DNA of 64,000 nucleotides from a candidate division LCP-89 bacterium B3_LCP (GTDB taxonomy: Bacteria > Electryoneota > B3-LCP): the NCBI GenBank assembly GCA_005223185.1, contig NJBN01000001.1, forward strand, positions 434,001 through 498,000, read 5' to 3'. The notes below the pieces were generated by a model that saw only the letters and a list, made by a program, of their open reading frames with translations, was not told the origin of the DNA and searched no databases. Every line of letters begins with the position of its first letter. Position 1 is the stretch's first letter. Shown here one piece after another: positions 1-64,000 of this stretch. The position numbers and the translations under genes were made by a program.

Positions 1-998
1 TCTACATCGTGGTGGGCGACATCCGTTATGCGCCCGTAGGTCCAGATGCTTACGGCTATTATGCTTACGATAGCTACGATGGCACTGAAGCCCCCGTTTT
101 CGACTGGGTGGAAATTGCGCCGGGCGCGGGTGGCGTCGGCATTGACCTGGAAATGGGTGAGTACCAGTTGGTCAGCCTGGAATTACCCTTCACGTTCAGC
201 TATTATGGCGTGGATTATGATACTGTCAACGTTAGTTCAGATGGTTGGCTGTCCTTGGGAACACCATCGGTATTTCCACCTGCGAACTTTGCTATTCCGC
301 ACTTCACGCCACCCAATAACTTAGTGGCGGCTTTCTGGGATGCGACCCTGGATCCATCTTCCAGTGGGCAGGTATGTTGCTTCTATGATGAAGAGAATCA
401 TCGCTATATAGCCGAATGGTGGGAAATACCACATTCCAGTTCACCATCCGATGCCGAAACGTTCCAGATCATCCTCTTCGATCCGGAATATTACCCAACC
501 ATCACCGGTGACGGAGAAATTCAGGTCAACTATCAGTCTTTAAGCTCTATGATTAGTAACTGCACAGTGGGCATCGAAAACAGCGATGGCACCGACGGCA
601 TTCAGTTCCTATACAATACCGTTTACAATCAGACGGCGATGCCTCTGGAAAATTCGTTTGCGTTAAAGTACACGACAGGCAGTGAAAATCAGACAACTGT
701 CAATCCGGAAAGTAACGTTACGAAGTACATCCCCGCAGATTTCGGTTTGGGACAGAATCACCCCAACCCCTTCAACCCGTCAACTAATATAAGTTTCGCT
801 CTACCGGAAGCCTCGCCGGTAACGCTGACTGTATTTAACCTGCAGGGCAGCGTTGTCACGGAACTCGTCAACGGCTGGCGGGACGCGGGTGTACACGAAG
901 TTACCTTCGATGCATCAAACCTGGCGTCCGGTCTCTACTTCTACCGCATCCAGGCTGGCAATTTCACCGGTGTGAAGAAAATGATGCTGGTGAAGTAG
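1..998 (+). CDS. T9SS cargo protein, C-terminal part (5' end outside window)
   Basis: The frame is open from the first bases of the window (codons for Y-I-V-V-G-D precede the first possible start at 9), so this is the 3' part of a longer gene. About 330 residues are visible. The first ~230 form a beta-sandwich of the type that precedes sorting domains in large secreted peptidases, with a strand like LPFTFSYYGVDYDTV followed by SSDGWLSLG and a later VGIENSDGTDGIQFLYN. Residues ~245-329 are a complete T9SS type A sorting domain (HPNPFNPSTNISF, GVHEVTFDAS, SGLYFYRIQAG, KKMMLVK). The full protein should be exported by Sec, cross the outer membrane by T9SS and be anchored or released. The catalytic part, if any, lies upstream. 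Resemblance to C25 gingipain-type peptidases is a guess from the beta-sandwich only. A hairpin terminator follows at 1024-1055. Confidence 0.8.
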   Translation, partial: YIVVGDIRYAPVGPDAYGYYAYDSYDGTEAPVFDWVEIAPGAGGVGIDLEMGEYQLVSLELPFTFSYYGVDYDTVNVSSDGWLSLGTPSVFPPANFAIPHFTPPNNLVAAFWDATLDPSSSGQVCCFYDEENHRYIAEWWEIPHSSSPSDAETFQIILFDPEYYPTITGDGEIQVNYQSLSSMISNCTVGIENSDGTDGIQFLYNTVYNQTAMPLENSFALKYTTGSENQTTVNPESNVTKYIPADFGLGQNHPNPFNPSTNISFALPEASPVTLTVFNLQGSVVTELVNGWRDAGVHEVTFDASNLASGLYFYRIQAGNFTGVKKMMLVK

Positions 999-1023
999 CT
1001 ACAAGCTGTAAGTAATATATTGT

Positions 1024-1055
1024 AGGGGCGGACCTGTGTGTCCGCCCTTTTCTCT
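1024..1055 (+). terminator. Hairpin terminator formed by a GTAGGGGCGGAC palindrome
   Basis: Stem GGGCGGAC (1026-1033) pairs with GTCCGCCC (1040-1047) around a 6-nt loop and runs into TTTTCTCTT. It lies 25 bases after the stop of the preceding cargo gene. The same palindrome family recurs at 40437, 45149 and 63106, so this is a dispersed element acting as a terminator. Confidence 0.8.
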
Positions 1056-1131
1056 TGTCCCGCTTGGGCGGGATGACCTGACGCCTTTTTTTACGCTTTT
1101 TTGAAAAAATCACCTCGTTTTTATTTTTTGC

Positions 1132-1160
1132 TTGCTTTTGGCTTTTTTTATTCGTATATT
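1132..1160 (+). promoter_or_regulatory. Sigma-70-type promoter for the 1201 gene
   Basis: TTGCTT (1132-1137), a 17-bp spacer and TATATT (1155-1160). The spacing and -10 box match those before many other cargo genes in the window. The following leader is nearly identical to the one at 5284-5323. Confidence 0.65.
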
Positions 1161-1200
1161 ATAGTATGTACAGACAATGGTAAAACAGACCGGAGTCATC

Positions 1201-4200
1201 ATGAGATACTTATCACTACTATTCACCGCCCTTTTTCTGTTTGTCGCATTAATGAGTACTATCACATCTGCACAACCTCCAGAATTGCTATGGAATTACA
1301 TTTATGGTGGATCCGGTGATGACCGGAGTTATTGTGTTCAACAAACTACAGATGGTGGTTTCATTTTGACTGGTCTCACCGACATGGGTCCTTTCGGCTT
1401 AATTGACGCTTATCTACTGAAAACCGACGAAAATGGCGATTCACTCTGGATGCAGTTCTATGGAAATTCAGACTGGGATGAAAGCAACTGGGTAGAAGAG
1501 ACATCAGGTGGTGGATTTATTCTTGCGGGTAGCGTTCAGGGTTCAGGGTCATATTTTGATCTTTGGATAATCAGAACTGATTCGAACGGTGATACACTCT
1601 GGACGAGAACGTTCGGAGAATCAAGTTATGAAGATAGAGGCATATGTGTGAAAGAAACTACGGACGGTGGATTCATTATCGTTGGGAGCACAGCTTCTTA
1701 TAGTTATGGTAGTGATGATATTTATTTAGTAAAATTGGATTCAGATGGTGATTCTTTATGGACACGCCACTACGGTGGTGAGAATTGGGATCAAGGTTTG
1801 AGTGTTGTAGAAGCTCCGGATGGTGGATATGTAATAACCGGTGCAACTATGTCTTTCGGTGCTGGGGAAGAGGATATCTTTCTGCTAAAGACGGACGCAA
1901 ACGGTGATTCCTCGTGGATGAATACTTATGGTGGTACTGATGAGGAAGTCGGTTATGCAGTGATTTTAGCCAATGATGGTGACGGTTTTGTAATAACGGG
2001 CTGCTATGAATCCGGAGGCTCAGGAGGTGAAGATGGGTTTTTAATGGAAACCGATCTGAATGGTGATTCACACTGGATGATTCAGTCGGGGGGCGAATCC
2101 GACGACAGATTTACTGAAGTGACTCCCACATCTGATAATGGGTATCTTTTAAGTGGATTCTACCATTCGACAGGAAGTGCTGGTGAAGGTGATTTCTGGC
2201 TGACAAAAATCGATTCTGAAGGAAATCTAATCTGGGAAACAGTTTGGGGTGATGTTGAGGCTGATCGGCTTTTTGCTGCGTATGAACTATCGCAAGGAGG
2301 ATTTATTGTCTGCGGTCACACGCGATCGTATGGTGCCGCCTATAGAGATATATATTTAGCTCGATTTCTACCCGTTCCTCAACCTGAAATTATGCTTTCC
2401 GACAGTACCCTAGACTACGGAACTGTTAACGTGGGAAGTCAGGTTGAGCTACCCCTAACGATCTACAGCCAGGGCGACACGACGCTTATCCTATATGATA
2501 TATTCAGCAGTGATTCATCCGTCTTCTTCACTGATTTCGATCCAGCTGATAGTTTAATAAATCCCGGGGACAGTTTAGTAGTCATGGTAACTTTTACACC
2601 ACAGGAAGCCATATCCTACCAGGAGCTATTAACGGTGGATAATAACGCCTCATTGGAGGAGGTGCTCCTCACCGGCACCGGATATGTACCTCAACCCGGT
2701 ATTTCGATTTCCGACAGCACATTGGATTACGGGACTGTCACCGCAGGAAGTCAGGTTGAGCTACCCCTAACGATCTACAGCCAGGGCGACACGACGCTTA
2801 TCCTATATGATATATTCAGCAGTGATTCATCCGTGTTCTACACTGATTTCAATCCTGCTGATAGTCTGCTTGCTCCCGGGGATAGTTTGACAATAATAGT
2901 AACTTTTGCACCACTGGAAGCCATATCCTACCAAGAGCTAATAACGGTGGATAATAACGCCTCATTGGAGGAGGTGCTCCTCACCGGCACCGGATATGTA
3001 CCTCAGGCAGGCATCTCGGTTTCCCAAAATGAACTTAACTTCGGCGCTGTAACTGGCGGCACTCAATCCGATCTACCCCTGACTATCTACAGTACAGGCG
3101 ATACTACGCTTATCATAAACAACATATTCAGCGGTGATACCACTATTTTCTTCACAGACTTTGATCCTGCTGATAGCTTGCTTGTGCCCGGAGACAGCAT
3201 AGTGGTCACGGTATCGTTTTTACCTTTACAAATCGGGTTGTACAACGATTCTCTCACCATCCAAAACAATGACGAAACAGTCATTGTTCAGCTTACAGGT
3301 GAAGGTGACAGCCTTTCCTATATCCCCGGTGGCGATGTTACCGGTCTCTGGGCTGCCAATGGTTCCCCATATTGGATTGACGGTGAAATAACGGTGCCTG
3401 TTGGAGATACCCTGGCAATAGAAGCGGGCGTTGAGATCATCTTCGGGGGGCACTACGAACTAACAGTTAATGGTGGTCTGATTGCACAAGGCGCAGAAGG
3501 TGATTCCATCCTGTTTACTGTTGTGGATACGGTCCAGGGCTGGCACGGAATTCGGTTTGAAAATGCTACCGATGCCTGCGAATTGTCCTACTGTATCATC
3601 GAGTACGGCAATGCTTTCGGTACTCATCCGGAGTGCAGGGGAGGAGGCATATATTGTCTCTGGTCGAATCCTCTCATCGTCCACTGTAATATTCGCAACA
3701 ACAGCGCTTTTGACGGGGGAGGGATATCTCTCTATAATAGTCACCCCACCATCAGTGAATGTTCGTTTACCGGCAACTCTGGAGGCATTGGCGGTGCTAT
3801 ACGCTGCAAGCAGTTCTCTTCTGTCACGATTGAGAATTGCCTGATCAACGGGAATACGGCAGAAACCAAAGGCGGCGGTGTTGAATGCGGGTATTACTCA
3901 GAAATGGATCTTATCTATTGCGAGATCAGCAGCAACACGAGTGCTGAATATGGCGGCGGGCTCCATTTTGAGGATTATTCTGATGTGGAAATATTCAACT
4001 GCACGGTTAGTGCGAATTCGGCTCAAGGTGATGGTGATGGTATTTACTGCGATTCAACAGGATCCTTGACTATTCTTAACAGCATAGTCTGGGAAAATTC
4101 AGATAGTGAGATATACGGGTTGCCAGAGATATCCTATTGCGACATCCTGGGTGGCTGGCCCGGGATAGGAAATATTTCTGAAGACCCACAATTTGTGGAT

Positions 4201-5031
4201 CCTGTAGGAGGGGATTATCATCTGTTTGTCAGTTCACCTTGTATAGATACCGGTGATCCGTCAAGTCCACTTGACCCGGATAGCACGAGAGCCGATATGG
4301 GAGCTTACTACTATGAACAGACTGGTGCTCCCCAGATGATAGTTGACGTTAATTACGTATCAGGTTCACCCGTATCGATTGGCGGTGGTAATCTTTATTA
4401 CGGCATATGGGGTGAAAACCAGGGCAGCGTGCCTTTAGATTGGGATGTCTGGATTGACATGGTTTACGAAAATCAGGATACCACTATGATCATCCTGCGC
4501 GCGATGGTCAACTACCAACCCGGTTGGCAGATCAGTCGCCCTGACGCTTTCTATCCGGTGCCAGAAAGCTGGCCCGGTGGTAACTACGATCTGACCATTC
4601 ATTCCGGTATTTATTCAACCTTAACCGTCTGGCACCGGGGGAGTTTCTCCTGGACGAAGGAAGGCTCGGTCGATCTGGACTTCGATTTTAACGCAAACTT
4701 GCCGACATGTAGTTATCCTGATCCATTTGATGATATTGTCTCGACACAGCAGAGTGTCCTGATCCCCGGTGGGTTTGAGATATCGGGTGCTTACCCCAAC
4801 CCCTTCAACCCTCAAACCACTATCCGCTTCGGGCTGCCAGTGGCGTCTCAGGTTAATCTGACCATCTACAACCTCGCGGGTAGAAAGGTAGCGACAGTTG
4901 TTGATGGTTACAGATCAGCAGGCTACCACGAGGTCATCTTTGACGCATCACAACTGTCTTCCGGTCTCTACTTCTACCGCATCCAGGCTGGCAATTTCAC
5001 CGATGTGAAGAAGATGATACTGGTGAAGTGA
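1201..5031 (+). CDS. Large secreted protein: propeller-like repeats, three anchor-type Ig repeats, beta-helix, T9SS sorting domain
   Basis: 1276 residues. I place the start at 1201 (GGAG just upstream, then MRYLSLLFTALFLF, a good signal peptide). The in-frame ATG at 1177 has no ribosome site. Residues ~30-395 hold about seven ~50-residue repeats of the form YGG..D.G..V.ET.DGGF...G.T....D.YL.KTD.NGDSLW, probably a beta-propeller. Residues ~398-705 are three ~104-residue Ig-like repeats of the choice-of-anchor-D/DUF1573 type (LDYGTV..GSQVELPLTI). Residues ~710-1040 are a right-handed parallel beta-helix (HCNIRNNSA, GGGI). The end is a T9SS sorting domain. It is probably a surface or secreted adhesin-like or glycan-binding protein. 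I see no catalytic motif, and its real function is unknown. The tail is nearly identical to that of the next gene. Confidence 0.85.
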   Translation: MRYLSLLFTALFLFVALMSTITSAQPPELLWNYIYGGSGDDRSYCVQQTTDGGFILTGLTDMGPFGLIDAYLLKTDENGDSLWMQFYGNSDWDESNWVEETSGGGFILAGSVQGSGSYFDLWIIRTDSNGDTLWTRTFGESSYEDRGICVKETTDGGFIIVGSTASYSYGSDDIYLVKLDSDGDSLWTRHYGGENWDQGLSVVEAPDGGYVITGATMSFGAGEEDIFLLKTDANGDSSWMNTYGGTDEEVGYAVILANDGDGFVITGCYESGGSGGEDGFLMETDLNGDSHWMIQSGGESDDRFTEVTPTSDNGYLLSGFYHSTGSAGEGDFWLTKIDSEGNLIWETVWGDVEADRLFAAYELSQGGFIVCGHTRSYGAAYRDIYLARFLPVPQPEIMLSDSTLDYGTVNVGSQVELPLTIYSQGDTTLILYDIFSSDSSVFFTDFDPADSLINPGDSLVVMVTFTPQEAISYQELLTVDNNASLEEVLLTGTGYVPQPGISISDSTLDYGTVTAGSQVELPLTIYSQGDTTLILYDIFSSDSSVFYTDFNPADSLLAPGDSLTIIVTFAPLEAISYQELITVDNNASLEEVLLTGTGYVPQAGISVSQNELNFGAVTGGTQSDLPLTIYSTGDTTLIINNIFSGDTTIFFTDFDPADSLLVPGDSIVVTVSFLPLQIGLYNDSLTIQNNDETVIVQLTGEGDSLSYIPGGDVTGLWAANGSPYWIDGEITVPVGDTLAIEAGVEIIFGGHYELTVNGGLIAQGAEGDSILFTVVDTVQGWHGIRFENATDACELSYCIIEYGNAFGTHPECRGGGIYCLWSNPLIVHCNIRNNSAFDGGGISLYNSHPTISECSFTGNSGGIGGAIRCKQFSSVTIENCLINGNTAETKGGGVECGYYSEMDLIYCEISSNTSAEYGGGLHFEDYSDVEIFNCTVSANSAQGDGDGIYCDSTGSLTILNSIVWENSDSEIYGLPEISYCDILGGWPGIGNISEDPQFVDPVGGDYHLFVSSPCIDTGDPSSPLDPDSTRADMGAYYYEQTGAPQMIVDVNYVSGSPVSIGGGNLYYGIWGENQGSVPLDWDVWIDMVYENQDTTMIILRAMVNYQPGWQISRPDAFYPVPESWPGGNYDLTIHSGIYSTLTVWHRGSFSWTKEGSVDLDFDFNANLPTCSYPDPFDDIVSTQQSVLIPGGFEISGAYPNPFNPQTTIRFGLPVASQVNLTIYNLAGRKVATVVDGYRSAGYHEVIFDASQLSSGLYFYRIQAGNFTDVKKMILVK
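2434..2999 (+). repeat. Tandem internal repeat, 312-bp period, inside the 1201 gene
   Basis: The stretch beginning at 2434 recurs at 2746, with an identical run of roughly 80 bases. The period of 312 bp equals 104 codons, one Ig-like repeat. A third, more diverged copy follows from about 3010. The near-identity of the first two copies indicates recent duplication or gene conversion. Confidence 0.8.
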
Positions 5032-5037
5032 ATTACA

Positions 5038-5176
5038 AATGTAGGGGCAGGTTTTCGCATAGCGGCGGCTTTGCCGCAAACCTGCCCCTATACTATCCCC
5101 GTAGGGTGGCAGTGCTTCTGCCACCCTTTATTTTTATAGTCGGGGTCAGCTTGCCCTTAGCGGTTCCTGACCCCGA
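5038..5176. repeat. Three consecutive palindromes between two cargo genes
   Basis: First: TAGGGGCAGGTTT (5042-5054) pairs perfectly with AAACCTGCCCCTA (5078-5090) and encloses a smaller GCGGC/GCCGC hairpin. Second: GGGTGGCAG (5104-5112) with CTGCCACCC (5118-5126), followed by TTTATTTTTA, a likely rho-independent terminator. Third: TCGGGGTCAG (5140-5149) with CTGACCCCGA (5167-5176). Each type occurs elsewhere in the window, so this spacer is a stack of mobile palindromes. Confidence 0.8.
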
Positions 5177-5254
5177 TAAATATCTTTTCTGATCCCCACT
5201 ACGATGGAATTATCTTCTGTACCTCAAGAAATCTTCCACCTTTTTATTTTTAAC

Positions 5255-5283
5255 TTGCTTTTTACCTTTTTTATGTGTATATT
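5255..5283 (+). promoter_or_regulatory. Sigma-70-type promoter for the 5324 gene
   Basis: TTGCTT (5255-5260), 17-bp spacer, TATATT (5278-5283). The promoter and leader copy those at 1132-1200 almost base for base. Confidence 0.65.
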
Positions 5284-5323
5284 ATAGTATGTACAGACAA
5301 TGGTAAAATGCACCGGAGTCGTC

Positions 5324-8300
5324 ATGAGATACTTACCTCTACTATTAACCATCTCCCTGATAGCAGGAAATTCGACAGCCGAAACCCACATCCCTGCAGG
5401 TCCTGTGAGCGGCACCTGGACGCTGGCAGGCTCGCCGTATCTAATTGAGGGGGAGATAGGAATCCGTCCAGGAACACTTTTAACTATAGAACCGGGCGTT
5501 GAGGTGATCTTCCAAAGACACTTTAAATTTCGAGTATATGGACAACTACTCGCTGTGGGAACGGAAACGGATTCAATCACCTTTACGGCGGCGGACACTA
5601 CATTCGGATGGCACGGGCTACGGTTTTGCGATTTAACCACTCAGCCAGACAGTTCTAAACTGGTCTACTGCAAAATCAGCTACGGACGCTCATCCTCAGA
5701 TAACAACGCCGGAGAGGACAAACACGGCGGAGTGATTTACTGCAGCAATTCGGATAAGCTATTGATCAGCCACTGTCTGATCTGGAATAACAGGACTGGG
5801 GATGTGGTGGGACAAGAGGGATTTGAAGGATCAGGTGGTACAATTTATGGGTGGCCCGGTGCATCAGGTTTTGAAGCAGCTTCTGGACACGGAGGTGCTA
5901 TTTATCTCATGTACTCAAGTATTTCGGTCTTGTACAACACAATTCAGCAAAATCAAACAGGGAATGCAACAGGTGGTAAAGGTGGAGATGGTGAAGATGG
6001 TCTAGGTGAAAATCAACCGTTGGTAACAGGTGGACAAGGTGGAAGTGGAGGGAATGGTGTATCGGGCAATGGGGGTGCTCTATATTGCCTAGGTAGCAAT
6101 CCCGTTGTTTTCAGCAATAAATTTTTTAAAAATAATTGCGGTATAGGAAGAGGAGGAAAGGGAGGATATGGCGGGGAGGCCCATAATGTAGGTTGGTGGA
6201 GTGAAGTGGCGGATGGTGGAGAAGGAGGCTTTGGAGCTGAAGGTTATGGTGGAACTGGGGGAGCCCTTTATTTTAAAGAAAGTGAGGTGTTTTTATTAAA
6301 TAATATACTATCTGATAACAGAAGCGGTGACGGAATTGGAGGAAGAGGTGGAACTGGTGGAAATGCCACTTCATTTGGTAGTTGGTACGGAGTAGCATAT
6401 GGTGGTTGGGGTGGAAATGGGGGAAATGGGGTGGGAGGTGATGCAGGAGCCTTGTATTTAGATTCGAGTACCTTACATTTCTACAATAATACCGTTAATT
6501 GCACTGATTGTGGAGATGGATTTTACGGAAATGGTGGTTGGGCTGGTTATGGAGCTACCAGTTCAGGCATTCCAGGCGTTAATGGCATTGCAATGCAGGG
6601 TAGAAATACTGTTCATATCAATTCAACCAGCTATGCTTTCATCACTAATTCAATTCTATGGGAGAACCAAGAACCAGTATTAAGTGGCTTAGTGGATGTT
6701 TCATTCTCGTGTATTGAGGGAGGATTTCAGGGAGTGGGCAATATCAACTCCGATCCATTATTCATCGGGGAATACTTCCTTTCTCAAATAGCTGCTGGTC
6801 AAACTGTACAATCACCATGCGTAGATTCCGGTGATCCCAGTTCATTTTCTATAATTGGTACTACAAGGACTGATAGCCTGCCAGATATAGGCATCATAGA
6901 TATGGGATTTCACCATCTGGCAACTTTAGATATGCCAATTCTTTCTTTATCCCAGGGAAACTTATTTTTCACTGCATTATCATATAACCCTAATCCTGAA
7001 CATCAAATAATTCAAATAAATAATGGCTATACGGGATCCTTTTATTTCGAAATTAACGAAGATGCTGACTGGCTAACTGTTTTACCCGAAAGCGGAGGCC
7101 CTGTTCCCCCTAGTGTATCCACCACATTCCATGTGGATATAACCGGTTTAGCTGCAAGCAGATATTCTTGTGAAGTGATTGTTTCTTCAGAGGAAGCACT
7201 TGGTAGTCCTGACACTGTTTATGTTGATCTGTTTTTGGGGGCACCAGCTCTAAGTATCGAAGAAGATACTCTTGTTTATTACGCGTTTTTTGGATTTGGA
7301 AATCCTGATAGCAAGATCATATTAATAAGTAATGACGGTCAAGGAACTTTTAACTATACTATTGATGAACAAATCCCCTGGTTAAATGTGAGTCCCGGAT
7401 ACGGCGGACCTGTACCTCCTACTTCAATTGAAACTGTTTCTGCGGATGTGTCTGGATTGGCTATAGGATCCTATGAAGATGAATTTTACATCATAACAGA
7501 CTATATCCCAAGTGAACCTGATACTATTCACGTGATTTTGAATGTTACTGATTATGTTCCAATATCCGGTGCGCTTTGCGGTATTCTTGGAGGCGCAACA
7601 ACATACGTTGTACGAAATGACATTTCCGTAGAACCCGAAGATTCTCTTTGGATAGAACCCGGAGCATGTTTTATGTTCGATGGAAATTATAATTTCAATA
7701 TCAATGGGTATTTGCAGGCAGTCGGAGTTGAAGAAGATAGCATTATATTTATGCCCTATGAGGAAATAGAAGCTAATTTCTCTATAATATTTCACGACAG
7801 TTCAAATGATATTAGTTATTTAGAGTATTGTACCATTACCGGAAGTGATACTTGTGGACTGTCAATAAACAGTTCAAATCCGAATATTATGAACTGCACG
7901 ATATCCGCTAATTCAAGTGGAGGTGTCAGATGCGTGCAAGCCTCACCAAATATCATCGAGTGTAACATCTTTGGGAATTGCCATGAAGGTGCTTTTGGGG
8001 ATGGTGGAGGTATGTTAATTGAGGACGGGTCGAGCCCCTATATCAGTTATTGCAATATTGCAAGTAACAGTGCTGAGGGCAAAGGTGGAGGACTGGCAAT
8101 CAAGGATTTTTCAACTGCGCTGATTGAACATTGTACTGTAGTATATAACTTGTCAAACGCTCTTGGTGGTGGGATATATCTTGAAGATAATTCCAACGCG
8201 ATATTCAACAATTGTACTGTTAGCGATAACAACGCATTGATGAATGGTGGTGGGATATATATCTGGGATTCTGATCCAACAGTAAAAAGTGCTATTATAT

Positions 8301-8923
8301 CGAGAAATATAAATAAGGGAATCTATTTCAACAGCACCGCGAGTGGAACCCTTATGTATAACGATTTTTTCGACAATGAAGGTGGAAATATAACAGGTAA
8401 TGTTCCCCCCGATATAGGCATCCTCACCACCACAAACATCAACGGCGATTCCTGCGATATCTTCTACAACATCTTCGAAGATCCACTTTTCGTCGATCCT
8501 ACAGGCGGGAATTTTAATCTTCAGCAAGGTTCACCCTGCATTGATGCCGGCGATCCGGATAGCCCACTTGATCCCGACAGCACTATTGCAGATATAGGCG
8601 CGTTCTACTTCGATCAATCTGGAACGGGAATTGCCAAGGTAGATGAGCAGATCTTACCAGAGACTTTCTCCCTCTCACCCCCCTTCCCCAACCCCTTCAA
8701 TCCTCAAACCACTATCCGCTTCGGGCTGCCGGTAGCATCGCAGGTTAATCTGACCATCTACAATCTGGCAGGTAGAAAAGTAGCAACAATCGTTGATGGC
8801 TTCCGGGTTGCAGGCTACCACGAGGTCATTTTCAACGCCACACAACTGTCTTCCGGTCTCTACTTCTACCGCATCCAGGCTGGCAATTTCACCGATGTGA
8901 AGAAGATGATACTGGTGAAGTGA
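5324..8923 (+). CDS. Large secreted glycine-rich beta-helix protein with BACON-like domains and T9SS sorting domain
   Basis: 1199 residues from 5324 (MRYLPLLLTISLIAG, signal peptide; CGGAG upstream). Residues ~20-560 form a beta-helix (CLIWNNR, NNILSDN, NNTVNC) whose turns carry long glycine-rich loops such as GGKGGDGEDG and GGQGGSGGNG. Residues ~555-745 are two Ig-like, BACON-type repeats (DWLTVLPESGGPVPPS and PWLNVSPGYGGPVPPT). A second beta-helix follows at ~750-1080 (HCTVVYN, NNCTVSDNNA), then a sorting domain whose last ~75 residues nearly match the 1201 gene. Probably a cell-surface or released adhesin or polysaccharide-binding protein. No catalytic residues are recognised. It shares promoter, leader, tail and downstream palindrome with its upstream neighbour, so the two are products of end-sharing duplication. 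Confidence 0.85.
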   Translation: MRYLPLLLTISLIAGNSTAETHIPAGPVSGTWTLAGSPYLIEGEIGIRPGTLLTIEPGVEVIFQRHFKFRVYGQLLAVGTETDSITFTAADTTFGWHGLRFCDLTTQPDSSKLVYCKISYGRSSSDNNAGEDKHGGVIYCSNSDKLLISHCLIWNNRTGDVVGQEGFEGSGGTIYGWPGASGFEAASGHGGAIYLMYSSISVLYNTIQQNQTGNATGGKGGDGEDGLGENQPLVTGGQGGSGGNGVSGNGGALYCLGSNPVVFSNKFFKNNCGIGRGGKGGYGGEAHNVGWWSEVADGGEGGFGAEGYGGTGGALYFKESEVFLLNNILSDNRSGDGIGGRGGTGGNATSFGSWYGVAYGGWGGNGGNGVGGDAGALYLDSSTLHFYNNTVNCTDCGDGFYGNGGWAGYGATSSGIPGVNGIAMQGRNTVHINSTSYAFITNSILWENQEPVLSGLVDVSFSCIEGGFQGVGNINSDPLFIGEYFLSQIAAGQTVQSPCVDSGDPSSFSIIGTTRTDSLPDIGIIDMGFHHLATLDMPILSLSQGNLFFTALSYNPNPEHQIIQINNGYTGSFYFEINEDADWLTVLPESGGPVPPSVSTTFHVDITGLAASRYSCEVIVSSEEALGSPDTVYVDLFLGAPALSIEEDTLVYYAFFGFGNPDSKIILISNDGQGTFNYTIDEQIPWLNVSPGYGGPVPPTSIETVSADVSGLAIGSYEDEFYIITDYIPSEPDTIHVILNVTDYVPISGALCGILGGATTYVVRNDISVEPEDSLWIEPGACFMFDGNYNFNINGYLQAVGVEEDSIIFMPYEEIEANFSIIFHDSSNDISYLEYCTITGSDTCGLSINSSNPNIMNCTISANSSGGVRCVQASPNIIECNIFGNCHEGAFGDGGGMLIEDGSSPYISYCNIASNSAEGKGGGLAIKDFSTALIEHCTVVYNLSNALGGGIYLEDNSNAIFNNCTVSDNNALMNGGGIYIWDSDPTVKSAIISRNINKGIYFNSTASGTLMYNDFFDNEGGNITGNVPPDIGILTTTNINGDSCDIFYNIFEDPLFVDPTGGNFNLQQGSPCIDAGDPDSPLDPDSTIADIGAFYFDQSGTGIAKVDEQILPETFSLSPPFPNPFNPQTTIRFGLPVASQVNLTIYNLAGRKVATIVDGFRVAGYHEVIFNATQLSSGLYFYRIQAGNFTDVKKMILVK

Positions 8924-8934
8924 GTTACAAATGT

Positions 8935-8981
8935 AAGGGCAGGTTTTCGCGTAGCGGCGGCTTTGCCGCAAACCTGCCCCT
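8935..8981. repeat. Palindrome, second copy of the 5042 element
   Basis: GGGCAGGTTT (8937-8946) pairs with AAACCTGCCC (8970-8979) around GCGGCGG..GCCGC, differing from the 5042-5090 copy at only a few positions. It sits at the same place, just after the stop codon of the paralogous gene. It may act as a terminator or transcript-end stabiliser. Confidence 0.75.
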
Positions 8982-9131
8982 ACACTATCCCAGTAGGGCA
9001 GGGAGCCTGTCCTGCTCTGGCGGGACGCTTCCCCCGCCTTTTTACTATCCGGTCCCGCCCATGCGGGATCGTTTTTTTCAGCCTATCTAAAAAAGAGGAA
9101 ACCTTGCATGCGAGCCCAAGAAGATATTCTC

Positions 9132-9160
9132 TTGACTTGAACTGTTTGAAGCATTATATT
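9132..9160 (+). promoter_or_regulatory. Sigma-70-type promoter for the 9291-21091 gene set
   Basis: TTGACT (9132-9137), 17-bp spacer, TATATT (9155-9160). It lies about 130 bases before the chosen start at 9291 and rules out earlier in-frame starts such as 9159. Confidence 0.6.
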
Positions 9161-9290
9161 GTGGTCGCGGATATTCAAATGGATATGTCTGCAGGAATTG
9201 AATTGGGGTGCAATCAAATTCATCTCATGGGGGGATGGAGCATGGCTGCGCCTTTTATTATCTCACCGAAACCGCTTAAGCACAATCGAA

Positions 9291-11474
9291 ATGCCCTCAA
9301 TACTTGCACGATTGGTTTTATTACTCATGATTGGCTTATTAGCCATCTTCAGTTGTATAGCCAGCGAATCCATCGCTCAGTCCAACCGAGAAGGTAAGGT
9401 ATCTTCAGCTCCGCGTCAGATATATGCTGATGATAGCTGGCATTTCACCAGCGAAGGGAATCTGGGTTTAACTGTAACCAACTTCGGTGTGTTCGGCCGC
9501 ACGTTTGATGAATCTTATTCTTTACTTAATCAACCTTCGTGCGTTTACAAGCTGAATTCGAGCCTGCCGAAAGAACAGGTTGAACATTTTTCTTACGGAG
9601 GTATATGGATTGGAGGAGTACGAGGCGGTATCACTCACGTGAGCACCGGGATCACCGATGGTTCCTTCTCAGCGGGCGAACCCGGGTTGGAATTTACTAA
9701 TACAGCATCCGAAGCTGACAGCGTGCAGACCCGTTCAAGTATATTGACTTCCCCTCTGTTCGATCCTTCAGCCATTTCTCACCAGGATCTTATTTGCGAT
9801 TACAGCGATACCAACACCGTGCTCCCCGGGACTTTAATACCGATCCCCCAACATGTTCCCTTAGGGATTGGCGTGCATCAGGAGGTTTACTGCTGGAACT
9901 ATTCCTACGCAGATGCTTTTGCCATATTGTCTTTTACCATCACTAATCTCACCAATGAACCGATAGAGGATCTCCATGTGGCGATTTGGCTGGATGCTTC
10001 AGTCGGTAATATGAACTACACTAATTACGAACCCGGCGGGGGTCCTGGAGGTCGCTGGAATTGGTACGATAACCTGAATAATTTCGTACAGAATGACGAG
10101 CAGAAGATCGCTATCTCCTATGACGAAGACAGCGATGACGGCTGGGCTGAGAGCTATTTGGGTGTGACCGTACTTGGCGGTGAATCCAAGGCGGATTCGT
10201 TCGACGTCTATTTCCACCAATGGCCCTGGAATACCTCTTCATCTATGTCGTATCCTCTATGGATCATGCCGATCGACGATGAAGAACGTTACACCAAAAT
10301 GGCAACGCACGGGGAATACGATCAGATTCCAGGTTATGATAATCAGGGGAATCCCACCAATCCCGGAGAAGTCACCGAGAGTTGGATGCTTTTTCTGTCG
10401 TGTGGGCCCTTTGAAACCATCCAGCCGGGTGAATCTGTCGAGGCAATTTTCTCGATTGTGTGCGGCCGCTGGTCTGGCAATTACCCGGACGACGTTCCCG
10501 CCCGGCGCACTGATCTCCTGTTGAATGCCGAATGGGCGCAGACCATTTACAACGGTGAAGACGTCAACGGTAATGGAATCCTAGACCCGGATGAAGACTT
10601 AAACGGCAACGGAATTTTAGACCATTATCTCTTCCCCAAACCGCCACCATCTCCCAGGTTGGAAGTGGTTCCCGGCGATGGTCAAGTAACTTTATACTGG
10701 GATAACAGCGCTGAAGCCGCTGTCGATTCGCTTACAGGGAAGATGGATTTTGAGGGATATAGAGTATATTCATCACCTAAGACACTCGACTTGGGAGAAG
10801 AATATAGTTTACTGGCTCAGTTCGACATTGATTACGACTTAGACCCATTCGATGACGATAGCACGTTGGTAGGATTCAATACCGGTTTTTCCGCCATTGA
10901 ATTGGAAGACTCCGTGTTGATCAACGGCGATTATTACCACTATTCCTTCACCGACAACGGAGTCTTAAACGGCTGGCCCTCCGCGGCTGGAGGGCTATAC
11001 TATGCGGTTACAGCTTACGATAGAGGCAATCCTCAGAACAACCTGCCCAGCCTGGAATCGTCACCCCTGGAAAACCGCATCTACACCTATCCGGGCACGA
11101 CGCCTACGGACGATTCAAGGGTGGGTGTCTATCCTAACCCCTACCGCGTTTCTGCCTCCTGGGATGGACCCGGTCCTACCCAGAGGATGATATGGTTCCA
11201 GTACCTCCCGGCACGAGCGGAGATCCGCATCTTCACCTTGGCTGGCGACCTTGTGGATACCATCGATCACGATGCGGCGACTTACGATGGTGGAGACGTC
11301 GCGCGTATCGGCGGCAGCACTTATGGATCCCAGACCGCTTTTTCCGGCGGCGAACACGCCTGGGATCTCTTAAATTCCAACAATCAGGAAATAGCTACGG
11401 GACTCTACCTGTACACCGTGGAAAATATGGATTCCGGCAGCATCAAAACCGGCACTTTCATGGTGATAAAATAA
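9291..11474 (+). CDS. Secreted protein of unknown function with Ca-binding-like loops and FlgD/T9SS-like C-terminus
   Basis: 727 residues. Start 9291 gives MPSILARLVLLLMIGLLAIF, a clear signal peptide; upstream in-frame starts overlap the promoter. The body is a long beta-rich region. Around residues 420-445 lie two acidic loops, DVNGNGILDPDED and DLNGNGILD, typical of calcium-binding thrombospondin-3-like or dockerin-like repeats. A fibronectin-like stretch follows (GDGQVTLYWDNSAE). The C-terminus (YPNPYR, RIFTLAGDLVDTI, GLYLYTVEN, KTGTFMVIK) is a FlgD-Ig-like variant of the sorting domain, longer than the usual tail. It is the first gene of a co-directional set with an OB-fold cargo, a lipoprotein, a TonB receptor and a PorV-like protein, which suggests a joint surface role. 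No enzymatic motif is visible. Confidence 0.75.
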   Translation: MPSILARLVLLLMIGLLAIFSCIASESIAQSNREGKVSSAPRQIYADDSWHFTSEGNLGLTVTNFGVFGRTFDESYSLLNQPSCVYKLNSSLPKEQVEHFSYGGIWIGGVRGGITHVSTGITDGSFSAGEPGLEFTNTASEADSVQTRSSILTSPLFDPSAISHQDLICDYSDTNTVLPGTLIPIPQHVPLGIGVHQEVYCWNYSYADAFAILSFTITNLTNEPIEDLHVAIWLDASVGNMNYTNYEPGGGPGGRWNWYDNLNNFVQNDEQKIAISYDEDSDDGWAESYLGVTVLGGESKADSFDVYFHQWPWNTSSSMSYPLWIMPIDDEERYTKMATHGEYDQIPGYDNQGNPTNPGEVTESWMLFLSCGPFETIQPGESVEAIFSIVCGRWSGNYPDDVPARRTDLLLNAEWAQTIYNGEDVNGNGILDPDEDLNGNGILDHYLFPKPPPSPRLEVVPGDGQVTLYWDNSAEAAVDSLTGKMDFEGYRVYSSPKTLDLGEEYSLLAQFDIDYDLDPFDDDSTLVGFNTGFSAIELEDSVLINGDYYHYSFTDNGVLNGWPSAAGGLYYAVTAYDRGNPQNNLPSLESSPLENRIYTYPGTTPTDDSRVGVYPNPYRVSASWDGPGPTQRMIWFQYLPARAEIRIFTLAGDLVDTIDHDAATYDGGDVARIGGSTYGSQTAFSGGEHAWDLLNSNNQEIATGLYLYTVENMDSGSIKTGTFMVIK

Positions 11475-11516
11475 CTAAAAAAAGTGGCAGTTTTAATACA
11501 ATCAGGAGGTAATAAA

Positions 11517-14087
11517 ATGAAGCGCATAAGTTTAATCCTGGGGTTCAGCCTGTTATTGGCATGGGCGGGTTTAGCGAGCGCTGAGACAATTTGGGATATA
11601 CAGTACACCACCGATCCCGGTGGAGCTTCCCCCTTAATCGGGCAGGAAGTAACCATAACAGGATTCGTAACCGCTGAAGGATACGCCTTCGGCGGCGCCT
11701 ACTACTTCGTGCAGGATGACGATCCCCCCTGGGCTGGTATCAGGGTTGACGATTCCGACCGAGCTGTTGCTCAGAATGATGAAGTACAGGTGACAGGAAC
11801 TGTCGCGGAAGTTGACGGCATGACCGTAATACAAAATGTCACCTCATTCGCGATCATAAGCATCGGCAACACCTTGTACGATCCCATGGTGATCAACACT
11901 GGATTAATCGCCGATGAGACTCTTGAAGGATGCCTCATGCAGGTGGAGAGCGTAACCGTTACCATCCCCGGCGCGGGACTGGAGGATTTCCAGGTGGACG
12001 ACGGATCTGGTGTATGCTGGATCGGCGATGAGGCTGAATGGTACCACTGGCCCGAGATGGGCGAAGCTTTCGATTCCATTGCCGGTGTAGTGAACTATGT
12101 TGACGCTGAATTCAAACTCGAACCCCGCCTTACACGGGATATTACACTACCGGGACGAGTTCGCACACTACAGTGGGTACAGCAAGTGCGCTACAGCGAT
12201 CTGATGATACTTGAAGACCAATCATATGCCTTGGATGATACAGTAGAAGTTGTAGGGCTAGTCACTTGCCCAACTGGTTTGTGCTATGCAGGATCTGGTG
12301 TAAAATTCACCTACACAGATGTTCATGGAGGCCCCTGGTCGGGTATTATGTCTTATGATCAAGATCCAACCACGTTCCCAACTCTTCTGATAGGAGATTC
12401 GGTTAGAGTCATTGGTCGCATCGCTGAATATTTATCACCACCCTCCTATATGACGGAGCTGTTCATAACCGAACCCATTGAAATCCCGGCGATGGGCATC
12501 GATATCCCGGAAGAGCCATTATTGACTACCGGCGATCTCCGCTGGCCCACTACCGCAGAACAGTGGGGAACAGTGATGGTGAAAGTGCAGAATGCAGTGG
12601 TTATCAACAATACTTACCAATATGGTGAGTGGGGCATCGATGATGGATCAGGTGAAATTCGAGTTGACGATGATTCCGATTCATTGTCCAATCCCATATA
12701 CAACTTCGTCAGACCACCTGTAGGTACTATGATATCAGAGGTACGTGGTTGGGTTTACAACCATTACGGTAGTTATCTTCCGGATTCGAGTACATACAAA
12801 ATTGAGCCCTTAGGTGAGAGTTATATCACCATAGGCTCAGGTCCGCCAGATATCCTCAATGTTACCCGTGATCCAGCAGTTCCTCAACAGGCTGATCCGG
12901 TAAACCTTGTCTGCGAAATCACCGATAATTCCGTAGTTTTAAGTGCAGCGGTGCATTACAGCGTCAATGGTGGCGCTTACCAGACGGCAGATTTGGCGTT
13001 TTCCGGAGGATTCTACTGGGAAGGGGAAATACCCGAAGCGTTCACCGATGATTGGATCGATTTCTTCATCACCGCCGAAGATGATTCCGGCAATGTGGGG
13101 ATGGAACCGGTTGACACAACCTTTGAAATGTTCTGCTACCCGGTCACTGCCGGTGACGTTCTCGCCATCGAGGACGTACAGTACACCCCCTGGCCCTCCG
13201 GTAATAGCCCCTTTAATAGCTATGAAGTAACCATTGAGGGCGTGGTCACCGGTGATACCGCTTTCAATAACAACTGGGAAGCTTACGCACTGCAGGATGC
13301 AGACGCCCCATGGTCGGGGATATGCGTATCCTGGATCACGGAGGAGCTCTATCGTGATCAGGGAGTGCAGATAACGGGAATCGTAACTGAAGCAGATCCG
13401 GACTATACATACAAGTGGGGCGGTTTAACCAAGTTGATAGATTGCAGCGATGTACAGGTTATCGGAAGTGGCGTTGCTACACCACTGGAAGTTACCACCT
13501 GGGATCTTTCTGAGGCTAACCCGGAGGTGGAGTCTTATGAAGGCGTTCTGGTCACGGTGAGGAACGTTGAGGTAACTTCGGCTAACCCATACGATTGGTC
13601 CATCAATGACGGCAGCGGCGACTGCCTGATGGATGATGACGCTAGCAATTTGTATGAAGTTCTCTTCGGTTTCGTGCAGGCGGGATCCACCTTCGAACGA
13701 ATTACCGGTGTGTTTGTATACAGCTTCGGTACGTACAAAATTGAACTTCGCGATGAAGGTGACTTTGAAGGATTCTTGGGCGTTGAGAAGGATAAGCCTG
13801 CTTCAGCTTTCGACTTCAGCCTGGAACCGAACTTCCCCAACCCGTTTAATGCTTCGACCACCATCAGCTATACGCTGCCGCAGGTACAACCGGTGAAGCT
13901 GATAATCTACAACCTGATGGGGCAGCAGGTACGAACTCTGGTCAATGGTGTACAGACTGCTGGAAAGCATAACACCATATGGAACGGAAATGATAACTTC
14001 GGTCAGACAGTATCATCGGGTGTTTACATCTACCGGATAAAAACCGGAGATTTCCTGGAACATCATAAAATGGTGCTCCTCAAGTAA
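11517..14087 (+). CDS. Secreted multi-OB-fold protein with T9SS sorting domain
   Basis: 856 residues. Start 11517 has a strong AGGAGG (11504-11509) 7 bases upstream and yields MKRISLILGFSLLLAWAGLASA, a signal peptide. The chain holds repeated ~100-residue modules resembling the OB-folds that accompany extracellular nucleases (YhcR/ExeM type): GQEVTITGFVTAEG...YYFVQDDDPPWAGIRV and later YEVTIEGVVTGD...YALQDADAPWSGICV. A beta-sandwich lies around residues 455-540 (ITDNSVVLSAAVHYSVNGG). No nuclease active-site motif is visible, so a binding role for nucleic acid or glycan is the cautious reading. The T9SS tail includes NFPNPFNASTTISYTLP and SSGVYIYRIKTGDF. It follows the preceding gene by 42 bases, probably in the same transcript. 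The 23025 gene carries the same module type. Confidence 0.8.
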   Translation: MKRISLILGFSLLLAWAGLASAETIWDIQYTTDPGGASPLIGQEVTITGFVTAEGYAFGGAYYFVQDDDPPWAGIRVDDSDRAVAQNDEVQVTGTVAEVDGMTVIQNVTSFAIISIGNTLYDPMVINTGLIADETLEGCLMQVESVTVTIPGAGLEDFQVDDGSGVCWIGDEAEWYHWPEMGEAFDSIAGVVNYVDAEFKLEPRLTRDITLPGRVRTLQWVQQVRYSDLMILEDQSYALDDTVEVVGLVTCPTGLCYAGSGVKFTYTDVHGGPWSGIMSYDQDPTTFPTLLIGDSVRVIGRIAEYLSPPSYMTELFITEPIEIPAMGIDIPEEPLLTTGDLRWPTTAEQWGTVMVKVQNAVVINNTYQYGEWGIDDGSGEIRVDDDSDSLSNPIYNFVRPPVGTMISEVRGWVYNHYGSYLPDSSTYKIEPLGESYITIGSGPPDILNVTRDPAVPQQADPVNLVCEITDNSVVLSAAVHYSVNGGAYQTADLAFSGGFYWEGEIPEAFTDDWIDFFITAEDDSGNVGMEPVDTTFEMFCYPVTAGDVLAIEDVQYTPWPSGNSPFNSYEVTIEGVVTGDTAFNNNWEAYALQDADAPWSGICVSWITEELYRDQGVQITGIVTEADPDYTYKWGGLTKLIDCSDVQVIGSGVATPLEVTTWDLSEANPEVESYEGVLVTVRNVEVTSANPYDWSINDGSGDCLMDDDASNLYEVLFGFVQAGSTFERITGVFVYSFGTYKIELRDEGDFEGFLGVEKDKPASAFDFSLEPNFPNPFNASTTISYTLPQVQPVKLIIYNLMGQQVRTLVNGVQTAGKHNTIWNGNDNFGQTVSSGVYIYRIKTGDFLEHHKMVLLK

Positions 14088-14111
14088 AAAAAAGCAGGGG
14101 CTGTTCCTAAA

Positions 14112-14240
14112 ATAAAATAATGTCATTGCGAGGAATCCCGCCACTGCGGGATGACGAAGCAATCTCTTAACACACAAAAGGTGACGAGATCCCGTAGTCG
14201 AGGTCGCCTGCGCCCATGGTGTCCCTGACCCCGACATAAG
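14112..14240. repeat. Palindromic repeats in the 14088-14264 spacer
   Basis: A GTCATTGCGAGGAATCCCGC...GCGGGATGACGAAGCAATC element (about 14121-14165) is followed by a diverged GTAGTCGAGGTC...GACCCCGAC palindrome. The first belongs to the GTCATTGCGAGG family also seen at 43945 and 45191. They separate the 11517 cargo gene from the lipoprotein gene and could weaken or end transcription between them. Confidence 0.6.
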
Positions 14241-14264
14241 AATAAAAATGTCATAACACATTTC

Positions 14265-15917
14265 ATGCGCAATCTCATCGTAACAATCTTACTGCTGCTG
14301 ATCGTCTTCCTGTCCGGGTGCCAACAGGATCCCATCAATGCGGATGGAACTACTGGTGGCGGAGGGCAGGCGTCGGGTAACATCCCGCCGACTACCAATC
14401 TCTTCCTCTATCCTGATTCCACCGGATTAGATACCACTACTTCTGTATTGGAAGTGCACTGGTGGGGTCAGGATCCGGATGGCTGGGTGGTCGGATATTA
14501 CGTACAGTGGGATTATTTCAGCACTAGTACCCTGGTGGATTCTGTCTGGATGACCTCGGAATATGCCACCTTTTACTTACCCTTAGATTCAGCTTACGAT
14601 GAGTTTGCGCTAAATGTGAACGCGGTGGATAACGCCGCTATATGGGACTGGCCCACAGACGGCAAAGTTGCCGAAGCCGAAGGCAGCGAAGGTGAAGTTA
14701 CCGCAGGCATTCAGGATTATGTCGAGTACGAAGCGTTTATCGACAATGGATCGGATGCGGACGTTTACGATTCCGGCGATAGTCTGCTCTGGGCTGGTAA
14801 CATTGAAGGGATTCAGACTCAGACTGGCACCGATCTGGAGCCGCTCTTCGGTGGTGATTTTTCATTACATGGACTGCCACCCACGAACTCCGAGGGTGCC
14901 ATCGATCCATTGGGAGATTCACTATTGTTTCGCATCAGGAATACCGCGCCGGTGGTGGAATTCCGCATTGAATCCAATCCCACGTTAACTCCCGGACAAG
15001 TTTATGGCACTTTCCCCACCCGCAGTTTCTTCTGGGAGGTAACCGATTTGGACGGCGAACAGACCATAGATTCCTGTTTCTATATTCTCGATCCCGCTCC
15101 TGGCGATACCAATTGGGTGGGATTGCCAGGTACAGAGACGTCGGTAACACTGACTGATTTAGCCTACGATTACCATCGCTTCTTCCTGAAGGTGCAGGAT
15201 ATTGCCGGAGCTTACAGCCCGACCATCAGTTTCCCCGATTCCACGGACAGCTTCTGGGAAGTACAGGAACCGATGGGTGATATTTTAATTGTGGATGATT
15301 ATGCTCTTGATACACCTAATCAAGCTCTGAACCTCTATATCTCAATCTTTGATACTCTTTTTGGTCAGAATGAGTATTCAGTATGGGAAGTGGGGGAGAA
15401 CCTACCATATTCAATGGGCGATGTTTTAGCAAACCTCAATTATTTCACCGAAGTGTTCTGGTACTGTTTCCAGGGTTCTCCGCACTATGGGGAAGCTATG
15501 AGTGCCATTGCGAGTTTCCTTGAAAATGATGGTTCAATTCTTATCAGCGCTGCTCAGATCGATACTTCTTCTAGTATTATTCCAATTGCAGATTTCGACA
15601 ATGGCAATGCACGTATTTCATATCCAAATGGTTTATCGGCGATATCAGGAGATTGGCCTGACCTGATTGTTGAGCAGGGTAATATTTTTTCCTATGAAGT
15701 ATCAGGATTTGAAGCTACAACCAATGGTGAGATGCTTTATGAATATGGTTCGGGTGTAATCTGGTTCAATGGTCCGCCACCTTCTTATATGGGGGTTGGT
15801 GTGCAGCGTATAGATGATCTGAATTTGGTTTTTATCGGCATGCCCTTGCACCTTCTCAACGGCACCGGTACTTTGCCCGAGTTTTTCGACAAAGTATTCA
15901 ACGAAGAATTTCAATAA
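14265..15917 (+). CDS. Surface lipoprotein of unknown function
   Basis: 550 residues with a classic lipoprotein signal: a hydrophobic stretch ILLLLIVFLSGC with lipobox L-S-G-C, so the mature protein should be acylated at Cys19. Residues ~40-340 look like tandem fibronectin/Ig-type beta-sandwiches (VLEVHWWGQDPDGWVVGYYV, APVVEFRIESNP, FFWEVTDLDGEQTIDS). Residues ~345-550 begin GDILIVDDYALD and resemble the Rossmann-like region seen in some secreted proteins of this group; the function of that part is unknown to me. The stop is 33 bases before the TonB receptor gene, so the two are probably co-transcribed, as SusD-like lipoproteins are with SusC receptors. It shows no SusD motif that I recognise. 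Confidence 0.75.
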   Translation: MRNLIVTILLLLIVFLSGCQQDPINADGTTGGGGQASGNIPPTTNLFLYPDSTGLDTTTSVLEVHWWGQDPDGWVVGYYVQWDYFSTSTLVDSVWMTSEYATFYLPLDSAYDEFALNVNAVDNAAIWDWPTDGKVAEAEGSEGEVTAGIQDYVEYEAFIDNGSDADVYDSGDSLLWAGNIEGIQTQTGTDLEPLFGGDFSLHGLPPTNSEGAIDPLGDSLLFRIRNTAPVVEFRIESNPTLTPGQVYGTFPTRSFFWEVTDLDGEQTIDSCFYILDPAPGDTNWVGLPGTETSVTLTDLAYDYHRFFLKVQDIAGAYSPTISFPDSTDSFWEVQEPMGDILIVDDYALDTPNQALNLYISIFDTLFGQNEYSVWEVGENLPYSMGDVLANLNYFTEVFWYCFQGSPHYGEAMSAIASFLENDGSILISAAQIDTSSSIIPIADFDNGNARISYPNGLSAISGDWPDLIVEQGNIFSYEVSGFEATTNGEMLYEYGSGVIWFNGPPPSYMGVGVQRIDDLNLVFIGMPLHLLNGTGTLPEFFDKVFNEEFQ

Positions 15918-15950
15918 AAACGCAGGTATTTAAGGAAAACTACCAAAAAA

Positions 15951-18686
15951 ATGCAAAAAACCTGCAAAATAACGATATTTTTGTCCATTTTCGCGATTCT
16001 ACTCCTTTCTGCAACTGCAGCTTGGGGCGGCGTTCTGCGCGGTGTGGTTACCAATGTGGATACCGGTGAACCTGTATCCGATGCCAATGTGACCATACCG
16101 GGAACGTACTTCGGAGCGGCTACCGATCTGAACGGAGCTTTCTACATCATGAACGTCCCGGCGGGAGCTTACGATGTACGCATAAGCTGCCTGGGCTACA
16201 CCGAACAGATTATGGGTGGGATTGTTGTACCGCCCACCGGTGAAAAGCTGCTGAAGATAACGCTGAAGCCCACCCTGCTTTCCGCCGGACAGGAAGTGGT
16301 CGTGGTCGGGGAAAGACCATTGATAGATGTTGATGATACGGCATCGCGAACCCGGGTCGGTTCGGAAGAGATAGAGAACTTAGTGGTAGAAGACGTTGAG
16401 GATCTGCTGGCGAATCAACTGGGTGTGGTGAAGGAGAACAACGAAATCCACATTCGCGGCGGCAGGGCGGATGAACATCTCTACCGCATCGATGGTTTGG
16501 ACATTAAGGATCCGATTTCCGGCGCAGGTTACGGCATCTATCTTTCCGCCGATGCGATTGAAGAGCTGGAAGTGATCACCGGCGGCTTCAATGCTGAGTA
16601 CGGTCAGGCTATGTCCGGTGTCATCGATATAAAGACCAAGGAGGGCGGCGACCGGTATTCGGGTTCCATGAGCATTAAATCAGATAACTTCGGTTCGAAC
16701 GTTCCCGTTGAAAACCAGAACATAAAGTCGCTGGAATTTTCGTTGGGGGGTCCCGATAAGCTTCTCACCAAAATGCTTCCCGGCGAAGGGAATATCTTCA
16801 TCAACGGCTATGGGTTTGTGTCCGATACCTATCTTCCCCATGCGAACGATCTGGTTCCATACGACAATGCCTATGATTTCTTAGCTCCTAACGAAGAGAA
16901 TAACTGGTCTATATTGAGCAAGTACACCTGGTGGATGACTCCTGTGAGCAAACTGCAGTTTTCCTATGGACGGTCATTGCAAATAAACCAGGGATACTTT
17001 CAGCCTTTGATAGAGGATAAAATCTACTATCCGGAGAGTTACGGGAATATATTAGATAATTACAACACCTTCACCTGGGAAGGAATTCAATCCAGCATCA
17101 CCTATACTCAGACCCTTTCAGCCCGAGCGTTTTTTGAGATACAGTTAGGGCGGTTCTACAACCGCGTGCATTCCGCTCCTTACGGTTTCAATTACGATGA
17201 TTCCACTTACGTCGTCGGTCAGCCTTTCGATTTAGGTCCCACCATCTACTTTTCCGATCCTTACGGCAACATAATCACCAAAACCGGGGATGATCTGTAC
17301 GACGTCGGGTACGGTTACTACTGGCATGACCATCATTCCGATACCTATTCAGTCAAGGGTGATTTCACCTTAAAAGCCGGTAAGAAACACACTATTAAAA
17401 CCGGTATAGATCTGGAAACCACTGAACTGCAAATGCTTCATATCAATGACCCCTGGTTGGGTGTTGAACAGGGGCTTTTGGGCGGTGATTGGGATTCCTA
17501 TAACGCCCATACAGCCGCCGCTGCATTGTACGTTCAGGACAAGATCGAATTTGAGGGGATGATCGCCAACGTGGGCTTGCGGTTTGATACCTGGTTCCCG
17601 GGCAAGTACATAGAAAACGCAGTAGCTGATCCCAACACTGTAGCCTTAACCGATGAAGCGCGACAGTATTTCTACGACAACACTTTCGAGTTCCTGGGAT
17701 ACCGGGGTAAAGGCCATCTTTCGCCCCGGCTGGGGATCTCACATCCCATCACCGAAGGTGACGTTCTCTTTTTATCGTACGGACATTTTTCCCAACGTCC
17801 CAAGTACGCCTACGTTTATTCAAAACTGGGCAGTGGAACTCAGTCAACTTTCCAACTGTTCGGCAACCCCAATTTGGAACCCACCACAACTGTCGCCTAC
17901 GAGATGGGCGTGCGGCATCGCTTCTCAGCGGACAGAACCATCGAGTTAGTGGCGTTCTACAAAGATCTATTCAATTATGCGACTTCCTTCGAAATTCGCG
18001 ACATAAACAGGGGTACGACTTACTACCAGTACTTCAATATAGATAACGCTCGTGTGCGGGGATTGGAAATGCGGTTGCGAGCCCGGTGGGAACGCATAAC
18101 TGCCAGAATAGATGCCACTTACCAGATAGCTACGGGCAAATCGTCCAGCGCCACAGCCAATCTGCAGGCCGCCGCTGGTAACGTGCTTCTGCAGAATTCG
18201 ACTCTGGGTGAATCCTATCTGAATTGGGATAGACCTATTCGGTTAGCTTTAGACCTGTATTACCGGGTCGGTCAGAACGATCACCCGAAACTCTTCGGGA
18301 TCAGATTACCTTCCGATTGGGGAGCGTCCGTGCGCTGGGAGATTGAGTCAGGGAAACGGTACACAACAGCCTTCCTGACGGAAACCGGCGACATTCAATA
18401 CGATCCTGAGACCAACAATGCCTTGAGCGATCCCTGGAATACAGTCGATGCTAAAGTGTACAAAGATTTCCGTTTTGGAGGGGTGAGATACACCATCTTC
18501 GCGGAAGTGGAAAACCTCTTTAATTTCAAGCGTCCCAAGACTTTAAATTCCTTGACGGGTAGAGCGTTCGAACCAGGAGATCCATACCCTTTAACCTGGG
18601 AGAATAATTTAGGATATGTAACCTTAGATCCATCCAGATATGGTGAACCCAGAAAGATGATATGTGGGATGTCTGTTAAATTCTGA
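15951..18686 (+). CDS. TonB-dependent outer-membrane receptor with carboxypeptidase-regulatory-like domain
   Basis: 911 residues with a signal peptide (CKITIFLSIFAILLLSATA). Residues ~25-110 form a carboxypeptidase-D regulatory-like beta-sandwich (GVLRGVVTNVDTGEPVSDAN, GAYDVRISCLGYTE). Residues ~120-240 are the plug (SRTRVGSEEIENLVV, IHIRGGRADEHLYRIDG, GFNAEYGQAMSGVIDI). The rest is a beta-barrel with alternating aromatic strands, ending RKMICGMSVKF. This is the SusC-like architecture common in FCB bacteria, for energy-dependent uptake of glycans, siderophores or peptides; the substrate cannot be read from sequence. It is flanked by a lipoprotein and a PorV-like protein. The spacing to the next start is 70 bases and holds a palindrome (18697-18737). 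Confidence 0.88.
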   Translation: MQKTCKITIFLSIFAILLLSATAAWGGVLRGVVTNVDTGEPVSDANVTIPGTYFGAATDLNGAFYIMNVPAGAYDVRISCLGYTEQIMGGIVVPPTGEKLLKITLKPTLLSAGQEVVVVGERPLIDVDDTASRTRVGSEEIENLVVEDVEDLLANQLGVVKENNEIHIRGGRADEHLYRIDGLDIKDPISGAGYGIYLSADAIEELEVITGGFNAEYGQAMSGVIDIKTKEGGDRYSGSMSIKSDNFGSNVPVENQNIKSLEFSLGGPDKLLTKMLPGEGNIFINGYGFVSDTYLPHANDLVPYDNAYDFLAPNEENNWSILSKYTWWMTPVSKLQFSYGRSLQINQGYFQPLIEDKIYYPESYGNILDNYNTFTWEGIQSSITYTQTLSARAFFEIQLGRFYNRVHSAPYGFNYDDSTYVVGQPFDLGPTIYFSDPYGNIITKTGDDLYDVGYGYYWHDHHSDTYSVKGDFTLKAGKKHTIKTGIDLETTELQMLHINDPWLGVEQGLLGGDWDSYNAHTAAAALYVQDKIEFEGMIANVGLRFDTWFPGKYIENAVADPNTVALTDEARQYFYDNTFEFLGYRGKGHLSPRLGISHPITEGDVLFLSYGHFSQRPKYAYVYSKLGSGTQSTFQLFGNPNLEPTTTVAYEMGVRHRFSADRTIELVAFYKDLFNYATSFEIRDINRGTTYYQYFNIDNARVRGLEMRLRARWERITARIDATYQIATGKSSSATANLQAAAGNVLLQNSTLGESYLNWDRPIRLALDLYYRVGQNDHPKLFGIRLPSDWGASVRWEIESGKRYTTAFLTETGDIQYDPETNNALSDPWNTVDAKVYKDFRFGGVRYTIFAEVENLFNFKRPKTLNSLTGRAFEPGDPYPLTWENNLGYVTLDPSRYGEPRKMICGMSVKF

Positions 18687-18696
18687 GATTGTGGGT

Positions 18697-18737
18697 GGCA
18701 TGTTTCTGGCTCTGACGAAGTCAGGGACGAAGCATGT
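18697..18737. repeat. Palindrome in the spacer between receptor and PorV-like genes
   Basis: GGCATGTTTCTGG...CGAAGCATGTTT encloses CTCTGACGAAGTCAGGGA. A related element with the same outer arms but a different inner stem lies at about 45378-45418. This is a short palindromic insertion inside an operon. Confidence 0.55.
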
Positions 18738-18756
18738 TTCCAATACAAATAATTTT

Positions 18757-19764
18757 ATGAATCTGAAGAACAATAAAAGCCTATTAGTACTGTTAACAGC
18801 CTTCTGGTTGATCCCTCATGCTGTCTTAGCATCAGGGCTTTTCCCTGTATTGGGAGCCGAGCGAGCTGGCACCACCTCCATGACCTTTCTGAAGATCGGC
18901 ATCGGAGCTCGTGCGGAAGGATTAGGGGGAGGATTCGTGGCTATTGCGGATGATCCCTCTTGCCTCTTCTGGAATCCTGCTGGCGGAGTACGTATGCGGG
19001 GTAATTCTGGAGTGCTGTTCAATTACCTGCAATGGCCTGCCGATATACAATACAGTTACATAAGTTGGGTTCACAAGTTGAAGGAAACGTCCGCTATCGG
19101 TCTTTTTGCTGGTGCACTGACGCTTCCGAATTTTGAGGAAACGACGGTGACAAAACCTCACGGCACGGGACGCTACGTTTCCTATGGCGATTTTCTGATC
19201 GGAGCGAGTTATTCACATTCGTTGACTCATCGGTTTTCCGTAGGCGTAACGCTGAAATATGCGCGTGAGAAGTTAGACGACCTTAATATGTCATCAATAT
19301 TAGGAGATATCGGCACTCTCTATTTTACCGGTCTGCGCGATATACGTTTGGCAGCATCACTGCAGCATTTTGGGCCCAATATGCGCCCTGCTGGAAGCTA
19401 TCAGGCTGATAACGGCAGCCAGCAGTACGAAGAATATCCACCTCCGACTCTGTTTCGTTTAGGAGTTGCCGGATCGGTGTACCAATCACAATTGCACCAG
19501 ATTCTCCTGGCTCTGGCATTGGAACATCCCGTGGATAATGCTGAAAGCCTGTCCTTGGGTATGGAATATGTCGCCCATGATATAATTGTACTGCGCTGGG
19601 GACAAAAAATAAATAGGGGGGAAGAGAGCTGGGTAGCGGGCATTGGAGTTAGAATCCCTTATCAGGGGCTGCAGATTGAATTGGATTTTGCCTATACCAA
19701 TTTTGGCAGGCTTGATTTGGCAAAGCGTTATTCCAGCCAAATATTTTATGGTGGTATGAACTAG
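18757..19764 (+). CDS. PorV/PorQ-family outer-membrane protein
   Basis: 335 residues. I start at 18757 (MNLKNNKSLLVLLTAFWLIPHAVLA, signal peptide); the longer frame from 18664 would overlap the receptor gene. After the signal comes the family signature MTFLKIGIGARAEGLGGGFVAIADDPSCLFWNPAG, followed by a FadL-like beta-barrel ending in an aromatic strand (YSSQIFYGGMN). PorV is the T9SS shuttle protein that carries cargo from the translocon to the attachment complex; PorQ is a close relative. Presence of this family agrees with the many sorting domains in the window. Which paralog it is cannot be decided here, and some FCB members of the family serve other roles. The NHL lipoprotein gene follows after 19 bases. 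Confidence 0.78.
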   Translation: MNLKNNKSLLVLLTAFWLIPHAVLASGLFPVLGAERAGTTSMTFLKIGIGARAEGLGGGFVAIADDPSCLFWNPAGGVRMRGNSGVLFNYLQWPADIQYSYISWVHKLKETSAIGLFAGALTLPNFEETTVTKPHGTGRYVSYGDFLIGASYSHSLTHRFSVGVTLKYAREKLDDLNMSSILGDIGTLYFTGLRDIRLAASLQHFGPNMRPAGSYQADNGSQQYEEYPPPTLFRLGVAGSVYQSQLHQILLALALEHPVDNAESLSLGMEYVAHDIIVLRWGQKINRGEESWVAGIGVRIPYQGLQIELDFAYTNFGRLDLAKRYSSQIFYGGMN

Positions 19765-19783
19765 GAACAATACAGGATAATAC

Positions 19784-21091
19784 GTGAGATCACCCGAACT
19801 AAATAACGAGAGTAATCAGAAAGTACTTGGCATAGTTGCGATTGTGTTTATTCTGGTGGTAATCAGCGCTTGCGGTACCAAGATGGAGCTACCGTCATCG
19901 CCTGCCAGTGTCTCTTTTGGATCTGGAGATACGACGTACATTCATCTGGCGCCTGATTGGACAATTAACAACGGGATACCCTTAAATGAACCATGTGATA
20001 TAGTTGTGGGCCCGGATGGTTATGTGTTCGTGGTAGATCGCGGAAATGAGAGAATCGCAGTTTTCGACCGCGTTGGCAATTCCATCGAAACCGGATGGAC
20101 TGACGACCTGGCTGATCTAGATGGATTGGAAGGAATCGGTTCGGGAGATGTAATCGAAGCAATCGGACAGGATGAGAAGCTCAACCTGTTTATGGTGGCT
20201 GGAGGTCCTACGGTTTGGTACTGGAATCAATATATTAATGAAGTCGGCGTGGAATCAGTTCTCGATTATTTTGTCGTTTTGGACACCCTTGAACTTGATA
20301 CGACAAATGCGTCATTCACCGAGTTTGTAGAGTTGGAGACGCAGACGCCGGACAGGTACGTCATAATAGACTTTATATTTTCCTACGATCCAGACAGAAT
20401 CGATTCTGTTTATGCCCCTAAGGTCTTCTATCAGGATCCCAACGGTCTATCCAAGTATCGTGGCGTTGCCGGAGGGCCGGATGAAACGGTGTACATCACT
20501 GATCTAACAGACCGTGTCAGCCGTTTGACTTTGAATTATCACAATATGGTGATGCTGAACAACGGATTTGTTGCATATACCTATTACGGCGACTTCGAGA
20601 GAGATATAGCTGTTCACGGAACCGGCATGGGGACCACTATCGATCCGGCAGGCATTTACGTTCAGGTACAAGGTGGACAGCATTACATCTATTTCAGTCA
20701 AACCGAACCCAATTTCATGGTGCAGAAGATAAGGGAAGAAGGTGTAGGAAATTTCTTCTCAGCATTTAGTGCCAACACCGACATTATGGAACTGGAGCGC
20801 TTCTCCCGACCTATGGACATCTGGGTTGCTGAACAGTATTTAGGCAGCAACTGGGTCTTCGTAGCAGATACCGATTCCAACCGAGTGCAGGTGTTCAATC
20901 CAGTGGGCGATTTTCTGATGTACGCTGGCGGGCGGAAAACAAGCATTGCCGATCCTGAAATATTCGATGAGCTTGTCCTACCGGAAGGTGTAGCGCATTT
21001 CGAAGGTACACTCTATGTAGCGGATACTGGTAATAACCGCATCGTGCGTTATGCGTTATCTACCGATGTTGAAAATATTCCCGGACTTTAA
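19784..21091 (+). CDS. NHL-repeat lipoprotein
   Basis: 435 residues from a GTG start at 19784. The N-terminus has a hydrophobic segment IVAIVFILVVISAC with lipobox I-S-A-C, so a lipid-anchored protein. The body shows NHL/6-bladed-propeller strands: PCDIVVGPDGYVFVVDRGNERIAVFD near the start, VYITDLTDRVSRLT in the middle, and NWVFVADTDSNRVQVFNPVG and LYVADTGNNRIVRYA near the end. Such propellers usually mediate protein or carbohydrate binding. It is the last gene of the co-directional locus beginning at 9291; a gap of about 190 bases with a new promoter follows. The partner is unknown. Confidence 0.8.
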   Translation: MRSPELNNESNQKVLGIVAIVFILVVISACGTKMELPSSPASVSFGSGDTTYIHLAPDWTINNGIPLNEPCDIVVGPDGYVFVVDRGNERIAVFDRVGNSIETGWTDDLADLDGLEGIGSGDVIEAIGQDEKLNLFMVAGGPTVWYWNQYINEVGVESVLDYFVVLDTLELDTTNASFTEFVELETQTPDRYVIIDFIFSYDPDRIDSVYAPKVFYQDPNGLSKYRGVAGGPDETVYITDLTDRVSRLTLNYHNMVMLNNGFVAYTYYGDFERDIAVHGTGMGTTIDPAGIYVQVQGGQHYIYFSQTEPNFMVQKIREEGVGNFFSAFSANTDIMELERFSRPMDIWVAEQYLGSNWVFVADTDSNRVQVFNPVGDFLMYAGGRKTSIADPEIFDELVLPEGVAHFEGTLYVADTGNNRIVRYALSTDVENIPGL

Positions 21092-21206
21092 TTTCTATAG
21101 GTAAGTCCCGATTTAACAATCTGATGGGAAGCACAATCCGCCATGGGTTATTTTTTTCCTGAGCTGTTATCAAGAATAAAATATCTTACTTATTGAAAAA
21201 TAATGC

Positions 21207-21235
21207 TTGCATTGCCCCAAATAAATTTGCATATT
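21207..21235 (+). promoter_or_regulatory. Promoter for the 21279 gene
   Basis: TTGCAT (21207-21212), 17-bp spacer, CATATT (21230-21235), about 44 bases before the start codon. Same spacing as the other cargo promoters. Confidence 0.55.
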
Positions 21236-21278
21236 ACTTATCTAATGTAATTTGAAGTTGCGAATTTAGAATATAGCT

Positions 21279-22880
21279 ATGCGCCTGCAAAGAATAACGC
21301 TGATTGTAATCGTTCTTGTGCTTTCGATTCCATGTTGGGCTAACCAACTGCAGATAGTCCATTTCGATATCGGGCAGGGGGATGCCACCCTGATCTGGTC
21401 GCCTTCAGGACAGACCATGCTTGTGGATGCCGGATGGGCGTCCGAACCGGATGACATTCGCCTCTGGATGCAATCTCACGGTATCAACGACTTAACCTAT
21501 ACTCTGGCAACTCACTACCACGCCGATCACATCGGTGAATTCCTGGACCTCTATAATTCGGGTTACCTGCCTGACATAGCTTATGACCGCGGCGATAACC
21601 CTGGATATACCACCCAGACCTATTATAACTACATCGCTGCCGCAGCGCCTGTAAGACAGACGATCGCTCCGGGCGAGATTGTTGATTTGGGTGGGGGCGT
21701 TACCGCTACAGCGGTCTGTGTTCAGGGTAACCTGATGAATGGACAATCGATATCGATCCCAACATCCAGTTCCTATGAAAATGAACGTAGCATCTGCCTT
21801 TTAGTTGAGTACCATAATTTCCGCTACGTTGTATCTGGTGATCTGAGGGGTTCAGGTTCTTATGAGTTAGAGTCACTCTGTTCGGGGATTATTGGTGATA
21901 TCGACGTCTTTGAAGTGAATCATCATGGGTCTTATTCTTCGACCAGCAATACATGGTTGAATAACCTGCAGGCGGAAGCTGCGGTAGTCTCTCTGTCTGA
22001 TAACAATAGCTATGGTTACGTGCACACTGAGGTTATTAGTCGGGTTAACAGTAATTATTATCTGCAGACCTTCTATCACACCGAAGAGGGGCATAATCTG
22101 AGCACGAAATCGGTCGTGGTTAACGATCATGTAATTCTGGAAACAAACGGTCTGACTTCCTACACGATTGATGGTGATCTGTACGACTTGGGTCCTGATA
22201 TATTCGTGGATGTCTGGGTCGATCCCATGACTGCATTACCGATTCCGACTTCCGGTGGCACACTTTTCTGGAATTTGATGGTACAGAATCTGGAAACGAG
22301 CACCATACCGGTCAACATCAAATTCTGGCTGGAAGTACCCAATTATGGTCCCTATACGATGATAGACCTACCCGGTTTCGATCTTCCACCTCTACCCACT
22401 GGAGCTGAACGCGAAAGGCAGATTGACATACCATCTGGCGCTCCGGCGGGAATGTACGAGCTTATAGGGGAGATAACGGATGAAGATGATCTGATTCTCT
22501 ATGCCTGCGACCGCGACACCTTCTATAAAGAAGGAACGGATGGAGGCGATTGGTTCGGTTACTTAAACCCGTATGGTTCAAGTGATTTCCAGATGGATTC
22601 TGATGTATCCCAGAGGCGATCTGCCGCTATCATCTCTGCCTACCCGATGCCCTTCAACCCGGAAGTTACTATCGGGTTTTCACTGGCGGAAATGGGGATG
22701 GTTCAACTTGACGTCTTCGATTTGGGTGGACGAAAGGTCGCTACCCTGTATGAGGGTAACCTTTCCCAAGGTGTGTATTACTTCGACTGGAATGCACAAT
22801 CACAACCGACCGGAGTGTATTTCGCAAGGTTAACGGGTGATGGTGTAAACAGCATCAAGAAACTCGTTTATCTTAAATAG
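21279..22880 (+). CDS. Secreted metallo-beta-lactamase-fold hydrolase (ComEC C-domain type) with T9SS sorting domain
   Basis: 533 residues with a signal peptide (MRLQRITLIVIVLVLSIPCWA). Residues ~22-280 form a metallo-beta-lactamase domain: FDIGQGDATLIWSPSGQTML, the zinc motif THYHADH (HxHxDH), VSGDLRG and VNHHGSYSS. This is the subtype found as the periplasmic C-domain of the DNA-uptake channel ComEC and in related extracellular hydrolases. There are no membrane segments, so it is not ComEC. Residues ~300-410 are a beta-sandwich and ~445-533 a sorting domain (YPMPFNPEVTIGFSLAE, TGVYFARLTGDG, KKLVYLK). It is therefore expected on the cell surface or outside the cell. Likely a phosphodiesterase or nuclease, but the substrate is inferred from the family only. 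Confidence 0.85.
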   Translation: MRLQRITLIVIVLVLSIPCWANQLQIVHFDIGQGDATLIWSPSGQTMLVDAGWASEPDDIRLWMQSHGINDLTYTLATHYHADHIGEFLDLYNSGYLPDIAYDRGDNPGYTTQTYYNYIAAAAPVRQTIAPGEIVDLGGGVTATAVCVQGNLMNGQSISIPTSSSYENERSICLLVEYHNFRYVVSGDLRGSGSYELESLCSGIIGDIDVFEVNHHGSYSSTSNTWLNNLQAEAAVVSLSDNNSYGYVHTEVISRVNSNYYLQTFYHTEEGHNLSTKSVVVNDHVILETNGLTSYTIDGDLYDLGPDIFVDVWVDPMTALPIPTSGGTLFWNLMVQNLETSTIPVNIKFWLEVPNYGPYTMIDLPGFDLPPLPTGAERERQIDIPSGAPAGMYELIGEITDEDDLILYACDRDTFYKEGTDGGDWFGYLNPYGSSDFQMDSDVSQRRSAAIISAYPMPFNPEVTIGFSLAEMGMVQLDVFDLGGRKVATLYEGNLSQGVYYFDWNAQSQPTGVYFARLTGDGVNSIKKLVYLK

Positions 22881-22907
22881 AGTGAGTTTACAGGTAAACA
22901 ATCCATC

Positions 22908-22936
22908 TTGTGATTTCTTAATGCGATTCTCATAAT
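22908..22936 (+). promoter_or_regulatory. Possible promoter for the 23025 gene
   Basis: TTGTGA (22908-22913), 17-bp spacer, CATAAT (22931-22936), 88 bases upstream of the start. Weaker match than the other cargo promoters. Confidence 0.4.
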
Positions 22937-23024
22937 GGACTAACAAATCATCAGTAGCTTATCTTACGATGAAATAACTAAAAAGAAAAACTATGAACCA
23001 AACAGAACATGAAGGAGGATGGTT

Positions 23025-25913
23025 ATGAAAAATGGAAAACTACTTTGGTTGTCAATTCTAATGGTCGGCTTCATTGCTTTCACCGCTTCTGCGGATGTGG
23101 TCATCAACGAATTGTACTACGATCACGTTGGCGGCGATACTGATCATGAGTTCATTGAATTGTACAATAATGGCGGCAGTGACGTAGATCTCACTGGCTG
23201 GCAGATCCAGTGGGGTGGTACCGATTATACCTACGGCACCTATGATTTCCCCTTTGGAACCACCATTTACGCAGGCGACTACCTGCTGGTTGGCGGTGCT
23301 TTAACTGCCAGTGATTTCGGCGTAACACCCGACTTGATCAATGCGTTCAACTGCCAGAATGCTGGCAGCGCCACTGATGCAGTACGGCTTTTCAACCTGA
23401 CGGATTATCATGACACCTGTCCGTATGATTGGCCCAACACGAATAATCTGGAAGGAGATCCCTACGGATCTGGCGCAGCGGATTCACTGCAGTGCACCGT
23501 TGATGTCGCGTCAGGTTATAGTCTTTCTCGCGTGACTGTCGGTGTCGACAACAATCTGGCCACTGACTGGGAAGATCTGGATACACCCACACCAACTGCA
23601 TCTTCATATACCTTGGTTGTCAGCGATATTGGCGACATTCGTGTGAATGATGCAAACGGTGAACCCCTGTACGTGGATTCACTGGTTACCATCACTGGAA
23701 TCATCACCTGTGCCGAAGAATTAGGCAGTAGCGGCCCGGCTTATATGTATGACAACACCGGCGCGATTGCTGTTTATGATGGAACCGTCACTACTTCCGG
23801 TGTGGCCATCGGCGATAGCGTCATTGTGACCGGTTGGGTAGGATTTTACGCCGGCTTGACTGAGATCGTAGACGAACCGACGTCAGGCACACCGGATGTG
23901 GCTTTCCAGATCGTCTCTACTGGTAATGATGTGACGCCGATAGAAACAGTAATAACGGATATCGATGAGGACATGGAAGCTTATCTTGTTCGCATCAACG
24001 GTTGTACATTTGTAGAGACAGGGCTTTTCACAGCCAGTACAGTGCACCACGCCTATGTTGGTACTGATACCATAGCTATCTACATCGATTCCAGTACCGA
24101 TATCCCCGGCGAACCTATCCCCATAGGCGAATGTGACATAGTCGGCCAGGTGGGTCAATATGATAACACCAGCCCCTATTTTGATGGTTACCAGGTAATC
24201 CCACGAACGATTGCTGATATTATCACGGGCGGTGTTGCTGGTCCAACCATCGATGACACAGAACCGATTCCATACCTGCCGGATGACATGGAATCCGTCG
24301 TTATCAATACCATGATATATGATGACATAGCGGTCAGTTCAGCCTATGTTTACTACGATGCTGGTGCGGATGATTGGGTTGCGTTGGAAATCTTCGATGA
24401 CGGTCTGCACAACGACGGAGCCGCCGGCGACAGCATTTACGGCAACACTATCCCGGGTCAGACCGCAGGTACCGGTGTGAACTTCTACATCGAAGCAACC
24501 GATAACGAAGCGAACACTACCTACGATCCACCAGATGCCCCGACGAGCTACTACTTCTATGAGCATCATGACTACTCGAACGTCACGGCTATCGCAACGG
24601 TACGCGAAGCTGATACCACCGGCTATCCCATCAATATAGACGGGCTTTATACAGTCGAAGGATATGTCTCGGCTGCTGACGAGTTCGGTTACGCGGGTCC
24701 TGCTCATATCCAGAGTGACCCGGATGGCGGCGATGGTATCGCAGTATACGATAATGAAGTGGAAAATTACGGTTGGGCTATCGGCGACTACGTCAAGGTG
24801 ACCGGCTGGGTGGCATTCTACAACGGATTGACACAGATAGTGGATGCCCCCTACAATTCGAGTTACAACCCGATTGTAGAAATTAACGCCTCAGGATTCG
24901 ATATCACTCCGACAGTCATTGGTGACCTCGATGATATCGGTGAAGACGATGAATCCCTGCTGGTTGAACTCAGAGGGGTGCGCTTTACTGAAACAGGAAC
25001 ATTCGCGGCTTCTACCAATTACTGGGTAACTGACGGCGCCGATTCTGCTCAGGTGCGGATCGACTATGACACCAACATACCGGGTACAACTATTCCCGAA
25101 GATCCAGTGACCGTCATAGGTGCGATGGGGCAGTACGATTACAGTTCACCGTACTTCTCCGGATACCAGATTCTGCCGCGCTTCGATACCGACATCTACA
25201 CCCCCCCCCTGTACATCACTGTGATCCCGACTGGACCACCTGTGGTGATCCCGGTGGGTGGTGGCAGCTTCGAATACAACGTCGATCTGTACAATAACAC
25301 AGCTACAGCTCAGAATATCGATATCAACCTGATCGCTGAGCTACCCAATGGGAACTACTACTACTTCACCCCAACACCGATCAACGTGACCCTTCCAGCC
25401 GGACTGCACGCCAACCGCTTGAAGGATCGCAATATCCCGGGTGGCGCCCCAGAAGGTATCTACTCATACCGCATTACCATGGAAGATCGGATCACAGGTG
25501 AAGTTCTCACTTCCGATGGAATGCCCTTCGAAAAGACTGCTACTGATGGCGGCGGTGAATACGTCGATAACTGGGATGGCCACTGGTTGACCGATTGGAT
25601 GTGGGAAGAGATCAATCCGGAACTGGACGCCGGCATGGGAATGCTACCAGAGGAATACGCGTTGGATCAGAATTATCCCAACCCATTCAACCCGGCTACC
25701 AACATCAGTTACTCACTGCCTCAGTCGAGCTACACACAATTGCAGATCTACAACCTCCGTGGACAGTTAGTTGCCACCGTGGTTGACGGATTCCGCAATG
25801 CCGGTTACCACGAAGTAACCTTCGATGCTTCCGGACTGGCTTCCGGGCTGTATATCTACCACCTGCAAGCTGGTGATTTCGTTGACAGCGGCAAGATGAT
25901 GCTGATGAAGTAG
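23025..25913 (+). CDS. Secreted lamin-tail-domain and OB-fold protein with T9SS sorting domain
   Basis: 962 residues. Start 23025 lies 6 bases after GAAGGAGG (23011-23018); the ATG at 23019 overlaps that site. After the signal peptide (MKNGKLLWLSILMVGFIAF), residues ~25-150 form a lamin-tail domain (VVINELYYDHVGGDTDHEF..IELYN..DVDLTGWQIQ). Two OB-fold modules follow (DSLVTITGIITCAEELG and YTVEGYVSAADEFGYAG), each with a YDNT/YDNE..GWAIGD stretch, separated by an Ig-like domain (VINTMIYDDIAVSSAYVYYDAG). Then a beta-sandwich and a sorting domain (NYPNPFNPATNISYSLP). Lamin-tail plus OB modules are common next to secreted nucleases, but no nuclease motif is seen. A strong terminator follows. Confidence 0.85.
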   Translation: MKNGKLLWLSILMVGFIAFTASADVVINELYYDHVGGDTDHEFIELYNNGGSDVDLTGWQIQWGGTDYTYGTYDFPFGTTIYAGDYLLVGGALTASDFGVTPDLINAFNCQNAGSATDAVRLFNLTDYHDTCPYDWPNTNNLEGDPYGSGAADSLQCTVDVASGYSLSRVTVGVDNNLATDWEDLDTPTPTASSYTLVVSDIGDIRVNDANGEPLYVDSLVTITGIITCAEELGSSGPAYMYDNTGAIAVYDGTVTTSGVAIGDSVIVTGWVGFYAGLTEIVDEPTSGTPDVAFQIVSTGNDVTPIETVITDIDEDMEAYLVRINGCTFVETGLFTASTVHHAYVGTDTIAIYIDSSTDIPGEPIPIGECDIVGQVGQYDNTSPYFDGYQVIPRTIADIITGGVAGPTIDDTEPIPYLPDDMESVVINTMIYDDIAVSSAYVYYDAGADDWVALEIFDDGLHNDGAAGDSIYGNTIPGQTAGTGVNFYIEATDNEANTTYDPPDAPTSYYFYEHHDYSNVTAIATVREADTTGYPINIDGLYTVEGYVSAADEFGYAGPAHIQSDPDGGDGIAVYDNEVENYGWAIGDYVKVTGWVAFYNGLTQIVDAPYNSSYNPIVEINASGFDITPTVIGDLDDIGEDDESLLVELRGVRFTETGTFAASTNYWVTDGADSAQVRIDYDTNIPGTTIPEDPVTVIGAMGQYDYSSPYFSGYQILPRFDTDIYTPPLYITVIPTGPPVVIPVGGGSFEYNVDLYNNTATAQNIDINLIAELPNGNYYYFTPTPINVTLPAGLHANRLKDRNIPGGAPEGIYSYRITMEDRITGEVLTSDGMPFEKTATDGGGEYVDNWDGHWLTDWMWEEINPELDAGMGMLPEEYALDQNYPNPFNPATNISYSLPQSSYTQLQIYNLRGQLVATVVDGFRNAGYHEVTFDASGLASGLYIYHLQAGDFVDSGKMMLMK

Positions 25914-25970
25914 AAAAGTCAATCTTTGCGCGAGTGCTTCGGTACTTTGCACTGTGTAAAGTGATACATC

Positions 25971-25999
25971 AAAGGCGGCCGTCTGGCCGCCTTTTTTAT
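25971..25999 (+). terminator. Rho-independent terminator after the 23025 gene
   Basis: GGCGGCC GTCT GGCCGCC stem-loop followed by TTTTTTATT. It is followed by a GTCATTCCTGCG..CGCAGGAATC palindrome (26000-26024) in the spacer shared with the convergent ymdB gene. Confidence 0.8.
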
Positions 26000-26185
26000 T
26001 GTCATTCCTGCGTCCGCAGGAATCAAGAGGTGTAGGGTTTCTCACTAATTTCTACATAAGAAGGTATCATCCTATCCCGTAGCCAGGGTTCTCCTCGATC
26101 CTGACATTAGACTTTTCGCTGCGCCAGAGTGACAATTTAAGGGTAGCCCCTTTTAGTTTTCATATTTAGGGTATGGGAAAGTAAT

Positions 26186-26980
26186 TTAAGGTAAGCTGAT
26201 ACGCTCTATACTCAGAGCTTTACCCGTTTCCTGGTTAATAGAAACGAGCACGGCGTTCATGCGGATGTTATCGTGTGCCATCTGATAGCGTTGGGGAACA
26301 CCGCCGATGAAGCGTTGCAGTGCAACTTTCTTATCCAGACCGATTACGGAATCGAACGGTCCCGTCATCCCCGCATCGGAGATGTATGCCGTTCCTTCGG
26401 GGAGAATTCGTTCATCTGCGGTTTGCACGTGCGTATGAGTCCCAATCACCGCTGAAACCATGCCGTCCAGATACCAGGCTAATGCCTGTTTTTCTGCTGT
26501 GGCTTCAGCGTGTATATCGACGATGATCAGAGGGGTCTTCTTTCTCAGTTGTTCAACTTCCTTTTTCCCCCTACGGAAGGGACAGTCGATGGGGTACATA
26601 AAGGTTCGCCCCTGCAGGTTAAGTACGGCGATTTCCCCACCTTTGGATAATGCGTAAACACCTGATCCAGAGCCAGGGCTTCCGTCAGGGTAGTTCAGGG
26701 GGCGTAATAGTGTAGTCTCATCATCTAAGAGTCTACGTCCTTTGTGGTGATCCCAGATATGATTGCCGCTGGTGATCACATCGATACCCACCTGCCGAAA
26801 CACGGAGAATTCCGAAGGAGTGATACTCTTACCTTCATGAGCATTTTCCCCGTTGGCGATGCAGAAATCCACGTTATATTGGCGCAGAAGAGAAGATAGA
26901 AAACGGGAGGTTATATCCAATCCCGGTTTGCCTACGATATCGGCTATGAACAGAACGTTGATCTTTGGTGATTTTGTCAT
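26186..26980 (-). CDS. ymdB: YmdB-family metallophosphoesterase (2',3'-cyclic nucleotide phosphodiesterase)
   Basis: 264 residues, the normal length. Motifs of the TIGR00282 family are present: NVLFIADIVGKPG with the first metal-binding Asp near the N-terminus, CIANGENAHEGKSIT, TSGNHIWDHHKG, IVDIHAEATAEK and GTHTHVQTADERILP. Members are cytoplasmic dinuclear-metal phosphodiesterases; Bacillus YmdB hydrolyses 2',3'-cAMP and affects biofilm and sporulation genes. The gene is 14 bases downstream of rny, the same order as rny-ymdB in Firmicutes, and is probably the last gene of the operon. RNase Y and YmdB may act in linked RNA-turnover pathways, which is inference from context. Confidence 0.93.
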   Translation of the reverse strand: MTKSPKINVLFIADIVGKPGLDITSRFLSSLLRQYNVDFCIANGENAHEGKSITPSEFSVFRQVGIDVITSGNHIWDHHKGRRLLDDETTLLRPLNYPDGSPGSGSGVYALSKGGEIAVLNLQGRTFMYPIDCPFRRGKKEVEQLRKKTPLIIVDIHAEATAEKQALAWYLDGMVSAVIGTHTHVQTADERILPEGTAYISDAGMTGPFDSVIGLDKKVALQRFIGGVPQRYQMAHDNIRMNAVLVSINQETGKALSIERISLP

Positions 26981-26994
26981 ATTTGACTACTTCA

Positions 26995-28557
26995 TCATTT
27001 GGCGTAATCGACAGCTCTGAATTCACGAATAACCGTAACCTTGATCTGCCCGGGATATTCCATTTCATCCTGAATTTTCTGAGCTATTTCACTGGCTAAC
27101 TGCCCGGAAGCGCCGTCGTCCACTTTCTCGGATTCAACCATAACCCGTACTTCACGTCCAGCCTGGATGGCGAAAGTTTTCGATACGCCGGAAAATGACG
27201 TCGCAACTTCTTCCAATCTTTCCAGGCGTTTGACGTAACCTTCCAGGGTTTCCCGTCGTGCTCCCGGTCGGGACCCGGATATTGCATCAGCAGCTTGCAC
27301 CAGAACAGAGATCGGTGATATTACTTCCACGTCTTCATGATGCGATGCAATGGCGTTCTGGACGATGTCATTCTCGCGATATTTCTTAGCTAAATCTACC
27401 CCAATAGTGGTGTGTGTACCTTCAGTATAGCGGTCGATGGCTTTGCCTACATCATGCAATAGACCTGCACGTTTGGCAATCTTACCATCAAGCTCGAGTT
27501 CAGAAGCCATTAAACCCGACAGGTATGACACTTCTATTGAATGCTGCAATACATTCTGTCCATAAGAGGTCCTGTAATGAAGTTTGCCCATGAGTTTGAT
27601 CAGTTCCGGGTGCAGTCCGTGAACGCCAGTGTCCAGACAAGCTTGTTCACCGATCTGAACGATCTGCTCGTTCATTTCCGTTTCGACCTTGGCAACGACT
27701 TCTTCTATGCGGCCTGGATGAATGCGGCCGTCGGTTACCAGTTTTTCCAGGGCGATGCGTGCTACTTCCCTGCGGAAAGGATCGAACCCTGATAGTACAA
27801 CCGTTTCGGGAGTATCGTCCACGATGATTTCGACGCCCGTGGCGTTTTCAAAGGAGCGAATGTTTCTTCCTTCACGACCGATAATTCTTCCCTTTAGGTC
27901 ATCGTTGGGCAGATTGACCACTGATACAGTTGTCTCCACGCTGTGCTCCACGGCAGAACACTGTATAGCTTGAGTGATGATCTCTTTTGCTTCGCGGTTA
28001 GCGGTCAGCTTTGCCTGATCGCGCATCTCCTTCACTGCTTCAGCAGTCTCCTGACGAGCGCGCTCAGTAAGGTTATGTTTGAGTTGCTCCAGCGCTTCTT
28101 CTGCGGTCATCCTGGCAATGCGTTCCAATTGCTGGTTAGCTTCCTGCAACTGTTCTTCCAGGTATCCAGCTTTTTTGTCGTATTCTCGCTGTTGATTGGA
28201 TAGACGATCTTGTTCTGATTTTAGATTGCGGGACGATCTGTCAAGCTCTTCCGTGCGGTGTTTCAGTGAATGCTCCCGGTCAGCAACTCTCCTTTCATGA
28301 TCTTCCAGCTTCTTCCTGCGTGCTTCAGCCTGTGATTCGAATTTTGATCTTAACTCGATCTGTTGATCTTTTGCCTCCAGGATCTTCTCTTTCTTTAAAG
28401 TCTCAGCTTCTTTTTCCGCTTCCTGCAGAATACGTTCGGCTGTTCGATTGGCAGAATCGACACGCTTCTGATCGATTATGTACCGCACAGACCAACCGAC
28501 TAAGATACCTATCAAAGCCGTTGATAAAGCGAAAACTATTGATGTTATTGAGAACAT
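26995..28557 (-). CDS. rny: Ribonuclease Y
   Basis: 520 residues, as usual. Domains in order: one N-terminal membrane segment (residues ~5-25, [16 protein letters not shown]), a long coiled coil (~35-200, rich in E, K, R and Q), a KH RNA-binding domain with [15 protein letters not shown], and an HD phosphohydrolase domain with [10 protein letters not shown] and [10 protein letters not shown] carrying the metal-binding H and HD residues. RNase Y is a membrane-anchored endoribonuclease starting mRNA decay. It is followed by ymdB after 14 bases. Upstream lies a structured region with a likely 6S RNA and two further hairpins, so its 5' leader may be processed. Confidence 0.96.
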
Positions 28558-28584
28558 GGTATTTCCGTTAGTTATATAAATTAA

Positions 28585-28676
28585 ATTCCCCCGTCAGCTA
28601 TCTGCAGACTGGGGGAATGCTACCAAATAAGTTGCCCTGAAGTTGATTCGGTGCTTGTGCTACTTCAGTTCGGGCA
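28585..28676 (-). other. Two stem-loops in the rny leader
   Basis: ATTCCCCC (28585-28592) pairs with GGGGGAAT (28611-28618), and TGCCCTGAAGT (28633-28643) pairs with ACTTCA..GGGCA (28662-28676). Neither is followed by a T-run on the minus strand before rny, so they look like leader structure or a separate small RNA rather than terminators. No known riboswitch is recognised. Confidence 0.45.
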
Positions 28677-28698
28677 TCCATTGTTAAACTGATATATT

Positions 28699-28897
28699 AA
28701 ATCCCCGCGAACAGCCTGCGATCATAAAGAGAACCATTTGGCCATAATGGGTGCCTCCCTAAACGTTTCTTACGTCCTCCGCCCGGTTGGGTTCCGCTTG
28801 CGCGGAATGAGGCCTGTATTACGCGCCTGAGAGGTAGGCTCCCTCTATTTTAGTGTTGGTTCTTTTTGATCGAAACAGGCCGTCTCTACGGGGATTT
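28699..28897 (-). ncRNA. ssrS: Probable 6S RNA (RNA polymerase regulator)
   Basis: A ~199-nt stretch between zapA and rny with no coding frame. Its ends pair (AAATCCCCG with CGGGGATTT, 9 bp). Nested inside are GCCTG/CAGGC, GATC/GATC and GAACCA/TGGTTC arms, then a less paired centre and apical hairpins such as TTCCGC..GCGGAA. This is the long rod with a central bubble expected for 6S RNA, which binds the housekeeping RNA polymerase holoenzyme. Neighbourhood with zapA is the usual location of ssrS in many Gram-negative bacteria. The identification rests on fold, length and synteny, since no covariance model could be run. Exact ends are uncertain by ~10 nt. Confidence 0.65.
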
Positions 28898-28931
28898 TTA
28901 TTGAATTTCATACTATTTATCTGATTTTTAA

Positions 28932-29240
28932 TTAGATTTGTGAACATAATTCCGCCAACTCTTTAGAACGGTCAGCGACCTTGCGATAGAAATTGGCAGT
29001 CTGATCCTCATAATTGGACAACTGCTTACGAGTCCTCAGTAATTCATCCGCTATATTCAAAGCCGTTAAGATGGCATTCTTCAATGGTGGTATGTCAGAA
29101 CGCATCTGTAAAAGTAGCTTCATGCGTTTATCGACTATCTCGGCAACTTCCTTAAGGTATTCCTCATCATCGTAACCAGTTACCGTGTATTCGATATCAA
29201 GAATTTTAATCCGTACCGGTGTTTTCGGTTCAGTTGGCAA
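28932..29240 (-). CDS. zapA: Cell division protein ZapA
   Basis: 102 residues, the family length. The N-terminal half holds the ZapA signature VRIKILDIEYTVTGYDDEEYLKEVAEIVDKRM, and the C-terminal half is a coiled coil (TALNIADELLRTRKQLSNYE) used for dimer and tetramer formation. ZapA binds FtsZ and bundles protofilaments at the division ring. It follows a small coiled-coil ZapB-like protein by 41 bases and precedes the 6S RNA region. The position after pheT is usual in many bacteria. Confidence 0.9.
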   Translation of the reverse strand: MPTEPKTPVRIKILDIEYTVTGYDDEEYLKEVAEIVDKRMKLLLQMRSDIPPLKNAILTALNIADELLRTRKQLSNYEDQTANFYRKVADRSKELAELCSQI

Positions 29241-29281
29241 TGGTATTCCAAGAAATATTATCGTCAGCTCGATTCTGAAAA

Positions 29282-29593
29282 CTAAAACTCTTCAAGCTTC
29301 TTTAAAATAGCTTGAAGTTTCTCCCTGATTTTCCTCTCCTTTTCGGGATCGAACTGGCTATTAAGTGTTTCCCCTAGCTGGATTGAATTTGATTTTATCT
29401 CTCGATTCGCTGTTTCCAGCTCAGCCTTTAAAACAGCTATCTCATTATTAAGCTTTTCGTTATCCTGCCGCGCTTCCGCCAGAGCGCTGATTACATTTAC
29501 TACTTTGAGTTCCAGTTCGTCGAAAGCTGAAAGGTCGCCTAATAGGCTGATTTCGAACTGAATTTTCTCTTCTTGTTGATCTTCAATTGCCAT
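29282..29593 (-). CDS. Small coiled-coil protein, ZapB-like
   Basis: 103 residues, almost entirely charged heptad-like helix (FDELELKVVNVISALAEARQ, NEKLNNEIAVLKAELETANR), typical of ZapB-type division proteins. ZapB links ZapA-FtsZ to MatP in Enterobacteria. The gene starts 2 bases after the pheT stop and lies just before zapA, which supports a division role. Coiled coils align easily with anything, so the family assignment rests mainly on size and context. Confidence 0.6.
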   Translation of the reverse strand: MAIEDQQEEKIQFEISLLGDLSAFDELELKVVNVISALAEARQDNEKLNNEIAVLKAELETANREIKSNSIQLGETLNSQFDPEKERKIREKLQAILKKLEEF

Positions 29594-29595
29594 AG

Positions 29596-31977
29596 TCAGG
29601 ATCTAAGTTTTCCTCCGAATTTCCCTTCAACTTCGCTGACGATGGCACGGATCAGCTCATCTGCTTCTTCATCCGTCAGTGTGCGTACGGGAGATTGGAA
29701 GTACAAACGGAACGCAATGCTCTTCTTACCTTCCCCAACCTGGGGTCCGCGATAGACGTCAAAGAGTTCGCATACAGCCAATTGGTCTCCACCAATCGCT
29801 TTAATTCTTTCAGAAATATCCCCTGCAGGAATTTCTTCATTCAATGTGAATGCCAGATCCCGCTGCAGTGGAGGAAACTTCGGGTATGACCTGTATGCCG
29901 GTCGGTTCAGCGAAGCTTCCCGCAGAGCATCTATGCCGAACTCAAAGCAGAAGACAGGTTCATCTATATCAAAGGACTGAGCAACCGATGGGTGAATCTG
30001 TCCGAACGTTCCTGCAAGTGCATCTGCAACCTTCAAGCCAACAGCGTCGGCTGTATACGGAGATACCTCATTACTATTATAGTAAAAAAAATCGGCATTG
30101 TCAAGTGATATTTCTCGTAGCAGGTTCTGGACAGCACCTTTTAAATCGAGAAAATCGACCGCTTCTTTGTCCCGATCCCATTGTTGTGGTTCGTGAGAAC
30201 CGATCATCAACCCCGCGACCACGTCCCATTCAGTTTGATCTGTCCCTTCCCGCGCGAATCCCCTGCCGATTTCAAAAAGGCGCAAATCCGGCTGACTTCT
30301 ATTCAGATTGTGGGCTGCTACTTTGAGCAGACCGGGAAGCAATCCGTTACACATAAAAGCCATATCATCACTGCCGGGATTTCTTAGTTTTACTGGTTGA
30401 GGATATCCGGGAATTTCAGACCTCTTATTAGGGAGAAAGGGAGAGGTTTTAACCTGGAAGAAACCTAAGTTTAACAATGCATTCTGCAATCTTCCCTGAA
30501 ATACCTCTTCAGGCGAATGAGTGATGTATAGAGAAATGCGCGCATCTTCAGCAGACGGAATCTGGTTGTATCCGTGCAAGCGCGCTACTTCTTCAATTAA
30601 GTCTATCTCGCGTTCCAGATCGGGACGAAAAACGGGGACGTTTACTTTTATTGGATCGTTGCCTTCAATACCACAGCCTAACCGGGACAGGTGAGTTTTA
30701 ATTTCATCGGTCGGCACTTCGATGCCTAAGATAGCTGTAACTCGTTCCGGTCTCAGTTCGATGCTCTTGGGTTCGATTTTCCGAGGATATACGTCGGCAA
30801 CGCCTTTCGCTGCTTCTCCGCCCGCTAAATCCAGGATCATCGCAGCAGCCATGTCCAGTGCTCTGACAGTCGCTTCGGGATCAGCGCCGCGCTCAAACCT
30901 ACGAGATGAATCTGTTGATAAGCCCAGCAGTTTAGACGTTCGCCGGGTATTTACGGGGTCGAAATAGGCGCTTTCCAGCAGCAAGTCTTTGGTGTCATCG
31001 GATATTTCACTATTTAATCCACCCATAACGCCTGCTAATGCCACGCCTTCCTTGCCATCACAAATCAGCAGCATTTTGTTGTCAAGTCGGCGTTCTTCCT
31101 CATCGAGTGTGATAAATTTCTGCCCAGCTTCAGCACGCCGCACCACGATTCTCTTTTCAACTAAGCGATCCAGATCGAAGGCGTGCATGGGGTGTCCCAT
31201 TTCAAGCATCACGTAATTGGTAACGTCAACTACGTTGTTGATGGGTCTGAGTCCCACAGCTTCCAAACGCCAGCGCAGCCAGTCAGGTGAATCTGTGATT
31301 TTAATATTGCGAATTATCCTGGCGCTGTAACGCGGGCAGAGTTCCGATTCTTCTATTGTGATTGAAGTGAGTTCTCCTATCGAAGGACCAGCCTCCTTTA
31401 CCTTGAATTGGGGAACTTCAAATGGGATTCCCAGCGTTGCCGCGGCTTCTCTGGCAACGCCAATATGAGACAGGCAATCCGGTCGGTTGAGGGTTACTTC
31501 TATCTCCAAAGACCAGTCTCTGGGACCCAGAGCGTCTCTTAGGTGTGCACCAACTTGCACCGAAGAATCCAGGACCATGATGCCGTCGGCATCTTCGCTT
31601 AATCCCAGTTCGACGCCTGAACAGATCATTCCCTCCGAAAGCACGCCGCGGATCTCCCGAGATTCTAAGGTCAGGCCATTAGGCAGTGTTACCCCCAAAC
31701 CAGCGAAAGCGATATGCTGATCTTGTGCTACGTTGGGAGCGCCACAGACTACCTCCTTCGTTGAATCTCCCAAATCTACTTTGCACAACTTCAGGCGGTC
31801 GGCATTGGGGTGAGGTTTTACTTCTAAGACTTTGCCTATAAAGATACCATCAAGATCGGGGCCCACCGGTTCCAGGCTCTCGACCTCCAGGCCTGCCATG
31901 GTGAGAACTTCGGCTAACTCTTGGGGGGCGAGGGAAAAATCGACAATATCTTTCAACCAAAGGTAGGAAATACGCAT
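29596..31977 (-). CDS. pheT: Phenylalanyl-tRNA synthetase beta subunit
   Basis: 793 residues, full length. It starts MRISYLWLKDIVDF. Domains in order: tRNA-binding OB-fold (~40-150, VGPDLDGIFIGKVLEVKPHPNAD), B3/B4 editing domain (~210-380), B5 domain (~400-470), core catalytic-like domain, and the C-terminal FDX-ACB anticodon-binding domain (YPKFPPLQRDLAFTLNEEIP). Together with PheS it forms the alpha2-beta2 enzyme that charges tRNA-Phe in the cytoplasm. Only 5 bases separate it from pheS. Confidence 0.97.
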   Translation of the reverse strand: MRISYLWLKDIVDFSLAPQELAEVLTMAGLEVESLEPVGPDLDGIFIGKVLEVKPHPNADRLKLCKVDLGDSTKEVVCGAPNVAQDQHIAFAGLGVTLPNGLTLESREIRGVLSEGMICSGVELGLSEDADGIMVLDSSVQVGAHLRDALGPRDWSLEIEVTLNRPDCLSHIGVAREAAATLGIPFEVPQFKVKEAGPSIGELTSITIEESELCPRYSARIIRNIKITDSPDWLRWRLEAVGLRPINNVVDVTNYVMLEMGHPMHAFDLDRLVEKRIVVRRAEAGQKFITLDEEERRLDNKMLLICDGKEGVALAGVMGGLNSEISDDTKDLLLESAYFDPVNTRRTSKLLGLSTDSSRRFERGADPEATVRALDMAAAMILDLAGGEAAKGVADVYPRKIEPKSIELRPERVTAILGIEVPTDEIKTHLSRLGCGIEGNDPIKVNVPVFRPDLEREIDLIEEVARLHGYNQIPSAEDARISLYITHSPEEVFQGRLQNALLNLGFFQVKTSPFLPNKRSEIPGYPQPVKLRNPGSDDMAFMCNGLLPGLLKVAAHNLNRSQPDLRLFEIGRGFAREGTDQTEWDVVAGLMIGSHEPQQWDRDKEAVDFLDLKGAVQNLLREISLDNADFFYYNSNEVSPYTADAVGLKVADALAGTFGQIHPSVAQSFDIDEPVFCFEFGIDALREASLNRPAYRSYPKFPPLQRDLAFTLNEEIPAGDISERIKAIGGDQLAVCELFDVYRGPQVGEGKKSIAFRLYFQSPVRTLTDEEADELIRAIVSEVEGKFGGKLRS

Positions 31978-31982
31978 GATAG

Positions 31983-32987
31983 TTAAAATTGACGTAAAAA
32001 GCGCAGGTCATTCTCATAAAATAGCCGGATATCATCGACGCCGTACCAGACCATGGCAGTTCGTTCGATGCCCAACCCGAAGGCATATCCGGTCCACACT
32101 TCAGGGTCAACGCCTACACCTTCCAGGACTTTAGGATCGACCATACCTGATCCGCCCATTTCGATCCAGCCTGTGTGCTTGCAAACGCGGCAACCGTCTC
32201 CGCCGCATAGATAGCACGACGCATCCACTTCAGCCGATGGTTCGGTGAAGGGGAAATAATGCGGGCGGAACCTGATTTCCGTTTCCGGACCGAAAAAACG
32301 GCGGTAGAAAGCTAAAAGCGTTCCTTTCAGGTCAGCGAAGGTAACTCCTTTATCTACATATAGTCCTTCGACCTGGTGAAATACCGGGAAATGGGTAGGG
32401 TCCGGTTTATCGTTGCGGTAAACGCGGCCGGGAGCGATCATCCTTACCGGAAGTTTTCCCCGTTCCAGCACATGGATCTGTACTGGACTGGTTTCGGTTC
32501 GCAAGAGCTTTTCGTCATCGAAGTAAAACGTGTCAGCGTCATCGCGCGCCGGATGCCATTCAGGCGTATTGAGTGCAGTAAAATTGTAGTAAACTGTCTC
32601 GATTTCAGGACCGGTTTCCACCGTGAATCCCATGGATCGAAAGATGTCCTTAACGCGCTCTTCAATCTGGACTAAAGGGTGTAATTTTCCCACTTGAGAG
32701 CGTCTTCCAGGCAGAGTCCTGTCCAACGTAGGCTGGGATAACTGCGCGTTTTGAAGCTGAATCTGCCGCCGGGAAATGCCTTCCTGCACTCGCTCTTTAA
32801 GCAAGTTCAGTTCAGCGCCGCGGGCTGGCCGTTCACGGGGAGACAATTTTCCCAATTGCTTGAACTCCTGGGTTACCAGACCCTTCTTACCCAGGAAACG
32901 AACGCGCAGATCGTCTAAGGCTTGCGCGTCATTCACTTCCTTCAGTTCGTTTTCGAACTGTTGGATTAGATCATTCTGATCGGGCAT
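31983..32987 (-). CDS. pheS: Phenylalanyl-tRNA synthetase alpha subunit
   Basis: 334 residues. The N-terminal coiled coil (~1-85) contacts tRNA, and the class II catalytic core follows: motif 2 region (MIAPGRVYRNDKPDPTHFP), a zinc-like cysteine loop (CYLCGGDGCRVCKHTGW) and motif 3 (YAFGLGIERTAMVWYGVDDI). It ends in the usual FYENDLRFLRQF. It belongs to the thrS-infC-rpmI-rplT-pheS-pheT transcription unit and follows rplT by 24 bases. Confidence 0.97.
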   Translation of the reverse strand: MPDQNDLIQQFENELKEVNDAQALDDLRVRFLGKKGLVTQEFKQLGKLSPRERPARGAELNLLKERVQEGISRRQIQLQNAQLSQPTLDRTLPGRRSQVGKLHPLVQIEERVKDIFRSMGFTVETGPEIETVYYNFTALNTPEWHPARDDADTFYFDDEKLLRTETSPVQIHVLERGKLPVRMIAPGRVYRNDKPDPTHFPVFHQVEGLYVDKGVTFADLKGTLLAFYRRFFGPETEIRFRPHYFPFTEPSAEVDASCYLCGGDGCRVCKHTGWIEMGGSGMVDPKVLEGVGVDPEVWTGYAFGLGIERTAMVWYGVDDIRLFYENDLRFLRQF

Positions 32988-33011
32988 AATCTATATTAGG
33001 AAGTGCATTTT

Positions 33012-33359
33012 TTAAGATTTTACCAGTTCTACTATTTGGGCAAAGGATTCCGGGTCGCGAGCGGCGATATCCGCTAATATGCGGCGATCCAGATCGAATC
33101 CTTTCTCTTTAAGCCCATGCAGAAAAGTCGAATAACTCAATCCGTGTTCACGGCAGGCAGCGTTGATGCGTACTATCCATAGTCTGCGGAACTCGCGTTT
33201 ACGCTGTCTGCGGTCGCGGTAAGCATACAGGTTAGCTTTATCTACAGCCTGGCGAGCGCTGGTAATTAACCTCGATCTCGCGCCCCAATAACCCTTTGCC
33301 GACTTGATGATTTTTTTCCGTCGGCGTCGTGAGGCGACAATGTTTGAAGCTCTGGGCAC
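33012..33359 (-). CDS. rplT: Ribosomal protein L20
   Basis: 115 residues, basic, starting [19 protein letters not shown], with the L20 features [48 protein letters not shown] split over residues 20-70. A large-subunit assembly protein; in several bacteria it also represses its own operon by binding leader RNA. It follows rpmI by 14 bases. Confidence 0.97.
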
Positions 33360-33373
33360 AGATACTCCTTATT

Positions 33374-33568
33374 TCATGTTATAATCATTTTGCGAACTCG
33401 GCGCAAATCGGCGTTGTCGATTAAACTGGCTTTACGCAGGTTACGCTTGCGCTTGCTGGTTTTTTTCGTCAGGATATGCGATGCATACGCCTTTTTACGC
33501 TTAATCTTGCCACTGGCGCTGAAACGAAAACGCTTGGCAGCACCCCGTTTTGTCTTCATCTTGGGCAT
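33374..33568 (-). CDS. rpmI: Ribosomal protein L35
   Basis: 64 residues, very basic, starting [20 protein letters not shown] and continuing [20 protein letters not shown], a textbook L35. It lies between infC and rplT. The 150-base gap to infC is the longest within the operon upstream of pheT and may hold a regulatory leader or secondary promoter; no clear box was found. Confidence 0.96.
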
Positions 33569-33718
33569 AGTAACCCCGATAGTTTTCTTTGTCTTTTGGT
33601 ATTTAATAACGACCGATTTATCAATTTGAAATTGTCAGCCGTCTTCGATGAAATTCAATCTATATCGATATATGTGAACTAAACAGAAGTCCCCGTTACT
33701 GAAATAGGATATGGCGAT

Positions 33719-34255
33719 TTATTTCTTCACCAATATGACAACCATGTTGCGATGACCTTCCATCTTGGGAGCAGATTCAAGTTTGGCAATATCTTCCAGC
33801 GTTTCAACAAATTTCTCAATGATCTTTACGCCAAATTCTTTATGCGTGATTAAACGTCCCCGGAAAAGAACGGTAACCTTTACTTTATTCCCCTGAACAA
33901 GAAATTTTCGAGCTGCTTCAGCTTTGAAATTAAAATCGTGATCGCTGATCTTGGGGCTCAAACGAATGCCTTTTATCTGACCGGCAGGCTGTTTCTTTGA
34001 GCTTTTCTCACGCTTGGCTATTTCATAACGATATTTACCAAAATCCATAACACGGCAGACCGGGGGTTTAGCTTGCGGTGCTATGAGTACCAGGTCAAGC
34101 TCGCTTGAGTCAGCAATACGTCTCGCCTCACCTATATCCACGATCCCGGCCTGCCCGCCATCAGCATCGATGAGACGGACTGGCGTTACCCTGATCTGAT
34201 CGTTGATAAAAACCCGCTTTCTCCGTGAGGCTGGAGTGATAGTTTTTTTTCTAAT
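33719..34255 (-). CDS. infC: Translation initiation factor IF-3, ATT start codon
   Basis: 178 residues when begun at an ATT codon at 34255-34253. From there the frame gives I-R-K-K-T-I-T-P, then RVFINDQIRVTPVRLIDADG, the conserved IF-3 N-terminal domain; starting at the nearest ATG/GTG (34141) would delete it. A strong AGGAGG overlaps the end of thrS just upstream. The C-terminal domain is complete (GIRLSPKISDHDFNFKAEAARKF, VTVLFRGRLITHKEFG). IF-3 checks start-codon pairing on the 30S subunit. An AUU start in infC is a known device for autoregulation, because IF-3 itself discriminates against AUU. The stop of thrS and this start are 2 bases apart. Confidence 0.95.
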   Translation of the reverse strand: MRKKTITPASRRKRVFINDQIRVTPVRLIDADGGQAGIVDIGEARRIADSSELDLVLIAPQAKPPVCRVMDFGKYRYEIAKREKSSKKQPAGQIKGIRLSPKISDHDFNFKAEAARKFLVQGNKVKVTVLFRGRLITHKEFGVKIIEKFVETLEDIAKLESAPKMEGHRNMVVILVKK

Positions 34256-34257
34256 CC

Positions 34258-36174
34258 CTAACCTCCTGTGGCTACAGCCTGTTTGTTCTTGATTTTTTCC
34301 CTCATGAATGAAACCACCTCTTCTACGGACTGACTCCCCTGATCTCCCTTCCCTTTCAGGCGAAGCGAAACTGTCGAATCTTCAACTTCCCTTTTCCCCA
34401 CAATCAGCATAATGGGGATCTTCTGGATTTCCGCCTCACGTATCTTCCGTCCAATCTTCTCATTACGAACGTCAATCTCCACCCTCAGGGCAGCGGCGGA
34501 CATCTCATCATATATCTTCTGCGCGTATTCATTCTGGTCGTCAGTAATGGCTAAAATCCGAGCCTGTACCGGAGCCAGCCACAGAGGAAAATCACCCGCA
34601 TATTGTTCAATGAGCAGACCGATGAAACGTTCCAGCGATCCGAAAACGGCGCGATGTATCATCACCGGCTGATGTTTGTTACCATCTGAACCGACGTACT
34701 CCAACTCGAATCTCTCGGGCATGGAGAAATCGAGCTGAATTGTGCCGCACTGCCAGGATCGTCCCAGACAATCGCGAATGTGAAAATCAATCTTCGGTCC
34801 GTAAAAGGCGCCGTCGCCGGGATTTAAGTCGTACTGGATTTCCGCTTTTGCCAGGGCGTTACCCAAAGCTGCTTCAGCTTTTTCCCAGGATTCGGCAGAT
34901 CCGATCGATTTTTCAGGTTTAGTAGATAATTCCACTCGGAATTCATCAAATCCGAAAGCGCGATACACGCCTAAAATCAGGTGTATAACGTCAACGACCT
35001 CATTCTCTATCTGTTCCGGCAGGCAGAAGATATGAGCGTCATCGATGGAAAATGCGCGAACGCGGATAAGTCCGTGCAGTTCACCTGATCTCTCGTAGCG
35101 ATGAACCAGACCCAACTCCCCCATTTTAAGGGGAAGATCTTTGTAGGAGACCTGGTAGGTTTTATATATCAGCAAGCCACCGGGACAGTTCATGGGTTTT
35201 ATGGCATAATCGCGATCTTCAACACTGGTGAAGTACATGTTCTCCCGGTAATGGTCATAATGACCGCTGAGGTGCCAGAGAGAATCGTGCAAAAGCGTCG
35301 GGGTTTGAATTAGCTGATACCCAGCCTCCTGATGAACTTCAGTCCAGTACTTGACCACTTCGTTATAAAGAACCTGACCCTTGGGATGCCAGAAAGGAGT
35401 ACCGGGGGCTTCCGGATGGAAACTGAAGAGTTCTAAAGCTTTACCCAGGCGGCGGTGATCGCGCTTCTTGGCTTCCTCATAGCGATCCAAATGATCCTGT
35501 AGCTCTTCCGGAGTGGGATAGCAGGTGCCATATATTCGCTGCAGCATAGCTTGAGATTCATCACCGCGCCAGTAAGCTCCAGCTAAAGAAAGCAATTTGA
35601 AATTTTTAATCCAATTAATATTGGGAACGTGGGGACCGCGGCAGAGGTCGATAAAATCACCCTGCTGATAGATGGAAACTGCCTCTTCCATCTCATCTAA
35701 AAGCTCAACCTTTAGATTTTCTCCGCGTTTTTCAAAGAGCTTGATCGCCTCTTCACGGCTGATCTCCAGTCGTTCTATAGGAAGATTTCGTTTGACGATC
35801 TTCTGCATGCGTCTCTGAACTTGATCCAGGTCTTCAGGATTTAAAAATTCAGGAAGCAGAATATCGTAATAAAACTGGTCTTCCAGAGCTGGTCCTATAC
35901 CTAGTTGCGCTTCAGGATGAAGTTCCTTCACTGCCTGCGCCATAAGGTGGGCGCAACTATGCAGCAGCACTTCTCTACCGGTGGGATCATCGAACGATAT
36001 AAATTCAACCGAAGCTCCCGCTGGTACTGACTGCGTTAAATCAACGGGAATGCCGTCAACTCGTGCAGCGAAGATACGTGACCGGTTATCCGGATTCTGC
36101 TTCTTCAGCAGATCCAGTAATTTGGTATCTTCGGATACGTCAATATCTGATCCATCTTTTACCCCGGTCTTCAT
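34258..36174 (-). CDS. thrS: Threonyl-tRNA synthetase
   Basis: 638 residues. Domains in order: TGS (1-63), editing domain with LLHSCAHLMAQAVKELHP and the DLCRGPHVP loop, class II catalytic core with motif 2 (LVHRYERSGELHGLIRVRAF), zinc ligand region MNCPGG and motif 3 (GSLERFIGLLIEQYAGDFPLW), and a C-terminal anticodon-binding domain. It charges tRNA-Thr. It is the first gene of the translation operon. A TATAAT-like box lies in the AT-rich ~60 bases upstream, without a clear -35 partner. The 1.1 kb further upstream holds only palindromes. Confidence 0.97.
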   Translation of the reverse strand: MKTGVKDGSDIDVSEDTKLLDLLKKQNPDNRSRIFAARVDGIPVDLTQSVPAGASVEFISFDDPTGREVLLHSCAHLMAQAVKELHPEAQLGIGPALEDQFYYDILLPEFLNPEDLDQVQRRMQKIVKRNLPIERLEISREEAIKLFEKRGENLKVELLDEMEEAVSIYQQGDFIDLCRGPHVPNINWIKNFKLLSLAGAYWRGDESQAMLQRIYGTCYPTPEELQDHLDRYEEAKKRDHRRLGKALELFSFHPEAPGTPFWHPKGQVLYNEVVKYWTEVHQEAGYQLIQTPTLLHDSLWHLSGHYDHYRENMYFTSVEDRDYAIKPMNCPGGLLIYKTYQVSYKDLPLKMGELGLVHRYERSGELHGLIRVRAFSIDDAHIFCLPEQIENEVVDVIHLILGVYRAFGFDEFRVELSTKPEKSIGSAESWEKAEAALGNALAKAEIQYDLNPGDGAFYGPKIDFHIRDCLGRSWQCGTIQLDFSMPERFELEYVGSDGNKHQPVMIHRAVFGSLERFIGLLIEQYAGDFPLWLAPVQARILAITDDQNEYAQKIYDEMSAAALRVEIDVRNEKIGRKIREAEIQKIPIMLIVGKREVEDSTVSLRLKGKGDQGSQSVEEVVSFMREKIKNKQAVATGG

Positions 36175-37220
36175 ACGCGCAGGGCTGAAATTTCAGGCAT
36201 ATTCGCAAGCATAAATTATATAGAACTTGAAAGATAACTCTTTTCTCCTGCCAGTACAAGTAAAAAAAGGAAAAAACTGGTTGATAAGATTACCTTTGCA
36301 GTCGTTGTAGTTGACATATACGAGGAAAGTTAACTCTCAAGTTCGCTTAAAGTCAACAAAATAGAGCACAATAAATTGTGATGAAATGGGAATTGGTTCG
36401 GGTGCATTAACTAATACATCCGAATAAATTCGGATGCCCAATTTTTAGGTGAAGTCGCTAAAGTGACTGGTTTGTTCTACGAAATTATTCGGTACAACAC
36501 AATTAAATATGTTAACAACCAGAAGGATTACCACTCAGATCGAAGTTTTAATAACACGCCATTGGCTTTAGCCAATTGACCTAAAATTCGGGCATAGGAT
36601 TTTCCCGAAGGGATTCCCATGGAACAATCCTATGTCAGTAGGGATCTACTTATAATCACTTCGGGATAAAACTATCGCTTGACTCAAGGGTATAGCACGG
36701 CAGCTTGTCTGCCGCCCATTCATAGCGGGGGAAGCACACCCGCTCTACGGATCGATATTTGGACTAATTCACCCGTTTGAAATAACAGATAAACGATCAC
36801 TTCAGTGATCTGAAGTTAAGTAGCCCGGGAAATCTGTTCCCGGGTGTTGGTTGGATAACAGATCCTTTAATCCTATGACAACAAGAGCCTAGGATATTGA
36901 CCCAAGCTGAATTCTAAGGCTGAAACAACTTGTGCCGCAGAGTCCCTGTACTCTGCAGTAATAATAACAAATACCCACAGGCTGTCATTCTGGCAAGCGT
37001 AGCGCGTCCAGAATCTGACAGCCTTACAATGTTGGGTCTCCACAGTTCAACTGTGGGTTAATCCTTCCCAAAAGAGCCTCCTTCAGGGGGCTTTAAATAT
37101 CCGTAGGCCAGTGCTTTAGCGCTGGACTACTTCCCGTCAACTTGACAAGTGCCGCAGAGTCCCTGCACTCTGCGGTAGTAATTCCAATTCCCCAGAATCA
37201 CTTGGGTACAAAACTATCCC
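36175..37220. repeat. Gene-free 1-kb spacer packed with unrelated palindromes
   Basis: No convincing coding frame in either strand. At least ten distinct short inverted repeats are visible: CATCCGAA/TTCGGATG (36417-36436), AGTCGCTAAAGTGACT (36453-36468), ATTGGCTTTAGCCAAT (36560-36575), ATAGGAT..ATCCTAT (about 36595-36633), CGGCAG/CTGCCG (near 36699), GATCACTTCAGTGATC (36795-36810), CCCGGGAA/TTCCCGGG (36824-36843), GCCGCAGAGT/ACTCTGC (near 36934 and again near 37151), GGCTGTCA/TGACAGCC (36980-37023), CCACAGTTCAACTGTGG (37040-37056) and CCAGTGCTTTAGCGCTGG (37108-37125). Confidence 0.7.
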
Positions 37221-37249
37221 TTGACTTACCTGTTTAAATTGTTTATATT
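37221..37249 (+). promoter_or_regulatory. Promoter for the 37289 gene
   Basis: TTGACT (37221-37226), 17-bp spacer, TATATT (37244-37249). Because the -10 box touches the TTG at 37250, that codon cannot be the start. Confidence 0.7.
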
Positions 37250-37288
37250 TTGAGTAGAAAAATATCGTGTAAAGTAGATGGAGTTGAA

Positions 37289-39118
37289 GTGACTGAATCC
37301 TCAAGAAATCGAATAAAACGTTTGTATAAATACATATACATCCTCATATCATTGCTGATATGCATACTATTCCTATTCCAGAAAGATACCCAGGCAGAAG
37401 CAGCACGGATATACATGGACGGTAATTTCAGCGACTGGGAATCAGTAGAACCACTGCATGTTGATCCTGTCGGTGATCAATTAGTTGACAGCCTGGATTT
37501 CGGTACTCTCTGGGTGGCTAATGATGAACGATACCTTTTCCTATGCCTGGAACTGGGAACTGATATACTTCTGCAGGAAGAACACGATTTCGATCTCTAT
37601 CTGGATACGGACAACGACCCATCTACCGGGCAGCCAATCAACGGCATTGGAGCTGATTTCGACTGGAATTTCAATGATGGAGACGGTCACTTTCGCGTAG
37701 GTCCTATTCCCTATCCCGTTGACCATGAAGACTTAAGCTTTGTCACTGCACCCACTGTTTCATCCGATATCTACGAGATTGTAATCGATCGGTACGCAAC
37801 TCCTGTGGGTCAGTATGAACTGTTCACCAGCGATACCATATCCATTCTCTTTCATGATAGCGGCGCCGGGCAGGATTATCTTCCCGATGCGGGAACGACA
37901 TTACAGTATGTATTCGATGATTCTCCTTTGCCTCCATTTCCGGTATCATCGATTCAAAAGCAGGATCCGTCGCATATCCGCGTTCTGTCCTACAACGTAC
38001 ATCTGGATGATTTCTTCGATCCTTACCTTGAAGATGAATACACGCGCATTCTTAATGCTATCGAACCGGATGTAATCGCTTTCCAGGAAATCTACGATCA
38101 CAATGTATTTGAAACAGTTGACCGGGTGACTGCGATGCTGGGTGGGGCATGGTACGGCACCAAGATCAACCCGGACATAATCCTGGTCAGCCGATATACA
38201 TTTGCAGAAACCATTAACATCTACGATGATGGCAACGGAGCTTTCCTCCTCAACCTGCAGCCGGATTACGACTGTCAGATGCTGGTTATAAACGCTCACC
38301 TGCCCGCTGGACAAGCCAATACAAACAGGCAGAATGAAGTTGACGCCATTATGGCCTTCATCCGAGATGCCAAAGAACCCGGTGGAGAATTAGAATTGGA
38401 AGAGAACACCCCAATTCTCATTACCGGAGATATGAATTTCGTGGGTTACGCGCAACAACTGGTAACCATGGTTACCGGGCAGATCTACTTCACGGGCCCG
38501 TTCGGCCCTCCCTTCGATCCCGATTGGGATGGAACCGATTTTACCGATCTGACCCCACGCCATACAGATACGCCCTTCTATTTCACCTGGTATAACGATT
38601 GGAGCTACTATACCCCTGGCCGCTTCGATTTTATGATATACAGCGATTCGGTCCTGGAAGCCTGGAATAACTTCGTCCTGTTCACTCCGGGAATGTCACC
38701 CGATTCCTTAGCCGCCAATGGTCTGCAGGCTGATGACGTTTTAGATGCTTCAGATCACCTCCCCGTCGTCTGCGATTTCGTGCCTAATCCGGAAATGGGT
38801 GTATCTGGCAAGGATGACAGCCACAAACCAGCTGAATACGCTCTGTTACAGAACTTCCCCAACCCCTTCAACCCCACAACAGTTATCAGTTTTTCTATGC
38901 CAGTTTCGAGTTGGGTGAAACTGGATGTGTTCGATATAAACGGACGCAATGTAGGGGCGGGTTTGTCCCGCAGGGACGCCGAAGGCGAAACCCGCCCTTA
39001 TACCCCCGGCACCCACCAAATCACCTTCGATGGATCTGGTCTTCCCTCTGGTATCTACTTCTACCGTCTGACGGCGGATGATTTCACAGCGATAGGTAAG
39101 ATGGTGCTGATCAAGTAA
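37289..39118 (+). CDS. Secreted EEP-family (endonuclease/exonuclease/phosphatase) protein with T9SS domain carrying a palindrome-derived insert
   Basis: 609 residues from a GTG at 37289 with GGAG 5 bases upstream; the N-terminus then gives a signal-type hydrophobic stretch (YIYILISLLICILFLF). Residues ~40-220 are a DOMON/CBM9-like beta-sandwich (IYMDGNFSDWESVEPLHVDP, HDFDLYLDTDNDPSTG). Residues ~235-510 are an EEP nuclease/phosphatase fold with the conserved motifs LSYNVH, FQEI, INAHLPAG, ITGDMNFVG, RFDFMIYSD and SDHLPVV, including the metal-binding Glu and the catalytic Asp/His. It is thus likely a secreted nuclease or phosphoesterase. The sorting domain contains a 51-base in-frame palindrome (38951-39001). 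The DOMON+EEP part is repeated in the 40591 gene. Confidence 0.86.
   Translation: MTESSRNRIKRLYKYIYILISLLICILFLFQKDTQAEAARIYMDGNFSDWESVEPLHVDPVGDQLVDSLDFGTLWVANDERYLFLCLELGTDILLQEEHDFDLYLDTDNDPSTGQPINGIGADFDWNFNDGDGHFRVGPIPYPVDHEDLSFVTAPTVSSDIYEIVIDRYATPVGQYELFTSDTISILFHDSGAGQDYLPDAGTTLQYVFDDSPLPPFPVSSIQKQDPSHIRVLSYNVHLDDFFDPYLEDEYTRILNAIEPDVIAFQEIYDHNVFETVDRVTAMLGGAWYGTKINPDIILVSRYTFAETINIYDDGNGAFLLNLQPDYDCQMLVINAHLPAGQANTNRQNEVDAIMAFIRDAKEPGGELELEENTPILITGDMNFVGYAQQLVTMVTGQIYFTGPFGPPFDPDWDGTDFTDLTPRHTDTPFYFTWYNDWSYYTPGRFDFMIYSDSVLEAWNNFVLFTPGMSPDSLAANGLQADDVLDASDHLPVVCDFVPNPEMGVSGKDDSHKPAEYALLQNFPNPFNPTTVISFSMPVSSWVKLDVFDINGRNVGAGLSRRDAEGETRPYTPGTHQITFDGSGLPSGIYFYRLTADDFTAIGKMVLIK
38951..39001 (+). 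repeat. Cloverleaf palindrome inserted in frame within a T9SS sorting domain
   Basis: Outer stem GGGCGGGTTT (38955-38964) with AAACCCGCCC (38988-38997) encloses two hairpins, GTCCC-GCA-GGGAC (38965-38977) and GCC-GAA-GGC (38978-38986). It is read without stop as VGAGLSRRDAEGETRPY and replaces the usual xLVNGxxxAG segment between the GRxV and GTHQITFD strands. The same architecture lies on the opposite strand relation at 60846-60900. Confidence 0.85.
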
Positions 39119-39185
39119 TTAAATAATATGTGGACGTTAAACTTCCTATTGTATTCCCTGAAAAAGATTTCACCCTGATAATTAC

Positions 39186-39214
39186 TTGATAAATGAAGTG
39201 TGATTGAGTATATT
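39186..39214 (+). promoter_or_regulatory. Promoter for the 39254 gene
   Basis: TTGATA (39186-39191), 17-bp spacer, TATATT (39209-39214), 40 bases before the start. Confidence 0.6.
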
Positions 39215-39253
39215 CTGGGAAAGAAAGTAGTACCTTCCTGTTTTGAGGTTCTT

Positions 39254-40413
39254 ATGAAAGCTATCTTGCTTAGTCTTCTTCTTTTCACATTAACATTAGC
39301 CGCTCCCGCCCAACCACCTATCCTCTGGTTCCAAACCTTCGGTGGATCCAATTATGATTACGGTAAAAGTGTCCAACAGACAGGCGACGGTGGGTATATC
39401 ATTGGAGGATATACCGAATCCTATGGTGCAGGTTCAAAAGACGTCTATTTAGTCAAAACCCACGCTTTTGGTATAGAGCAGTGGAGTCAAACCTACGGTG
39501 GAAGCTCCGATGATGGTGGCTGGAGTGTTCAGCAGACGAATGACGGAGGATATGTCATAGCGGGCGAGACCAATTCTTTTGGTGCTGGTGGTAGTGATGT
39601 ATATTTAATCAAGACAGACGCTTCTGGGATAGAACAATGGAATCAGACCTACGGTGGAAGCGATTATGAAGAGGGCTTCAGTGTACAGCAAACCTACGAC
39701 GGCGGTTATATTGTTACTGGATATACCCTATCATACGGTGTTGATTATGAAGATGTATATTTAGTCAAGACCAACGCTTCAGGCATACAACAATGGAATC
39801 AGACCTACGGTACAACCATATCTGATTATGGTAGAAACGTACAGCAGACCTCCGACGGTGGTTATATCATAGCGGGATGGACCTTATCTTATGATAGTGA
39901 TGTCTATCTAATTAAAACATCTCCCTCTGGTAATTATCAATGGAGTAAGACTTTCGGTGGGGAAGCGCGTCGGATTGGGGAAACAGTGTTCAGCAGACTT
40001 CTGACGGCGGGTATATCGTTGCGGGGTCGACCACTTCCTACGGCGCTGGAGAAACTGACGTTTGCCTGATCCGCCTGGATGCTGAGGGGACACCTGTAAA
40101 AGATCCAGGCTTCATACAGGATATCCCCAACGATTTCGCTTTGTACGAAGCCCACCCCAACCCCTTCAACCCCACCACAACCATCAACTTCGAGTTACCA
40201 GTCGCCAGTTTAGTGGAACTGGATGTGTTCGACATCTCCGGTTCCCGCGTAGGGGTCGCCTGCCCCTTCGGGGGTCTTGCGCCGACCCGTATCTACACCC
40301 CCGGCACCCACCAGATCACCTTCGATGGATCTGGTCTTCCCTCTGGTATCTACATCTACCGCTTACAAGCTGGCGAGTTTTCAGCGATAGGTAAGATGGT
40401 GCTACTCAAGTAA
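39254..40413 (+). pseudogene. Frameshifted secreted propeller-repeat protein with T9SS domain
   Basis: Start 39254 (MKAILLSLLLFTLTLAAPAQ, signal peptide). Five ~50-residue repeats follow (FGGSNYDYGKSVQQTGDGGY, then YGGSSDDGGWSVQQTNDGGY and so on), as in the 1201 and 60714 genes. Between 39965 and 39970 the frame is lost. Adding one base after GAAGC restores SDWGNSVQQTSDGGYIVAG and leads without stop to the sorting domain (AHPNPFNPTTTINFEL) ending at 40413. Without correction, translation stops at 40069. The tail contains a second-family palindrome (40249-40290). A single-base loss in GCGCG may be a real mutation or an assembly error; the repair is otherwise perfect, which favours a recent event or error. 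Confidence 0.8.
40249..40290 (+). repeat. In-frame palindrome (GTAGGGGTCGCC family) in a sorting domain
   Basis: GGGTCG (40253-40258) pairs with CGACCC (40283-40288); inside, CCCC-TTCG-GGGG (40263-40274) forms a TTCG tetraloop hairpin. Read in frame it encodes VGVACPFGGLAPTR, placed exactly where the 38951 element lies in its own gene. A near-identical copy is at 43771-43812. Confidence 0.8.
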
Positions 40414-40436
40414 TGAACCAGCTTAAAAGTGATTGT

Positions 40437-40470
40437 AGGGGCGGACCTCTGTGTCCGCCCTTTTTTCTTT
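40437..40470 (+). terminator. Hairpin terminator, GTAGGGGCGGAC family
   Basis: GGGCGGAC (40439-40446) pairs with GTCCGCCC (40453-40460) across CTCTGT, followed by TTTTTTCTTT. It ends the 39254 gene. Confidence 0.8.
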
Positions 40471-40527
40471 CGGAGTCCCTTCTTATGATTACCCCACTGT
40501 TTCATTTCCCACAAAAATTTTCTTCGC

Positions 40528-40556
40528 TTGACTAAGCGATTTATTTTTTGTATATT
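40528..40556 (+). promoter_or_regulatory. Promoter for the 40591 gene
   Basis: TTGACT (40528-40533), 17-bp spacer, TATATT (40551-40556), 35 bases before the start. Confidence 0.7.
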
Positions 40557-40590
40557 ATGTCCACACACTTCCATAAGAAAGGATGAGAAA

Positions 40591-43500
40591 ATGAACCGTC
40601 TGATGTTATCTATTTACATACTACTGTTCGGGTTTATTTCTGCCGTTCGTGCAGACACCACATTTGTTGCTTCAGGTCCGGTATCCGGCGCCTGGACTTC
40701 AGCCGGCAACCCTTACTTCGTCTATGAAGGTGATATCGTGGTTCCGGACGGCAGAAGCCTGACCGTTCTGCCCGGTGTTGAGGTGCTGTTCACCGGCAAC
40801 TACAAACTGACTGTAGAAGGATTGCTGAACGCCGAAGGCACTGAAGCAGATTCGATAACTTTCACCAGGGCTTATTCAACCGAAGAATCCAAGTGGCGCG
40901 GTTTCCGCTTCGATGCTGCAGATGATGGCTGTACTCTAAAATACTGCCGCATAGAATACGCCAAAGGCACCGGCCCTTATCCCGATGTGCGCGGTGGAGG
41001 GGTGTGGATCGAAAACTGTTCGGTGCTGATAAGGAATTGTACCATAGCGCATAATTACACGCATAACGAAAACTACAACGGTTCTGGTGGTGGTATCTTC
41101 TTAAATCAGAGTGATCAGAGTATCATCGAATACAACTATATAACCCAAAACCAGGCAGACAATGGCGGCGGTATATGTGTCGGGCAGAATTGCTACACCA
41201 TAATCCGGCATAATACTTTCGATAACAACCAAACCTACTCATCCGGGGGAGGTATATACGTCTCAGCCAACGGAGAATCCGTCATCAATGATAATATATT
41301 CGTGGACAATCACTCCAGCGGCATTTACGGCGGAGGAGCTATAAACCTGTGGAGCGCTACCTGGATATACGGAACGTTTTCCTATGTGTACAACAACCTG
41401 ATAATGAACAATACCGCCTCTTCAGCCGGCGGAGGCATCTATCATCGCTACGAATCTTCGATAGTTTATAATAACACTCTGGTTGGCAATCAGGCCAATC
41501 AGGGAGGTGGAATTTACGTTTTGACTTTTTCCGATCTGCCGCCTACTATTTATAATTCCATAATTTGGGGAAACAATGCCCCGGTGGGCAGCCAGATTTA
41601 TCTCGATCCTCAATCGGGGAGCGTCGCCAATATCAGCTATTGCGACGTACATGCCGGATGGCCAGGTGTGGGAAATATCAATTCCGATCCGGAATTCGTG
41701 TCAGGGTCCGGTGGCGATTACTACTTGAGTCAGATCGCTGCAGGACAGCCTGTGCAGAGTCCCTGTGTGGATGCCAGCGATCCCATTTCAACCATGATAA
41801 CCGGCACTACCAGAACGGACGGCGTCCAGGATGAGGGTATCGTGGATATGGGGTATCATTATGCCATCGAAACGGTTGTCAGTATGAACGTGGTTCTGAC
41901 GCCTTTGAACCCGCCCATCCAGATTCCGGCTATAGGGGGAACTTTCGAATTTGACGTCTTAATCGAAAATCTGGAGTCATCGCCCGTTCTTTGCGATATC
42001 TGGACAGAAGCTATCTTACCCAGTGGACAACCATATCCGCTGATCTTACGGGAAGACGTGAATATCCCTGCAGGGGGCAGTATTGAGAGGACGTTATCTC
42101 AGAACGTACCCGAGAGCGCCCCAGCAGGATCGTACAGCTACCATGCCTATGTCGGTGATCATCCGAACATGGTTTACGCAGAGGACAGCTTTACTTTCGA
42201 GAAGTTGACCGGTTTAGAAGCCACACGGATATACATGGACGGCGATTTCAGCGATTGGGAATCAGTTGAGCCACTGCACATCGACCCGGTTGGTGATCAA
42301 TTGGCCGACAGCCTGGATTTTGGCACCCTCTGGGTGACTAACGATGAACGCTACCTGTTCCTCTGTCTGGAAGTGGGAGCGGAGATGATGATACAGGTGG
42401 AGCATGACTTCGATCTCTACCTGGATACGGATAACGACATCTCCACCGGGCTGTCCATCAACGGAATAGGTGCTGATCTGGATTATAATTTCAACGATGG
42501 AACCGGCAACTTTCTCGCGGGAGGAACTACCTATACTATCTACCATGAAGATCTGGGACTTGCCACCGCACCCACCTACTCATCAAATATCTACGAGATC
42601 GTAATCGACAGGGAAGCCTATCCAGCGGGTCAATATGAACTGTTCACCAGCGATACCATATCCGTTCTCTTCCACGATAGCGGTCCCGGGCAGGATTACC
42701 TTCCCGATGAGGGGACTACTATCCAGTATGTGTTCGATGATTCCCCCTTACCAACACTACCGGTTTTATCGCTTCAGAAGCAAGATCCATCGCATATCCG
42801 CATCATGTCCTACAATGTCTGGACGGATAACCTCTTTGAACCCGACCTTGAAGATGAGTACACGCGCATTCTGAATGCCATCGAACCGGACATAATCGCT
42901 TTCCAGGAAATCTACAATCACAATGCTTCCCAGACAGTTGACCAGGTGACTTCAATGTTAGGAGGACAGTGGTACGGCTACAAGATCAATCCCGACATAG
43001 TCCTGGTCAGCCGATATGAAATAGCGGAGACATTCAACGTCAACAATGACGGCAACGGAGCATTCCTCCTCGATCTGCAGCCTGACTACGACTGCCAGAT
43101 GCTGGTTATAAATGCCCATTTGCCAGCAGGACAATCCAATACTGGCAGGCAGCATGAAGTTGACGCCATAATGGAATTCATCCGGGAAGCCAGAGAACCC
43201 GGCGGTGAACTGGAGCTGGAAGTGAACACCCCTATCCTGATCACAGGTGATATGAATTTCGTGGGTTATTATCAGCAGTTGTTTACCATGGTTACAGGTC
43301 AGATCTACTACACAGGTACGTATGGACCGCCGTTTGAACCTGACTGGGACGGCACCAATCTTACCGATCTGATTCCACGTCATACTGATACTCCCTTCTA
43401 TTTCACCTGGTATAATGAATCGAGTTACTACTGCCCCGGCCGCCTGGATTTCATGATATACAGCGATTCCGTGCTGGAAGCCTGGAACAATTTTGTCCTC

Positions 43501-43935
43501 TTCACGCCGGGAATGTCACCCGATTCCTTAGCTGCCAACGGCCTGCAATGGGATGACGTTGTAAATGCTTCTGACCATTTACCCGTAGTAGGTGATTTTG
43601 TACCCAATCCGGGCACAGTCTTGGCGGGAAATTATAACAGCCAGCAACCAGCCCGGTTCGCACTATTACAGAACTATCCCAATCCGTTTAATGCATCAAC
43701 AACAATCAGTTTCCAGTTGCCAGTTTCGAGTCTGGTAGAACTGGATGTCTTTGACATCTCCGGTTCCCGCGTAGGGGTCGCCTGCCCCTTCGGGGGTCTT
43801 GCGCCGACCCGTCAATATTCACCCGGCACCCATCAAATCACTTTCGATGCATCGGGATTAGCATCTGGTATATACCTTTACCGACTGCAGGCTGGCGAGT
43901 TTTCCGCGATAGGGAAGATGGTGCTGGTGAAGTAA
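40591..43935 (+). CDS. Secreted beta-helix plus EEP nuclease/phosphatase protein with T9SS domain
   Basis: 1114 residues from 40591 (MNRLMLSIYILLFGFISAVRA, signal peptide; AAAGGATGAG upstream). Residues ~25-430 are a right-handed beta-helix (NCTIAHN, NNTFDNNQ-type turns, NNTLVGNQANQGGGIYV). A short beta-sandwich follows (VVLTPLNPPIQIPAIGG). From ~540 the protein repeats the DOMON-like and EEP domains of the 37289 gene (IYMDGDFSDWESVEPLHIDP, MSYNVW, FQEI, NAHLPAG, TGDMNFVG, RLDFMIYSD, SDHLPVV), so the active-site residues are kept. It ends in a sorting domain with an in-frame palindrome at 43771-43812. The beta-helix may bind a polymer that the EEP domain cleaves; that is inference. Confidence 0.86.
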   Translation: MNRLMLSIYILLFGFISAVRADTTFVASGPVSGAWTSAGNPYFVYEGDIVVPDGRSLTVLPGVEVLFTGNYKLTVEGLLNAEGTEADSITFTRAYSTEESKWRGFRFDAADDGCTLKYCRIEYAKGTGPYPDVRGGGVWIENCSVLIRNCTIAHNYTHNENYNGSGGGIFLNQSDQSIIEYNYITQNQADNGGGICVGQNCYTIIRHNTFDNNQTYSSGGGIYVSANGESVINDNIFVDNHSSGIYGGGAINLWSATWIYGTFSYVYNNLIMNNTASSAGGGIYHRYESSIVYNNTLVGNQANQGGGIYVLTFSDLPPTIYNSIIWGNNAPVGSQIYLDPQSGSVANISYCDVHAGWPGVGNINSDPEFVSGSGGDYYLSQIAAGQPVQSPCVDASDPISTMITGTTRTDGVQDEGIVDMGYHYAIETVVSMNVVLTPLNPPIQIPAIGGTFEFDVLIENLESSPVLCDIWTEAILPSGQPYPLILREDVNIPAGGSIERTLSQNVPESAPAGSYSYHAYVGDHPNMVYAEDSFTFEKLTGLEATRIYMDGDFSDWESVEPLHIDPVGDQLADSLDFGTLWVTNDERYLFLCLEVGAEMMIQVEHDFDLYLDTDNDISTGLSINGIGADLDYNFNDGTGNFLAGGTTYTIYHEDLGLATAPTYSSNIYEIVIDREAYPAGQYELFTSDTISVLFHDSGPGQDYLPDEGTTIQYVFDDSPLPTLPVLSLQKQDPSHIRIMSYNVWTDNLFEPDLEDEYTRILNAIEPDIIAFQEIYNHNASQTVDQVTSMLGGQWYGYKINPDIVLVSRYEIAETFNVNNDGNGAFLLDLQPDYDCQMLVINAHLPAGQSNTGRQHEVDAIMEFIREAREPGGELELEVNTPILITGDMNFVGYYQQLFTMVTGQIYYTGTYGPPFEPDWDGTNLTDLIPRHTDTPFYFTWYNESSYYCPGRLDFMIYSDSVLEAWNNFVLFTPGMSPDSLAANGLQWDDVVNASDHLPVVGDFVPNPGTVLAGNYNSQQPARFALLQNYPNPFNASTTISFQLPVSSLVELDVFDISGSRVGVACPFGGLAPTRQYSPGTHQITFDASGLASGIYLYRLQAGEFSAIGKMVLVK
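43771..43812 (+). repeat. In-frame palindrome (GTAGGGGTCGCC family) in a sorting domain
   Basis: Copy of the 40249-40290 element, encoding the same VGVACPFGGLAPTR and sitting at the same position of the sorting domain of the 40591 gene. Confidence 0.8.
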
Positions 43936-43942
43936 AAACAAA

Positions 43943-44090
43943 CCGTCATTGCGAGGACGGCGCAGCCGGACGAAGCAATCCCATAATAATTAATACTATA
44001 GGGTGGGGGTGCTTGTCTGCCTCGGGCAGGCTTCTCCCGCCTTTTCTAATTCCGTAGTCGGGGTCGTCCCTGACCCCGACATGAGGTAGC
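43943..44090. repeat. Palindrome cluster between the 40591 and 44280 genes
   Basis: A GTCATTGCGAGGACGGCGCA..GGACGAAGCAATCCC element (43945-43982), a GGGTGGGGGTGC..CCCGCC segment and a GTAGTCGGGGTCG..CTGACCCCGAC palindrome (about 44052-44080). All three types recur at 45.1-45.8 kb. Confidence 0.65.
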
Positions 44091-44203
44091 GCGGGAGCTA
44101 TATGGGCAGGCCAATCCCTGCGCGAGATATTCACAGGATTTTCCCTTATCAGGGACAATGAGCGGTTTGGATGCTGCGAAAATTTGCCTTTTTTTTAAAA
44201 TCC

Positions 44204-44232
44204 TTGACAATATGCTATATTATTTGTATATT
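44204..44232 (+). promoter_or_regulatory. Promoter for the 44280 gene
   Basis: TTGACA (44204-44209), 17-bp spacer, TATATT (44227-44232). The best consensus match on the plus strand of the window. Confidence 0.75.
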
Positions 44233-44279
44233 GCACTGTGATCGCAGCAGATTTAAATTCAATTAATCATGGAGGAGTT

Positions 44280-45098
44280 ATGAGAAATGCTATGCTATTT
44301 ATAACCGTCCTGATTACTGCAGGTGTAGTGATTTGCTCCGCTGGTACGCAGGGCGTTATAAATCCCATTCCAACGGTAGTTGACGGCACTACCCAGGGAG
44401 ATTTCATGGACTGGAATTGTTGGGAGGGTTTCCGACCCATTGATGATCCGACCGACGTGATTGATACCTTGTGGTGGACAGGCAATATCGAATACCACAT
44501 CTTCGGCACTCAGTCCATAAGCTGGGATCCTGATTTACCGGAGATCGGTGGGGTGGTAATGGAGATCAAGTACGGTCTATGGAATTCGCCGCAGGTGGGA
44601 TTGGCAGTTTCGGTTAATGGTAATCCAGTGGGAGTTTGCATGGCCAATTATGGCTATATATCGCCAGGGCCAAAATACGGGCGAGCACACATTTCCGACT
44701 ACATCGTAGCGGGGCCTGACCTGATCGAGATCGTAGCTTCCTATGGTGGTGAGGCTGTAATCGGTTATGTAGCAACCGCAGTTTGGGTTGATGGAGATAA
44801 TCTTGCTGGTGAGGTTGAAGACACTTTCAAGCCGATGGATTTTGAATTAATAGGTCCTGCTCCTAACCCCTTCAATCCGACCACGGTGATTGGTTTCCAA
44901 CTGCCAAATGCCGGGAAAGTCAACCTGGCCATTTACGATATTTCGGGCAGACAGGTCGCCGAATTGGTCAACGGCTGGCGCGATGCAGGTATGCATGAAG
45001 TAACCTTCGATGCATCTGATTTAGCTTCAGGCATCTACCTTTACCGCTTACAGGCAGGAGAGTTTTCAGGGGTAGGAAAGATGGTGTTAGTGAAGTGA
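44280..45098 (+). CDS. Small secreted protein with T9SS sorting domain
   Basis: 272 residues from 44280, 2 bases after GGAGGAG (44271-44277; effective spacing from its first GGAGG is ~4-8). The signal peptide is MRNAMLFITVLITAGVVICSA. Residues ~25-180 form one beta-rich domain I do not recognise (DGTTQGDFMDWNCWEGFRPI, EIGGVVMEIKYGLWNSPQVG, IEIVASYGGEAVIGYVATAV). The sorting domain (APNPFNPTTVIGFQLPNAG) has the ordinary ELVNGWRDAGMHEVTFDAS segment, so this tail lacks the palindromic insert found in its neighbours. A GGGCAGAC/GTCTGCCC terminator follows. Confidence 0.8.
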   Translation: MRNAMLFITVLITAGVVICSAGTQGVINPIPTVVDGTTQGDFMDWNCWEGFRPIDDPTDVIDTLWWTGNIEYHIFGTQSISWDPDLPEIGGVVMEIKYGLWNSPQVGLAVSVNGNPVGVCMANYGYISPGPKYGRAHISDYIVAGPDLIEIVASYGGEAVIGYVATAVWVDGDNLAGEVEDTFKPMDFELIGPAPNPFNPTTVIGFQLPNAGKVNLAIYDISGRQVAELVNGWRDAGMHEVTFDASDLASGIYLYRLQAGEFSGVGKMVLVK

Positions 45099-45148
45099 CG
45101 CACTGTGTGCGTCATCCTGAACGTAGTGAAGGATCTCATTTCAATTGT

Positions 45149-45181
45149 AGGGGCAGACCTCTGTGTCTGCCCTTTTTGTTT
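45149..45181 (+). terminator. Hairpin terminator with compensated stem
   Basis: GGGCAGAC (45151-45158) pairs with GTCTGCCC (45165-45172) across the same CTCTGT loop as the 40437 copy, then TTTTTGTTT. Relative to GGGCGGAC/GTCCGCCC, one G-C pair is replaced by A-T on both arms. Confidence 0.75.
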
Positions 45182-45190
45182 GCTCCCTAC

Positions 45191-45840
45191 CGTCATCGCG
45201 AGGAATCCGTCAGCCGACGGATGACGAAGCGATCCCAAAGCTCTTCAGATAAATCTCATTTTCACTGCTGTCGGGTCTCCGTACCCGACAGATCCCGTAG
45301 TCGGGGTCGCCCCTGACCCCGATACCATGCCGTAGGGCGGGGGTGTCCGTAAGGACTCCAATGGAGTAGGCGGGGTGGCATGCTTCTGGATCGCCTAAGG
45401 CGAATCGAAGCATGTTTAAATCGTCCAGATATTGACCCCACAGCAGATCTGTGGGGCACCTAACAGACGAATTCAAGTTTGTCATTCCGCACTTGATGCG
45501 GAATCCAGAATACCCGGAAATATCCGAACGGCTCCTATGGAGAATTCCTGAGCTAACCAATTTCTGTCCCGTGAAGCGGGACGTAAAGGTTTAAGCATCC
45601 CGCTTGAGCGGGATAGCATAAAATTAGCCCGGAAATTCATTTCCGGGTGGTGTAAGGTAATTAATCAAAATGTCATTCTGAGCAAGCCGAAGGCGCAGCG
45701 AAGAATCTCCTGTTTTCACTGCTGTCGGGTCTCCGTACCCGACAGATCCCGTAGTCGGGGTCGTCCCTGACCCCGATACCATGCCGTAGGGCGGGGGTGT
45801 CCGTAAGGACTCCAATGGAGCTTCCCCCGCCCTTTATTTA
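45191..45840. repeat. Repeat-filled spacer with a 108-bp direct repeat
   Basis: No coding frame is convincing. The segments 45259-45366 and 45713-45820 are the same 108 bp in direct orientation and differ only at about one base (GCCCCTG versus GTCCCTG). Each holds CTGTCGGGTCTCCGTACCCGACAG, a GTCGGGGTC..GACCCCGA palindrome and a GGGCGGGGGTGTCC segment, given here in pieces. Other inverted repeats: GTCATCGCGAGGAATCCGTC..GACGGATGACGAAGC (45191-45236), GTCATTCCGC..GCGGAAT (45481-45507) and GTCATTCTGAGC..GAAGAATC (45672-45708). The remaining 45841-46113 is AT-rich with nothing recognised. Confidence 0.75.
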
Positions 45841-46113
45841 TCGTTCCACTGGTACAAATTTGTCCGCCAATTTGTATTGTCCGCTAATTCTGTCATCGGT
45901 ATTAAGATTACGGTAGATCGCCTGGATGACTAAAATGTCGTAGTCAGGGGTGGATGGGATAGTTTTCATGTGCATTATATAGTTGGATTATGAGGGGAGA
46001 TTGTTGTATTTGAACAAACAATTGAGGTGAGTACTTATATATAATATACAACAATTCATCAGAAAATGCAAGGAGTTTTGGCAGAAATATGGAGTGGGTG
46101 GTGGTTCTTTAAA

Positions 46114-46280
46114 GGTTTCAAATCCCCCTTGGTCCCCCTTTGGAAAAGGGGGAAACTGCGTAATTCCCTGCATACCCACTAACACCCCCCTTTCCCAAAG
46201 GGGGGAGTCCCAACTTGTTGGGACGGGGGGATTTCGGGACGGGGGGATTTCGGGACGGGGGGATTTGGGCGGGGGGATTA
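46114..46280. repeat. G/C-tract repeat, copy A, downstream flank of the DUF559 gene
   Basis: Begins GGTTTCAAATCCCCCTT, then CCCCCTTTGGAAAAGGGGG, AATTCCCTGCATACCCACTA, CCCCCCTTTCCCAAAGGGGGG, a GTCCCAACTTGTTGGGAC hairpin and three tandem CGGGACGGGGGGATTT units (46221-46266). It ends GGGGGGATTA; on the minus strand that last TAA is the stop codon of the DUF559 gene. Confidence 0.85.
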
Positions 46281-46625
46281 CAGATGATTCCAAATCACCT
46301 GCAGCACCCCCTCAATATTATTCATAACCTCCAGGTTGCTGAATCGCAACACTTGAAATCCTAATTCATTCAGATATGAATCTCGTTTACGGTCTTTGAT
46401 CTTACCCTGAGGGGTAAAATGTTGTTCACCATCTAATTCAATAATTATTTTCGCTTTAGGACAATAAAAATCAACAATGTAATTTCCAATTACTCTTTGA
46501 CGATAAAATTGGGTACGTTTTAGTTGTTTGCGTCGTATTCTGTTCCAGAGCCGTTTCTCTGCTTCAGTGGCATTATTTCTTAACTCTCTGGCAAGAAGTT
46601 TCAATTTGGGATTATAATAGATCAT
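46278..46625 (-). CDS. DUF559-domain endonuclease (Vsr-like fold)
   Basis: 115 residues, the usual length. The family signature is complete: ARELRNNATEAEKRLWNRIR, FYRQRVIGNYIVDFYCPKAK, IIIELDGEQHF and LGFQVLRFSNLEV. The Glu of AEKRLW, the Asp of IVDFYC and the E-x-D-G-E-Q-H block are the expected metal-binding residues of the restriction-endonuclease/Vsr-like fold. The biological role of DUF559 proteins is not established; DNA nicking or repair is assumed. The gene lies exactly between two direct G/C-tract repeats (46114-46280 and 46637-46790), and its stop codon is formed at the repeat edge. No ribosome site of note is seen. Confidence 0.88.
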   Translation of the reverse strand: MIYYNPKLKLLARELRNNATEAEKRLWNRIRRKQLKRTQFYRQRVIGNYIVDFYCPKAKIIIELDGEQHFTPQGKIKDRKRDSYLNELGFQVLRFSNLEVMNNIEGVLQVIWNHL

Positions 46626-46636
46626 GCTTCATTGTT

Positions 46637-46790
46637 GAGGTTTCAAATCCCCCTTGATCCCCCTTTTCCAAAGGGGGAAACTGCATCTTTCCCTGCATAC
46701 CCACTAATTCCCCCCTTTCCCAAAGGGGGGAGCCCCGACTTGTCGGGGCGGGGGGATTGGACGGGGGGATTTTAGACAGGGGGATTAAAA
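46637..46790. repeat. G/C-tract repeat, copy B, upstream flank of the DUF559 gene
   Basis: Same order and orientation as copy A: GGTTTCAAATCCCCCTT, CCCCCTTTTCCAAAGGGGG, CTTTCCCTGCATACCCACTA, CCCCCCTTTCCCAAAGGGGGG, a GCCCCGACTTGTCGGGGC hairpin (the hairpin stem differs from copy A but stays paired), then GGGGGGATT units. The copies are about 520 bp apart. Confidence 0.85.
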
Positions 46791-46873
46791 CAGCAACCTA
46801 ACCCACCCCAGAGGGGTGGGGCACCGGTGCGAGGGCACTCCTTCAGAGCTTCCACCTTCGGCGAAGGCTTTCG

Positions 46874-47776
46874 TCATTGAGTTGATGTTGGTACATCGGT
46901 TCTTTCGAGATCGTCCACATCTGCTTCAATTGTTCTTAACCGGTCATCACGCTGAATTCTCCACATAGCGATGACTAATTCTGAAATCAATATCGTCATG
47001 AACATCAATACATAAGCTACCAGACTCCAGTTATCAGATCCGCTCTTACTGGATATACATGCAAAAACAAATGCAGTAGATGAGAAAAAAAGGATTATTA
47101 CATGACGCAGCTTATGGGACCGCTTGAGAAAGTAATATTCTAGCTCATCTATGGCACTATTATACAGCAGAAGGCGTCGATCGTTTTGGTGTAATAGTAA
47201 TTCATCATATAGCTGCTGTCTACTCTTCTCTATGGCTGCTAGAATTTCCTTATTAAGATATTGGTTTGTTAGCAGGCTGACAACGCCATAAATGGAAAAG
47301 AATATAGAGTAGAAAAACACATCCCTTGAAGCGAAGAATAGGACACTCAGGAGGACACCCAGCGAAAGTATCATTGCGGTTTCTCGCAAATCGGATGGCG
47401 GCTTGTATCTCCTAGGATCAAGCCACCGCCATAAGATAATTAATTCATGCCTTGTTGCCCACACCCATAACCAAACAAGGACTCCTGTTAAGGCAAATAG
47501 TGCTACATAACATATAACTAGAATATCCGGCCAGGATTCCTTGATACGGTCGATCTCAGATAGCAACATTCCTGCTCCGAGCAGAGATGTGATAATACCT
47601 ATGCCCCAACGCCGCGCAACGATCAGCCCTTCACTCTTTTCCTTAAGATTTGGTTTGTAGTTCACGATGGTTCTCAGTTTATATTGATTTATATTCTTTC
47701 CTGTCAGGTTTTGATCGCCGAAGGCGGGTGTGACCTGATGGCTTTTATCATGCTGTAACGTCTGGTCGCGGTTCAA
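46874..47776 (-). CDS. Polytopic membrane protein of unknown function
   Basis: 300 residues. Six hydrophobic segments are visible at about 57-73, 84-107, 133-149, 152-170, 224-242 and 250-271, with a soluble, charged stretch at 171-220 (EKSRQQLYDELLLHQNDRRL) and an acidic C-terminal tail (RTIEADVDDLERTD). I recognise no family. It lies downstream of two HEPN-like genes on the same strand (50 and ~740 bases away) and next to the DUF559 repeat unit. A membrane partner beside small putative RNases is reminiscent of defence or stress modules, but that is speculation. Confidence 0.6.
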   Translation of the reverse strand: MNRDQTLQHDKSHQVTPAFGDQNLTGKNINQYKLRTIVNYKPNLKEKSEGLIVARRWGIGIITSLLGAGMLLSEIDRIKESWPDILVICYVALFALTGVLVWLWVWATRHELIILWRWLDPRRYKPPSDLRETAMILSLGVLLSVLFFASRDVFFYSIFFSIYGVVSLLTNQYLNKEILAAIEKSRQQLYDELLLHQNDRRLLLYNSAIDELEYYFLKRSHKLRHVIILFFSSTAFVFACISSKSGSDNWSLVAYVLMFMTILISELVIAMWRIQRDDRLRTIEADVDDLERTDVPTSTQ

Positions 47777-47826
47777 GCAATACAGAGCCTTGAACTTACG
47801 AATAAAAAAATGTAAATATCAGGATT

Positions 47827-48414
47827 TTACTCTTCTGCATTCTTTTTATTGGTACACCGCCCAGCGTAACATTCCCATCCCCTTTCATTCATCGCTCTTT
47901 GGTCACTAATTCTCCTCTCAATAAATTCATTTAAACGACTATGGACATACCAGCTATCTAAATAGATCTGTGCAAAACAATCTGGATCCTCGGATGGATC
48001 ACGCCCTTTGTATTTGATACTGCCGGTTTTTTTATGAGCAAATTCATTTCTGAGATTGTTTATGACTGGAATATATTCATCTAATTCGGTTGCAACAAAT
48101 GATTTAAAGCAAGGACGTAGAAGTTTATGCACTTGACTAAATGACATTCGTTTGACAATTCTATCTAGTTCCTTTAGGCAACTTTCATGAAGTTCGTCAT
48201 ACCCTTCCATCCATAAAATTAGATCGGAAAGGTGCTCATATAGAATTTCTTTCATCATTGATTCAATTGATGCGTGAATGTCAAGTACAATAGAACGAAC
48301 AATGTGATTCATATCTGTTCTATCAGAAGTCCAGGATTTCACTAATGCAAGTACTTCTTCTTTCGTTGAACAGCCTAATATGTTGATATATTTTCTATGA
48401 TCGGTCTTAGTCAT
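47827..48414 (-). CDS. HEPN-like protein (putative RNase fold)
   Basis: 195 residues, mostly alpha-helical. At residues 122-127 it has R-N-E-F-A-H within INNLRNEFAHKKTG, the Rx4-6H motif of the HEPN superfamily, preceded by helices (IVLDIHASIESMMKEILYEH) as in MAE_28990/DUF4145-type members. HEPN proteins are often metal-independent RNases in toxin-antitoxin or abortive-infection systems, while others are just dimer scaffolds. It has no clear antitoxin partner; the neighbours are another HEPN-like protein upstream and a membrane protein downstream. Confidence 0.6.
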   Translation of the reverse strand: MTKTDHRKYINILGCSTKEEVLALVKSWTSDRTDMNHIVRSIVLDIHASIESMMKEILYEHLSDLILWMEGYDELHESCLKELDRIVKRMSFSQVHKLLRPCFKSFVATELDEYIPVINNLRNEFAHKKTGSIKYKGRDPSEDPDCFAQIYLDSWYVHSRLNEFIERRISDQRAMNERGWECYAGRCTNKKNAEE

Positions 48415-48513
48415 AGTTTATTAGACTCCCTCCGATACAACATCCATTTCTTCGTCGAGTTTGTATGACATAGTTTTAGGTGCTTAACGAACGCTGGTAT
48501 AAAACGGGTACTT

Positions 48514-49257
48514 TTAAGGACTTGTGGTGCCCGTAGAGGTAACCGTTGTTGTTATACCGTTGGGATCGGTCGGATAAGGATAAGTTTGTGGATCATTACC
48601 AAGTATTTTTTCAATTTCTTCTTTGAAATGATTTCGTATATTCGCAGTGCTAGAGGGTGGATCACAATCCAATATGCTGAACATACTGTGTGACCGTGCG
48701 TGTAATGGTTTTCCTGAATGTAGTGTATCTAGTCTTTTGAGAGCTGCATCAATAGAATTCACAGCTATTAGTTTTGAGTACCAATTGCCTAGTTTAACAG
48801 CGTTGTCACTGTTTTCTCTAAAGTAGATTTCTATTGCAGCAGCAATCTCGGATACAAAGTCAGGCAGATTTAAAAAAACACGATGTCCAGCACCATTTAC
48901 TTGTTTTCTCAAATGCATAGGTGATTGATCGTGGTGTAAGATAAAACGAAGCTTTACTTGTTGTGTCGCATTCGACTGTCCATACGTATGAATCAATGAA
49001 TTTCGTATTCGCCATAGATCATCATCCAGACTACCATACTTTGCATTTAGTTTCTTCATATATTCAGAAATAAATTTCTTAAAATCATTTCCTGTGTTTC
49101 TGTCTTTTGTAGGGTCCAGCCCTAATCCCATATAGTCTATACAGCAAAATGAAAGAATATATGCGCCCATTAGAGATCTTCCTTCAATTGCCCTTATGAT
49201 ATCAGCCACTGCCGTATCAAAGAAATTAAATTTTAATATGTTATAATCATATGCCAT
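48514..49257 (-). CDS. HEPN-like protein, second member
   Basis: 247 residues. R85-N-S-L-I-H90 within LWRIRNSLIHTYGQ matches the Rx4H HEPN motif. It follows helical segments (FDTAVADIIRAIEGRSLMGA, ISEYMKKLNAKYG). The second half contains DFVSEIAAAIEIYFREN and a low-complexity threonine-rich tail (GITTTVTSTGTTSP). It is not a close copy of the 47827 protein, but both share the motif and strand and lie 99 bases apart. Function unknown; an RNA-cleaving or RNA-binding role is the family-based guess. Confidence 0.5.
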   Translation of the reverse strand: MAYDYNILKFNFFDTAVADIIRAIEGRSLMGAYILSFCCIDYMGLGLDPTKDRNTGNDFKKFISEYMKKLNAKYGSLDDDLWRIRNSLIHTYGQSNATQQVKLRFILHHDQSPMHLRKQVNGAGHRVFLNLPDFVSEIAAAIEIYFRENSDNAVKLGNWYSKLIAVNSIDAALKRLDTLHSGKPLHARSHSMFSILDCDPPSSTANIRNHFKEEIEKILGNDPQTYPYPTDPNGITTTVTSTGTTSP

Positions 49258-49387
49258 TGGAATTACTCCCTGATTTAATTTTGGTTTATGCCTGCTTTAC
49301 GTGATTCTCAATCACTATCCCTAAAATATACCCCAATTCATAACACAAGTCAAGAAGAATATTTACCAGATGTGTTTCATTCAATAA

Positions 49388-49413
49388 AAAAGGCACCCCA
49401 GCGGGGCGCCTTC
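49388..49413. terminator. GC-rich hairpin in the 49258-49851 spacer
   Basis: AGGCACCCC-AGC-GGGGCGCCTT stem-loop. It is preceded by AAAAAA and followed by CTGTCCTC, so on the minus strand it reads into T-residues and could terminate transcription from upstream on that strand. Confidence 0.5.
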
Positions 49414-49445
49414 TGTCCTCTGTTCTCAATTCCCCCACTTTACCC

Positions 49446-49474
49446 TTGCATTCCAGGCAATTTTGTTGTATATT
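49446..49474 (+). promoter_or_regulatory. Orphan promoter without an obvious gene
   Basis: TTGCAT (49446-49451), 17-bp spacer, TATATT (49469-49474), fully matching the cargo-gene promoter pattern, yet only a weak 64-codon frame lies downstream before the convergent dehydrogenase gene. A small RNA or a relic gene start are possible. Confidence 0.45.
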
Positions 49475-49520
49475 ATATATATACTCCAATTATCAAATTT
49501 CCATCCTCAATCCTCTCACC

Positions 49521-49555
49521 AACTGCTAACTGCTAACTGCTAACTGCTAACTGCC
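49521..49555. repeat. Five tandem heptamers
   Basis: AACTGCT repeated four times plus AACTGCC, 35 bases. The 7-bp unit suggests slipped-strand variation. It lies about 45 bases after the orphan promoter. Confidence 0.85.
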
Positions 49556-49786
49556 AAAAACCATCTTCTTGACAACGACACATCTGTCACAGGCGACAAA
49601 TATGACCGACAACCTAAGACGCATGAAAAACAATCACATAACCCCCAAAAACGACAGATATGGCGCAATTTCAGATTTTGTGCGTGGGAGTCAAAATTTC
49701 TGTCGCTTTTGTGCTGAAAGGCAAAGTCACCTTCGTCAAATCTGTCGCCAATCTGAAATGTAAAATAATCGGCTTCGCGCCCATAA

Positions 49787-49850
49787 AATAATCCCTCTGA
49801 CTCCAGGAGCCGGGGGATTATTCTGTCTTCTGTCTTCTTTATTCTTTTTC
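49787..49850. terminator. Bidirectional hairpin terminator below the dehydrogenase gene
   Basis: AATAATCCC (from about 49787) pairs with GGGATTATT (to about 49823) around a CTCC/GGAG inner stem. It is T-rich on the plus side (CTTTATTCTTTTT) and A/T-rich on the other. It serves the minus-strand dehydrogenase gene. Confidence 0.6.
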
Positions 49851-49851
49851 C

Positions 49852-51399
49852 CTAAAACTGCTCACACACCGCCTTACCCTGAGTGAAGAGCGCTAAATAA
49901 TCTCTGCCGCCAGCTTTGGAATCGGTGCCGGACATGTTGAAACCACCGAAGGGTTGAACGCCCACCAGAGCGCCCGTACACTTGCGGTTCAGGTAGAGGT
50001 TGCCTGCATGCAGTTCCCTGCGCCCGACTTCCAAATTGCCGCGGTTACCGCTGTATAAAGCGCCGGTCAATCCGAATTCAGTGCCGTTTGCGATGGCTAT
50101 GATATGCTCGAAATCCTTCGCTTTGATGAAAGCCAGAACCGGCCCGAAGATCTCCTCCTGAGCGATGCGCGCTTCCTCATCTACGTCCTTGATGATGGTT
50201 GGCTGAATGAAATACCCGCCGTCGGGACCCTTGCCTCCACCCAGAACCAGTTCGCCTTCCTTCTTACCGATTTCGATGTATTCCAAAATCTTGTTGTAGG
50301 CAGCTTCATCCACCACGCCGCCCATGAAGTTGTCCTGATCCTTCACTTCACCGATGGTGATGGGCTTAGCCTTTTCAACCACTTTCGCCACCACTTCATC
50401 ATAAACCGATTCGTGAACGATGGCACGGGAACAGGCGGAACACTTCTGCCCCTGAAATCCAAAAGCAGCAGCGACGATCCCCTGTGCCGCCGCATCCAGA
50501 TCGGCAGATTCATCGACCGCGATGAAGTCCTTACCGCCCATCTCCAGAACGGTGCGCTTGATCCAGATCTGACCTTCGGATTTCTTGGCAGCACGTTCAT
50601 GGATGCGCAAACCTACTTCCATAGAGCCGGTAAAGGCGATGAAACGGGTGCGGGGATGATCGACTATGGTATCACCGATTTTACTGCCGGGTCCGGGGAG
50701 GAAATTCAGCACGCCGTCAGGCAGACCGGCTTCCTTCATGATCAGATAAAACTGGTATCCGATCGCCGGAGCGGTTGACGCCGGTTTCAGGATTACGGTG
50801 TTGCCTGCAACTATGGCAGCCGAAGTCATCCCGCAGAGGATAGCTAAGGGGAAGTTCCAGGGAGGGATTACGGCGCCCACACCTAAAGGTATGTAATACA
50901 GTTCGTTCTCTTCGCCGGGGTAGGGGATAACCGGCTGAGGCTGACCGTAGCGCATCATCTCTCTGCCGTAGAATTCCAGAAAGTCGATAGCTTCGGCTAC
51001 GTCGGCGTCCGCTTCTAACCAGTTTTTGCCGACTTCATATATCATCCAGGCGGCTAATTCGCGGCGGCGGCGCTTCATTATGGCTGCGGCTTTGATCAAA
51101 TAGCGGGCGCGATCATCGGGAGCAACGCGGCTCCAGAGCTTGAAAGTCTCATCCGCAGTAGCTATGGCTTTTTCAGCTTGTTCCTTGCTTCCTTTGGAAC
51201 AGTTGGCTACGACTTCATCGTACTTGGAGCAGTTCAAAGATACGATCTTATCATCGGTGACGATCTCCTTTCCGCCGATGACTAAAGGTATGGTAATTCC
51301 TAACTGCTTCTGGACTTTATCCAGCGCAGCTATCATTTCCTGCCGGTTTTCGCTTTTGGAAAAATCGGTAAAGGGGGTTGGTACAAATTCGGGGAGCAT
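49852..51399 (-). CDS. rocA: 1-pyrroline-5-carboxylate (L-glutamate gamma-semialdehyde) dehydrogenase
   Basis: 515 residues, the length of the monofunctional RocA/PruA2 type. It oxidises L-glutamate semialdehyde to glutamate with NAD, the second step of proline and arginine breakdown. Aldehyde-dehydrogenase motifs: PPWNFPLAILCGMTSAAIVAGN with the oxyanion Asn, FTGSMEVG of the Rossmann fold, VLEMGGKDF with the general-base Glu, and FGFQGQKCSACSR with the catalytic Cys. The tail is GGFNMSGTDSKAGG and LALFTQGKAV. No proline dehydrogenase gene is adjacent here. A TTGAAT-17-TATATT promoter lies 37-70 bases upstream, with a palindrome over the -35. Confidence 0.93.
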   Translation of the reverse strand: MLPEFVPTPFTDFSKSENRQEMIAALDKVQKQLGITIPLVIGGKEIVTDDKIVSLNCSKYDEVVANCSKGSKEQAEKAIATADETFKLWSRVAPDDRARYLIKAAAIMKRRRRELAAWMIYEVGKNWLEADADVAEAIDFLEFYGREMMRYGQPQPVIPYPGEENELYYIPLGVGAVIPPWNFPLAILCGMTSAAIVAGNTVILKPASTAPAIGYQFYLIMKEAGLPDGVLNFLPGPGSKIGDTIVDHPRTRFIAFTGSMEVGLRIHERAAKKSEGQIWIKRTVLEMGGKDFIAVDESADLDAAAQGIVAAAFGFQGQKCSACSRAIVHESVYDEVVAKVVEKAKPITIGEVKDQDNFMGGVVDEAAYNKILEYIEIGKKEGELVLGGGKGPDGGYFIQPTIIKDVDEEARIAQEEIFGPVLAFIKAKDFEHIIAIANGTEFGLTGALYSGNRGNLEVGRRELHAGNLYLNRKCTGALVGVQPFGGFNMSGTDSKAGGRDYLALFTQGKAVCEQF

Positions 51400-51442
51400 T
51401 GTGCCTCCGTTAGGTTATTTTAGTTATATTTATAAGTCTGAA

Positions 51443-51471
51443 AATATAAGCAAAAACCCTTGAAAATTCAA
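51443..51471 (-). promoter_or_regulatory. rocA promoter with palindrome over the -35 box
   Basis: On the minus strand TTGAAT, 17 bp, TATATT. CCCTTGAA-TT-TTCAAGGG spans the -35. The sequence is repeated almost unchanged before the 51708 gene (52885-52913). Confidence 0.6.
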
Positions 51472-51707
51472 GGGATTTTAGGGAAAAAGAATGTAAAATG
51501 TAGAATGGTGAATTTTAAATTAGGAATTTGTAATGGGAGGGAGAATCAGGGACATCTCCAAAGGTGCAGGCAAGCCGCTGAGGGAGCTTACGCCCTGTCC
51601 CGAGCACACACGTTTTTGTTGTAAGCAATATGATTTTGGGATAGATTAAATATTTATTTCATCAATAAATCTTCTCAAATAGTCATATTTCTGATTACTA
51701 AGAATAT

Positions 51708-52811
51708 CTAGTTGGCGCTTACTCGCAATAGAATGTCTTCGCGAGCCTTCTTCAACCTACTAAGCATCGGGCCAATCTGACCACTCATTTGCCCCACAAA
51801 ATCATATAAATCTTGCTCGGAGTCCGGTATTTTATAACCTTTTGGACTACTTGCTATAATCACTCCTTTATCTCTAAGCTTTGCAATTACCTTTGAGCGC
51901 AAGTAATGAGTAGTTACTTTATTCGGGCTAACCTGATTTAGAATTCTCTTTAGCTGTTCAGTAAATATGTACCTTTTTGAATTTACATATCTAAAGTGGT
52001 AAAGTAAATATTTCAACGCTTCTAGCTGATCTGTTATAACTTCATCTTTAGTGTCCATATTTTCTTCAATAAAATTTGATGCTTTATAAAGTGCTAGCTC
52101 ACAGATAAGATTATCAAAATCGTTTCCTTTAGTAATCCATGACTTATTTGTAGAAGGGTGACTTATTGGTGGCCATGTGTCAATTAGCAAAGTCCGATTT
52201 AATAAAATATTCATAAAATCTTTTGAAACGGTTGTGGATTTTTTGGGATCAAAATGTCTTGCGAGTGTTCCAGATATAAAGTCAGCAAGTTGAACTATTG
52301 GTTGTTCATGACTCGCAACAAATCCGAATTCTGCTCGGATGAATAGATCAGGTACATGATTCTCGTTTACATATTTTTGAAAGCCTTCCATAAAAGATCT
52401 TCCCCCGTATTCATCGGATATTATAAACATTTCGGGGAAGGTACGATATAACTTTCTGTAAAGCAATCCATGCGTAAACTTAATAAATGGCTCTCTGTAA
52501 ATTAATCCACTGCTTTCCCATACCTCACGTTTATCAATTATAATAGAATAAAATTTAAAATCTAATCCAGCAATATCCTTTAATATCTTTCTCCTTCTTT
52601 CATCATTTGAACCAACATTCTTGGACTTCATCTCCCCAGTGCGAAAATGGATTTTTCGTATTTCATCTGCATCCCGTTCCAATTCTACTAAATGATCGTG
52701 TTCTACTATAATAGCAGTAATAATAAAGCATGTTGACACTCCTCCTTTTGAAACATCCAAGTTAGGGTCTCCATACGCGTCAACGAATGCATACTGAGGT
52801 TCTAAGTTCAT
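51708..52811 (-). CDS. DUF3800 (RNase H-like fold) protein with C-terminal winged-helix-like region
   Basis: 367 residues. DUF3800 features: the N-terminal strand YAFVDAYGDPNLD (D-x-x-G-D in place of the usual DESGD), FYSIIIDKREVW, MFIISDEYGG and VQLADFISGTLARHF near residue 175-200. The family is thought to have an RNase H/resolvase-like fold with acidic active-site residues and is often found in defence or mobile contexts; its activity is not established. Residues ~260-367 carry a second domain that looks like a winged helix (KYLLYHFRYVNSKRYIFTEQ, LRSKVIAKLRDKGVI). It lies between rocA and the higBA locus with its own promoter. AT content is higher than in the neighbouring core genes, which hints at acquisition. 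Confidence 0.75.
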   Translation of the reverse strand: MNLEPQYAFVDAYGDPNLDVSKGGVSTCFIITAIIVEHDHLVELERDADEIRKIHFRTGEMKSKNVGSNDERRRKILKDIAGLDFKFYSIIIDKREVWESSGLIYREPFIKFTHGLLYRKLYRTFPEMFIISDEYGGRSFMEGFQKYVNENHVPDLFIRAEFGFVASHEQPIVQLADFISGTLARHFDPKKSTTVSKDFMNILLNRTLLIDTWPPISHPSTNKSWITKGNDFDNLICELALYKASNFIEENMDTKDEVITDQLEALKYLLYHFRYVNSKRYIFTEQLKRILNQVSPNKVTTHYLRSKVIAKLRDKGVIIASSPKGYKIPDSEQDLYDFVGQMSGQIGPMLSRLKKAREDILLRVSAN

Positions 52812-52884
52812 TTCTTCTTTAAATCCTATTCTTTGTATGGCACAACAATTCGGATCATATTTTATATATCTCTAGACGTTTTAA

Positions 52885-52913
52885 AATATAAGCAAAAACC
52901 CCTGCAATTTCAA
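52885..52913 (-). promoter_or_regulatory. Promoter of the DUF3800 gene, twin of the rocA promoter
   Basis: Minus strand TTGAAA, 17 bp, TATATT. The flanking CCCCTTGAAATTGCAGGGG and TTTTTGCTTATATTTT match the rocA promoter with few differences. Confidence 0.6.
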
Positions 52914-52976
52914 GGGGTTTTGGGGGTAAAGCGTGTTTATAAAGATTATTATACAATCGATCTTTAGCATTTCATG

Positions 52977-53028
52977 TTCCCAAAAAGGGAAAATAGTTCT
53001 TGACTTCTATTTGGGAACTTCTTATCTT
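52977..53028 (+). promoter_or_regulatory. higBA promoter and likely operator
   Basis: TTGACT (53000-53005), 17 bp, TATCTT (53023-53028). GTTCCCAAA (52977-52985) and TTTGGGAAC (53010-53018) form an inverted pair flanking and overlapping the -35 region, with a further AAAGGGAA half-site between. This is a plausible binding site for the HigA helix-turn-helix. Confidence 0.55.
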
Positions 53029-53077
53029 ATATATAGTATATAAGGTAGAATATTTATGAATCCAGCTATAGCGCACA

Positions 53078-53362
53078 ATGGAAATAATTAATCTACAAGC
53101 GTTAGAAAGATATATCAAGAAGCACAGGACTGCGGAAGAAGTAATAAAGAACTGGGTGGTGTTTGTCGAAAATGCAGATTGGGATCGTCCTTACGATGTC
53201 AAACAGGATTACGATGCAAGATTTATTAGTTCTAAGCGTGTGATCTTCAAATTAGGTAACTCTTGGCGTATTGATACACGAATTGCTTATAACAGTAGAA
53301 AGATTTACGTTATCCGTATTGGAACTCACGAAGAGTACAATAAATGGAAATATAAAGATTAA
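53078..53362 (+). CDS. higB: HigB-family toxin (mRNA interferase)
   Basis: 94 residues, the usual size of the HigB_toxin family (RelE-like fold). Recognisable segments: ALERYIKKHRTAEEVIKNWV, ENADWDRPYDVKQDYDARFI, KRVIFKLGNSWRIDTRIAYN and the C-terminal VIRIGTHEEYNKW with the conserved His and Tyr. HigB toxins cut mRNA, often on the ribosome. As in other hig loci the toxin gene precedes the antitoxin, here by 14 bases. The gene is AT-rich compared with the housekeeping genes. Confidence 0.88.
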   Translation: MEIINLQALERYIKKHRTAEEVIKNWVVFVENADWDRPYDVKQDYDARFISSKRVIFKLGNSWRIDTRIAYNSRKIYVIRIGTHEEYNKWKYKD

Positions 53363-53376
53363 CTAGAGAGTCAGAT

Positions 53377-54906
53377 ATGAGCCTAAAAGTTATAAAGACT
53401 CAAAATGATTACGATGAGGCTCTTCGGGAAATTGAAGAGTTCATCATACTCGATCCCGTTCCTGGGACAGAAGAAGCCAATCGCCTGGAAGTCCTGTCGG
53501 TGCTGATAAAGGCGTATGAGGATGAGCATTTCCATTTTGACCTCCCCGATCCGATTTCAGCAATCAAATTTGTTATGGAGCAACGTGGCCTTAAGCGGTC
53601 TGATTTGGTGCCCTTTATTGGTTCCCCTTCAAAAGTGTCAGAAATACTATCTGGGAAAAGGCAACTCAGTCTCTCAATGATGAGACGACTCAATGAAGGA
53701 TTGAATATACCCGCAGAAGTTTTGATGAAAGAACGTCAAAAGGAAATACCTGAAGAAACTGATATTCAGTGGAGTAAGTTTCCGTTAACCGAGCTGAGTA
53801 AAAGAAACTGGTTCCCCGAGTTCTCTGGGACGCTACCTAAACTTAAGGAATACGCTGAGGATTTAATGCGACCGAAAATAGAGTTACTTTTAAAAAATTG
53901 TACGATGATTCCTCTTCAAAGGACTTCAAGTATAAATCTGCGAAGTGACAAAGTGATAGATCTTTATTCGTTAGTTGCATGGCAAACCAGAGTTGTTGAA
54001 AAAGCTAAAGGAATCAGCCTTGAAGTGCCTTATTCTGGGAAAATTGCCAAAGCACTTCTCAAGCAAATTGCAAGTCTGACAGTTCTGGATGAAGGACCTC
54101 TAGCAGCACGAGAGATATTATATAAAAACGGTATTCATCTTGTTGTTGAACCGCATCTAAAGAGTACATACTTAGATGGTGCAGTAATGCTTCTCAATGA
54201 TGGCACACCAATAATCGCTTTGACACTTAGATACAACCGACTTGATAATTTCTGGTTTAGCCTTATTCATGAATTAGTACACTTGCATAAACATCTAGAT
54301 GAGGAAAACTCATACTTTTTTGATGATTTTGAAGGAACAGAGAATCTACTAGAAATTGAGGTTGAAGCAGACAAACATGCGGGTGAGATTTTAATACCAA
54401 AGAGTAGTTGGAGTATAGAAAGATCCATTTATTATTCTACAAGAGGAACTTTTGATGAGATTAAACAATTGGCCAGAAAACTAAATGTACATCCCGCAGT
54501 CTTAGTAGGCCGAATTCATCATGATTCTGGGGATTTTAGGAGATATCATAGGCTTCTGGGGAAAGGTATCCCCCAAGAGCTATTTTCAGATTCGTCTGTT
54601 AACTATTTGATTAGACAGCCAAATATAATAAATAACAGAAAGGGTACAAAAATGGGAAGAATGCGTAAAACAATTCGTTATAAGCTTTACGATGGTAGAA
54701 AAGACGTTTACCATGGTATCACAAAAAACCTTGAGCGAAGAGAACAAGAACACGAACGGGATGGCAAAAAGTTTTCACGGGTAGAGAGGGTGGGACCTGC
54801 CGTAACAGTTGAAACTGCAAAACAATGGGAAGAACAATCTCTGAAGAGTTACCGGAAGAATCACGGGGGTAAGAATCCAAAGTATAATGAGGATAAAACT
54901 GGATAA
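53377..54906 (+). CDS. higA: HigA-type antitoxin fused to ImmA/IrrE metallopeptidase and a GIY-YIG domain
   Basis: 509 residues in three parts. Residues ~1-120: HigA-like, with the AKNRLEVL-type helices and an HTH (MEQRGLKRSDLVPFIGSPSK, VSEILSGKRQLS). Residues ~125-400: ImmA/IrrE-like domain with the zinc motif H298-E-L-V-H302 and a downstream EVEADKHAGEIL. Residues ~425-509: a GIY-YIG-nuclease-like domain (RYKLYDGRKDVYHGITKNLE, RREQEHERDGKKF, WEEQSLKSYRKNHGGKNPKY). HigA-ImmA fusions beside HigB are common, ending near HRLLGKGIPQELF; the third domain is unusual. An internal ATG at 54652 (M426) has GAAAGGG 7 bases upstream, so the last domain may also be made alone. The linker 405-425 reads like translated spacer. 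Confidence 0.8.
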   Translation: MSLKVIKTQNDYDEALREIEEFIILDPVPGTEEANRLEVLSVLIKAYEDEHFHFDLPDPISAIKFVMEQRGLKRSDLVPFIGSPSKVSEILSGKRQLSLSMMRRLNEGLNIPAEVLMKERQKEIPEETDIQWSKFPLTELSKRNWFPEFSGTLPKLKEYAEDLMRPKIELLLKNCTMIPLQRTSSINLRSDKVIDLYSLVAWQTRVVEKAKGISLEVPYSGKIAKALLKQIASLTVLDEGPLAAREILYKNGIHLVVEPHLKSTYLDGAVMLLNDGTPIIALTLRYNRLDNFWFSLIHELVHLHKHLDEENSYFFDDFEGTENLLEIEVEADKHAGEILIPKSSWSIERSIYYSTRGTFDEIKQLARKLNVHPAVLVGRIHHDSGDFRRYHRLLGKGIPQELFSDSSVNYLIRQPNIINNRKGTKMGRMRKTIRYKLYDGRKDVYHGITKNLERREQEHERDGKKFSRVERVGPAVTVETAKQWEEQSLKSYRKNHGGKNPKYNEDKTG

Positions 54907-54965
54907 CAGGTGTTAAATGCAGATTGTCCCCCATATTTTCAGCTGTAGATTAGACTGAGTTCCCC

Positions 54966-55739
54966 TCACACCTCAAACATCTCCGTGGCGCAGTGCTGCT
55001 GGGCGACGATGACGTCTATGTGGTTGTGTCCTGCCTTTTTCAGGTGGGATTTTACGCTTTTTAGGGCCACTTTGGCGTCGTTGTTCTGCTGGCTCAGGTG
55101 AGCTAAGACCACCCTCTTCAGGCGGGGTGAGGCGATCTGTGCCAGCGCTTCACCAGCCTGTTCGTTGGAAAGATGCCCGTGCTGGCCCTTTATGCGCTGT
55201 TTCAGATCCCAGGGATAGGGTCCGTCTAAAAGCATGGAGACGTCGTGGTTGGCTTCCAGCACGATGGCATCACAATCACGCATCCAGTTCAAAGTAGCCA
55301 GATCGACGATACCCAGGTCGGTGGCGATAACCAGCCTTTTATCTCCTTCCACAATCAGAAAACCCATCGTTTCAGAAGCGTCGTGGTTGACTGAAAATGA
55401 TTCCACCTGAAGATTACCAAATTCGAGTGTTTCGCTGTTTAAGCTGAAGAACCGGGTGAAATTATTGATATGCCGCTTGACAGTGGCGATTGTACCTTCA
55501 CTGGCGTAAATGGGCAGATCCTGGCGGCGGGCGATAACGGCAGCTCCGCGCAAGTGATCGGAATGTTCATGACTGATCAACATCGCCTGGATGCAGTTGT
55601 AATCGCGGTCGAATTCCTTAAGACGTTCACCAATCCTGCGCATGGAAAGACCAACGTCAATTAAGACGCCGGCGCCGTTATCATCTTCGACAAAGGCGCA
55701 ATTCCCTTCCGAACCGGATGCCAGTATGCTAAATTTCAT
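54966..55739 (-). CDS. WalJ/YycJ-type metallo-beta-lactamase-fold hydrolase
   Basis: 257 residues, normal length. MKFSILASGSEGNCAFVE at the start, LIDVGLSMRRIGERL, zinc motif SHEHSDHLRGA (HxHxDH), VNHDASETMGFLI, ATDLGIV and VLEANHDVSML are all hallmarks of the YycJ/WalJ family, a probable 5'-3' DNA exonuclease linked to cell division or mismatch repair in some bacteria. It stands alone, facing the convergent end of the higA fusion gene across ~60 bases. Confidence 0.9.
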   Translation of the reverse strand: MKFSILASGSEGNCAFVEDDNGAGVLIDVGLSMRRIGERLKEFDRDYNCIQAMLISHEHSDHLRGAAVIARRQDLPIYASEGTIATVKRHINNFTRFFSLNSETLEFGNLQVESFSVNHDASETMGFLIVEGDKRLVIATDLGIVDLATLNWMRDCDAIVLEANHDVSMLLDGPYPWDLKQRIKGQHGHLSNEQAGEALAQIASPRLKRVVLAHLSQQNNDAKVALKSVKSHLKKAGHNHIDVIVAQQHCATEMFEV

Positions 55740-55839
55740 AGTGTAGTTTCCACTGCCCTGTTGCTGTTATTACCCGTATGTGGTATGCTGGGGGGGGGTA
55801 TCTATAATGGACATTGATTAGTTATTTTTGACAGGTAGA

Positions 55840-56115
55840 GCGGGGGCTTGCCCCCGCTGGCGGTAGCAAGCTACCGCGCTACTTCTAAGTGTGCCGTCAG
55901 GTGCCCTCACCTGACGGAATAACAATGACTAATGTGTCCGCGGGGGCGCATGACACCACTATAATATGAAGAATTTGAGCTTGCTTCGTCATCCGTCGGC
56001 CGACAATGGGACACAGGATTGCTCCAAGGGAGTCCCTATGGGAAAATCCTATGCCCAATTTTTATCTCAAAGTGGATAAATCCACTAACCTGATTACTCA
56101 GGACAGTCTGGGATA
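55840..56115. repeat. Palindromes in the 55740-56144 spacer
   Basis: GCGGGGGC-TT-GCCCCCGC with GCGGTAGC-AA-GCTACCGC (about 55848-55881), a GGTGCC..CCTGACGG segment, and ACAGGATTGCTCC..GGGAAAATCCTATG (about 56009-56054), which resembles the ATAGGAT..ATCCTAT element at 36595. No gene is visible in this 400-base gap. Confidence 0.6.
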
Positions 56116-56144
56116 ATAAGTATCAATCTTATAGCTTATGAACT

Positions 56145-56738
56145 TCATTTGCCCTTAATTCCTTTACTGCCGGGTGCTATAAGAGCAACGTTATCGCGGC
56201 AGAGGGGGCAATCTGCTGGATCATACGTGGCGATGTTCATCTCCAGCAAAGCTATCGCTTCCGTTCCTAATTCCAGAGGCTTGCCGGAACGGTTGACCAG
56301 TACGGCTGCACCGATGGGGTCGGCTCCCGCTTCCCGCACCGCTTCCACCACCTGCCGCGCGGAACCACCAGTAGTAACGATATCTTCCACCACCAGGACT
56401 CTTTCACCCGGTTGAAAGGCGAAACCCCTGCGGAATTCCAGTTTGTCGCCAACTCTTTCAGCGAAGGCACAGGGGACATTCAGTGATCTGGCGACTTCGT
56501 ACGCTATTACTACTCCACCAAGAGCGGGTCCCGCTACCCGCTCTACATTGCGGTCCCGGAATGCGTCAGCCATGGCGCTGCAGAGTTCTCCGGCGATTTC
56601 CGGGCGTTCCAGCAAACGGAATTTCTCCACGTACTGCCCGCTGTGTTTCCCCGAACGGAGTTCGAAATGTCCTTCCAAGTAGGCGCCGCATTTCTTCAGT
56701 AGTTCTTGCACTCGTTGGGGTGAAATAGGTTCGATCAT
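56145..56738 (-). CDS. pyrE: Orotate phosphoribosyltransferase
   Basis: 197 residues. It makes orotidine 5'-monophosphate from orotate and PRPP. The PRPP-binding loop is RVLVVEDIVTTGGSARQVVE; the flanking features GHFELRSGKHSGQYVEKF and VAGPALGGVVIAYEVAR are also typical. A C-terminal cysteine pair (DCPLCRD) is present, as in the PyrE subgroup of some FCB bacteria. It follows pyrF by 21 bases, forming a small pyrimidine operon. Confidence 0.95.
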   Translation of the reverse strand: MIEPISPQRVQELLKKCGAYLEGHFELRSGKHSGQYVEKFRLLERPEIAGELCSAMADAFRDRNVERVAGPALGGVVIAYEVARSLNVPCAFAERVGDKLEFRRGFAFQPGERVLVVEDIVTTGGSARQVVEAVREAGADPIGAAVLVNRSGKPLELGTEAIALLEMNIATYDPADCPLCRDNVALIAPGSKGIKGK

Positions 56739-56759
56739 ATGGTAATATCCGTTTGACGG

Positions 56760-57566
56760 TTATCCATTTATCTTAAGCTGCTTTTTATAGTCTAAGCAGG
56801 CACTTTCGATGCTTTCTTGAAAATCAAGGTCATTATCCGGATAGAGAATCCCCCGTGAAACGTTGACCAGAAGCGGTTCACCTTGTACATCCTCAGCAAT
56901 TTGCGCCACTGTTTCTGCATCTCCACCTTGAGCTCCGATTCCGGGAATGAGTAAGGGGACTGAAGGGTAAGCACGACGGATCTTCACCAGTTCATCTGGA
57001 TGGGTAGCGCCCACAACTGCTCCCAGATTTCCCTGTGGAGCCCAGTGTGAAATCATGTCAAGCACTCTCTCGTACAGATTGAACTTGCCATCGGAAAAAC
57101 GCTGCAGATCCTTCGATCCCGGGTTGGTGGTTAGAGCCAGCACAAAAGCTCCCTTGTGAGGATTTCTGAGAAATGGCTGCAGGGTATCTCCACCCATGTA
57201 TGGATTAAGGGTGATGGCATCGAAGGGTATCCGTTCCAGGAACGCATGTGCATACCGCTTGGCTGTATTGCCGATATCACCCCGCTTAGCGTCCGCTATC
57301 CGCAACGAAGATTCGGGGAGATCATGTGCGATTTTTTCCAACAGAGCCCACCCTTCAGCGCCCCAGGCTTCATAAAAGGCGGTGTTGACTTTATATGCCG
57401 CTGCATGGGGAGTGCTGATTGAGATTACTTCAGTTAGAAAGGAGGAAATCCCTTGCAAATCAGGGGAATATCCTTCAGGCAAGCGGGCGGGATCAGGATC
57501 GAGACCGATGCACAAGCCTACCGCACCAGAACCGGTAACAAGGTGAAGTTTTTCGCGGAAAGTCAT
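56760..57566 (-). CDS. pyrF: Orotidine 5'-phosphate decarboxylase (type 2)
   Basis: 268 residues, the longer type-2 form. It converts OMP to UMP, the last step of de novo pyrimidine synthesis. The active-site block is RIADAKRGDIGNTAKRYAHA with the catalytic Lys between two Asp. GLCIGLDPDPARLPEGY at the start, TLNPYMGGDTLQPF, VVGATHPDEL and LLIPGIGAQGGD agree with the family. The next gene is pyrE, whose product makes its substrate. Confidence 0.95.
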   Translation of the reverse strand: MTFREKLHLVTGSGAVGLCIGLDPDPARLPEGYSPDLQGISSFLTEVISISTPHAAAYKVNTAFYEAWGAEGWALLEKIAHDLPESSLRIADAKRGDIGNTAKRYAHAFLERIPFDAITLNPYMGGDTLQPFLRNPHKGAFVLALTTNPGSKDLQRFSDGKFNLYERVLDMISHWAPQGNLGAVVGATHPDELVKIRRAYPSVPLLIPGIGAQGGDAETVAQIAEDVQGEPLLVNVSRGILYPDNDLDFQESIESACLDYKKQLKING

Positions 57567-57637
57567 GTTGGAAGTAATCGATACGATCTCTTTAGATTAT
57601 TTTCATTTTATTGTCTGTAGGCACAATTACATGTGAA

Positions 57638-58078
57638 TCAACCACCCAAGTCGTCCTTTTCCTGGCATTTGCTGCAGACGCCGTAAATCTGCTGTGTATG
57701 AGACAGCATCTTGAAATCAAATTCTGAGCAGACTTTTTGCTGTAGATCTTCTATGGCGGAATTGCGAAATTCTAAAATACTTCCGCACCTTACGCATACC
57801 AGGTGATCGTGATGAGGATGTCCCAGTACGTGTTCGAACGTACTGCGACCTTCACCTAAGTCCATTTTACGGACTAAATCGCTCTCTACCAATAAAGCCA
57901 GGGTACGGTAAACCGTCGCTCGTGAAACTCCCGCACGACGATTCTTAAGGCGCAAATAGAGATCGTCCGCATCAAAATGATGATGACAGCGGAAGACCTC
58001 TTGCAGCACTTCCCGCCGGGCTTGGGTATTTTTTAGCCCGGTTCGACGCAGATAATTTACGAATTTCTTCTCTTCCAA
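57638..58078 (-). CDS. fur: Fur-family transcriptional regulator
   Basis: 146 residues. The winged helix (RTGLKNTQARREVLQEVF, GVSRATVYRTLALLVESDL) is followed by the metal-binding and dimer domain with HHHFDADDLY, EHVLGHPHHDHLVCVRCGSI and a second CxxC (CSKCQEK), the structural zinc site. Iron (Fur), zinc (Zur) or peroxide (PerR) cannot be told apart from sequence alone; no regulated gene is adjacent. It is a single-gene unit on the minus strand, divergent from the subtilase gene at 58322. Confidence 0.9.
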   Translation of the reverse strand: MEEKKFVNYLRRTGLKNTQARREVLQEVFRCHHHFDADDLYLRLKNRRAGVSRATVYRTLALLVESDLVRKMDLGEGRSTFEHVLGHPHHDHLVCVRCGSILEFRNSAIEDLQQKVCSEFDFKMLSHTQQIYGVCSKCQEKDDLGG

Positions 58079-58188
58079 GGTTGATCCTACGAATCATCGA
58101 CTGGGAAAACAATTTAGGGAATATTCATTTTATTTGCAAGTGATTTTTTTAAACAAGTCCTTTTGAAGTAATAATCGCATAAATTCAC

Positions 58189-58218
58189 TTGACAGAAAGG
58201 TTGGTCGTGCCGTAAATT
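58189..58218 (+). promoter_or_regulatory. Candidate promoter for the subtilase gene
   Basis: TTGACA (58189-58194), 18-bp spacer, TAAATT (58213-58218), about 100 bases before the start at 58322. Confidence 0.45.
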
Positions 58219-58321
58219 TATGCAAATATGCTCTGGATCACTAACGTATTTCTTTTTAGAGCTTATAATTACTCTGATAGATGGGACAGACCAATCAACT
58301 TTAGAAAGAAATTGAGGAGGC

Positions 58322-60515
58322 ATGATGAGGGTAATAGGACGGTTAACACTACTTTGGGCGGCTTTGATCGTTGCGGTTTCCGTGAATGCGGGCACGCTTC
58401 ATCCTGATCTTAGAGCCAAGATGAATTCAAGTTCTGATGGAGAATTCATCAGAATTTTAATAACACTGGAAGAACAAGCCGACTTTAACACGCTGATGGC
58501 TGCTACCACAGGTCTGTCAAAACAGGAAGCCCGGACTTTGGTAGTCGGACACTTGAAAGAATTGGCTAATTCAACACAACGGGAAATAAGGGAGTATTTG
58601 GAAGCACAGAAAAACCTGGGTCGAGTCAAGGAACTCAGATCTGTGTGGATAGCTAATATAATGTACGGTCTGGCAACTCCTGAGGTCATTCGGACTCTGG
58701 ATGAATTCCCCGGAATAGCCAATGTTTCCTGGGATCCACAACGCTACCTACTCTTTCATGAACGACCAAACGAAGTTCATCCTCCTAACAATCCCCCTAC
58801 GGATGAGATTGCCTGGGGCATTGCGGATATCAATGCCGATGACGTATGGGGTATGGGCTACACCGGAGCTGGCATAATTGTAGGTATGATCGATACAGGT
58901 GTAAATTACAATCATGTGGATCTGGCTGACCATATGTGGAACGGAGGTCCCCAATACCCCAATCACGGTTGGGATTTTCACAATAACGATAACGACCCCA
59001 TGGATGACGGAAGCGCCTTCATGGGTGGTCATGGCACTCATACTGCCGGATCAGTGGCGTCCGATGGAACGGGCAGGTTCGCGGTGCGGCGTTGCTCCTG
59101 ATGCCAATATCATGGCTATCAAGGTGCTTTCCGGAAATGGGTACGGCAGCGAAGGACCCGTAATCGCCGGAATCGGTTTTGCGGTTGATCAGGGAGCCGA
59201 AATTTTCAGTATGTCCCTGGGATTTGTCAGTACTTCTCAGCATTACCAGTTTAGAACTGCTTGTAATAATGCTTTGGCAGCCGGTGTAATTGGTGCTATT
59301 GCGGCGGGTAATGAAGGTAACCAGCAGTGGTCGTATCCCATCCCCGGAAATGTACGGACGCCTGGGAACGTTCCGCCGCCGTGGCTTCATCCCGATCAAG
59401 TGCTTACTGGTGGTTTAAGCTGTGTGGTGACTTGTGGGGCAACCAATATGTACCAATCTTTAGCGGGATTTTCCAGCCGCGGGCCGGTTACCTGGGAAGG
59501 AATTAACCCCTGGTATGATTATCCATATGCAGGCGGATCTCAGATGGGATTGATAGATCCGGACGTCAGTGCACCCGGTGAAGACGTAAAATCGTGCTGG
59601 TTCATGGATAACTGGGGATATGCGGACGGCTGGGATGGTACTTCCATGGCGACTCCGCATGTGGCGGGCACATTCGCGTTGATGCTGCATAAAGATCCCA
59701 GTTTGACTCCGGCTGACCTTGACATGTACCTGGAAACAACGGCAATTGACTGGGGTTCGCCCGGAAAAGATAACGATCATGGAGCGGGCAAGATCGATGC
59801 TTTGGTTGCGGTTTCTGCAGTTCCCGGCGGTACTCTGCCTGATGTTATCATAACGACTACACCTACAGGATCTACGTCATTACCATCTTCCGGTGGTACA
59901 TTATATCATGACGTTAATCTGGTGAATAACGAAACATACGGTGTGCCCATGGCTGCCTGGCTGGATTTGGAATACCCCAATGGCAGTTGGTCTGGCGCAC
60001 TGATTTTGCGTAATCTCACCCTCATGGTGGGAGTGAACGTAACCCGTTCACTGACAACTACCATTGCAGGTAGTGAGCCAGATGGCAATTATAACCTCTG
60101 GGTTCACATGGGGTCGTCTTACGGGGGGACTATATACTCAGAAGACAGCTTCCCCTTTACCAAGGGTCTGCCTGACAGTGATCCGGGTGAATGGGTATCC
60201 GAAACGGCTGTTTACGGCTGGGAAGAGGAACTTGTTTCCATGCAGACGCCGGAATCGTACAGTTTGGGAAGCGCTTATCCCAATCCCTTCAACCCGTCCA
60301 CGACTATACCTTTCAGTCTGGCTGATAACGGTTATGTTTCGCTGAAAATTTTCGATCTACAGGGACGTGAAGTTGCTACCATAGCTGAAGGTGAGATGTC
60401 TGCGGGACAGTATAAAGTTACTTTCGATGGGACGAACTTCGGTTCGGGAATTTACCTGTACCAGTTGAAGACAGCGGATTTCTCTCAGACCATGAAGATG
60501 ACGCTGATAAAGTAG
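58322..60515 (+). pseudogene. Frameshifted subtilisin-family (S8) serine protease with T9SS domain
   Basis: Start 58322 after GAGGAGG. The N-terminal part has a signal peptide (LTLLWAALIVAVSVNA) and a propeptide-like region. The catalytic domain shows the complete Asp/His/Ser triad: GMIDTGVNYNHVDL, GGHGTHTAGSVASD and GTSMATPHVAGTFAL. Between the His and Ser blocks the frame breaks: at 59071-59073 a run GGG has one G too many. Removing it gives SDGTAGSRCGVAPDANIMAI and an open frame to 60515. Uncorrected translation stops at 59101. After the protease come a beta-sandwich and a sorting domain (YPNPFNPSTTIPFSLAD). A homopolymer slip may be phase variation, inactivation or a base-calling error. 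The corrected length is about 730 residues. Confidence 0.85.
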
Positions 60516-60534
60516 CGAGAATGATCTGCATACA

Positions 60535-60566
60535 AACGCCCAACCGGTTGGTTGGGCGTTTTTTTG
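60535..60566 (+). terminator. Rho-independent terminator after the subtilase gene
   Basis: AACGCCCAAC (60535-60544) pairs with GTTGGGCGTT (60551-60560), followed by TTTTT. Confidence 0.85.
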
Positions 60567-60713
60567 TCAAGAAAGTTGGTGGACTGCGCTCGTCCGTCAA
60601 GGGACGTACTTAGTCCACCCTACATCTGAACGCTCATCTGTCATTCTCTCTTGGTCGGAAATTGGACGGATGAGCAATGTCAGACTCCGGACAAGCCGGA
60701 GTGACATTGCTCT

Positions 60714-62612
60714 TTATTTCAGCAGCACCATCTTCCCTGATGCCGTATATTCCTCAGCCGTCAGGCGATAGATGTAGATGCCGGAAGACAGGTTCGATCC
60801 ATCGAAGGTGATTTGGTGGGTGCCGGGAGGATGCCATGCGCCCTGTGTAGGGGCGGGTTTACCCTTATAAAGGGTGCCTTCGGCAAAACCCGCCCCTACA
60901 TTGCGCCCGTTGATGTCGAACACATCAAGTTTCACTAAACTCGCAACTGGCAGGGAGAAGCTGATGGTTGTGGTGGGGTTGAAGGGGTTGGGGTAGGCGC
61001 CGTTCAGGGTAAACTCATTTATGGTAAAATCTGTAAATTTATTGAGATACTCATCAGGTAGTTTATCCCACCCCGTCAATATCCAGTTCGATACTGTGTG
61101 AGAATCTGATGAACCTGGCAGTTTCTCAAAGGGAAAATGATCCTCAGCTAAGAGCTCGATGGTATTATGGTCATAGATGTAAGCATTGTAAACATAGTCT
61201 CCAGCAAGCGCATAGCCGGGGACGTTCTGGGCAATACTATCCCGCTGGATGACAGACCCTGGGACTAAATTAATCCCCTGGCGATTGAAAACCTGATAGA
61301 TAGCACCGCTCGGCAAAGTAATATCGTTCCGAATATCAACAATGTAGGTAATACTATCATTATTGGCAATTTCAATATCGTAGGTAAACGAACCGCCCGC
61401 TGCAGGAATCTGAATCGGAGGATTATGGGGATTAAGTACAACTGATATGTACTGTTGTTCAGGTTCAAGGCATATCATCAGGAAGTCTGCTATTCCAGCG
61501 CCAAGCGTATTTGTCCATCCAGCAATAAAATAACCTTCGTTATTCGTTTGATCAACCGCATATCCGACACTACTGTATCCACATGCAAACATTTTATGCC
61601 ATTCTTCACTGCCGGAGGCATCTGTCTTTAATAAATAGACTCCTGGAGGCGAATAAGAAAGCGAATACCCCGTCACTATGAATCCGTTATCGGACGTAAG
61701 ATCAACGCTATGACCTTCTTCAGCTGAAGTTCCCCCGTACGTTTGTGTCCATGTTGGGTTCCCATCAGCATCGGTCCTCAGCAAACACACATCGTACATG
61801 CCTGCCCCGGATGAATTGGTCGCGCCGGTGATAATATAACCTCCATCAGGCGTTTGCATAACGTCATGTCCAACGTCTGACCCACTGCCGCCATAAGTCC
61901 TCGACCATTGTTCAATACCAAAAGCATCGGTTTTTATCAAATACATATCATAAAACGAGGAAGACATTGAAAAGGAATTGGTGCAGCCGGCGATAACGAA
62001 ACCATCGTCTGAGGTTTGTCTAATACTGAATCCCTCATCACAATTGGAACCACCGAAAGTCCTCTCCCACTGTGTAATACCGTTGCTGTCAGTTCTAATG
62101 ATAAAAATACTCTCTTCGCCGGGACCATATGACCAGGTTTCAGCAACAAGAATATATCCGTTATCACTGGTTTGTATTACGTCATTACCAGCGTCTCTGC
62201 CTGTACCACCGTATGCTTCAGACCATTCTTCGTTTCCGTTTTCATCAGTTTTTATCAAATAAATATCGCAATCTCCCGGTCCGAATGAGAAGGTGTCACC
62301 AATGATGATATATCCACCATCTGTGGTCTGTATTATACCAGTTCCGCTTTCATATGAAAACCCACCGAAAGTTTTTGTCCAGACGGTGTCACCATTGGCA
62401 TCAACTTTCACAAGATATACATCAGCAGAACCATTACCGAAAGACGCTGTTTGTCCCACAGTAATAAAACCACCGTCCGTTGTCTGCTGCCCATCGAAGC
62501 AGAAGTCACTTTCAATCCCTCCACAGGTTTGAATCCATTGGGTATTTGGCTGAGCATTAATTGAGAAAGCGAGAATAAAAATCGCTAACAAAGAAGTATG
62601 AAATCTATGCAT
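60714..62612 (-). CDS. Secreted propeller-repeat protein with T9SS domain carrying a palindrome-derived insert
   Basis: 632 residues. Start 62612 has AGGAGG on the minus strand just upstream and gives MHRFHTSLLAIFILAFSINA, a signal peptide; an in-frame upstream ATG at 62654 lacks such a site. Residues ~25-390 hold about seven ~50-residue repeats (FGGFSYESGTGIIQTTDGGY, DIYLIKTDENGNEEW), the family of the 1201 and 39254 genes, probably a beta-propeller. Residues ~390-510 form a beta-sandwich (VVLNPHNPPIQIPAAGG) also found in the 40591 gene. The sorting domain (YPNPFNPTTTISFSLPVASL) includes a 55-base palindrome (60846-60900) read as VGAGFAEGTLYKGKPAPT. No catalytic motif; a binding or surface role is likely. 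Confidence 0.86.
   Translation of the reverse strand: MHRFHTSLLAIFILAFSINAQPNTQWIQTCGGIESDFCFDGQQTTDGGFITVGQTASFGNGSADVYLVKVDANGDTVWTKTFGGFSYESGTGIIQTTDGGYIIIGDTFSFGPGDCDIYLIKTDENGNEEWSEAYGGTGRDAGNDVIQTSDNGYILVAETWSYGPGEESIFIIRTDSNGITQWERTFGGSNCDEGFSIRQTSDDGFVIAGCTNSFSMSSSFYDMYLIKTDAFGIEQWSRTYGGSGSDVGHDVMQTPDGGYIITGATNSSGAGMYDVCLLRTDADGNPTWTQTYGGTSAEEGHSVDLTSDNGFIVTGYSLSYSPPGVYLLKTDASGSEEWHKMFACGYSSVGYAVDQTNNEGYFIAGWTNTLGAGIADFLMICLEPEQQYISVVLNPHNPPIQIPAAGGSFTYDIEIANNDSITYIVDIRNDITLPSGAIYQVFNRQGINLVPGSVIQRDSIAQNVPGYALAGDYVYNAYIYDHNTIELLAEDHFPFEKLPGSSDSHTVSNWILTGWDKLPDEYLNKFTDFTINEFTLNGAYPNPFNPTTTISFSLPVASLVKLDVFDINGRNVGAGFAEGTLYKGKPAPTQGAWHPPGTHQITFDGSNLSSGIYIYRLTAEEYTASGKMVLLK
60846..60900 (-). 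repeat. Cloverleaf palindrome in frame within a T9SS sorting domain
   Basis: A perfect 15-bp outer stem, TGTAGGGGCGGGTTT (60846-60860) with AAACCCGCCCCTACA (60886-60900), encloses ACCCTT-ATA-AAGGGT (60861-60875) and GCC-TTC-GGC (60876-60884). It has the same three-helix plan as 38951-39001 but a different first inner stem. Confidence 0.88.
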
Positions 62613-62867
62613 GATAGCACCTCCTAAACTTATTAATTGCATAACGAATGTCACTAAGTTGTTGACTCGTGTGCTGTAGGATATATTATCTCAAATTCTG
62701 TGCCGTATAATTTAATCGACACAACTTTCCTGGTGTAATTATTTCCGCCTATAGTCAGGGATAAGAGAATTATCCCACTGAGTAGGTTTCCTGTTGTGTC
62801 AGGCTTTGCCTTCGAAGTCTTGACCTGCTCCAGCGGGATGAAGCCTGCCCTCAACCGAATTACCTCT

Positions 62868-62896
62868 AATATACACAATATTTTCGGTTTTGTCAA
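62868..62896 (-). promoter_or_regulatory. Promoter of the 60714 gene, followed by a long leader
   Basis: Minus strand TTGACA (62896-62891), 17-bp spacer, TATATT (62873-62868). A near-consensus sigma-70 promoter. The start codon at 62612 is about 250 nt downstream, an unusually long leader for this window. Confidence 0.7.
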
Positions 62897-62934
62897 GTGG
62901 TTTGTTTTTTTGGGGGGATTTTCTCGAAAAAAGC

Positions 62935-63105
62935 GTCAGGTCTCCGTTGCACTAAGGACCTAACGCAACATGTAAAGCGGGGGCAAGCCCCCGCGCTACC
63001 TTTTGTCGGGGTCAGGGACGGCCCATGCCGAAGGACAGGCAAGCCCGAATACGGGATAAGGAAAGGGCGGACACAGAGGTCTGCTCGGGGGAAGCCTTGT
63101 GAATT
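62935..63105. repeat. Degenerate palindromes between two minus-strand genes
   Basis: GCGTCAGGTC..GACCTAACGC (62935-62964), GCGGGGGC-AA-GCCCCCGC (62977-62994), remnants of a GTCGGGGTC element and an imperfect GGGCGGACACAGAGGTCTGC copy (63065-63084). No gene is visible. Confidence 0.6.
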
Positions 63106-63141
63106 AAAAAAAGGGCAGACACATAGGTCCGCCCCTACAGT
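63106..63141 (-). terminator. Hairpin terminator, GTAGGGGCGGAC family, minus strand
   Basis: On the minus strand GGGCGGAC-CTATGT-GTCTGCCC, one G-T wobble in the stem, then eight T residues. It lies 20 bases after the acyl-CoA dehydrogenase stop. Confidence 0.75.
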
Positions 63142-63161
63142 ATTTCAGAGTCAGTGTGGGA

Positions 63162-64000
63162 TTATCTGGCTCTCTGCTGTGCTTCTTTGATCAGGCTCTT
63201 GCCTATAACCACTCGCTGGATCTGGTTGGTGCCTTCGTAGATCTGGGTGATCTTGGCGTCGCGCATGTATTTCTCTATGGGATAGTCCTTCATGTAACCA
63301 TAACCACCGAACAACTGCACTGCGTCAGTGGTTACTTTCATGGCTACATCTGAACACTTCAGCTTGGACATGGCGGAGAGCTTGGCAACGTTCTTTTCAC
63401 CAGCATCAATAGCGCGGGAAGCTTTATATAGAAGCGCTCGAGCGGATTCTATTTCCGTAGCCATGTCAGCCAACATCCACTGAATACCCTGGAAATCGGC
63501 GATCGCCTGCCCGAACTGTTCCCGCTGACGGACGTAATCAATAGCCAGATCAAAAGCACCCTGAGCGATCCCCAACGCTTGTGCGGCTACTCCGGGGCGC
63601 GAACGATCCAGAGTCTGCATAGCAGTGATAAAGCCCCGCCCGGTTTTGCCCAGCAGGTTTTCCTTGGGAACCTTGCAATCCTGAAAGATCAGCTCGCGGG
63701 TTGCGGAGGCGCGGATTCCTAATTTGTCCTCTTCCTTGCCGTAAGAAAACCCTTCCATGCCATCTTCAACGATGAAAGCGGAAGTGCCCATAACGCCCTT
63801 ACTCTGATCCGTAGAAGCAATCACCGTATAGACTTTAGCCACTCCGGCGTTGGTGATGAAATGCTTCAAACCGTTCAGAATATAGTAATCACCCTCTTCA
63901 CGAGCGGTGGTTTGCATATTAGATGCATCTGATCCGGCAGCAGGTTCAGTCAATCCAAATCCAGCCAGGATTTCACCACTGGCTAATTTGGGCAGAAAGC
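63162..64000 (-). CDS. Acyl-CoA dehydrogenase, C-terminal part (5' end outside window)
   Basis: About 279 residues are visible; the frame stays open to the window edge (FLPKLASGEILAGFGLTEPAAGSD). The FAD-binding middle-domain signature GLTEPAAGSDASNMQT and the C-terminal four-helix domain are clear: DRSRPGVAAQALGIAQGAFD, YVRQREQFGQAIADFQGIQW, LFGGYGYMKDYPIEKYMRDA and QIYEGTNQIQRVVI, whose Glu in YEGT is the catalytic base of short-chain enzymes. It oxidises acyl-CoA to enoyl-CoA in beta-oxidation, passing electrons to ETF. Butyryl-CoA-type specificity is likely but not certain. Confidence 0.94.
   Translation of the reverse strand, partial: FLPKLASGEILAGFGLTEPAAGSDASNMQTTAREEGDYYILNGLKHFITNAGVAKVYTVIASTDQSKGVMGTSAFIVEDGMEGFSYGKEEDKLGIRASATRELIFQDCKVPKENLLGKTGRGFITAMQTLDRSRPGVAAQALGIAQGAFDLAIDYVRQREQFGQAIADFQGIQWMLADMATEIESARALLYKASRAIDAGEKNVAKLSAMSKLKCSDVAMKVTTDAVQLFGGYGYMKDYPIEKYMRDAKITQIYEGTNQIQRVVIGKSLIKEAQQRAR

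Follow-up and report, generated by a model that had tools for sequence, protein, structure and literature searches.

The described elements that most resemble the palindrome studied here are the GTAG REPs, which combine a GTAG tag with a palindrome of 20–50 nt, exist as many families per genome, form head-to-head dimers, flank RAYT genes and include some copies read in frame within genes, these intragenic copies being accepted as REPs (Di Nocera et al. 2013, PMC3733652). Their intragenic copies are scattered over unrelated genes, among them many for DNA replication and repair, and share a site only in recB of two Xanthomonas species. In REPtrons, genes for HuH Y1 transposases (RAYT, TnpA_REP) lie between inverted REPs (PMC2817692, PMC8266576). 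The RPEs of Rickettsia are also in-frame palindromes in genes that are probably still functional; in the account given of them in PMC3733652 (after Ogata et al.), RPEs strike many unrelated proteins, and RPE-4 and RPE-6 are CGTC-type REPs. RPEs had been offered as the precedent for our palindrome in a preliminary description. The parallel of in-frame insertion stands, but the elements here are of the GTAG type, occur in a genome with RAYTs and are read in one secretion-signal domain, and intragenic GTAG REPs are the closer precedent.

We analysed a window of 64,000 nucleotides from the candidate division LCP-89 bacterium B3_LCP (contig NJBN01000001.1, positions 434,001 to 498,000), where such a palindrome, hereafter type A, is read in frame in a gene for a 622-aa secreted endonuclease/exonuclease/phosphatase (EEP) protein with a C-terminal T9SS sorting domain (Table 1). 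The host gene matched Exo_endo_phos (PF03372) above cut-off and, with the insert present, its tail scored 31.3 bits against PF18962 (Por_Secre_tail, cut-off 27) and 29.4 bits against TIGR04183 (cut-off 23). The tail is thus like the standard T9SS type A sorting domain (TIGR04183 / PF18962) in its C-terminal position, conserved motifs and passing of curated cut-offs, and SprA, the component of the T9SS machinery that we searched for, is present in the genome (TIGR04189, 819 bits over the frame, C16:154174-160248). In contrast to the standard domain, the first turn is replaced or lengthened by REP-encoded peptides.

The type-A element reads GTAG-GGGCGGGTTT-G-TCCC.GCA.GGGA-CGCC.GAA.GGCG-AAACCCGCCC. 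As single-stranded DNA it is predicted to fold into a cloverleaf of one outer stem and two hairpins, at −17.8 kcal/mol compared with −9.3 kcal/mol for dinucleotide shuffles (z = −4.0). The position, the frame, the 10-bp outer stem with two inner hairpins and the reading within the sorting domain of the EEP gene were all as first described. The proposal that the insert lies in a loop between beta-strands agrees with an AlphaFold model of the sorting domain (mean pLDDT 81, insert block 51-60 at 78), in which it would run from the end of strand 47-52 into the turn before strand 67-74; the model had a weak Foldseek match to the T9SS C-terminal domain of mirolase (8qb1, E 1.5e-3). An Rfam search of the whole window returned zero matches.

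Table 1. Coordinates of sorting-domain genes and of the REPs that they carry (window positions unless a locus is named).
Feature	Position	Strand	Remarks
Host gene	37250..39118	+	ORF with PF03372 and PF18962/TIGR04183 over cut-off; start codon uncertain
T9SS sorting domain of host gene	38858..39118	+	PNPFNP...GKMVLIK; insert in turn between predicted strands
Type-A GTAG REP	38951..38997	+	In frame, first loop of sorting domain; translates as V-GAGLSRRDAEGETRP-Y
Type-A tag GTAG	38951-38954	+	
Type-A outer stem	38955-38964 / 38988-38997	+	
Type-A inner hairpins	38966-38976 and 38977-38987	+	
Type-D GTAG REP	40249..40288	+	Same loop of next sorting domain; peptide VGVACPFGGLAPTR
Tandem paralogue of host gene	40528..43935	+	Sorting domain with type D instead of A
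Type-D GTAG REP	43771..43810	+	Sorting-domain loop of EEP paralogue
Gene with C-terminal sorting domain (open frame)	60714..62690	-	Carries type-B REP
Type-B GTAG REP	60846..60900	-	Cloverleaf, in frame at same loop
Last-loop type-F REPs	L154:8464-8521 and 10190-10247; L236:2180-2206; L263:2000-2026; L269:2015-2041		Loop before GKMVL

Our sampling of the genome, which combined targeted stretches with 20 fixed-position stretches (400 kb) and with pattern searches, revealed at least ten families of GTAG-tagged REPs. In the window and the fixed-position stretches (464 kb), GTAG ranked first, per occurrence, among all 256 tetranucleotides preceding GC-rich hairpins. The palindrome, a short GC-rich one adjoining an unpaired GTAG tag, is a REP-type element with the signature of GTAG REPs (PMC3733652). 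Copy numbers were 42 for type C, 43 for F, 12 for E, 3 for B and 2 for A, the five A and B copies making up a low-copy group.

Several families are physically linked to transposase genes. Two inverted type-C REPs (C18:282924/283448) enclose a RAYT gene (C18:283068; NF047646, 96.5 bits, cut-off 80), two inverted type-F REPs (C18:285018/285410) enclose a second Y1_Tnp gene, and type-M REPs lie beside a third RAYT. As in described REPtrons, transposase genes thus lie between inverted REPs, here of types C and F. Unlike them, this genome combines several RAYTs with at least ten REP families and has a type-B REP within a RAYT frame.

Two side observations also concern RAYT genes. Another RAYT gene (NF047646, 104 bits; L018, G000:C4:172793) is bordered on either side by a third REP family (GTAGCGCGGGGGCTTGCCCCCGC). 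A fourth RAYT reading frame (L010:1287-1919, minus strand) holds the type-B cloverleaf REP in frame (G000:C14:126364-126413) and reads ..DTEINDEI-NVGAGFAEGTLKGKPAPTRHH-PLSEIIRALKTF.. around it, so this transposase gene itself bears the kind of element that a RAYT may handle. We found no RAYT flanked by type-A REPs. Both type-A copies, that of the window and a second at C7:162306, lie in sorting domains, so that this type may equally well have spread by gene duplication or conversion as by transposition.

How widely is the loop occupied? A first-look count gave 334 candidate sorting domains in the genome, of which 150 were scored, and a loop survey covered 104, long ones preferred. In this sample about 46 loops were occupied by palindromes, which belong to at least ten types, may point either way, stand singly or as dimers (E+F, E+C, I+I2) and are always in frame. 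Loop REPs start at the Val of GRxV or shortly after it, most of them filling the turn that follows GRxV, where at least 11 loop states recur. The resulting loops span about 9–26 residues, compared with 11 in most empty domains. In stretches unselected for sorting domains (the window and the 20 fixed-position stretches), 6 of 26 domains carried a REP. The element had been described as a single insertion in one gene; instead, it is one of at least ten REP families found in dozens of paralogous domains and in six genera.

We also noted a second REP-accepting site, the last loop before GKMVL, where type F encodes the peptide SGSGATPT, also in domains whose first loop is empty. Within the window, the gene rich in repeats that separates the EEP genes (39255-40413) shows an apparent frameshift near 39960, its N-terminal part lying in ORF 39200-40069 and its sorting domain in frame 39949-40413. 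Another REP family (GTAGGGGCGGACCTNTGTGTCCGCCC) occurs at 40435-40462 and 45147-45174, directly past the stop codons of sorting-domain genes. These copies continue into a T tract, as do several further copies elsewhere, and so resemble ready-made intrinsic terminators.

Inside and outside genes, the families are distributed unevenly. Type C is evenly split (22 of 42 copies in sorting-domain loops, 20 outside genes), types A (2/2), B (2/3) and E (10/12) lie mostly or wholly in sorting domains, and most type-F copies are extragenic, with at least 14 of 43 in sorting domains. According to the preliminary description the palindrome otherwise lives between genes. Further copies do exist, but each of the five exact GGGCGGGTTT..AAACCCGCCC elements in the genome is read in frame within a gene: four belong to sorting domains and the fifth, the remaining type B, to the RAYT frame. 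The type-B element of the window (60847-60899, perfect 15-bp outer stem, fold z = −6.6), of a type previously taken as intergenic, is one of these four and lies on the minus strand. Intergenic relatives of the type-A/B element are limited to the GGGCAGGTTT cousins at positions 5041 and 8937.

Sorting domains hold 50 of the 51 intragenic copies of the five counted families (A, B, C, E and F), which is far from random because these domains make up only about 2.5% of the coding DNA. Selection against insertions elsewhere would produce such a bias. For these five families we found no convincing copy in genes other than those of sorting-domain proteins and the RAYT; open frames covering some of the outside copies are short or end upstream of likely starts and are probably not genes. 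Compared with the GTAG REPs of PMC3733652, then, nearly all intragenic copies of five families occupy one type of domain, most of them one homologous loop, and types are exchanged. In-frame repeats are already known. What appears to be new is that many REP families have come to use the same loop of a protein time and again, and, in keeping with the initial claim of novelty, we found no prior account of REPs or in-frame palindromes in T9SS domains in the open-access literature searched.

How did so many REP families come to share one loop? In known T9SS proteins the tail serves only in export and is usually cleaved off afterwards. For this reason REPs may be tolerated in a turn that lies at the edge of its small beta-sandwich, with a near-neutral effect on the protein. 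The best reading, and in our view a probable one, is that REPs mobilised by RAYTs entered this tolerant beta-turn, that the subfamily expanded and that REPs were then swapped. The REPs are non-autonomous palindromes of the sort handled by RAYT (TnpA_REP) HuH transposases, which would be the inserting agents. Several families would have inserted in frame into the turn after GRxV of one sorting-domain subfamily; this REP-bearing subfamily would then have multiplied along with its host genes, and the loop REP would have been replaced repeatedly by REPs of other families. Swapping may have proceeded by insertion of a second REP beside the first, loss of one of the two and recombination between paralogous domains.

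Recombination could also have acted without continued mobility: one or a few ancient REP insertions in an ancestral sorting domain would have been spread, and their types exchanged, by nothing but duplication and gene conversion among hundreds of paralogous domains, the RAYTs being at present idle with respect to the loops. The history of the loop bears directly on this alternative. On a tree of flanking DNA, REP presence is nearly clade-like (about 5 changes against a shuffled mean of 33), and REP type requires about 25 changes among the 46 domains with a REP (against a shuffled mean of 28.8 and a possible minimum of 10). These counts are to be read as indicative, because the short tree of 183 columns has weak support and would be distorted by recombination, which is likely. 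The distances of 5' and 3' flanks are barely correlated (r about 0.08), as much recombination predicts, and tandem clusters can be uniform in type, as in the six copies at C16:92-109 kb, all of type C. In pairs of the same type, REP cores are 2–13% diverged compared with 22–31% for the flanks, and nearest neighbours share their type above chance (19 of 46, against 6.6 expected). Simple vertical inheritance of type was rejected, as mean flank distance hardly separates same-type from different-type pairs.

Other features are difficult to derive from recombination only. The loop shows at least 11 states, both orientations and dimers, and extragenic and RAYT-associated copies of types C and F exist as well, which requires many separate entries of REPs from elsewhere. 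The ends of loop elements equal those of extragenic copies, with CGC before GTAG and G after. In the tandem cluster at C7:155-162 kb, where flanks are close, neighbours carry G, G, E+F, F and A, and the domains at C7:158 kb (E+F) and C7:160 kb (F) form a near-clean filled/empty pair that differs by one 24-nt E element and a few adjacent bases. Two neighbours at C7:12-15 kb have type E within an otherwise native loop that keeps its NGWRDAG part. In their catalytic regions the EEP paralogues of the window share 80% identity, and their loop REPs are A and D. These filled/empty comparisons are between paralogues rather than cross-genus orthologues. Few changes of presence beside many changes of type on the flank tree indicate REP cassettes that turn over at a fixed loop site. 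We regard recombination only as possible, though not the likely history.

Alternatively, insertion may be directed to its target: the Val-Ala codons of GRxVA (GTAGC) mimic the tag and could form a preferred RAYT target or a guide-paired site. In 55 of 79 occupied loops the conserved Val codon opens an exact GTAGGGG, and in empty domains GTAG belongs to the most frequent tetranucleotides at this position (9 of 56). However, the same alignment is predicted by selection for Val in the strand, and REPs in reverse orientation occupy the same place with no GTAG at the Val codon. GTAG contributes to the choice of cleavage site in one studied REPtron, but the known cleavage site of TnpA_REP is CT and not GTAG (PMC8266576). 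With tandem copies counted once, and assuming an intergenic share of 8–15% and 334 sorting domains, the density of type C in loops is 20–40 times that in intergenic DNA. This excess goes beyond mere tolerance and fits domain amplification, REP-to-REP replacement or targeting alike. Taken together, we consider target-directed insertion unlikely. There is also only a small chance of an active and repeated delivery of REPs to the GRxV turn, whether RAYTs choose it as a target or one REP replaces another there; the turn would then be a standing site of cassette exchange at which secretion tails are diversified or shuffled throughout the family.

Could the hairpins instead be selected for a job in mRNA or DNA, such as protection of mRNA 3' ends or gyrase binding in genes for secreted proteins, with coding secondary? 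REPs elsewhere lie mostly near the 3' ends of genes (PMC3733652), and the loop is about 40–60 codons before the stop. Stem pairing of type C is maintained in coding copies (164 of 168 cells) as it is outside (157 of 160), and mismatches to consensus are 0.43 in sorting domains against 1.0 in outside copies. Covariation between G-C and A-T on both sides of the stem even alters two amino acids (VGVGLAPTR to VGVDLASTR). Both stem variants are existing extragenic subfamilies, so the covariation may be inherited; it speaks for a shared origin or a shared constraint and does not require selection within the gene. Moreover, translating ribosomes would unfold a coding hairpin, and most of the sorting-domain genes in the window and fixed-position stretches lack a loop REP altogether. 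A role of this kind thus seems distinctly improbable.

The same loop is occupied by REPs in all five sister genera searched, six genera of the family in all. Some families are shared (C, E, F, H) and others are private. Where relatives have the loop peptides in common, the palindromic DNA that encodes them is the same too, contrary to what an ordinary protein loop would show. A strict pattern search of 39 genomes of the phylum was positive in four, all of this family, with zero control hits. In G004, a genome of a sister genus, seven sorting domains (L208, L212, L216, L220, L223, L225, L227) bear the perfect palindrome GTAGGGGTTCAACATGTTGAACCCCTAC at this loop, which is absent from the loops sampled in the window's own genome. 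The same genome holds the one relative of the EEP catalytic part that we found in the sister genera (57% identity). A chance palindrome or ordinary variable loop can practically be dismissed: loops connecting beta-strands do differ in length in many domains, but identical DNA recurs outside genes and beside RAYTs, and a GC-rich 7-bp stem or GTAGG start was found in 34 of 104 domains here and in 0 of 107 from other lineages, the pattern controls being zero.

Insertion of mobilised REPs into a tolerant turn, followed by expansion and swapping, therefore remains our preferred reading. The dissemination of REPs is an open problem because copies usually lie in unalignable intergenic DNA and, to our knowledge, no integration event has ever been directly seen. 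Here, a single homologous coding site carries REPs in dozens of instances per genome, drawn from about ten families. With aligned flanks, a reading frame and empty paralogues, these instances document in nature how REPs are gained, form dimers and are replaced, and they allow the ends of the elements and the rules of insertion to be deduced. For the secretion system, the loop shows that a T9SS signal tolerates strong variation in one turn, which helps to show the parts of the tail that are read by the translocon.
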